A stretch of DNA of 32,107 nucleotides from NCBI GenBank assembly GCA_003130875.1, contig QEXY01000169.1, positions 1 to 32,107 of the forward strand, in the 5' to 3' direction. Of the stretch, positions 1 to 32,107 are shown in pieces. This stretch comes from Ardenticatenia bacterium (GTDB lineage Bacteria > Chloroflexota > Anaerolineae > 4572-78 > NAK82). The stretch's first letter is position 1. Each line of letters begins with the position of its first letter. A program made the position numbers and the translations under genes. Below the pieces are notes generated by a model. That model made no database searches and was not told the origin of the DNA. It saw nothing but the letters and a program-made list of their open reading frames with translations.

Positions 1-343
1 CAGACCCAACCCCCGATCCGGGCGTGCCGACCATCCGGGATGAAGCGAAACCCCAGACGCCGAATGAGAGGGAGGGCGACTATACGCAGGCCGCTCAGTG
101 CCAAACCGGTCCAGCGTGCGGGATTGCAATCCTCGCCATAGTGTCACTCACTCCCGTACCGCCGCATACACCGCCCCGTGATGGCCCTTCACCCAGCCGG
201 GGTCACCGCCCCCTTTTCACCACCGGCTCCACCGGGCAGCGCGGCGACAACCCGGCCAACGGGTAGCGCCGTCCCTGACGGCGGCGTGGATCGGGCATCG
301 TGCGCAGATAGTCCAGCAAACACTTACCCCGCTGGGATGTCAT
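1..343 (-). pseudogene. ISAs1-family transposase, N-terminal remnant, frameshifted and cut by window edge
   Basis: Reading the minus strand from the ATG at 343 gives about 30 residues including LLDYLRTMPDPRRRQGRRYP. That is the typical start of ISAs1-type (H-repeat-associated) DDE transposases: a short helix, then DPR, then a basic GRR-P-L stretch. The frame breaks after about codon 32 and stops. A second frame continues with GWVKGHHGAVYAAVRE and stops at 148. A third frame carries RPPSHSA, matching the usual PSxxTLHR region in register. At least two frameshifts or small deletions therefore separate pieces that keep the family order. A good SD (GAGGAG) precedes the ATG. The 344-503 stretch between this remnant and the next gene shows no further coding; it may hold the element's upstream end. 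Assignment is by motif recognition only. Confidence 0.65.
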
Positions 344-503
344 CTGGCTCACTCCTCAATAGCACATCTATAAGAGAAGAGAAAATCCCTGATGACACCC
401 CTATCTAAGGGCAGCAAATCTTTCCGCTGTTCCAACATGCGTTGTTGCCCTGACGGAGACGTCGGGTTTCGTTTCCAGAATGCCCATAGGATATATCTTG
501 CCC

Positions 504-2162
504 CTACGGCAGCGCGTTTCGCAGATAGTATACCCGCATGTTCTCGCGGCCTTGGGCGCGCGTCCAGGCATACCCGCTGGAAAACACCACTTCCAGGCGC
601 GCATCCTGTGCCATACGCTGATAGGCCGGCGACCAATCTGGGAAGAATACGACATAGCGTCCGCCCCGAGTCTCGATAAAATGCAACAGCGCCACCTCGT
701 CGTCCATAATTGGGATGACCTCAGGGGTGATCAACCCGGCGAGATCCAGCAGGCGCCGTCCAGCGAAATAGCCGACCGCGCCGATGTCATGCACAGCGAT
801 GAGACTGTCCTGTGGGGTGTGGGCGGCAAGCCAGTGGGCGGTGACAACCATCTCACCCTCGATAAAACCGACATCCTGTGCATAGGCGCGCGCTCCCAGG
901 CCGAGGAAGACGAGATAGGTCACCACACAGGCTGTCAGAGCGGTGCGTGCCATGATGCGGCGCGCTCTTCCGGGTCGGAGTGCATCGTGCAGCTGGACGC
1001 TGCCCACCACCCCGAGCGTCACGAAGGCAGCTAAAACGGGCATCTGGTAACGGCCGTGCTGATAGGTGAGCGGCAGCTGCCAGGCGTATAACGTCAAGTG
1101 TGTAAACCACCAGCCAGCCAGCAGAAGCATTATCTCCCTCCGAGAACGTCCTGGCACATCGGTGTGCCCGCGCGCGGCAAACACGGCACACCCGATGGCG
1201 AACAAGAAACCGGGCAACAGCAGCACTTGGCCTCCGACCAACGCCGCCCGGACGACCATGAGCCAGCGCTGCCCCAACGGGTATAGATCCAACACTGCCC
1301 GATATTCTTGCTGCTTGGCATAAAGGGTGTTGGGAAAGGGATGGCCACTGACGGCGAAATGAAATACCAAATAGGGCAGCACGGGCAAAGCCACGCCGAT
1401 GCCAAACCATGCTCCAGTCAATGCCAGCTGGTGCAGGCGATGACGCGACTGGAAAACGAAACATAATGCCATCAGTCCAACCAGCAACAACCCTTCCGGC
1501 CGTGTCAGCACCAGCATGCCACCAACCAATCCGGCGAGGAGGTAGCGCGAGCGGGGTATGTGCCCCACGTCCTCTTCAAGTTCCCTGTATGCTTTCCTGT
1601 CCTCGTCTGAGGAGGGCTCTCTGCCGGCAATCAGACATATCAGCCCCAGCCCTAGACCGCTGAACAGCAACGTTTCCATGCCAGACACGGCCGCCCAGAC
1701 CAGCTGCCATTGCGCCAGACACGCTGCCCCGGCCAACCATGCAACAAGAGGTCGTCCGGGCAGCAATCGGCTGCTCAACCTGGCAGCGAGCCAGGCATTT
1801 ACCCCTAGTGCCAGAACGCTCAAGCCATGCGTCCATATCAAATAGGGGATGCCCAGTCGATAACCCAACGCCAGCAAGAGGCTCCACAGCGGTGCGGTGG
1901 AACCGGCACTCACCTCGCCGGGCTGGAAGACCCACTGGCCAAGGGTACCCAGGTTGCGTGCATAGGTCTGATGGATCCAGGCATCGTCGAGCGGAAAGCC
2001 GCTCAGGCCATAGGCCATCCAGGCATAGAGCAGATAGACACCCCCCAAGAGCGCCGCAGCCGCCACCCAGCCGAGGAGCGGTGGATGGCTGTTCCAGAGC
2101 AGGTGAAAAAACTTACCCCCGAACGAGGGCTGGAGGGAGGCCGCCGGCCTTGTCTGTCCCAT
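504..2162 (-). CDS. Polytopic membrane glycosyltransferase-like protein (GT-C type)
   Basis: This 552-residue protein has roughly ten or more hydrophobic segments spread over its first 420 residues and a soluble C-terminal part. An acidic pair (Asp59-Asp60, in FPLDDAWIHQTYARN) follows the first membrane segment. That is where GT-C transferases using polyprenyl-phosphate sugars keep their catalytic acid in the first extracytoplasmic loop. The C-terminal 130 residues (VHDIGAVGYF...LLDLAGL...) resemble the tail of uncharacterised bacterial mannosyl/arabinosyl-transferase-like proteins. It lies 3 nt downstream of the Wzy-like gene, so the two are almost certainly cotranscribed and act on the same envelope glycan. 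The sugar donor and acceptor cannot be told from sequence. Stop TAG at 504-506, start ATG at 2162. Confidence 0.75.
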   Translation of the reverse strand: MGQTRPAASLQPSFGGKFFHLLWNSHPPLLGWVAAAALLGGVYLLYAWMAYGLSGFPLDDAWIHQTYARNLGTLGQWVFQPGEVSAGSTAPLWSLLLALGYRLGIPYLIWTHGLSVLALGVNAWLAARLSSRLLPGRPLVAWLAGAACLAQWQLVWAAVSGMETLLFSGLGLGLICLIAGREPSSDEDRKAYRELEEDVGHIPRSRYLLAGLVGGMLVLTRPEGLLLVGLMALCFVFQSRHRLHQLALTGAWFGIGVALPVLPYLVFHFAVSGHPFPNTLYAKQQEYRAVLDLYPLGQRWLMVVRAALVGGQVLLLPGFLFAIGCAVFAARGHTDVPGRSRREIMLLLAGWWFTHLTLYAWQLPLTYQHGRYQMPVLAAFVTLGVVGSVQLHDALRPGRARRIMARTALTACVVTYLVFLGLGARAYAQDVGFIEGEMVVTAHWLAAHTPQDSLIAVHDIGAVGYFAGRRLLDLAGLITPEVIPIMDDEVALLHFIETRGGRYVVFFPDWSPAYQRMAQDARLEVVFSSGYAWTRAQGRENMRVYYLRNALP

Positions 2163-2165
2163 GCA

Positions 2166-4868
2166 TCACATTCCTTCGAGCGCTTCCAACCGCCTCCGCG
2201 CTTCAGACAGAAACGGATCCTGGATGAGCAGCAGCTGATAAACCTGCCGCGCAGCCGCATAATCGCTCTGAGCCTGGTAGAGCTCGCCCAATGCCCAATA
2301 AGGCGCCGCCTCTTCCGGTCCAACACCAATGTGGAAGAGCGGCGGCAACAGCTCAAACGTCGCGTGACGATTGTACAGCACCACTTCGACGTCGGTGGGC
2401 AGGGCGGTCACCGGCAGGGCATAACGATACCACCGGATGGCCGCACCTCGATTCCCGCGCGCTTCGTCCAGCCGTCCCAAGTGGTACGCGGCGCGCGATT
2501 GACCGAGGAAGAGCGCAATACGCCAATCCCGCTCGGCAGCACTCTCTTCGCCTCGCGCCAGATGTACCTGGCCGCGCAGGAGGTAGGCGCTGCCACACGC
2601 AGCATCGGCACGGACCGCCTGCTCGGCCATCTGTAAGGCATCCGCAAGCTCGCCCTGCGCCAGATGGGCACGGGCTAGCGCGGAACGAGCCAGGCAACTG
2701 AAGGACGGGTCATCCAACAGCGCAGTGGCATGCTCCTTCACGACGTCCCACTCCTGACGGGCCAGCGCCAGCTGGAGGCGCCACTGAGCCGGGAGGAGAT
2801 GGGCGGGTAACATCTGTTCCGCCCGATGCACGATCTCGGCCCAATGCCCCCACCGCGTGGCATCCGCTTCCCAAAATTGCGAAGCGGCGAGCTCAGGTGC
2901 AAATGCCAGCGCCCGGCCGTAGTAATCTATGGCACGCGCCAGATCGCCCACCTGCTGGTAGAAAAATCCCAGGTTGACGGCCAGTATCGGGTCGGGATCC
3001 GCCGCCACCGCCGCTTGCAGCGCACGAAGTGCCCCCTCTCGGTCGCCCTGGCGCCACAACGTTGCCGCCAGATTGGCACTCTGACGGCCGAGGACCGGCT
3101 CCCCTGACAGAGCAGCACGATAGAGGGCCGCGGCTTGGGAATCCAGGGAAGAAGCATCCGAGACATCTGCCTGTGCCCCCGCAGCGCTCAGGATATGGGC
3201 CAGTTGGAAGGTGTACAGCGTCATAGCCGCATCCATATGCCGGGCATGGGCTGCGGCTGCCGCTGCCTCCTCCCAACGTCCTGCTCGGAAAAGTTGAACA
3301 CTGCGCTGAAACGAATACTGCGCCCTATTCCACCAAAGAAGGCCAAGTGTGTACAGAATCACGGCGCCCAGCGCCACCCACACGGCCAGACGAGCAAGGT
3401 TGAGCCATTTGGGCAGGATATGCCGCATAGGGGTTGGCGCGCGCTCCATTGTCGGCTGCGGCGATACCGTCAGGGCGAAGGCCATCAGGATCAACACGGA
3501 CAGCACCACAGGAGTGGCGGTGAAGGTGTCCACCAGGTTTTGGGCAGCGAAACCCATTAGTGCCGCCCCCACCGCGCCGATGCGCACACGCTGAGGCAGC
3601 GTGCGAGCTTCCCGCCAACGTCGGTGCAATGCCAACCCAATGCTGCCCAGCAGCCAACTCCCAGCGGCCAACCCCATTACGCCAGTCTCGGCAGCGCTAT
3701 TCAGGTACCAATTGTGCGCTGTCATGATCTGCCGGCGGGGCAGGGAAGCGTCATTGCGCCGCAGGAGACTGCGCCCGTAATTATAAGGCCCTACCCCCGT
3801 CAGAGGGTCTTCCTGGAACGTTCGTAAGGCAACCTGCCACAAAGTCACACGGAAGTTCGTGCTGCCGGCCCTCCCGTCGAATGTGTGTTGCCACCAGAGG
3901 GGTACAAGTGTGGTGCCTATCAGGGCAGCCGCCGCCAGAGCGACGCCCAGCAAAAGCCAACGACGCCCGGTGAAACGCTTGCCAGACGAGTGCAAAGGCA
4001 TGGCATCGCCACGCCGTTCTGCGTCCACCACGGCGCTGCGCCGTGCCCACCAGAAGGTCAGTGCCATCAGAGGGAGAGAGACCGACAAGGCCAAAATCCC
4101 CCCGCGCGACATACTGAGTACCTCAACCCCCAGCGCTGCGATCAGCCAGAGAGCCATCGCCCATCGGCTGTCGCGCATCGGCGTGGTGACCAGGATGGCG
4201 AGCGCCGGCGGGATGAGCAAAGCCATGTAGGCAGAGAGCGGGGTGGCACCGTTGAGAGCGAGCGACAGACGGTGCAAGGTAGGAGGAATGAGCTGCCCGC
4301 TTCCGATGGCAGGCCAACCCTGAACAAATTGGGGCAGTAATGGCCATCCAAAGTACCAGCTGGCCAGCTCAACCCCGCTCACCAGACAGACGACCGCAGC
4401 GCTCATATACAGGGCATGCAGCACAAAGCGGTTGTATCCGCGTCGACCCAGGTCAACCAGGAAATAAAACAGTAACGCCCAGGTGAACGGGGTCCACAGC
4501 TGTTCTAGGCTGAAGCGCGGATGGAGGCCAAACAGCGCGGTAACGAACAGAACAACCAGGTAGGCCAAGATAGGCGCATCCAGCGGTGTGCGCGGCAGCT
4601 CTGCACCGCAGCGCAGCCGATAGACCAGCCATGCGAGCAACCCCGCGCCGATGACGAGATGGTGAAACACGCGCAGTGGCAACCAGAAATCCGTATAAAA
4701 CGAACCACCGATAAAGGTGGCGTACAAAACGGCGAGGAAAAAGAGGAGCTGCAGTCCAAATGTCCTGGACGGGTGCATCGCTATGCCCTGGTCGCTACCG
4801 GTCACGCGTTGTGGTGGGAACAGATCGATAACATTGTAGCTCGCTTTCGTGAGGTCGGCAAGCGTCAT
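2166..4868 (-). CDS. O-antigen ligase/polymerase-like membrane protein with C-terminal TPR domain
   Basis: The 900-residue protein has an N-terminal half of about a dozen membrane segments with the Wzy/WaaL hallmark region (LTGVGPYNYGRS..., then MTAHNWYLNSAAETGVMGL), where the large periplasmic loop carries conserved Arg and His residues. After the last membrane segment (about residue 515) it becomes a soluble alpha-helical array of TPR-like repeats to the end (for example AVNLGFFYQQVGDLARAIDY and YWALGELYQAQSDYAAARQV). The family joins or polymerises lipid-linked glycans outside the membrane; the TPR part probably binds partners. Two starts are possible: ATG 4868, or ATG 4778 (residue 31, MHPSRTF), which has AGGG about 8 nt upstream and places the first membrane helix close to the N-terminus. 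The shorter form is quite plausible. It precedes the GT-C gene. Confidence 0.8.
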   Translation of the reverse strand: MTLADLTKASYNVIDLFPPQRVTGSDQGIAMHPSRTFGLQLLFFLAVLYATFIGGSFYTDFWLPLRVFHHLVIGAGLLAWLVYRLRCGAELPRTPLDAPILAYLVVLFVTALFGLHPRFSLEQLWTPFTWALLFYFLVDLGRRGYNRFVLHALYMSAAVVCLVSGVELASWYFGWPLLPQFVQGWPAIGSGQLIPPTLHRLSLALNGATPLSAYMALLIPPALAILVTTPMRDSRWAMALWLIAALGVEVLSMSRGGILALSVSLPLMALTFWWARRSAVVDAERRGDAMPLHSSGKRFTGRRWLLLGVALAAAALIGTTLVPLWWQHTFDGRAGSTNFRVTLWQVALRTFQEDPLTGVGPYNYGRSLLRRNDASLPRRQIMTAHNWYLNSAAETGVMGLAAGSWLLGSIGLALHRRWREARTLPQRVRIGAVGAALMGFAAQNLVDTFTATPVVLSVLILMAFALTVSPQPTMERAPTPMRHILPKWLNLARLAVWVALGAVILYTLGLLWWNRAQYSFQRSVQLFRAGRWEEAAAAAAHARHMDAAMTLYTFQLAHILSAAGAQADVSDASSLDSQAAALYRAALSGEPVLGRQSANLAATLWRQGDREGALRALQAAVAADPDPILAVNLGFFYQQVGDLARAIDYYGRALAFAPELAASQFWEADATRWGHWAEIVHRAEQMLPAHLLPAQWRLQLALARQEWDVVKEHATALLDDPSFSCLARSALARAHLAQGELADALQMAEQAVRADAACGSAYLLRGQVHLARGEESAAERDWRIALFLGQSRAAYHLGRLDEARGNRGAAIRWYRYALPVTALPTDVEVVLYNRHATFELLPPLFHIGVGPEEAAPYWALGELYQAQSDYAAARQVYQLLLIQDPFLSEARRRLEALEGM

Positions 4869-4893
4869 ACACCACCCGGCGACGGCGCATCAA

Positions 4894-4924
4894 TTGCACA
4901 AACCTGGCTCTCATGTGTTATAAT
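4894..4924 (+). promoter_or_regulatory. Promoter of plsX
   Basis: TTGCAC at 4894-4899 and a perfect TATAAT at 4919-4924 are 19 bp apart. The -10 is preceded by TGT, giving an extended -10 motif that compensates for the long spacer. The predicted transcript start near 4931 leaves a leader of about 40 nt before the ATG at 4971. Confidence 0.7.
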
Positions 4925-4970
4925 TTCGCTCCTAGATCCCACGCATCCTTCGGTTGACGACGAGAGAACT

Positions 4971-6029
4971 ATGCGCATCGTGCTGGACGCAATGGGGGGC
5001 GACCATGCCCCCCAGGCAACTGTACACGGGGCTGTCTGGGCAGCGCGAGATTTCGGGTTGGAGGTGCAGCTGGTGGGGCAGCCGGACGTGATCGCACGCG
5101 AGCTGGACCGCCACGACCGGCGCGGCCTCTCCCTGCCAATCATTCCAGCCGAGCAGGTGATCCGGATGGACGAACGGCCTGCTGCTGCCGCCCGTGCCAG
5201 AGCCAACTCCTCGATGGCAGTGGGGATGCAGATGCTGCGCCGCGGCGAGACGGACGCTTTCGTCACCGTAGGACACACCGGCGGCGGTTTGGCGGCCGCG
5301 CTGCTTTACCTGGGGCGCATTCCCGGCATCAAGCGTCCGGCAGTGGGGACGTTGTACCCCACTTTAGGAGCAAACCGCTATTGTTATGTCATTGACATCG
5401 GCGCCAACGCCGACTGTCGGCCAGAATATCTGTACCAGTTCGCTCTGATGGGCAGCATTTATGTGCAACGCATGATGGGGATCGAACAGCCGCGCGTGGG
5501 CATCCTCACCAATGGTGAGGAGGAGGGCAAGGGCAATCGGCTGGTGCTGGACACGCTGCCGTTGCTCAAACGCGGACCGTTCCACTTCATCGGCAGTGTG
5601 GAGGGCAAAGACGTGCCGGCCGGCATCGCCGATGTGGTGGTCACCGATGGTTTCTCCGGCAACGTCTTCATCAAGACCTCAGAGGGAGTGGCGCGCCTGC
5701 TCATCGATTCCATCAAGGAGGGCATGCGCCGCTACCCGTTGGCTCGCCTGGGGGCTCTGCTTATGAAACCGGCACTCGAAGCGGCGGCGCGTAAGCTGGA
5801 TTACCGCGAGTTCGGCGGCGCTGCGTTGCTGGGAGTGGACGGCGTGGTGGTGATTGGCCACGGTCGTTCGGATGCCTATGCGGTACGCAACGCTATCCGT
5901 CGGGCTGCCCAGACAGTGGAGTACGACGTGGTCGGTGCCATCAAGCGTGGGTTGGGTACCATTCAACACGAACAGAGAACGGTGGGTCATGAAAGTAACT
6001 ACCAATCAGAAGCTATTGCAACAACGTAG
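4971..6029 (+). CDS. plsX: Phosphate acyltransferase PlsX
   Basis: PlsX converts acyl-ACP and phosphate to acyl-phosphate, the acyl donor for PlsY in phosphatidic acid synthesis; it works at the inner face of the membrane. The 352-residue product starts MRIVLDAMGGDHAP, the family signature, and continues with VTVGHTGGGLAAAL, VIDIGANADCRPEYL, GILTNGEEEGKGN and VVVTDGFSGNVFIKTSEG, all diagnostic. Length fits the family (about 330-350). The open frame runs back to 4521, but only the ATG at 4971 begins with the signature and it lies behind a strong promoter. The SD (GAGAG) is weak. The last 14 codons overlap the next gene. The usual neighbours fabD/fabH/fabG/acpP are absent; here plsX leads envelope genes instead. 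Confidence 0.96.
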   Translation: MRIVLDAMGGDHAPQATVHGAVWAARDFGLEVQLVGQPDVIARELDRHDRRGLSLPIIPAEQVIRMDERPAAAARARANSSMAVGMQMLRRGETDAFVTVGHTGGGLAAALLYLGRIPGIKRPAVGTLYPTLGANRYCYVIDIGANADCRPEYLYQFALMGSIYVQRMMGIEQPRVGILTNGEEEGKGNRLVLDTLPLLKRGPFHFIGSVEGKDVPAGIADVVVTDGFSGNVFIKTSEGVARLLIDSIKEGMRRYPLARLGALLMKPALEAAARKLDYREFGGAALLGVDGVVVIGHGRSDAYAVRNAIRRAAQTVEYDVVGAIKRGLGTIQHEQRTVGHESNYQSEAIATT

Positions 6030-6696
6030 CCAGCTGGTGCGCTGGACCAGTATGGTGGGGTTGATGGTGTTGGGGGGCGGGTTGATTGCCTCCTTCAACG
6101 AGGCATACTACTTCTGGTCGCTACCCGCTCTGCTGATCGGTTTCGTTCTGGCGAACATCAGCGCCTACAATGCCAACCGCTATGTACGCGAACCGCGCGC
6201 CGACCTTGCCCTGGAGAGGGCGCTGAGAGGTTTTGACAACAACTATCATCTGTTCAATTACACCGCTGCCGCACCCCACGTACTGCTCACTCCCTCCCGC
6301 CTATATGTCATTACCGCCAAGCGGCAGGAGGGTGTCATCCGTAAACAGGGTGCACGCTGGAAGAGAAACTTCAGCCTCAAACGTGTGTTCCTCTTCCTCA
6401 ACGAGGAAGGGTTGGGCAATCCTACCCAGGAAGCTTTGTCCGACGCGGAAAAGTTGCGTGCCCAGCTGCGCAAGGTGCTTTCTGAGGACCTCCCCCCTAT
6501 TGAACCGTTGGTGGTCTTCATCCATCCGAATGCGGCGTTGGAGATGGAGGGCACGTCTGGCTCCGAGTACGACGGGGTGCCGGCGATGTTGGCCAAAGAT
6601 CTCAAGAAATATCTGCGCAGTCAGCCCAAGGGAACGCTATTATCCGCCGAAGCGCGCCGTCGCCTGACAGAGGTGTTGCAAGGAGACGTCGTCTGA
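5989..6696 (+). CDS. Membrane-anchored NERD-like (nuclease-related) domain protein
   Basis: The 235-residue protein has two hydrophobic segments (about residues 21-35 and 40-57), then a soluble domain. The region around residues 72-180 follows the NERD pattern: an N-terminal helix (LALERALRGF), a strand pair ending PHVLLTPSRLYVITAK, and a later strand LVVFIHPNAALEM. In active NERD nucleases the core carries an Asp at the start of the first strand and an E/Q-x-K at the end of the second. Here the strand begins PHVLL and the motif reads T-A-K111, so catalysis is doubtful and a structural role is as likely. The ATG at 5989 is inside plsX (41-nt overlap), preceded by GGTGGG, indicating translational coupling. 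Domain assignment is moderate; the function is unknown. Confidence 0.6.
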   Translation: MKVTTNQKLLQQRSQLVRWTSMVGLMVLGGGLIASFNEAYYFWSLPALLIGFVLANISAYNANRYVREPRADLALERALRGFDNNYHLFNYTAAAPHVLLTPSRLYVITAKRQEGVIRKQGARWKRNFSLKRVFLFLNEEGLGNPTQEALSDAEKLRAQLRKVLSEDLPPIEPLVVFIHPNAALEMEGTSGSEYDGVPAMLAKDLKKYLRSQPKGTLLSAEARRRLTEVLQGDVV

Positions 6697-6697
6697 C

Positions 6698-9106
6698 TTG
6701 TCCTCCGAGCGTGATACGTCCACGTCGGAAACGCTGTGGTTTCGCCGGGTGTCGCCCCGACTTCCCGACGTGGCGATGCTGGGCCTCCTGGCGTTGGCCA
6801 CCGTCACATTCTTCTGGCGGGTGGTGTTTGCCGGTGAATGGATGCCAGCCGGCGGGGGCGATCTCGCCTCGTTTCTATACCCTATCCACCATTTCGCCGC
6901 CCGGGCACTGAAAAGCGGACAATTTCCGCTGTGGAACCCCCACCTCTACGGCGGCATGCCGTTCGCCGCGGACATCCAGACCGCGCTGTACTATCCTGTC
7001 AATCTGATCGTCTGGCTGGCCTTGCCCCAAGTCACTTATCGGATGATGATGGGGTTGGCAATCTTCCACTTCTGGTTGGCCGGCGCCGCGGCTTATCTCT
7101 GCTTCCGCAGCCTGCTGCGCCGCTGTGATGCCCCTGTCACGGGTGTATGGTCATCCCGCTACCCGGCTTTGTTGGGGGCACTGGCCTATATGTTCTCGGA
7201 TTTCTTCGTGATCCACTTTGGCAACCTCAATTTGATCGCGCAGGCGGTGTGGCTGCCATTCATCTTCCTGTTTTACCAACGTGCTCTGGACGAGCGCAGC
7301 TGGCACTGGGCCACATGGGCCGGTCTTCTGTTGGGGATTGCAGCAACGGCCGGGCACACCCAGCCGTGGTTGTTCAGCGTGCTCGCGCTGCTGGTGAGCA
7401 CGCTCTATCACATCGGCATAGAATGGCTTACCGGCAAGCGGGCGGGGATGAAGTCCCTGCCCCCAGCGAACAGGTCTTCGCTCCTACTGCCCGTGGGGTT
7501 GCTGCTGCTCACTCTGCTCATCGGGATAGGACTGGCGGCGGTGGCGCTGCTGCCCGCCTACGAGCTCAGTGGATGGACTCCGCGCGCCACTTATGATTAT
7601 CAGCGGGCCGGAGAGTACTCGTTGCCCCCTGCCGGGCTGATCGGGCTGTTCGTGCCCTCTTTCTTCGGGCGTGATCCGGCAAGGCATTGGGGTCCGTGGG
7701 AGCGCGTCGAGGTGGGATACCTGGGCATATTGCCCCTGGTGCTGGCTGCCCTGAGCATCGGTGCAGGGATACGCCACGAACGTGTGATCGGCCTGCTGAG
7801 CTTGCTGGCGGCGTTCAGCTTGGTGGCTGCGTTGGGCGCCTACAGCGTCCTATACGGCTACCTGTATCAGCTGGTACCAGGATTGGCTGGAATGCGGGCG
7901 CCTGCGCGTTTCGTCTTCGTGTTCGACTTCGCCTTGGCCGGGCTGGCAGCATATGGCTTGCAGATGCTGATGCAGGGCGCATCTGCGGCGCGACAGACGC
8001 TCGCCCGGTTCACCCGCGCTGCCCCGTGGATATTGGGCGGGTTGGTGCTGATCGCCTTGCCGCTCAGCTATCATGCGCTCATCACCAGCCAAGACAAAGA
8101 CGCAGTTATCTTCGCGCGCACCGCTGCCGCTACGAACGGTCTGGTCTTCTTCATCGGACTGTTGGCCGCTGCCTCGGTGCTGCTCTATGTCCTGCAACGC
8201 GGCTGGGTGCGCCCTGTCGTCTTTGGCATGCTCGGTGTTACCTTGACCTTTTTCGACCTGGCCAGCCTGGGCAGCAACCTTGACGTAGCCAAACAGGATC
8301 CGAGCGCGACATTTCATCACCCCAGCATTATCGCGTTTCTCCAGTCGGACCGCTCACTCTACCGCATCGACACGCGCACGGATATCTGGCATCTCTGGCA
8401 ACCGGACACCCCGCTGCTATACAACGTGCAAGATGTCTCCGGCGTGGTCAACCCGCTGATCCTGGCGGACTATGCACGTTTCCTAGAGAGCATTCCCAGC
8501 CGTTCCTCGCGTCTGTATGACTCCTTGAACGTAAAATATGTCATCGCGGCACGCGACGTGGTCTTGGATTGGCAGAAGTTTACCCCGGTATTCGAGGGAG
8601 AGGGCCAGTTGGCCGTGTTCCTCAACCGTACGGCGTTGCCCCGCGCGTGGGTGGTGCACCGTGCGCGCAGCGTCCCCGACCAGGTAGCCGCTTGGGAGGC
8701 GGTGCATGCCCCAGAATTCGATCCGGCCCATGAGGTCATCGTCGAGGGTGGGCCTGCACTCAATGAGACTGCTCCACGGCCAGCCGAGATCCAGCTGGAC
8801 CGATATGCGCTCAACGCGCTGCAGTTGCGCGTGGACATGCCGGCCGATGGCTACATAGTGCTGAGCGAAAACTGGTATCCTGGCTGGCACGCGCGCGTGG
8901 ACGGCGAACCCCAGACCATCTGGCGTGCTAACTACATCTTCCGAGCATTGCACTTGACCGCCGGTCTGCACCATGTGGAGCTGGACTATGCGCCCTGGTC
9001 GTGGACACTCGGCCTGGCGTTCAGTCTCGCCACCCTGGCGTGCGTCCTGGGCGCGAATGTGGTATTGCTGCTCCGCAGGCATCGGACCAGAGGTTGGGAT
9101 ATTTGA
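6698..9106 (+). CDS. YfhO-like large polytopic membrane protein
   Basis: The 802-residue product has about twelve membrane segments and a C-terminal soluble domain followed by a last membrane helix (about residues 770-795). The early loop GGDLASFLYPIHHFAARALKSGQFPLWNPHLYGGMPF is characteristic of the YfhO family. In Gram-positive relatives this family supplies glycosylation of teichoic acids or acts as a GT-C-like transferase. The C-terminal part (ENWYPGWHARVDGEPQTIWRANYIFRALHL) is the family's conserved tail. The start is TTG at 6698, one base after the previous stop; AAGGAG at 6680-6685 lies 12 nt upstream, and the next in-frame ATG would cut away 26 residues. It ends the plsX transcription unit. 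The donor sugar and acceptor are unknown. Confidence 0.8.
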   Translation: MSSERDTSTSETLWFRRVSPRLPDVAMLGLLALATVTFFWRVVFAGEWMPAGGGDLASFLYPIHHFAARALKSGQFPLWNPHLYGGMPFAADIQTALYYPVNLIVWLALPQVTYRMMMGLAIFHFWLAGAAAYLCFRSLLRRCDAPVTGVWSSRYPALLGALAYMFSDFFVIHFGNLNLIAQAVWLPFIFLFYQRALDERSWHWATWAGLLLGIAATAGHTQPWLFSVLALLVSTLYHIGIEWLTGKRAGMKSLPPANRSSLLLPVGLLLLTLLIGIGLAAVALLPAYELSGWTPRATYDYQRAGEYSLPPAGLIGLFVPSFFGRDPARHWGPWERVEVGYLGILPLVLAALSIGAGIRHERVIGLLSLLAAFSLVAALGAYSVLYGYLYQLVPGLAGMRAPARFVFVFDFALAGLAAYGLQMLMQGASAARQTLARFTRAAPWILGGLVLIALPLSYHALITSQDKDAVIFARTAAATNGLVFFIGLLAAASVLLYVLQRGWVRPVVFGMLGVTLTFFDLASLGSNLDVAKQDPSATFHHPSIIAFLQSDRSLYRIDTRTDIWHLWQPDTPLLYNVQDVSGVVNPLILADYARFLESIPSRSSRLYDSLNVKYVIAARDVVLDWQKFTPVFEGEGQLAVFLNRTALPRAWVVHRARSVPDQVAAWEAVHAPEFDPAHEVIVEGGPALNETAPRPAEIQLDRYALNALQLRVDMPADGYIVLSENWYPGWHARVDGEPQTIWRANYIFRALHLTAGLHHVELDYAPWSWTLGLAFSLATLACVLGANVVLLLRRHRTRGWDI

Positions 9107-9122
9107 CATATTATGCTATAAT
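9094..9122 (+). promoter_or_regulatory. Probable promoter of the XRE-TPR-STAS cluster
   Basis: A perfect TATAAT at 9117-9122 is preceded by TGC (extended -10) and has TTGGGA at 9094-9099 at the optimal 17-bp distance. A consensus TTGACA at 9103-9108 is only 8 bp from the -10 and cannot pair with it. The transcript would start near 9129, just before the MITE-like element, which would therefore lie in the 5' leader. Confidence 0.55.
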
Positions 9123-9132
9123 GTAAATGGCT

Positions 9133-9140
9133 GCATAATG
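9133..9140 (+). repeat. Left target-site duplication of the MITE-like element
   Basis: GCATAATG directly precedes the element and is repeated exactly at 9230-9237 on its other side, as expected for an 8-bp target duplication made on insertion. Confidence 0.65.
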
Positions 9141-9229
9141 AGGGTGTTGAAAAAGTCCCTTGACCGCTCAGGTTTTCATAGGAAAATGGGCCAATAAAGC
9201 GTGTAACTAAAGAGTTTTTCAACACTCTC
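9141..9229. mobile_element. MITE-like non-autonomous element, about 89 bp
   Basis: The ends are imperfect inverted repeats: 9140-9157 (GAGGGTGTTGAAAAAGTC) and the complement of 9212-9229 (GAGAGTGTTGAAAAACTC) agree at 16 of 18 positions. An exact 8-bp direct repeat flanks both sides. The interior of about 54 bp has no coding capacity and is AT-richer than its surroundings. Ends of the form GTGTTGAAAAA are common in bacterial insertion sequences, but I cannot name the parent family. In RNA the two ends would fold into a long hairpin in the leader of the downstream XRE gene. Confidence 0.65.
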
Positions 9230-9237
9230 GCATAATG
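9230..9237 (+). repeat. Right target-site duplication of the MITE-like element
   Basis: GCATAATG is identical to 9133-9140 and abuts the right inverted repeat. Confidence 0.65.
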
Positions 9238-9290
9238 GCGTCTCCTGATCGAAAGTCGTCGGACGGCGGCAGGCAGGGCGAGGAGGTTTT

Positions 9291-9971
9291 ATGCAAAGTT
9301 TGCGGCAAGAAGGGGCAACGCTCCGCAGGAAGATGGTGGGCGTGCTGCTGCAGCACGCCCGCCGGCGCGCCAACCGAACCATCGAGGAGGTAGCCGAGGT
9401 TCTGGGTGTGGCGCCCGAGGTGATCTCTGATTTCGAGTGGGGGCGGCGGGACATCTCGCTGGTCGAGCTGGAAATCCTCGCGCACTTATATCGCGTGCCG
9501 GTGGCATATTTCTGGAGCGAGGAGATCGCTGACGCGCGCTCGGATGGCAAATTCCCAGTCGCGGCGATTATGGGACTGCGGAGGCGCATTCTCGCTGTGC
9601 TTTTGCAGCAAGCACGCATAGAGGCCGGCCGTTCGCGCGAGGAGCTGGCCCAGCTGCTGGACTGTCCGCCCACGCGCATCGCGGCATACGAGACAGCGGA
9701 ACGGGACATCCCATTGGTCGAGCTGGAAACCATAGCACAATTCTTGGGCGTGCCAATGTCTTATTTCTTCGATCAGGGCATCCAGCCTGCCGGTGAGTCG
9801 CTGCCCGATATGGAGGAGTTGCGCCAATTGGCGGAATTGCCCGCCGACGTGCGCCACTTCATCATCAAACCGGGCAATATCCTTTACTTGCGCATCGCAA
9901 TGCAGCTCAGCGCGTTGCCGGCCAGCACACTGCGTCGCCTGGGTGAGGGCCTGCTGGACATCACATACTGA
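9291..9971 (+). CDS. Tandem XRE-family helix-turn-helix regulator
   Basis: The 226-residue protein contains two XRE/Cro-type HTH domains, at about residues 15-75 and 98-160. Both follow the same pattern: LLQxARxxAxRxxEEVAxxL, then a recognition helix, then an E..xRDIxLVELExxAxxLxVPxxYFW/F. The two halves clearly arose by internal duplication. The last 65 residues (EELRQLAELPADVRHFIIKPG...LSALPASTLRRLGEGLLDITY) form a helical tail without an enzyme motif. An AGGAGG at 9281-9286 gives an excellent ribosome site 4 nt before the ATG. Such a protein could bind DNA as a pseudo-dimer within one chain. It leads a cluster with a TPR and a STAS protein. Target genes are unknown; autoregulation is possible but no clear operator was seen. 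Confidence 0.85.
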   Translation: MQSLRQEGATLRRKMVGVLLQHARRRANRTIEEVAEVLGVAPEVISDFEWGRRDISLVELEILAHLYRVPVAYFWSEEIADARSDGKFPVAAIMGLRRRILAVLLQQARIEAGRSREELAQLLDCPPTRIAAYETAERDIPLVELETIAQFLGVPMSYFFDQGIQPAGESLPDMEELRQLAELPADVRHFIIKPGNILYLRIAMQLSALPASTLRRLGEGLLDITY

Positions 9972-9980
9972 GAGGGTATC

Positions 9981-10520
9981 ATGGACGATTGGAAAAAGCT
10001 CCACGTAGAAGGCATCCAGCATTATCGCGCCAAACGCTATGCCGTCGCCGTTCAAAGCTTCGAAGCAGCGTGCAGAGCCGCCGAACAGGCCGGCGAACGC
10101 CACCATCTGGCCGAGGTGCTCAACGATCTGGGCGTGGCATGGCGTGAGCTAGGCGAATGGGATGCCGCGCAGCGGGCACTGGAAGCGGCCTATACCCTGT
10201 TCGGCGAGTTGCAAGACACGCGCGGACAGGCGCAAGCGTTAGGCAACTTGGCCAGCGTACACGAAGGACGTGGCGATTACGCTGCGGCGGCTGAGGCCTA
10301 TCGCGAGTCGGCGCAGATGTTCGAAGCACTGGGTGAGAGCGAGCTGGCGATGTACACCCGGCAGGCATTGAGCCGCCTGCATCTCGAACACAAGCAATGG
10401 CTGACTGCCATCGCCGCCTATGAGGAGGGCATTGAGGCGATGCCAGACCGCTCGCTCAAGAAGAAAGTGTTACAGCAACTCATGCAATTACCAGGACGCT
10501 GGTTGCTCGGCGGCAGGTGA
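9981..10520 (+). CDS. TPR-repeat protein
   Basis: This 179-residue soluble protein is built of tetratricopeptide-like helical pairs: HVEGIQHYRAKRYAVAVQSF, AEVLNDLGVAWRELGEWDAA, AQALGNLASVHEGRGDYAAA and ALSRLHLEHKQWLTAIAAYE. About four repeats span residues 8-160, followed by a short basic tail. There is no signal peptide or membrane segment, so it should be cytoplasmic. It starts 9 nt after the XRE gene behind AGAGGG, indicating one transcript. TPR proteins bind partner proteins; a natural guess is that it links the XRE regulator to the STAS protein, but nothing in the sequence proves this. Confidence 0.8.
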   Translation: MDDWKKLHVEGIQHYRAKRYAVAVQSFEAACRAAEQAGERHHLAEVLNDLGVAWRELGEWDAAQRALEAAYTLFGELQDTRGQAQALGNLASVHEGRGDYAAAAEAYRESAQMFEALGESELAMYTRQALSRLHLEHKQWLTAIAAYEEGIEAMPDRSLKKKVLQQLMQLPGRWLLGGR

Positions 10521-10549
10521 GCACCACTTCCGTCGGTATGGGACAAAAT

Positions 10550-10570
10550 ATGGGTTTGGCATCCCATTTT
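10550..10570 (+). terminator. Weak hairpin between the TPR and STAS genes (possible attenuator)
   Basis: ATGGG (10550-10554) pairs with CCCAT (10563-10567) around an 8-nt loop and is followed by TTTT. An alternative stem uses ATGGGA at 10538-10543 with TCCCAT at 10562-10567. The two stems are mutually exclusive. The stem is short, so read-through into the STAS gene is expected. Confidence 0.3.
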
Positions 10571-10597
10571 CGGGTCAGGTGAGGAGAGAGGCAAACC

Positions 10598-10939
10598 GTG
10601 CAAATCACACAACATGCGGTGGATGAACAGACAATGGTGATTGCTCTGGATGGCATCCTCAACGCCACGACGGCCGATCAGTTGAAGCAGACATTCCACC
10701 AGGTTGCCGAAGCGGGCACGCGCACGGTCGTGCTCGATATGAGCAAGGTGCATTTCATCGACAGTGCCGGACTGGCGGCGTTGATCGCCGGCAGCAAGAT
10801 GTTGGGAGGCGGCAACCAATGTCTGCAGATAGCTGGCTTGCAGCCCCAAGCACAGATGCTGTTCAAGCTCACCATGTTCGATAAGGTGTTTGGGGTACAT
10901 GCCGATGTAGCGAGCGCGCTGAAAGCGTGCCGGCGTTGA
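10598..10939 (+). CDS. STAS-domain anti-sigma factor antagonist
   Basis: This 113-residue single-domain protein resembles SpoIIAA/RsbV. It has the strand order of the STAS fold and the key loop VHFIDSAGLAALIAG, in which Ser56 is the residue that partner kinases phosphorylate. In that family the unphosphorylated protein captures an anti-sigma kinase and frees the sigma factor. The start is GTG at 10598 with GAGGAGAG about 10 nt upstream. It is the third gene of the XRE-TPR-STAS cluster. No RsbW-type kinase, PP2C phosphatase or sigma factor is in the window, so the partner must be encoded elsewhere. Confidence 0.9.
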   Translation: MQITQHAVDEQTMVIALDGILNATTADQLKQTFHQVAEAGTRTVVLDMSKVHFIDSAGLAALIAGSKMLGGGNQCLQIAGLQPQAQMLFKLTMFDKVFGVHADVASALKACRR

Positions 10940-10963
10940 GCGCGGTGTGAAACCATCCGCGTA

Positions 10964-10997
10964 TCCCTCTTCCGAGCCTGTGAGGTCGGAAGAGGGA
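10964..10997 (+). terminator. Perfect 12-bp stem-loop after the STAS gene
   Basis: TCCCTCTTCCGA at 10964-10975 is complementary to TCGGAAGAGGGA at 10986-10997, with a 10-nt loop. No U-run follows, so it may act with the next hairpin or protect the 3' end rather than terminate alone. Confidence 0.6.
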
Positions 10998-11015
10998 ACA
11001 ACCTCTTATGAAAAT

Positions 11016-11057
11016 GCAGGGCAGGCCCCCGGATGAGACCGGGAAGGCCTGCCCTGC
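11016..11057 (-). terminator. Large hairpin terminator of ppdK (may serve both strands)
   Basis: GCAGGGCAGGCC (11016-11027) pairs with GGCCTGCCCTGC (11046-11057); an inner CCCGG/CCGGG pair extends the stem. Read on the minus strand it lies 24 nt after the ppdK stop and is followed by ATTTTCAT, a short U-rich tract. It separates the convergent STAS and ppdK genes. Confidence 0.7.
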
Positions 11058-11081
11058 GGCATCAGGAGGAGGAACGATGGA

Positions 11082-13787
11082 CTACTGCCGCTTGTCCTTG
11101 TGCTTGATCGCGGCGTGGGCCGCGGCCAGGCGTGCTACCGGTACGCGGAAGGGAGAGCAGCTCACATAGTTCTGGTTGATCAGATGGCAAAACTCGATGG
11201 ACTCCGGGTCGCCACCGTGTTCGCCGCAGATACCCACCTCCAGGTCGGGGCGCGTGGCGCGGCCTTTCTCCACGGCCATACGCATCAGCTCACCCACACC
11301 CGCACGGTCGATCGTCTGGAAGGGGTTCTTGGGCAGGATGCCCATCTCGACGTATTGCAGCAAGAAGCGCGCCTCGGCGTCATCGCGGGAGTAGCCAAAG
11401 GTCATCTGGGTCAGGTCGTTGGTGCCGAAGGAGAAGAACTGCGCCACGGTGGCGATCTCATCCGCCGTGATCGCCGCACGCGGTACCTCGATCATCGTGC
11501 CAAACTTGTACTCGACGGTGATGCCCTTCTCCTTCATCACCTCCTGGGCAATGGCCTCCAGTTGCGGCTGGATCACCTTGAGCTCATTGACGTGACCCGC
11601 CAACGGGATCATCACTTCCGGCTTGACCACGACGCCCTGCTTAGCCATATTGCACGCCGCCTCGAAGATGGCACGCACCTGCATCTTGACGATGCCGGGC
11701 ATGATGATGCTCAGGCGGATGCCGCGTAGGCCCATCATAGGGTTGCTCTCGTGCATGCTCTCGATCGCTGCCAGCAGCGCCTCCTTCTCGGCCAGGCCTT
11801 CGGTGACGCCCTTGACGCGCATCTCGATGACTTCCTCCAGGATCTGGCGCTCATTGGGCATGAACTCGTGCAGCGGCGGGTCGATCAGGCGGATGATCAC
11901 GGGCAGCCCGTCCATCGCTTTGAAGATGCCCTCGAAGTCGCTGCGCTGGAAGGGCAGGAGCTCGTCCAATGCCTTCTGGCGCTCCTCCTCGGTCTTCGCC
12001 AGGATCATACGTTGTACGATGGGCAGCCGCTCGGGCTCGAAGAACATGTGCTCAGTGCGGCACAGCCCGATGCCTTGAGCGCCATAGGCACGCGCGCGCA
12101 GGGCATCCTTGGGATAGTCGGCGTTGGCCCAAACCTGCAGCTTGCGAAACTCGTCCGCCCAGGAGAGCAGGGTCAACAGCTCGGTCTGCTCCTCGAAGCG
12201 CGGGGTGACTGTGGGGATCTCGCCCAAGAAGGCCTCACCGGTGGCGCCGTCGATGGAGATGAACTCGCCTTCTTTTACCACAACGCCGTTGACGCTCATC
12301 TGACGCCGCTCCAGATCGATCACCAAATCGCTGGCGCCAACCACACAGGGCTTGCCGAACTGGCGTGCCACCACAGCGGCATGGCTGGTCGCGCCACCCT
12401 CACTGGTCAGGATACCTCGGGCGGCGATCATGCCATGGACATCGTCCGGCTTGGTGAACGGGCGTACCATGATCACCGGCTTGCCCGCCTTGCCCCACTG
12501 CTCAGCCAGGTCAGCATCAAAAGCCACCATACCCACGGCAGCACCGGGTGACGCATTCACACCCTTGGCGAGCAGTTTTCCATCGCGTACGGCCTGTTTT
12601 TTTGCCTCGGGGTCGAACTGAGGATGCATCAGCGTGTCCACGTCCGAGGGTTTGACGCGCATCACGGCCTGTTCCTTGGTGATGAGCCCTTCGTTGGCCA
12701 TATCCACCGCGATCTTGACCGCCGCTTTAGCGGTACGCTTGCCATCGCGCGTCTGCAGCATCCACAGCTTGCCCCGCTCAATGGTGAACTCGACATCCTG
12801 CATGTCCTTATAGTGTCGCTCCAGCTTGGCGCAGATGTCGAGGAACTGGCGATACGTTTCGGGCATCTCCTTCTCCAACTCGGAGATGGGCTTGGTGTTG
12901 CGAATGCCCGCCACCACGTCCTCACCCTGGGCGTTGAGCAGGTAATCGCCGTAAAGTTGCTTCTCGCCGGTGGAAGGATTGCGGGTGAAAGCCACGCCGG
13001 TGCCCGAATCCCATCCCATATTGCCGAAGACCATCGTCACAATGTTCACTGCGGTGCCCAGGTTGTGGGGGATACCAGTGGCATTGCGATAGTCCACGGC
13101 ACGCTTGCCATTCCAGCTCTTGAACACCGCTTCGGTGGCTAGGCGCAGCTGTTCATAGGGATCCTGCGGGAAGTCGCGCCCGATCTCCCGCTTGACGATC
13201 TGCTTGAAGGTCTCGGTCAGCTCCTTCCAATCCTGGGCGGTCAGATCGGTGTCCGACTTGACGCCGCGCTTGCGCTTGAGCTCATCGAGCGCCTCCTCAA
13301 AGGGCTCATCGGGGATGCCGAGCACCACGCTGCCGAACATCTGGATCAGGCGACGGTAGGCATCGTAGACGAAGCGCTCATCGCCGGTCAGCTTGACCAT
13401 GCCGGCCGCCGTCTCGTCATTCATGCCGATGTTGAGCACAGTGTCCATCATGCCGGGCATAGAAAATTTAGCGCCCGAGCGGCAGGAGACCAGCAGCGGA
13501 TTGTTGGGGTCACCGAATTTCTTGCCGGTCTTCTCCTCGAGCGCCTTCATAGCGGCCAGTTCCTGTTCCCACATCCCCTCAGGGAACTTCTCGCCGGCCG
13601 CGAGGTAGGCGTTACACGCCTCGGTGGTGACGGTGAAGCCAGGGGGCACTGGCACTCCGATGCGCCACATCTCGGCCAGGTTAGCACCCTTGCCACCCAA
13701 GAGAGCTTTCACCTTATCCCAATCGCCGCCGGCGATCCGCTCCACCTCGTCGACGTCTTCATATAGATAAACCCACTTTTTTGTCAT
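11082..13787 (-). CDS. ppdK: Pyruvate, phosphate dikinase
   Basis: PPDK interconverts pyruvate + ATP + Pi and phosphoenolpyruvate + AMP + PPi in the cytoplasm. The 901-residue product carries all three parts: the N-terminal ATP-grasp region with GGKGANLAEM and CRSGAKFSMPGMMDTVLN, the central phosphohistidine domain with GGATSHAAVVAR (His469; Thr467 is where PPDK regulatory proteins act in relatives), and the C-terminal PEP/pyruvate barrel with GLCRTEHMF, FGTNDLTQMTFGYSRDD and NYVSCSPFRVP, which has the catalytic Cys. Length fits the family. The open frame extends to 13886, but ATG 13787 has AAGGAGG 9 nt upstream and begins with the family's MTKKWVY. It is monocistronic, with its own promoter and terminator. 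Together with malic enzyme in this window it can feed PEP from malate. Confidence 0.97.
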   Translation of the reverse strand: MTKKWVYLYEDVDEVERIAGGDWDKVKALLGGKGANLAEMWRIGVPVPPGFTVTTEACNAYLAAGEKFPEGMWEQELAAMKALEEKTGKKFGDPNNPLLVSCRSGAKFSMPGMMDTVLNIGMNDETAAGMVKLTGDERFVYDAYRRLIQMFGSVVLGIPDEPFEEALDELKRKRGVKSDTDLTAQDWKELTETFKQIVKREIGRDFPQDPYEQLRLATEAVFKSWNGKRAVDYRNATGIPHNLGTAVNIVTMVFGNMGWDSGTGVAFTRNPSTGEKQLYGDYLLNAQGEDVVAGIRNTKPISELEKEMPETYRQFLDICAKLERHYKDMQDVEFTIERGKLWMLQTRDGKRTAKAAVKIAVDMANEGLITKEQAVMRVKPSDVDTLMHPQFDPEAKKQAVRDGKLLAKGVNASPGAAVGMVAFDADLAEQWGKAGKPVIMVRPFTKPDDVHGMIAARGILTSEGGATSHAAVVARQFGKPCVVGASDLVIDLERRQMSVNGVVVKEGEFISIDGATGEAFLGEIPTVTPRFEEQTELLTLLSWADEFRKLQVWANADYPKDALRARAYGAQGIGLCRTEHMFFEPERLPIVQRMILAKTEEERQKALDELLPFQRSDFEGIFKAMDGLPVIIRLIDPPLHEFMPNERQILEEVIEMRVKGVTEGLAEKEALLAAIESMHESNPMMGLRGIRLSIIMPGIVKMQVRAIFEAACNMAKQGVVVKPEVMIPLAGHVNELKVIQPQLEAIAQEVMKEKGITVEYKFGTMIEVPRAAITADEIATVAQFFSFGTNDLTQMTFGYSRDDAEARFLLQYVEMGILPKNPFQTIDRAGVGELMRMAVEKGRATRPDLEVGICGEHGGDPESIEFCHLINQNYVSCSPFRVPVARLAAAHAAIKHKDKRQ

Positions 13788-13835
13788 TGAAAACTGCCTC
13801 CTTCCGGGAAGAGTTCGAATTACAGCCTTTACACA

Positions 13836-13878
13836 CAACACACCCCCTAAACGGCCCACAACGGCGTAGGGGGTGTTG
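13836..13878 (-). promoter_or_regulatory. Hairpin at the 5' end of the ppdK leader
   Basis: CCCCCTA (13843-13849) pairs with TAGGGGG (13867-13873); the stem extends through CAACA (13836-13840) and TGTTG (13874-13878) across a 2-nt bulge. It starts within about 10 nt of the predicted ppdK transcript start and no U-run follows, so it is a leader structure rather than a terminator. Confidence 0.5.
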
Positions 13879-13892
13879 AGAATCAAGTTGCT

Positions 13893-13920
13893 ATTATACC
13901 TCAGATGTCCGTGGATGCAA
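13893..13920 (-). promoter_or_regulatory. Promoter of ppdK
   Basis: On the minus strand TTGCAT (13920-13915) and a perfect TATAAT (13898-13893) are separated by 16 bp. Transcription would start near 13886 and leave a leader of about 100 nt. Confidence 0.7.
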
Positions 13921-13952
13921 AAATTCTCGCCCTCACCGTTGGCATAACAAAA

Positions 13953-13983
13953 AAGAGGCAGCTGGGTTCAGCAGCTGCCTCTT
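13953..13983 (-). terminator. Terminator of the radical SAM gene
   Basis: AAGAGGCAGCTG (13953-13964) and CAGCTGCCTCTT (13972-13983) form a perfect 12-bp stem with a 7-nt loop. On the minus strand it is followed by TTTTGTTATG. It lies 17 nt after the stop codon, a classic intrinsic terminator. Confidence 0.9.
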
Positions 13984-14000
13984 GAGACCGATTCCTCGCC

Positions 14001-15500
14001 TTACTTCTTTTCCTGGATGGGGCCGCTGGGCCCGCTCTTGAGATAGACCTCTTGCCAGATAGGATCGAAGAGCTTGTAGAGCTCCTCATCATAGGCCAGC
14101 ATGCCCTCGTAGTATTGCCCATCCAGCAAGGCTTCAGCCGCGTTCTCGTCCTCCGGCTCCGGCTTATACGTGTCGATCAACCGCCGCCCCACGTCATAAT
14201 GGTCGCGAATCGAACACGGCACCAACCAGTTGCCATGCTCTTCCGGCTTGCGCTTGGACAAGCCATATTCGGCCTGCCATTCGCGGATGGCGCGGAAGTA
14301 GGGTACATCATAGATGTCGTCCAGCGTGCCGCCGTTCTGGTAGATCTCTTTGATGTTGCCCGCCGAGTAAGGCACGAAGACGCACGGCATCATCTTGCCA
14401 TTCCAGTCAATGTACATGTAGCCGCTGGAGCGCGCACCGGCGATGCATCCATCCGAGGCGGTGCCGCAGTTCCAGAAGTCCGCGATCATGATCTGCTTCT
14501 CGCGCACGATCTCCCAGGTGCGCTTCCACATCCAGACGCGCTGCTCCGGCCGCGGCAGCAGATCCAGGGTATAGCTGCGACCGATGGGCATGTACTGGAA
14601 GAGCCAGGCATAAATCACCTGCTGTTCGTTGAAGAAGAAGTCGATGAATTCATCGGAGAGGATCTCCTCGGCGTTGTGGCAGGTGGCGGTGAGGGAAATG
14701 CCATACGGCACGCCTACCTTGCGCAGGTTCTCCATTGCTTTCAGGATGCGCTTGAAGGTACCTTTGCCACGGCGCTCGTCGGTGCGCTCCTCAAACCCCT
14801 CGACGGAGATGTTGGGGATCAGGTTGCCCGCCTCGGCCATACGCTCGGCCATGCGCTCGTCGATCAGCGTGCCGTTGGTGTACATCTGGAAGAAGCAGTT
14901 GTTGTGACGCTTGACGAAGTCGATCAGGTCGTAGCCGTTGGAGCGGTAGGCGAGCGGCTCACCACCTGAAATGGTGATGAAGCGCAGGCCCCACTGTCGC
15001 TTGGCATCGTCCACCACCCGATTGAAGGTCTCCCAGTCGAGCGTCTCGGCATTGCCGGGCGAGCAGGCGGCATAACACCCGATGCACTTCAGATTGCACA
15101 CTTTGGTAGGGCTGATCACCATCGTCACCGGCGGGTTGGTGCCGTGCTTCTTGATGAATTCCTCGGTGGCCACGCGGGCCGAATCGTCTGCATCCAGCAC
15201 TGTATTCTTCAGGAATACCTCGAGCAGCCGGTGCAAGACATGCCGGGAGATCTGCTTGCGGGCAAGAGCACGTTCCGCCGAGCGAATGAGTGCCCGCGCC
15301 AGGTCGATTTTGTCCTGTGTCACCTGACGCGGCCGTGCCGGATCCGCCAAGGCCTCGATCTGGGAGAGCAGACGCTTCTCCAGCTCACGCATGATGATCG
15401 GCCGCAATGTGTCGCTGAGGAGTGCTTGTTCAGCAATAGATGACGTAAAATCAAAGCCTGCTTGTGTCAAACGTTGCATCAAAACCTTCCGCGAGAACAT
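14001..15500 (-). CDS. Radical SAM protein with SPASM-like C-terminal cysteines
   Basis: The 499-residue protein has a helical N-terminal extension (about residues 1-120) with no membrane segment. The radical SAM core follows: the 4Fe-4S motif C135-xxx-C139-xx-C142, then ITISGGEPL (the SAM-binding GGE) and MYTNGTLID. C-terminal to the core, Cys345, Cys352, Cys373 and Cys429 (NCGTASDGC, MMPCVF, VPCSIRDHY) are arranged like a SPASM/twitch domain that would hold an auxiliary cluster. Such enzymes often modify peptides or cofactors, but no precursor peptide, transporter or cofactor gene adjoins it. It is transcribed alone: strong SD (AAGGAGGTG, 5 nt before the ATG) and its own terminator. The substrate is unknown. 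Confidence 0.85.
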   Translation of the reverse strand: MFSRKVLMQRLTQAGFDFTSSIAEQALLSDTLRPIIMRELEKRLLSQIEALADPARPRQVTQDKIDLARALIRSAERALARKQISRHVLHRLLEVFLKNTVLDADDSARVATEEFIKKHGTNPPVTMVISPTKVCNLKCIGCYAACSPGNAETLDWETFNRVVDDAKRQWGLRFITISGGEPLAYRSNGYDLIDFVKRHNNCFFQMYTNGTLIDERMAERMAEAGNLIPNISVEGFEERTDERRGKGTFKRILKAMENLRKVGVPYGISLTATCHNAEEILSDEFIDFFFNEQQVIYAWLFQYMPIGRSYTLDLLPRPEQRVWMWKRTWEIVREKQIMIADFWNCGTASDGCIAGARSSGYMYIDWNGKMMPCVFVPYSAGNIKEIYQNGGTLDDIYDVPYFRAIREWQAEYGLSKRKPEEHGNWLVPCSIRDHYDVGRRLIDTYKPEPEDENAAEALLDGQYYEGMLAYDEELYKLFDPIWQEVYLKSGPSGPIQEKK

Positions 15501-15544
15501 CTAACCACCTCCTTGGAATTGTGAAGCTGCACTGCCAGCTTGAG

Positions 15545-15571
15545 AATATAGACTGCCCGAAACACTCCCAA
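15545..15571 (-). promoter_or_regulatory. Possible promoter of the radical SAM gene
   Basis: On the minus strand TATATT (15550-15545) has TTGGGA (15571-15566) only 15 bp upstream. The leader would be about 40 nt. The rest of the 15501-15771 gap shows no coding or clear structure. Confidence 0.3.
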
Positions 15572-15771
15572 CCTTAAAACTGCAACCATAAGCTTCTGAC
15601 CGCCAATGTATCGATTGGTCAATTCCTGCGCCCGCCTGTCCCTCACCTCCGCATGGCTCGTTCATATGAGAAGAGGTCTTATACCCCCTCACCAATATAA
15701 CACCATAACCGCTTAATCAGCTCACCCGATGCGCATTTTTTGGATTCTTTCCCCTAATTGGAAGGCACGGG

Positions 15772-16806
15772 TTACTGCTCTGCGCCGCTTGGTGGCGCGG
15801 TTGCCTCCGGCGTAGGGGTAGGCGTGGGGGGCTGTGCCAGGAAATCCGCCCGTTTCTTGCCGGCCAAGGTGTTGCCAAAGAATTCGTTGACGCGCACGAA
15901 GTAAGGTGATTCGGAAGAACGCAGCACATAGTAGTAACGCTTCTCTTCGTCTGGCGACTTCGGCTCTTCCTCCAATTTGGCACCGATGGTGAGCATGTAG
16001 CGTTTCTCCTGATCGCCCTCTTTCGCCCTCAGCGTGACCACTGCCTGGGGTTTGGCAATGCCATACTGCTCCTGTTCACTCTTGCCCAACGGCCCCAACA
16101 TGCGCACCGAAGTCACCTGGAGAAGCAGGTCTTGAACGTTGCCTTGTTCCAGCTTTTCGTCCGGCGACAGATCCTTCATCGTCCATTCGCTCTCCGCGTT
16201 GGGGCGCTCGAACTCAAACGTTCCCTGGGCATTCTGCAGCGTGATGCCGAGCGTGGCGGTCTGTGGCACGGTGAAGAACAGCGTCTCCACCCAATTCGAC
16301 TCGGTGGCGCCCACATCCCAGCTGAGCAGCTCACCTGTCAGGTACACCTCCTTCTGATCGCCGGCACGCACGTGGGTGGCGCTGCCCCCGCCAGAAGTGC
16401 CCAGGTACACCGTGCGCGTGCCACCATCCTTCATCTTGACCTCGATCTTGCGGTTGAAGTCATCCGCCGCCACCTGGAGCTGACGATGGCTGCCCTCGGT
16501 CTGGGCGATGAGACGATTGGTGCGGATCCTTTCCAGCTTGGCCAGCAGGTCGGTCACGCGCGAGCTGACCACCGGATAATTGTCACGCTGGGGCAACACC
16601 CAATCCTGCCCTTCTTTCGCCAGCACTACGGTATTGCCATCACGGTCGGTGATAGTCAGGCCGACCACCTCTTCTGTCTTGAAGTCGGCCAAGAGTGGCG
16701 CTGCCTGGCTGCCCGAAACCGCTCCACGCGGCCAGAAGACCACAACGGCGATCACAATCTGCAAAGCGAGAATACCAGCCAGGATCTGATTACGTTGTGT
16801 CCACAT
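15772..16806 (-). CDS. DUF4340 domain protein of the GldA/GldFG-like ABC operon
   Basis: The 344-residue protein has one N-terminal membrane helix (about residues 8-26) and an extracytoplasmic part with repeated beta-strand units (VVGLTITDRDGNTVVLAKEGQDWVL; later TFEFERPNAESEWTM), as in DUF4340 proteins. The C-terminus ends in a low-complexity Pro/Thr stretch. DUF4340 genes regularly follow GldA-GldF-GldG-like ABC genes, and this is the case here (71 nt after the permease-GldG gene). The start ATG at 16806 has GGAGG 6 nt upstream. It probably assembles with the GldG-like domain on the outer face. The substrate of the system is unknown. Confidence 0.8.
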   Translation of the reverse strand: MWTQRNQILAGILALQIVIAVVVFWPRGAVSGSQAAPLLADFKTEEVVGLTITDRDGNTVVLAKEGQDWVLPQRDNYPVVSSRVTDLLAKLERIRTNRLIAQTEGSHRQLQVAADDFNRKIEVKMKDGGTRTVYLGTSGGGSATHVRAGDQKEVYLTGELLSWDVGATESNWVETLFFTVPQTATLGITLQNAQGTFEFERPNAESEWTMKDLSPDEKLEQGNVQDLLLQVTSVRMLGPLGKSEQEQYGIAKPQAVVTLRAKEGDQEKRYMLTIGAKLEEEPKSPDEEKRYYYVLRSSESPYFVRVNEFFGNTLAGKKRADFLAQPPTPTPTPEATAPPSGAEQ

Positions 16807-16877
16807 CGCATTCCTCCATTCCCACGCCTGTCACCTCGGCAACTATCGGATGAACTGCGCCCTCCGACCGGCCGTGG

Positions 16878-19781
16878 TCAAGATTGTGTGACCTGGCGCG
16901 GCAGCAGCGCGATGGGCTGCTCGCTGCGCCGGCGGACGCGCCAGAGAACGCCGATCCCCATCAGTCCCAGCAAGGCCACGAGGTAATTGAGTACCTCCCA
17001 GAACGACTGCTGGCTCTCCGTCAGCGGCATCAGCAGGCGTGACACAGTGCCGCGCGAACGAATGTTGAGCAACTCCAAGTCTTCCACTGACCAGTCCACA
17101 CAGTTCTGAGCAAACTGCAAACTGTTCAGGTAACGGTCGCCCGAGAGCATCGCCGAGATGTCGAAGACGATGTCGTTGAGGAATTCGGCGCTGCCAATCA
17201 CGATCAAGCGCGCCGTCTCGGGTGACCTCTCAATGGTGCCGAAGGTGGGTTGCTCGGGTTGCTGCGGCTGCATCTGTAGCTGGTTGGTATCAGTCTGCAC
17301 GCTGGTCGCCTCCAGCGGTGAAGGCTTGCCCTTGAAATAGCTCTCGAAGCGGCCCTGAATAGCAACCGCCAACACGCGGGAACCCTGTTCCCCTTCCACC
17401 GGGAAACCCACCTCAGGATAGGTTTGCAGGTCGGGCTGGATGTCGGTGTTCGTGCGCAACCAGGATGCCGGACTAGAGCGCAGCAACACTGTCACCTGTC
17501 GCCCTGCATTTTTTGATTCGTCCAGCGTGATCGGCGATGCCCAGTTGAGCGTCACTGCCGGCAAGCTGGAAAGGATGGGGCTCTGGCGATCCATTCCACT
17601 CGGTCGGATGTCCACAAAGAAGGGATAGTTGATCGCTTGGATCTCACGCACCTGCAATCCACCCAGGTTGCGTTCGACCTGCACCGGGAACGGCTCGTTC
17701 TGCAAGTCCAACACGAGTGATTTCTCCACAGTAATGCCATAGGCGGCAAGCATATCCGCCAGGCCGTCCTTGACCTCCTGCACCCCCAGGCTACCGGAGA
17801 AGGGGTCCGGATTGAGAATGTAATTGCCGGCGGCGAGGATGACCGAGCCACCGCGCATCAGGTATTGGTCGATGGCATAACGCTCTTTATCCGTCATTCC
17901 CTGCGGGGCGATCACGAACAGTACGTCAATGTCGGGCGGCACCTGACCCGTGCTCAGATCGACGCGTCGTACCTGGTACTCCTGTTGCAGCTGGTTGATG
18001 ATCGAATTGTACTGCTTAAATGAGGGCATTGGTTGCCCAAACATATTCTGTTGGGGCACATCCGGTGGTGTCCACACGCCGACCACCTTGAGAAAACCGC
18101 GTGCGCCGCGTTTCAGGGCCGATTCAATGGCGCTGCGGAGCGTCGCTTCGCTCATATCGCCGCTGGGATAGAGCAGCTGCTTGTTGCCTTCCACTTGCAA
18201 CACCATGTGCAGGTAGTACGTCTGGTCGGAGAAGAGGGATACCGCGATGGGTTGCAACCCGAACTGTTCCACCATGGTCTGGCGAGTGACCTTGCTGCCC
18301 GGCGCATCCAGGTCGACCGTCTCGAAGGTGAACTTGCCGTTAGCACGTTCCTGGATCTGGTTCGCCACCTTTTGGATGATCTGAGGAGCTTCCTTCAAGC
18401 CAGCCGGCAACGTGCTGGAAGTCACATACAAAGTGAGCGTGGCCGGCTGTTGCAAGGAGGCCAGCACGGCGTCGATGCTCTGGAAGCCGGAGACGACGCG
18501 CTTGACGGCGCGCGTCAGATCGTACTCCAGGTTGCGTAGGCGCACCTCCGGCATACCAGTGCGCGACGGCTGGATCTCGATCAGGTCACGGAAGTTGAGC
18601 GTCTCGTATTTGTCACCGTAGCGCACCAGGATGTCGAAATAGGCGTTCACCACCGAGGCACCGTAGCGATCCGCGATTTGCAACGGTGTGGGCTGGATAC
18701 CATAAGTCTGCACCGCTTCGTTGCCCTTTTCCGGGTCCTTGAGCGGATCGACGATCTCGACTGTCACCTTGCCGTTGGAAGCAATGCGATATTCCTCGAG
18801 CATATCCCGGATGGTCGGCACCAGCGGTGCCAACAGCGGGTGGGTGCGCTCACTGAAATAGCCGCGCATCAACAGCGGCTCCTCCAAGGTGTTCAAGAGG
18901 GCGAGCGTGGTGGGCGACAGACTATATTCGCGCTGCGCAGTCAGGTCGAGGCGCGCCGTCTTGAGCGGATAGAGCCAGATGTTGAGCACCCCCAGGTTGA
19001 GCGCGACCAGCACAGCGGTGAGCAACAGCGTCTGCCGATAGGTGCGCGTCTGGGCACCGCGGCTCCAGCGCAAGCTGTCCAGTGAGATCACATTGAGCAT
19101 CAGGAAGAGGCCACACAGTGACAGGTAATATACCAGGTCGCGCAGATCGATCACCCCGCGTTGGATGCTCTCGAAGCGGCTGCCTGAGCCAATGGCGCGC
19201 ATCACCTCGGCCACACGGTCGCCGAAGAAAGCCGTCACCCCCGGCGATCCGATCAAGTAGAACAACCCGCCCACCACCACGGTCATCAACAGGGCGACGA
19301 TCTGATTGTTGGTGCGCGACGAGATGAAGAGGCCGATCGCCACATAGGCAGCTGCCATCAGGATCGCGGCCAAGTAGCCACCGAAAACTGGCCCCCAGTC
19401 GAGATCGCCCAGGAAGGCGACGGTGATGGGCAGGAAGAAGGTCAACGCCAGCGCGACGACGACGAGCACCATCGCCGCCAGGAACTTGCCCAGCACCAGC
19501 TGCACCTGGCGTGCCGGCAACGTCAGCAGAATCTCCAAAGTGCCGGTCTGCTGTTCCTCACTCCATTGCCGCATAGTGAGCGCGGCGACCAGGAAAATGG
19601 TCAGGATGGGCATCCAGCGGAAGAGCGGGCGCACGTCGGCCACACCGCGCGAGAAGAAGGCATCTGCCCAGAAGAAGGTGAAGAGCATTGCCGCCAGAAA
19701 GGCGCCCACAAAGATCAGCGCCATCGGCGAACCGAAATAGCTGTTCAGCTCTTTACGCGTGATCGCGAGAATCTGTCTCAT
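16878..19781 (-). CDS. ABC-2 permease fused to a GldG-like auxiliary domain
   Basis: Residues 1 to about 250 are an ABC-2-type permease of six hydrophobic segments, starting MRQILAITRKELNSYFGSP and containing RQWSEEQQTGTLEILLTLP, as in GldF-like proteins. Another membrane segment near residue 265-285 introduces the extracytoplasmic GldG-like (ABC_transp_aux) domain: LDLTAQREYSLSPTTLALL, VEIVDPLKDPE, DVLFVIAPQ and YLMRGGSVILAAG. A last membrane helix lies near residues 935-955. GldF and GldG are usually separate proteins; here they are one chain of 967 residues. The start overlaps the stop of the ATPase gene by 3 nt, a coupled operon. Homologues support gliding in Bacteroidetes, but elsewhere the role is unknown, so gliding should not be assumed. 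Confidence 0.85.
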   Translation of the reverse strand: MRQILAITRKELNSYFGSPMALIFVGAFLAAMLFTFFWADAFFSRGVADVRPLFRWMPILTIFLVAALTMRQWSEEQQTGTLEILLTLPARQVQLVLGKFLAAMVLVVVALALTFFLPITVAFLGDLDWGPVFGGYLAAILMAAAYVAIGLFISSRTNNQIVALLMTVVVGGLFYLIGSPGVTAFFGDRVAEVMRAIGSGSRFESIQRGVIDLRDLVYYLSLCGLFLMLNVISLDSLRWSRGAQTRTYRQTLLLTAVLVALNLGVLNIWLYPLKTARLDLTAQREYSLSPTTLALLNTLEEPLLMRGYFSERTHPLLAPLVPTIRDMLEEYRIASNGKVTVEIVDPLKDPEKGNEAVQTYGIQPTPLQIADRYGASVVNAYFDILVRYGDKYETLNFRDLIEIQPSRTGMPEVRLRNLEYDLTRAVKRVVSGFQSIDAVLASLQQPATLTLYVTSSTLPAGLKEAPQIIQKVANQIQERANGKFTFETVDLDAPGSKVTRQTMVEQFGLQPIAVSLFSDQTYYLHMVLQVEGNKQLLYPSGDMSEATLRSAIESALKRGARGFLKVVGVWTPPDVPQQNMFGQPMPSFKQYNSIINQLQQEYQVRRVDLSTGQVPPDIDVLFVIAPQGMTDKERYAIDQYLMRGGSVILAAGNYILNPDPFSGSLGVQEVKDGLADMLAAYGITVEKSLVLDLQNEPFPVQVERNLGGLQVREIQAINYPFFVDIRPSGMDRQSPILSSLPAVTLNWASPITLDESKNAGRQVTVLLRSSPASWLRTNTDIQPDLQTYPEVGFPVEGEQGSRVLAVAIQGRFESYFKGKPSPLEATSVQTDTNQLQMQPQQPEQPTFGTIERSPETARLIVIGSAEFLNDIVFDISAMLSGDRYLNSLQFAQNCVDWSVEDLELLNIRSRGTVSRLLMPLTESQQSFWEVLNYLVALLGLMGIGVLWRVRRRSEQPIALLPRQVTQS

Positions 19782-20707
19782 AGCACTTCCACCCCCATCG
19801 CCAGCTGGTTGAAGACGGTCTCCAGAGTGCGCACATCGGGGCGGATCTCGCGCACCGGCCAGCCCTGCTCTCGCGCGAGGTCATAAACCGCCGGGCATAG
19901 ATCCACATCTGCCCCTCCACGCACGCGATAGGTGGGATAGCCATCGCTGACCGGCACGACCTCCACCGCATCCACTCCATTCAGGCTGGCCAGCGCTTGT
20001 TGCACGCCATCGACCGCTCGACGCAGCACCAGGATGGCACCGCCAGTGGCAGCCAGGTCGGCCAGGCGCGCATCCGCCTTCACCTGGCCGTTCATGATGA
20101 TGATCACCCGGTCGCACACCGCTTCCACCTCAGACAGGATGTGCGAGGAGAAGAGGATGGTGCTTTCCTTCGCCAGCCGCCGGATCAAGTGCCGAATCTC
20201 GATGATTTGGGTGGGGTCTAAACCGATGGTGGGCTCATCCAGGATGAGCAACTTAGGCCGGTGCAAGATCGCCTGTGCCAGTCCAACGCGCTGACGGTAG
20301 CCCTTGCTCAATTCGCCAATGGGGCGCGTCAGATGGTCTGCCAGGCCGGTGGCATAGATTGCTTCCGAGAGGTACGCGGGCTGTTCTTCCTCCGGGATCA
20401 TACGCAAGTCGGCCATCATTTTGAGATATGCCTGCACCGAGAGGTCGTTATAGAGCGGGGCATTTTCGGGCAGGTAACCAATGCGCGCCTGCACCTCGCG
20501 GGTATGGCGCAATACATCCAGGCCGTCCACTGTGACCGTGCCGCTGTCCGGCTGCAGGTAACCAGTCAGAATGCGGATCGTGGTGGACTTGCCGGCGCCG
20601 TTCGGCCCCAACAGCCCGACCACTTCGTGGGGTGCCACGCGAAAGCTGACACCACGCAACGCTTCAATCGGCCCGAACGATTTGGTAACGTCAACTACTT
20701 CGATCAT
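19778..20707 (-). CDS. ABC transporter ATPase, GldA-like
   Basis: The 309-residue ATPase has Walker A GPNGAGKST (residues 34-42), a Q-loop within GYLPENAPLY, signature LSKGYRQR (133-140), Walker B LLILDEP (153-159), D-loop GLDP and switch His in FSSHILSE. The 85-residue C-terminal extension matches ABC-2 ATPases of the GldA/CcmA type. It energises the fused permease encoded immediately downstream. The ATG at 20707 has AGGAGG 6 nt upstream. It is the first gene of the three-gene operon and diverges from the tryptophanase-like gene. Confidence 0.92.
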   Translation of the reverse strand: MIEVVDVTKSFGPIEALRGVSFRVAPHEVVGLLGPNGAGKSTTIRILTGYLQPDSGTVTVDGLDVLRHTREVQARIGYLPENAPLYNDLSVQAYLKMMADLRMIPEEEQPAYLSEAIYATGLADHLTRPIGELSKGYRQRVGLAQAILHRPKLLILDEPTIGLDPTQIIEIRHLIRRLAKESTILFSSHILSEVEAVCDRVIIIMNGQVKADARLADLAATGGAILVLRRAVDGVQQALASLNGVDAVEVVPVSDGYPTYRVRGGADVDLCPAVYDLAREQGWPVREIRPDVRTLETVFNQLAMGVEVL

Positions 20708-20748
20708 AAGCTGCCTCCTGAGACAGGATAGCTCGCCACGAAGCCATA

Positions 20749-20754
20749 ATTATA
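20749..20754 (-). promoter_or_regulatory. Possible -10 element of the ABC operon
   Basis: TATAAT on the minus strand (20754-20749) is perfect, but no good -35 lies 16-18 bp upstream. The implied leader is about 35 nt. Confidence 0.35.
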
Positions 20755-20899
20755 CGCAGGCGTACAAACTTAGGGAAATGCAAGGGGCGCGTCAAGGAAG
20801 ACGTTCTCCCAGGAACCATGAGTCCTTTCGCCCATCTTGCACGGCGATGCAATGCAGCATATCATAGATGAGGCATCTGTCCGAGAGAGGAGTCTGCTG

Positions 20900-22276
20900 G
20901 TGGCCGAGTTCTTGCCCGAACCATTCCGCATTAAGGTGGTGGAGCCGATCAAGCAAACCTCGCGCGAAGAGCGTGCGCACATTCTCGAAGTCGCCGGTTA
21001 CAACCTGTTCAATGTGCCGGCGGAAGAGGTGTACATCGACTTGTTGACCGACTCGGGCACCGGCGCGATGAGTCAGGAGCAATGGGCCGGCATAATGTTG
21101 GGCGACGAAAGCTATGCCGGCTGTCGCAATTACTTCCACCTCGCGGAAACCATCCGCAGCATCTTCGGCTTTCACTATTTCTTGCCGACGCATCAGGGGC
21201 GTGGCGCGGAGAACATCCTGTTCAGCGTGCTGGTCAAGCCGGGCCAGCATGTGCCGAATAACATGCACTTTGACACCACAATGGGCAACATCCTGGCGCG
21301 CGGTGGTCGGCCGAGCAACCACGTCATTGTCACGGGCCACGACCCGACGGCATGGCATCCCTTCAAGGGCAATATGGATATCGCCGCGCTGGAGACGTTC
21401 ATTCGCCAGGTGGGGGCGGAGAACATCCCGCTCGGCATGATCACCATCACCAACAATTCGGGTGGCGGTCAGCCGGTCTCAATGGAAAACATCCGCCAGA
21501 CCGCCGAGGTCTATCACCGGTACGGTATTCCATTTTTCATCGACGCCTGCCGCTATGCCGAGAACGCCTACTTCATCAAGCAGCGGGAGCCAGGCTATGC
21601 CGACAAGAGCTTGCTCGAGATCGCGCGTGAGATGTTTTCCTATGCCGACGGCTGCACGATGAGCGCCAAGAAGGACGGCCTGGTGAACATCGGTGGTTTC
21701 CTGGCGATGAACGATGAGACGTTGTATCAGAAAGCAGCTCAAGAGCTGACGCTGCGCGAAGGTTTTCCCACCTATGGGGGTCTGGCCGGCCGTGACCTGG
21801 AGGCAATGGCACGCGGTCTGTGGGAGGGGCTGGATGAAGCTTATTTACGCTATCGTATCGCCCAGACACACTACCTGGCTGACCAACTGCGCGAGAACGG
21901 CATCCCAATCTTCGAGCCGCCCGGTGGCCATGCCGTCTATGTGGACGCACGTCGGTTCGTGCCGCACATCCCCGCGGAGCAATTTCCCGCGCAATCTTTG
22001 TGTGTGGCGCTCTATCTGGAGGGTGGCATCCGTGCCGCAGAGATCGGTGGAGTGGCCTTCGCCCACCGGGATCCCGAGACGGGCGAGTGGGTGTATCCGT
22101 CCTTGGAGCTGGTGCGGTTGACGTTGCCGCGGCGCGTGTACACCCAGAGCCACCTCGATTATGTGGTACGTATATTGGCTGCACTGTGGCAGAAACGCGA
22201 CCAGGTGCGCGGGCTGCAGATCGTCTATCAGACTCCCTACCTGCGTCACTTCACTGCGCGGTTTGCGTTGATGTAA
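20900..22276 (+). CDS. tnaA: Tryptophanase-like beta-eliminating lyase (PLP-dependent)
   Basis: Enzymes of this family cleave tryptophan (to indole) or tyrosine (to phenol), plus pyruvate and ammonia. The 458-residue protein aligns from PEPFRIKVVEP to LRHFTARF with both. Core residues are present: Lys257 (SAKKDG) for PLP, YIDLLTDSGTGAM, PTHQGRGAEN, FIDACRYAENAYF and RLTLPRRVYTQSH. At three places where the two enzymes differ it sides with tryptophanase: Asp125 (FDTT; tyrosine phenol-lyase has Thr), Ile382 (AAEIG; Arg in the phenol-lyase) and His450 (LRHFTA; Phe in the phenol-lyase). The GTG at 20900 has AGGAG 7 nt upstream and gives the family N-terminus; the frame is open back to a TTG at 20837. 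There is no tnaC leader or tnaB permease. Confidence 0.87.
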   Translation: MAEFLPEPFRIKVVEPIKQTSREERAHILEVAGYNLFNVPAEEVYIDLLTDSGTGAMSQEQWAGIMLGDESYAGCRNYFHLAETIRSIFGFHYFLPTHQGRGAENILFSVLVKPGQHVPNNMHFDTTMGNILARGGRPSNHVIVTGHDPTAWHPFKGNMDIAALETFIRQVGAENIPLGMITITNNSGGGQPVSMENIRQTAEVYHRYGIPFFIDACRYAENAYFIKQREPGYADKSLLEIAREMFSYADGCTMSAKKDGLVNIGGFLAMNDETLYQKAAQELTLREGFPTYGGLAGRDLEAMARGLWEGLDEAYLRYRIAQTHYLADQLRENGIPIFEPPGGHAVYVDARRFVPHIPAEQFPAQSLCVALYLEGGIRAAEIGGVAFAHRDPETGEWVYPSLELVRLTLPRRVYTQSHLDYVVRILAALWQKRDQVRGLQIVYQTPYLRHFTARFALM

Positions 22277-22305
22277 AATCAGATTATCACGGAGCCGCTT
22301 GAAAA

Positions 22306-22773
22306 GTGGAGCAACCTGAGAATTCACCACCCGAATGGGATGCGAGCGAGCTGGCGCCCGCCGAGCCGGGCAGCTACGTGTTGGTGATGCGGCTGGAACG
22401 GCCGGTCAAGATCACCGTCGGTCGGCTGGGTACGTGGGAGTTCGAGGCTGGCTATTATGCCTATGCGGGCAGTGCGTTGGGTCCGGGTGGCCTGGCAGCC
22501 CGGCTCAGTCACCACACACGCACGGATAAACTGCTGCAATGGCATATCGACTACCTGCTCGCCCACGCCGAGCTGGTGGAAATCTGGTACGCGGTGGATA
22601 AAAAGCGCAAAGAGTGCATCTGGGCCTCAGCGTTGCGCGCCATCCCTGGCAGCAAAGTGCCAGTGCCCAGCTTCGGCGCGTCCGACTGCCGCTGCTTGAC
22701 CCATCTCGTTTACTTCAACGAGCAGCCCACTTTTACCAGCTTCGCACGTGCGCTTTCCGACCTGGAGTTCTAG
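22306..22773 (+). CDS. DUF123/GIY-YIG-type protein
   Basis: The 155-residue protein carries the compact DUF123 pattern: PGSYVLVMRL, YYAYAGSALGPGGLAARLSHH (the GIY-YIG-like strand pair and the Arg), LQWHIDYLL, a C-x20-C pair (ECIWASAL, then SDCRCLTHLVYF). DUF123 proteins belong to the GIY-YIG nuclease superfamily and are seen in archaea and some bacteria; a biological substrate is not established. The start is GTG at 22306 with GGAG upstream. The gene starts 29 nt after the lyase and its TAG stop shares a base with the GTG of the glycosyltransferase, so the three are probably one transcript, although the functions have no obvious link. Confidence 0.8.
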   Translation: MEQPENSPPEWDASELAPAEPGSYVLVMRLERPVKITVGRLGTWEFEAGYYAYAGSALGPGGLAARLSHHTRTDKLLQWHIDYLLAHAELVEIWYAVDKKRKECIWASALRAIPGSKVPVPSFGASDCRCLTHLVYFNEQPTFTSFARALSDLEF

Positions 22774-23951
22774 TGAAAGTCCTGCTGCTCTCGAAATCTT
22801 GTGTCGTCGGCGCCTATCAAAAGAAGCTGGAAGAGATCGCCCGCCATCCCGATGTGCAGCTGACAGCCGTGGTGCCGCCTGAATGGCGCGATGAACGCGG
22901 CACGTTGCGCTTGGAACGTGCCTATCTAAACGGCTACGAGTTGCGCGTCGAGCCTATTGTGCTCAACGGTCACTTCCATTTGCACTACTACCCTGGCCTG
23001 GGTCGCCTGATGCGCGCTCTACAGCCCGATGTGGTACATATCGAGGAAGAACCGTACAACCTGGCCACCTTCTTGGCACTGCGCCAGGCACGCCGCGTTG
23101 GGGCGCGCACGGTGGTGTTCAGCTGGCAGAATCTCCATCGGCATTATCCGCCTCCCTTCAGTCTGATGGAGTGGTACGTATTGCGTCATACCGACACTCT
23201 GTTGGTAGGCAACAGCGAGGGCCTGACCGTGTGGCGCGCAAAGGGTTATCGCGGCCCGATCGAGGTCATTCCCCAGTTCGGGGTCGACCCGGATATTTTT
23301 ACCCCGCTTAACCGCCCGGTGCGCCAGGGCAAGCCCAGCGTGTTGCTGCGGCGCAGCGCACGGCGGCCGTCGCGCGGCGAGGTGGTCATTGGCTACATCG
23401 GCCGCCTGGTGCCAGAGAAAGGGGTCGATGTGCTGCTGGAGGCGGTCTATCAGCTGCGCGGACCATGGGAGTTGCGCATTTTGGGCAGCGGCCCAGATGA
23501 GGAACGGCTGGTGAAGATGGCCCAATGGCTGGGCATAGCTCCGCGCGTCACCTTCGACCGTCCTATTCCCTCTACCCAGTTGCCCTATTACTACAGCGGC
23601 CTGGATGTGTTGGTGCTCCCTTCGCGCACGCAGGCGAACTGGAAAGAACAGTTCGGGCGCGTGTTGATCGAGGCAATGGCATGTCAGGTCGTCGTCGTGG
23701 GGGCACGCAGCGGCGCTATCCCCGAAGTCATCGGCGATGCTGGACTGACCTTCAAAGAAGGCGACACGTTCGACCTGCGCGCTCAGTTGCAGAGGTTGCT
23801 CGACGATGCCGAGCTGCGCGAGGAGCTGGCACTGCGAGGGCGTCAGCGCGTGCTGGAACACTTCACCCAGGCGAGCATTGCTGCGCGCACGGTTGCGGTG
23901 TATCGTCGTCTGACCTTCCTGGACGGGGAACCCCAGACAGATGCAGATTAG
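22773..23951 (+). CDS. Glycosyltransferase family 4 (GT-B fold)
   Basis: The 392-residue protein has an N-terminal Rossmann half (VKVLLLSKSCVVGAY...PDVVHIEEEPYNLA) and a C-terminal donor-binding half: VVIGYIGRLVPEKGVDVLLEA, LRILGSGPDEERL, then EQFGRVLIEAMACQVVVVGARSGAIPEVIGD, which contains the E-x7-E motif of retaining GT4 enzymes. It has no membrane helix, so it is a cytoplasmic transferase acting on a nucleotide sugar, likely for an envelope glycan or glycolipid. The start is GTG at 22773, overlapping the previous TAG by one base; an upstream ATG in the same open frame (22614) would only add residues read out of the DUF123 gene. Donor and acceptor are not predictable. Confidence 0.88.
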   Translation: MKVLLLSKSCVVGAYQKKLEEIARHPDVQLTAVVPPEWRDERGTLRLERAYLNGYELRVEPIVLNGHFHLHYYPGLGRLMRALQPDVVHIEEEPYNLATFLALRQARRVGARTVVFSWQNLHRHYPPPFSLMEWYVLRHTDTLLVGNSEGLTVWRAKGYRGPIEVIPQFGVDPDIFTPLNRPVRQGKPSVLLRRSARRPSRGEVVIGYIGRLVPEKGVDVLLEAVYQLRGPWELRILGSGPDEERLVKMAQWLGIAPRVTFDRPIPSTQLPYYYSGLDVLVLPSRTQANWKEQFGRVLIEAMACQVVVVGARSGAIPEVIGDAGLTFKEGDTFDLRAQLQRLLDDAELREELALRGRQRVLEHFTQASIAARTVAVYRRLTFLDGEPQTDAD

Positions 23952-24082
23952 TCACTTTCAAGGGCAGGGCTTTGACCTGAGATGGTTTGGATGCGAAGAC
24001 CGCACCTGAAAGCAGCTTGGGAAGTGTCTATGTTGGCGCGGATCCCTGCGGATTCCGAAAGAGGGTACAGGACAATATTTCC

Positions 24083-24856
24083 TCACAGCCGTTCCAGCCC
24101 ATGCGCTTCCAGCAGCTCTGTCTGTTCCAGCAGCTCGGCCGTCGGGCCATCGGCCACGATCCGCCCTTCATCCATAATAACCATGCGCGGGAACAGCTCG
24201 CGCACCATAAGCATGTCATGGGTAGAAGCCAGCATGGTGATCGGGAGGGTGCGCAACAGGTTGATCAACCCACGGCGTGCGCGAGGGTCGAGACCGGCGC
24301 TGGGCTCGTCCAGGACAAGGATGTCCGGATGCATTGAAAGCACCGTGGCGATGGCGACGCGTTTCTTCTCTCCCATGCTCAGATGATACGACAATCGGTC
24401 AGCATAGTGCGCCATCCCCACCTGGGTCAGTGCCTGCACCACGCGTCGCCGCACTTCCTCTTCGGGCAGCCCCATATGCAGCGGGCCGAAGGCGACATCT
24501 TCATACACGGTGGGAGAGAAGAGTTGGTCATCCGGGTTCTGAAACACCAGGCCCACCCGCGCGCGGATAAATGGCAGGTTGGGCGTCGTCACCGGCATGC
24601 CCATCACCCGGACACTCCCCTGTCCGCCGTTGAGCAGGCCGTTCAGATGCAGCAGCAAGGTGCTCTTGCCGGCGCCGTTAGGCCCCACCAGCGCCACCTT
24701 CTCGCCACAGTGCACCTGCAATGAAACGCCGCGCAACGCCACATGGCCATCTGGGTAAGCGAAATGCAAATCCTCCACTTCCAGCGCCAGTGTATCCGGC
24801 GCAGGACGGCCCCAGCCATCTACACACCGCGCAACCGGTTCATGGACAATCGGCAT
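24083..24856 (-). CDS. cbiO: Cobalt/nickel ECF transporter ATPase CbiO
   Basis: The 257-residue ATPase has Walker A GPNGAGKST (58-66), Q-loop VFQNPDDQLFSPTVYEDVAFGP (the ECF-typical segment), signature LSMGEKKRVAIA and Walker B ILVLDEPSAGLDP. The QNPDDQLF form is typical of energy-coupling-factor ATPases. It is the third gene of the metal-uptake operon, 14 nt after cbiQ, and should work as a homodimer since no second ATPase is present. The first about 24 residues precede the usual ECF start (LEVEDLHFAYPDG), and the SD at ATG 24856 is weak, so the real start could differ. Confidence 0.92.
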   Translation of the reverse strand: MPIVHEPVARCVDGWGRPAPDTLALEVEDLHFAYPDGHVALRGVSLQVHCGEKVALVGPNGAGKSTLLLHLNGLLNGGQGSVRVMGMPVTTPNLPFIRARVGLVFQNPDDQLFSPTVYEDVAFGPLHMGLPEEEVRRRVVQALTQVGMAHYADRLSYHLSMGEKKRVAIATVLSMHPDILVLDEPSAGLDPRARRGLINLLRTLPITMLASTHDMLMVRELFPRMVIMDEGRIVADGPTAELLEQTELLEAHGLERL

Positions 24857-24870
24857 AGGAAATCATCCGT

Positions 24871-25671
24871 CTAGCTCAGCGTACGACCGAGCCATTGTAT
24901 CATGGTAAGCGCGGCGAATGCCAACCCGAGCGCCATCCAGTCCCGCCGGCGCATCCGATGCGGGTTAATGGTGACATACTGGCCACGGAATCCGCGCGCC
25001 ACCATGGCGTTATAGATGCGGTCGCTGCGTTCCAGACTGCGCAGGAAGAGCTGACCGGTCATGTTGCCAGCCACGCGTGCGCGCCAGAGCAGGGAACCAC
25101 CCGCCTTGCCTTGTGCGGAAGCAGCACTGCGCGCCTGGCGGGCACGCAACAGCCGCGTGACCTCGTCCAACAATACAGCCAAATAACGCACCATAAACGC
25201 AAGGATGGTCACCAGCAAGGCAGGCACATGCAGGTGGCGCAGCGCGTGCAGCAGATCCGGAATGCGCGTAGTGGCGACCAGCAAGATAGCCATCTGTACC
25301 GAGAGCCAGCTGCGCACCAGAACGCTACTGAAACGCACCAGGCCAGCGTCGCTTGCGCTGATCTCCCAGGCGCCCAGCTGCAGGGTGAAAAGCGTCCGGC
25401 CGGGCAGGGTAAAGACCAACGTGATCGCCACCAACGCAAAGGGAAGCGCCACGAGCGAGCGACGTAACACCAAACCAACCCCCAGCCGCGCGACAAGCGC
25501 AACAGCCAGCACCGCACACCAGACCAGGAAATAAGCCCCCCAGGCGCCATCTGGCAGCAACAGAACGGAGAAGATGCCCAGCAACGTGACCACGACCTTG
25601 ACCCGCGGGTCAAGGTCGTGGATGGAACTCGGTCGATCGTGATAACGATCCAGTGCGTTATGGAGCATCAT
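24871..25671 (-). CDS. cbiQ: Cobalt/nickel ECF transporter T component CbiQ
   Basis: This 266-residue membrane protein has about six hydrophobic segments and the two coupling-helix motifs of EcfT/CbiQ proteins: ARQAR (around residue 175) and ARGFRG (around residue 232). It begins DRY..RPSSIHDLDPRVKVVVTLLG, the family's conserved entry with Asp-Pro-Arg. It links the ATPase dimer to the CbiM substrate-binding subunit. Adjacent Met codons at 25671 and 25668 are equally possible starts and no good SD is visible; translation may depend on cbiM, whose stop is 42 nt upstream. Confidence 0.92.
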   Translation of the reverse strand: MMLHNALDRYHDRPSSIHDLDPRVKVVVTLLGIFSVLLLPDGAWGAYFLVWCAVLAVALVARLGVGLVLRRSLVALPFALVAITLVFTLPGRTLFTLQLGAWEISASDAGLVRFSSVLVRSWLSVQMAILLVATTRIPDLLHALRHLHVPALLVTILAFMVRYLAVLLDEVTRLLRARQARSAASAQGKAGGSLLWRARVAGNMTGQLFLRSLERSDRIYNAMVARGFRGQYVTINPHRMRRRDWMALGLAFAALTMIQWLGRTLS

Positions 25672-25713
25672 GCACTGTCGGAGGTTCTTTCATACCACCC
25701 AACTCACAGCCTA

Positions 25714-26688
25714 TCAAGCGGCAGCCGCCCGTTGACGCAACAGACGTCCTACCGCGAAGGCCACCAGCGCCACCACCAATGCCCCGATCACACCCGCTAG
25801 GATGGTCGAGAGAGGAGTCTCGCCCAGGAAGGGGATCACATAGTCGGGGAACAGCTCATAAGGCGGCGTCATAGCGACCTCCTCGAACCCCATATCGATG
25901 GCGACGCGCTCCAGACCGTCTGGGTCAGCGGAAGCGATAGGGGATAGAACGGCGACGAATAAAGCGATCACCAAGCCCACGATCACCCAGCCGCGGCCGC
26001 CACCGGTGCGCACGGCCTCGGCCGCCACCAGGTCAGGGCGCACCTGCATCACAAATGCCAGCGCCGCCATGGTGATCAGACCTTCGCCGATACCGATCAA
26101 CATATGCACCCCCAGCATTGCCGGCACTACAATGGCGAACGGCGAGGTGCCGCTGAACCCCAGCTGCAAGGCGGTGAACAATGCACCGGCTACGACCGAT
26201 AGCCAGGCCAGCACGCCGGCCACGACCAAGCGCACCCCCTTGCTTTGGCGCGCGGCCAAACCATGATAGAGGCTGCCCAGCGCGGCGGTCACCAATCCCA
26301 TATTGAAGATGTTGGCGCCCATGACCAGCAATCCGCCATCCTGGAAGAGCAGGCCTTGCACGATGATTACACACGCCATCACCAGCATGCCAGCCCAAGG
26401 CCCCAGCATCACCGCCGCCAGCACGCCACCCAACAGATGTCCCGAAGTACCGCCCGCGATCGGAAAATTGATCATCTGGGCGGCGAAGATGAAAGCGGCC
26501 ATCACCCCCATCAACGGGATCTGACGTTCACCCAGCTGCTGTTGCGTCTTGCGGATAGCGAGCAGCAGCAACGCCACCGTGATCACCCAAAAGATCAGCG
26601 CCACCGGCATGCTCAGAAACCCATCGGGGATGTGCATACGAGGAACTACGACCTCTTCCCAGAGACGTGTGAGCAATGCAATGTTCAT
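25714..26688 (-). CDS. cbiM: Cobalt/nickel ECF substrate-binding protein CbiM with fused PDGLE (CbiN/NikN-like) domain
   Basis: The S component begins its conserved region with MHIPDGFLS (Met18-His19 in this reading). In NikM/CbiM structures the mature N-terminal Met-His coordinates the metal, together with a His near residue 67 and others. Membrane segments with FIFAAQMINFPIAGGTSGHLLGG follow. The C-terminal part, SADPDGLERVA, then an extracytoplasmic loop and a last helix (residues about 295-317), is the PDGLE domain that in other operons is the separate small subunit. The ATG at 26688 has AGGAG 7 nt upstream but adds 17 residues before MHIPDG; the ATG at 26637 gives the canonical N-terminus but a poor SD. 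Whether the ion is cobalt or nickel cannot be decided from the sequence. Confidence 0.9.
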   Translation of the reverse strand: MNIALLTRLWEEVVVPRMHIPDGFLSMPVALIFWVITVALLLLAIRKTQQQLGERQIPLMGVMAAFIFAAQMINFPIAGGTSGHLLGGVLAAVMLGPWAGMLVMACVIIVQGLLFQDGGLLVMGANIFNMGLVTAALGSLYHGLAARQSKGVRLVVAGVLAWLSVVAGALFTALQLGFSGTSPFAIVVPAMLGVHMLIGIGEGLITMAALAFVMQVRPDLVAAEAVRTGGGRGWVIVGLVIALFVAVLSPIASADPDGLERVAIDMGFEEVAMTPPYELFPDYVIPFLGETPLSTILAGVIGALVVALVAFAVGRLLRQRAAAA

Positions 26689-26719
26689 AGCAATTCTCCT
26701 TTCCGTCGCTTACCGGATA

Positions 26720-26745
26720 CCTTATTGCAATCAATTGCAATAAGG
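26720..26745. promoter_or_regulatory. Operator palindrome of the cbiMQO operon
   Basis: CCTTATTGCAAT at 26720-26731 is followed after 2 nt by its exact complement at 26734-26745, a perfect 12-bp-arm inverted repeat. It abuts the -10 box of the cbiM promoter and contains the predicted transcript start, so a bound protein would block transcription. Within it TTGCAA occurs twice with 4 nt between. This resembles, but does not equal, the TTGCAA-N5-TTGCAA box of the nickel-responsive Fur-family regulator Nur. No regulator gene is nearby. Confidence 0.75.
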
Positions 26746-26774
26746 AGTATATCACACCTTGGACAAAACGTCAA
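26746..26774 (-). promoter_or_regulatory. Promoter of cbiMQO
   Basis: On the minus strand TTGACG (26774-26769) and TATACT (26751-26746) are 17 bp apart. The start near 26739 falls in the palindrome, leaving about 50 nt before the ATG at 26688. No cobalamin riboswitch is visible in this leader. Confidence 0.75.
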
Positions 26775-26798
26775 AAACCTTAAGCCTCTTTCACCTCC

Positions 26799-26826
26799 TT
26801 GACACCTTATCAAGCACCGTTATAAT
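26799..26826 (+). promoter_or_regulatory. Consensus promoter of the acetyltransferase gene
   Basis: TTGACA (26799-26804) and TATAAT (26821-26826) are both perfect, 16 bp apart. The transcript should start at about 26833, on or next to the ATG at 26834, so the message is probably leaderless. Confidence 0.8.
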
Positions 26827-26833
26827 GTGCTCA

Positions 26834-27748
26834 ATGTCTCGAACCGTTCTGCCTGGTGTGCGCGTGCCATATGGCATACGTCCGGCCATTGCATCGGACC
26901 GCGGTGCGATCCAATATCTGCTCAATCACTCCTGGCGCGTTTACCTGCCGGCTGGCTTCCAATGGTTGGAGCAACGCCTCACCGCCGGGGATTGTTGGGT
27001 GATGGTCGAAGGCAGGCGCGAGGTCGCCGGCGTCGTCGCGGTGCTCAGGCGCCATCCGGAGGTAGTCAGCATCGTAGGTGCAGCTGTGCGCAACGGCATG
27101 CCTGTTGCACTCTATGTCGAGATGACACTGGCAACCCTAGAGCTTTATGGACGCCGGCAACGTGCGTGTGGCTTGACTTGTCTGGGCAGCGCCTCATGGC
27201 TGAGCGAGACGCTCTCCGCCCAGGGTTTTCGAGCTTGTGAGCACGTCATCACGTATGGCTGGCAAGCCCGGCCCATTTCCGTCACCGGCAATACCACGGT
27301 TACGGTGGAGCCTGTCCGCTATCACGAGCTTGAAGCCGTCGCTGCCATCGACCGGCAGATCTTTGCACCAGTGTGGCACAAACCCTATGATGAACTGGAA
27401 TTTGCCCTGGGCAGGGCCGATTACTTCGTCGTGGCGAAACATGAACAACGCATTGTGGGATACTGTTGGAGCGAATGGAGCGAGACGCGCGGCCATCTCA
27501 CCCGTCTGGGGGTCGTAGAGGATTGGCAGGGCAAAGGCGTGGGTACACGATTGCTCACCGAGGCGCTGAATGCTATGGTACAGTTCGGCATCACCTGGGT
27601 CACCCTCAACACGCAGGTGAGCAATTGGCCAGCACGCCGCCTGTACGAACGCCACGGGTTTCGCAACCTCGGACAGGCGGTGCCGCTCTTATGGAAAGAT
27701 TTGAGGGCCACCTCCCCCAACCCCGACGCCTCTGTCTCCTTGGGATGA
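26834..27748 (+). CDS. Double-GNAT-domain N-acetyltransferase
   Basis: The 304-residue product has an N-terminal GNAT-like half (GIRPAIASDRGAIQYLL...VEGRREVAGVVAVLR) with a degenerate acetyl-CoA loop. The complete C-terminal GNAT domain (about residues 155-290) has DYFVVAKHEQRIVGYCW, LTRLGVVEDWQGKGVGTRLLTEAL (the Q-G-K-G-V-G pyrophosphate loop) and NWPARRLYERHGFRNLG. The acceptor is unknown; RimI-like protein acetylation is only one option. The ATG at 26834 coincides with the predicted transcription start and no SD precedes it; ATG 26825 lies inside the -10 box and cannot be used from this promoter. It diverges from cbiMQO and is followed 48 nt later by malic enzyme. Confidence 0.82.
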   Translation: MSRTVLPGVRVPYGIRPAIASDRGAIQYLLNHSWRVYLPAGFQWLEQRLTAGDCWVMVEGRREVAGVVAVLRRHPEVVSIVGAAVRNGMPVALYVEMTLATLELYGRRQRACGLTCLGSASWLSETLSAQGFRACEHVITYGWQARPISVTGNTTVTVEPVRYHELEAVAAIDRQIFAPVWHKPYDELEFALGRADYFVVAKHEQRIVGYCWSEWSETRGHLTRLGVVEDWQGKGVGTRLLTEALNAMVQFGITWVTLNTQVSNWPARRLYERHGFRNLGQAVPLLWKDLRATSPNPDASVSLG

Positions 27749-27796
27749 CGTGGCCCACCCGCATGCTTTGCTCAGGAGATTGGGAGAACGCAAGAT

Positions 27797-29107
27797 ATGG
27801 CCCTGATCACCCGTGATGCGGCGCTGGATTACCACGCCCGAGGAAGGCCGGGCAAGCTGGAGGTCGTCCCCACCAAGCCGGTGGTGACCCAAATCGACCT
27901 CTCCTTGGCATACACCCCCGGGGTGGCGGTGCCGGTTTTGGAGATCGAGGCGCACCCTGAGGCAGCGTATCGCTATACCGCCAAAAGCAACCTGGTGGCG
28001 GTGGTCTCCGATGGGAGTGCGATTCTCGGATTGGGCAACCGCGGCGCCCTGGCATCCAAACCTGTCATGGAAGGCAAGGCGGTGCTGTTCAAACGCTTTG
28101 CCGACGTGGATGCGTTCGATATCGAGGTCAACGCCACCAGCCCGGAAGAATTCATCTGCGTGATGCAGGCCATCGCCCCGACCTTCGGCGGCATCAACCT
28201 GGAGGACATCAAGGCACCGGAGTGTTTTGAGATTGAGGAAACGCTCAAAGGCAGCCTGGACATCCCCGTCTTTCACGACGATCAGCACGGCACAGCGATC
28301 ATCGCCACTGCTGGTCTGCTGAATGCGCTGGAGCTCGTGGGAAAGCACAAGGAAGAGGTGACCATCGTTATCAACGGCGCCGGCGCCGCCGCGATCGCCT
28401 GCGCCAAGATGTTCGTCTTGGCCGGCTTTCCGCGCGAACACATCACCATGCTGGACACGCACGGGGTCATCTACGCCGGACGTCGCGAGGGGATGAACGT
28501 GCACAAGGCGCAATTCGCCCGAGCGACGCAGGCGCGCACGCTGGCCGAGGCCTTGCGCGGTGCCGATGTGTTCGTCGGCCTGTCGGTGGGCAATGTGGTC
28601 AGCGCGGAGATGGTGCGCTCTATGGCAAGGCGGCCGATCATTTTCGCTATGGCCAACCCTGATCCGGAAATCCCTTACGAACTGGCCAAGCAGGTCTGTC
28701 CCGACGCCATCATTGCCACTGGCCGCAGCGATTACCCGAACCAGGTCAACAATGTGTTGGGTTTTCCGTTCATCTTTCGCGGCGCCCTGGACGTGCATGC
28801 CCGACAGATCAACGAGGAAATGAAGCTGGCAGCCTGCTACGCGCTGGCTGCATTGGCACGCGAACCAGTGCCGGAAGAGGTGTTGCGCGCCTATCAGCTC
28901 ACATCGCTGCAGTTCGGCGCTGATTATATTATTCCCAAGCCGCTCGACCCGCGCGTATTGCTGTGGGAGGCGCCGGCGGTGGCTGAGGCGGCGATGAAAA
29001 CTGGAGTGGCGCGTCAACCCGTCGACCTGGACATCTATCGCGCCCAGCTGGAAAAGCGCCAGGCGCGATTGACGCGTCTCCTGGAAGTGGCTGGCTCGAT
29101 CGCATAG
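27797..29107 (+). CDS. Malic enzyme (malate dehydrogenase, oxaloacetate-decarboxylating)
   Basis: It oxidatively decarboxylates malate to pyruvate and CO2. The 436-residue protein has the malic-enzyme N-terminal domain with YTPGVA (Tyr40), [21 protein letters not shown] (Lys95), [12 protein letters not shown] and HDDQHGTA, the catalytic and metal-binding set. The NAD(P) domain has [10 protein letters not shown], an Asp at the end of the second strand (ITMLD220, favouring NAD as inference), then [10 protein letters not shown] and [26 protein letters not shown]. It is the short form without the phosphotransacetylase-like C-terminal domain of MaeB. GGGAG lies upstream of the ATG. A run-through transcript from the acetyltransferase promoter is possible. 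With PPDK and citrate synthase in the same window it handles the pyruvate/malate/oxaloacetate node. Confidence 0.95.
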
Positions 29108-29249
29108 AGGCCGGACACGCCGAAGCGGCTGAATGGACGGAAGGGATTCATCACACGGCAAGGAACCCTGTAGAAACCTGTAGGGTGGTTGTGGTGGGGC
29201 AGCACGATGCGAATTTCGTCGCGCGCACCGCAAATTGGCGCGATGGCAG

Positions 29250-29278
29250 ATGTGTGCATATTGCATATTGACACACAT
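29250..29278. promoter_or_regulatory. Inverted repeat with internal direct repeat upstream of citrate synthase
   Basis: ATGTGTG (29250-29256) is complementary to CACACAT (29272-29278). Between the arms CATATTG occurs twice in tandem (29257-29263 and 29264-29270). A consensus-like TTGACA at 29268-29273 overlaps it, with only a poor -10 (CATGAC, 29291-29296) at 17 bp. It may be a protein-binding site at the citrate synthase promoter. The rest of the 29108-29334 gap shows no coding. Confidence 0.4.
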
Positions 29279-29334
29279 TATGCTCCGATCCATGACGTAA
29301 CCGCGGTACCGACGTATGTAGGAGATGAAAGAGG

Positions 29335-30486
29335 ATGGTAGTCGAAACACAAGTGCAGGTTCACGCAGGTTTAGAAGGGATCGTCGTGGCTCGCACGCGG
29401 ATGAGCAAAGTGATCGGCGAGGAAGGGCGGCTGATCTATGCCGGATATGATATCCACGACCTGGCTGAACATGCCTCGTTTGAGGAAGTGGCCTATATGT
29501 TCTGGTATTGTTGCCTGCCCAATCGCCGCCAGCTGCTCAGCTTCGAGGACAGCTTGCGCAGCCGGCGCAATATCCCCTTCCATGTGATGGATTTGATCCG
29601 CTCGGCACCCACAGTACAATCGCACCCCATGTCCGTACTGCGCACAGCGGTCTCGGCATTGGCACTGGGCGATCCCGGCTCCAACGATATCTCGCAGGCG
29701 AGCAATCTGCGTCGCGCGGCGGACATCACGGCCAAGATCCCCACCATCGTGGCAGCGCACGACCGCAATCGCAAAGGTCTGGAAGTGATCGGCCCGCGCG
29801 AGGACCTCGACCATGCATCCAACTTCCTGTACATGCTCCACGGCCAGATGCCCTCCGAAGTGGAGAGTCGCGCGCTCAACCTATACCTGGTGCTCTTGGC
29901 CGACCACGAGTTCAACGCCTCGACCTTTTCGGCACGCGTCACCGCCAGCACCCAGTCCGACATCTTTTCGGCCATCACCAGCGCATTGGGCACCCTGAAA
30001 GGGCCGGCCCACGGCGGCGCCGCTGAGCAAACGATGCTGCAGATCCTTGAGATCGGCGACCCGGATAACGTCGAGGCATGGTATCGCGCAGCGCGTGCCC
30101 AGGGCAAACGTATCTATGGGATGGGCCATCGCGTGTATAAAACCCAAGACCCGCGCGCGGTGCATTTGCAACGCGCTACCGCGCAACTGGCTGAACTGGG
30201 CGACCCGCGATGGTATCAGATCGCGCTCAAGCTGGAGCAGGTGGCACGCGAAGATCCCTACATGATCGAGCGCAAGATTTACTGCAATGTGGACTTCTAC
30301 TCTGCACCCCTGCTCTACTACCTGGGCATCGATCCCGATCTATTCACCTGCATCTTCGCGATGGCGCGCGTCGTGGGCTGGATCGGCCATCTGCTGGAGC
30401 AATATTCGGACAACCGCCTGATTCGGCCGCGTTCGGAGTACATCGGGCCGGAAGATCTGCGCTGGGTGCCAATCGAGGAGCGCTGA
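29335..30486 (+). CDS. gltA: Citrate synthase
   Basis: It condenses oxaloacetate and acetyl-CoA to citrate in the cytoplasm. The 383-residue protein is of the short, Gram-positive/thermophile type. Active-site residues are visible: His191 (LADHEFNASTF), His226 (KGPAHGGAAE), His265 (GMGHRVYKTQDPRA), Asp320 (YCNVDFYSAPL) and Arg361/364 near the end. The loop after VDF and the length fit citrate and 2-methylcitrate synthases about equally; no prpB/prpD neighbours are present, so citrate synthase is preferred. The ATG at 29335 is preceded by TAGGAG about 11 nt away. Malic enzyme lies upstream on the same strand, with a 227-bp gap suggesting an own promoter. Downstream, a short CACCC/GGGTG hairpin near 30489-30507 lacks a U-run. 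Confidence 0.93.
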   Translation: MVVETQVQVHAGLEGIVVARTRMSKVIGEEGRLIYAGYDIHDLAEHASFEEVAYMFWYCCLPNRRQLLSFEDSLRSRRNIPFHVMDLIRSAPTVQSHPMSVLRTAVSALALGDPGSNDISQASNLRRAADITAKIPTIVAAHDRNRKGLEVIGPREDLDHASNFLYMLHGQMPSEVESRALNLYLVLLADHEFNASTFSARVTASTQSDIFSAITSALGTLKGPAHGGAAEQTMLQILEIGDPDNVEAWYRAARAQGKRIYGMGHRVYKTQDPRAVHLQRATAQLAELGDPRWYQIALKLEQVAREDPYMIERKIYCNVDFYSAPLLYYLGIDPDLFTCIFAMARVVGWIGHLLEQYSDNRLIRPRSEYIGPEDLRWVPIEER

Positions 30487-30676
30487 GCCACCCTCCTGAA
30501 GGGGTGCACGTTACGATCGTCCTCCAGACTCCTGGCCGACCGTCCACCTGGGCCGATCAAGATGGCAGCATCTTCGCAGTGGGATGTTGGCACGCGCCAG
30601 CTCGCCATACGGCTGACATGTCTATTCCGAGGCACCCTGTATCCAAAAACCGGAGCACACGTCTGAGAAGTCAGGT

Positions 30677-31495
30677 TCAACCCAGCGCCACATCCAGGAT
30701 CATCATGATCGTAAAGCCCATCATGGTGCCGAAGGTGGCAATATGGGTGCTCTGTTCGAGCTGCGATTCGGGGATCAGCTCCTCGATCACGACGTAGATC
30801 ATCGCTCCGGCGGCAAAGGCCAGCGCATAAGGCAGGAGAGGGCGCGCCAGCACCACCGCCGCGGCCCCCACCACGCCGGCTATGGGTTCCACCACCGCGG
30901 ATAGCTGGCCGAACCAGAAGCTCTTCAAGCGGCTCATCCCCTCACGCCGCAGCGGCGCCGCCACCGCAGTGCCCTCGGGCAGGTTCTGCAGCCCAATGCC
31001 GAGCGCCAACGCCGCTGCCCCCGCCAGCGAAGCGCCGGGGATGTCATTCGCCACCGCACCGAAAGCAACCCCGACAGCCAGTCCCTCTGGAATGTTATGT
31101 AATGTAATCGCCAGCACCAACAGAATACTGCGTTGCCAGCTCGTCTTGATGCCTTCCGCCTCGCTGAGCGGAAAACCCAGATGCAGGTGTGGCAACACAC
31201 GATCGACCAGCCACAGGAAACCGCCGCCCAACAGGAAACCGGATGCCACCGGCAGCCAGGTCGGCAGAGAGCCTTCCTCCTCCGCCAGTTCGATCGCCGG
31301 CGCCAGCAGCGACCAGTAGCTGGCCGCGACCATCACCCCCGCTGCGAAGCCCAACATGCCGTTGAGCAGCTGTTTGTTCACATCTTTGAAAAAGAAGACC
31401 GCCCCCGCGCCGACTGCGGTCAAAAACCAGGTGAAACAGGTGGCCAGCAACGCTTGCAGGACAGGCCCCAATGCTTCAAACCAAGCCATGATCAT
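30677..31495 (-). CDS. ZIP-family metal transporter, GufA-like
   Basis: The 272-residue protein has about eight membrane helices. The two metal-binding helices carry [17 protein letters not shown] (HNxPEG) and [14 protein letters not shown] (QNxPEG), the ZIP signature in its GufA-type variant. A His-rich cytoplasmic loop ([10 protein letters not shown]) lies between helices 3 and 4. It moves Zn2+ or other divalent ions into the cytoplasm. The open frame reaches 31576, but that start lies upstream of the predicted promoter; ATG 31495 follows AGGGAAGGGG and begins the membrane domain. The gene converges on citrate synthase; no operon partners. Confidence 0.9.
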
Positions 31496-31540
31496 CGCCC
31501 CTTCCCTCCCTACGATGTGTCCCAGCCTGGATGATATGCA

Positions 31541-31569
31541 ACAATACCAGAGACCCATAGGGTTGGCAA
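31541..31569 (-). promoter_or_regulatory. Promoter of the ZIP transporter gene
   Basis: On the minus strand TTGCCA (31569-31564) and TATTGT (31546-31541) lie 17 bp apart. The start near 31534 gives a leader of about 39 nt before ATG 31495, which supports the shorter protein. Confidence 0.5.
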
Positions 31570-31584
31570 GCACCACGTGTGTGG

Positions 31585-31643
31585 ACCGAGCCGCGACCGT
31601 AAGGGAGCGGTGATGCGCCGCTCGCCGATGCGTACCGCTCGGT
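31585..31643. repeat. REP-like nested inverted repeat
   Basis: Outer arms ACCGAGC (31585-31591) and GCTCGGT (31637-31643) enclose inner arms GAGCGG (31605-31610) and CCGCTC (31618-31623). The segment between two divergent genes is GC-rich and non-coding. Its CCGCGACCGTAAGGGAGCGG core looks like the dispersed intergenic repeats seen in many genomes, but copy number cannot be judged from this window. Confidence 0.45.
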
Positions 31644-31719
31644 TCAAGAACCTATCCCTAAAAGAGCAGGTCTCGGGAACTTCTGCGAGGTGCGCCACGT
31701 CATACGAGACACAACAGTT

Positions 31720-31749
31720 TTGGAATAGAGCATTTTTTGCACGTATAAT
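31720..31749 (+). promoter_or_regulatory. Promoter of the secreted protease gene
   Basis: TTGGAA (31720-31725) and a perfect TATAAT (31744-31749) are 18 bp apart. The transcript would begin near 31756, only about 3 nt before the ATG at 31759. Confidence 0.65.
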
Positions 31750-31758
31750 TTCGACGTT

Positions 31759-32107
31759 ATGCTGAGTGGTCAACGCCTTGCGCGGTGGGTGTGTGTCATA
31801 TACTGCGTCGCATTGCCGGTGCTCGCTCTGGCGCTTGTCGGGGCACCCGGCGGAGCGGCCTGGGCACATCCGCCGGACAAACCTCCGTCACCCCCGCCCG
31901 CCGAGGACTTCATCCCCGGTCGTGTCCTGGTCAAGTTCAAGCCTTCTGTCGGTGCGGCGGCCGTCCACGACCGGTTGGCTGAGCAAGGCCTGCGCGCCAG
32001 CGGGGTCATCGCCGGCCTGGACGTGTTCAAGGTAGAGGTGCCGCCCGGAAAGGAGTGGGAGGCGATCGCCCGGCTGCGCGCCCGCGCCGACGTGCTCTAT
32101 GCAGAGC
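31759..32107 (+). CDS. Secreted subtilisin-like (S8) protease, N-terminal part only
   Basis: The frame from ATG 31759 is open to the window edge, giving 116 residues. A signal peptide is clear: basic start (SGQRLARW), hydrophobic core (residues about 11-29) and A-W-A at 34-36, before a Pro-rich stretch. The following segment (FIPGRVLVKFKPSVGAAAVHD ... GLDVFKVEVPPGKEWEAIARL ... ADVLYAE) matches the inhibitor/propeptide at the start of fervidolysin-type S8 proteases, which is folded ahead of the catalytic domain and then removed. The catalytic Asp/His/Ser region lies beyond the window. No SD is visible; the promoter places the message start almost at the ATG. It could also be a non-catalytic protein sharing this domain, but S8 is most likely. 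Confidence 0.75.
   Translation, partial: MLSGQRLARWVCVIYCVALPVLALALVGAPGGAAWAHPPDKPPSPPPAEDFIPGRVLVKFKPSVGAAAVHDRLAEQGLRASGVIAGLDVFKVEVPPGKEWEAIARLRARADVLYAE

Follow-up and report, generated by a model that had tools for sequence, protein, structure and literature searches.

The importer operon and its promoter palindrome

The window, that is, the whole stretch of 32,107 nt analysed (contig QEXY01000169.1 of an Ardenticatenia bacterium), carried on its minus strand a cbiM-cbiQ-cbiO operon, preceded by a Shine-Dalgarno sequence, a palindrome and a promoter (Table 1). In the following, G000 denotes the window genome, G005 and G006 its two congeners, and G001 a genome of the sister genus.

Table 1. 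Features of the cbiM region and its surroundings in the window
Feature	Position	Strand	Description
cbiO	24083..24856	-	ATPase
cbiQ	24871..25671	-	T component
Palindrome inside cbiQ	25590..25621		32 bp, 16-nt arms, no gap
cbiM/nikMN	25714..26688	-	ECF transporter substrate component; CbiM domain fused to PDGLE (N) domain
N-terminal extension of cbiM	26688..26637	-	17 residues, translated
Shine-Dalgarno AAGGAG	26696..26701	-	7 nt 5' of cbiM/nikMN ATG
Predicted operator	26720..26745	.	12-2-12 palindrome; conserved core TATTGCAA-N4-TTGCAATA at 26723-26742
-10 hexamer TATACT, TG preceding	26746..26751	-	promoter prediction; same geometry in G005 and G006
-35 hexamer TTGACG, spacer 17 nt	26769..26774	-	promoter prediction
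Promoter TTGACA-16-TATAAT	26799..26835	+	consensus-perfect; ends 8 nt 5' of an ATG of the divergent GNAT gene
ZupT/ZIP-like metal transporter	30677..31576	-	about 4 kb from the cbiM promoter; without the box

The sequence CCTTATTGCAAT-CA-ATTGCAATAAGG formed a perfect 12-2-12 palindrome with exactly complementary arms (26720-26731 and 26734-26745), in agreement with the initial annotation, which had described a perfect 26-bp palindrome of two exact 12-nt arms and a 2-nt centre. Mononucleotide shuffles of the window gave an expectation of 0.05 perfect 12-nt inverted repeats with a gap of 0 to 6 nt. TTGACG-17-TATACT was the sole minus-strand promoter-like site within 26600-26900 and ended at 26746; since the palindrome begins at the first base past the -10 hexamer, it covers the predicted +1, and the earlier placement of the palindrome next to the -10 of a good promoter and over the transcription start was borne out. 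The 22-mer was not matched again anywhere in the window at up to 3 mismatches (shuffles, 0), and the 26-mer had no other match in the whole window genome at the same threshold. For the 16-base core, the 12 matches in G000 at up to 3 mismatches were about as many as with the reversed control (9), the best two after cbiM (C15:15901 and C167:27577) both being intragenic. No Rfam family matched within 24000-29500, RF00174 giving no hit at E≤1, which agrees with the earlier remark that no B12 riboswitch is seen here.

The window's only other perfect 12-nt inverted repeat with a gap of 0 to 6 nt was the palindrome inside cbiQ (HDLDPRVKV codons), the 12-nt arms of which were identical in G005 and G006; coding conservation is a simple explanation. 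The promoter on the plus strand did not overlap the operator, and the transcript of the divergent GNAT gene is possibly leaderless.

Conservation of the site within the class

The sequences TTATTGCAACTAGTTGCAATAA and TTATTGCAATTAATTGCAATAA were found upstream of cbiM in G005 and G006, with the core TATTGCAA-N4-TTGCAATA exact in both, one copy per genome; they again come after a 17-nt-spaced promoter and begin within two bases of its -10. From the class, about 110 cbiM loci were gathered, 102 of them non-redundant, and the core was present at up to 3 mismatches in 69 of the 102 (shuffles, 0.7), so that the conservation upstream of cbiM on which the initial annotation had made its proposal depend was observed both in the genus and beyond it. 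The pattern TTGCAA-N4-TTGCAA occurred exactly in 33/102 loci and with at most 1 mismatch in 57/102, as against 0 and 0.9 in dinucleotide shuffles, whereas TTGCAA-N5-TTGCAA, the published Nur spacing, occurred exactly in 0/102 and with at most 1 mismatch in 1/102 cbiM loci. The conserved part was 8-N4-8, outside which pairing dropped to near the column expectation.

In 57 of the 102 loci, cbiM was preceded by a codirectional Fur-family gene; the site was present in 51 of these 57 and stood at the fur promoter in 43, an autoregulatory arrangement where fur leads the operon. A metal-regulator gene bearing the site in its own promoter, which the initial annotation had suggested looking for, is therefore at hand in the Fur family. 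In G001, with the order fur-cbiM-Q-O, TGTTGCAAAAATTTGCAGAA followed shortly after TATAAT; in four genomes of family f17, fur was located downstream near the operon end and the site preceded cbiM; and in G055, fur was unlinked and the box was carried by both the fur and the cbiM promoters. Within the DNA examined per locus, neither the site nor an upstream fur was found in 22/102 loci. A sigma70-like promoter was recognisable at 34 sites, and in 32 of them the -10 ended at -14 to +2 of the box, a peak not seen at random positions; such an arrangement is that of a repressor which blocks the promoter. Judged from these comparisons, the palindrome is an operator of a conserved binding-site type and not a chance occurrence.

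That the palindrome works instead at the RNA level, as a hairpin or terminator in the leader of cbiM, is extremely improbable. A perfect inverted repeat at this place in the leader would suit such an element, but the predicted transcript start falls inside the palindrome, pairing at the inner positions (0.24 and 0.27) was at or below the column-independent expectation (0.29 and 0.44), the core bases were invariant without covariation, and neither an Rfam match nor a terminator-like site was obtained.

When 298 genomes of this Chloroflexota class were scanned for the box at up to 1 mismatch, 57 sites were found in 55 genomes, and none with the reversed pattern as control. By our own tally, about 44 of the 57 stood immediately before fur and/or cbiM/nikM-type genes. 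Counted among these were, in relatives, sites preceding a nikL-M-Q-O operon, the NikL-like protein of which was below the NCBIfam cut-off, fur followed by a weakly matching NiCoT-like permease, and, in lineage f40 and G250 (G200, G267 and G250), fur-znuABC. In G210 the box preceded a gene found likewise after znuABC in G200 and G267 (loci L214, L235 and L236 for f40 and G210). About six sites were operators of LacI-family genes, with a centre that was mostly CG. Look-alike operators such as TTTTGCAAGCGTTTGCAATA were carried by LacI-family genes at L194, L195, L199, L215 and L230, and in scans they must be told apart from the box by their centre bases. The leftover sites were chance-like or unexplained.

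A Nur-like branch of Fur regulators

In the tree, the cbi-linked Furs, Streptomyces coelicolor Nur (ScNur), the unlinked Furs of order-mates from f3 and a Fur encoded on contig C80 of the window genome were separated from Zur, PerR and Fur with support of 97/97; in a set of 15 rows with ScNur and the window-genus Fur, support was 95/87. The initial annotation had noted that the TTGCAA pair resembles a Nur box but is off by one base, and this resemblance held: the spacing is N4 in place of the published N5, and the regulators group with ScNur. Its further suggestion of an undescribed metal regulator stood in part, since nothing on it in this lineage was found in the open-access papers searched, but its kind, the Nur-like Fur branch, is known.

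The C80 Fur (G000:C80:67130-67489; L048:9044-9553 region), which has orthologues in G005 and G006, was the window genome's only member of the Nur-like clade. Both this protein and the cbi-linked Fur of G001 scored above the cut-off of PF01475 and had 3eyy (ScNur) as the best PDB match, with Campylobacter Fur a close second for C80. The M-site and Ni-site histidines we take to be, in ScNur numbering, H33, H86, H88, H90; H70, H72, H126. Among the cbi-linked Furs (n=67), H88, H90 and H126 were present in 67/67 and H33 in 66/67, three Cys in 67/67 and the fourth in 65/67; H86 was present in 27/67 and H72 in 22/67, and at position 70 His was outside the four commonest residues. In the C80 Fur, H88 and H90 were retained and the others were replaced (H33 by L, H126 by A, H70 by C, H72 by Q and H86 by A). 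The Cys at position 70 was shared by all three species of the genus, and an extra Cys stood beside the last CxxC, making the window-genus Fur a candidate for an altered metal site.

The C80 Fur had a long tree branch and was unlinked from cbiM, and no box was found in its own promoter, which thus gave no sign of autoregulation. Besides it, the window genome encodes two Furs, a PerR-like protein and a Zur adjoining znuACB, each with a different promoter palindrome, that upstream of znuACB being TGAGACAnTTTCTCA. This leaves the C80 Fur as the candidate regulator, a choice that phylogeny also favours, and it is probably the cognate regulator of the palindrome; the pairing is only probable because H33 and H126 are lost and its own promoter lacks the box. 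The genomes are metagenome-assembled and 96% complete, so a further Fur could be missing. NikR (PF08753) was absent from seven genomes, namely the window genome and six relatives, and was found in 5 controls.

An inverted repeat of 12-2-12 is typical of ArsR/SmtB operators, and the operator could in principle be bound by a protein of that family, of the LacI type or of another family, the Fur linkage in relatives then being unrelated. The full form of the palindrome matches the ArsR/SmtB habit, look-alike boxes occur at LacI-family genes of the class, and the window genome's Fur is unlinked and divergent; however, the same 16 bases adjoin fur in 51 loci, only 8-N4-8 is conserved, with outer pairing near column expectation, the centres of the LacI look-alikes are mostly of GCGC/CGTT type and not TCAA, and the usual targets of ArsR are not uptake genes. 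Binding by another family is thus very improbable.

The metal and the proposed control of uptake

The cbiM/nikMN protein had MHIPDGFL from residue 18, a translated extension standing in front of it, and was nearest in the PDB to 4m58/4m5b (E 4e-27), with 5x3x far behind (E 7e-9). We take 4m58/4m5b to be the nickel S component NikM2, though the PDB file says CbiM. G000 has a second cbiMNQO, on C106, of the MHIMEGFL type; its genes come first in an operon for cobalamin biosynthesis, and a cobalamin riboswitch (RF00174) lies ahead of them. Three NiFe hydrogenases with intact Cys motifs were encoded by G000, and urease, as a further nickel user, was absent from it. Because of the NikM-like M protein, the NiFe hydrogenases and the separate riboswitch-controlled cobalt operon, the importer annotated as cbiM-Q-O is more likely a NikMN-Q-O importer with nickel as its substrate. 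The nikL-M-Q-O operon and the fur/NiCoT-like pair that the box precedes in relatives also speak for nickel.

Across the class, with the cbiM starts in L004-L158 compared, the canonical Met1-His2 of NikM/CbiM was mostly Leu-His (Leu codons such as CTT/CTG; 76/107 loci), and a short stretch of 6-24 residues was translated ahead of it. In NikM2, Met1 and His2 are ligands of the N-terminal metal site; if they are so here, the Leu-His starts would need processing or a different metal site.

We consider it likely that a Nur-like Fur-family repressor with a Nur-like box of N4 spacing controls this importer, the metal most likely being nickel. A metal-loaded Fur dimer of the Nur-like branch would bind TATTGCAA-N4-TTGCAATA over the -10/+1 region and block RNA polymerase, so that the ECF importer nikMN-Q-O is not transcribed; under shortage of this metal, most likely nickel, the dimer would come off and uptake would be switched on.

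The main rival to nickel, on account of the fur-znuABC cases, keeps the same Fur-family operator and mechanism but has cobalt or zinc as the metal sensed in the window genome. The importer family is often annotated as a cobalt transporter, the same box stands before fur-znuABC in G200, G267 and G250, a COG0523-like GTPase (by sequence) follows in G200, and the window-genus Fur, without H33 and H126, has a conserved Cys at position 70. TTGCA half-sites are likewise found in a Zur box of Desulfovibrio, ATGCAACNNNGTTGCAT (PMC545781). Against this, the genome's own Zur at znuACB uses another box, its own cobalt operon is under a cobalamin riboswitch, and a NikM-like S component occurs together with NiFe hydrogenases; cobalt or zinc as the metal in this genome is therefore rather unlikely. 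Some relatives have the box in front of fur-znuABC, possibly as a zinc form of this system, so that nickel is not necessarily the metal in every lineage. Tentatively, one Fur subfamily might serve different metals across Chloroflexota through a frozen, even-centred 8-N4-8 box, with nickel-type importers (nikMN, nikL-M-Q-O, NiCoT-like) as targets in most lineages and znuABC/COG0523 in others. Specificity would then evolve in the protein at a constant site, and the window-genus sensor, lacking H33/H126 and having Cys 70, would be a case of such a shift.

Nickel control by a Nur-like repressor has its closest parallel in S. coelicolor Nur (3eyy), which represses nikABCDE (PMC7055735) and has the published box tTGCaa-N5-ttGCAA (PMC3919588). 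Shared with it are the Fur family, the tree clade, the best PDB match of the cbi-linked and window-genome Furs, TTGCAA half-sites, a repressor-type promoter position and a nickel-type transport target. The Chloroflexota system differs in the N4 spacing and extended TA flanks of its box, in its target, an ECF NikMN-Q-O importer, in a regulator that is often the first gene of the controlled operon, and in the Ni-site H70, which is not conserved in the cbi-linked Furs, the window-genus Fur also lacking H33 and H126. It thus appears to be a variant of the Nur type, not a proven Nur. Zur and PerR share the fold and the possession of promoter palindromes, and the present box precedes znuABC in some relatives; however, the genome's own Zur and PerR-like protein lie across the 97/97 branch with other promoter palindromes, and the window site is not the Zur box found upstream of znuACB. 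Nik/CbiMNQO operons controlled by NikR or by cobalamin riboswitches have homologous ECF transporter genes, but the window operon has no riboswitch, that type occurring elsewhere in the genome, which itself lacks NikR. With the S components NikM2 and CbiM (4m58, 4m5b, 5x3x) the window protein shares the MHIPDGFL start motif and the GGTSGH histidine, and differs from them in the fused PDGLE domain and the 17-residue extension before MHIPDGFL.

In the open-access papers searched, neither a Nur-like regulator nor this box was found to be described for Chloroflexota, and a Clostridium thermocellum DAP-seq paper contained no matching motif. The Fur family is known; what is undescribed, as far as these open-access papers show, is the spacing of the box, the architecture of the operon and the lineage. 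NikR-independent regulation is indicated in many organisms (PMC2667541), and little has been established on how nickel/cobalt ECF importers are controlled in bacteria without NikR and riboswitch, a gap that is addressed here by a precise putative regulator-operator pair for a class of Chloroflexota that is largely uncultured. As NikR was absent where tested and the box usually stands beside a Nur-like fur, nickel uptake in Chloroflexota of this class is probably controlled in this manner. The N4 versus N5 spacing is a testable change in DNA recognition by the Fur family, and the box may help to pick out probable nickel importers among the proteins labelled as cobalt transporters in databases.
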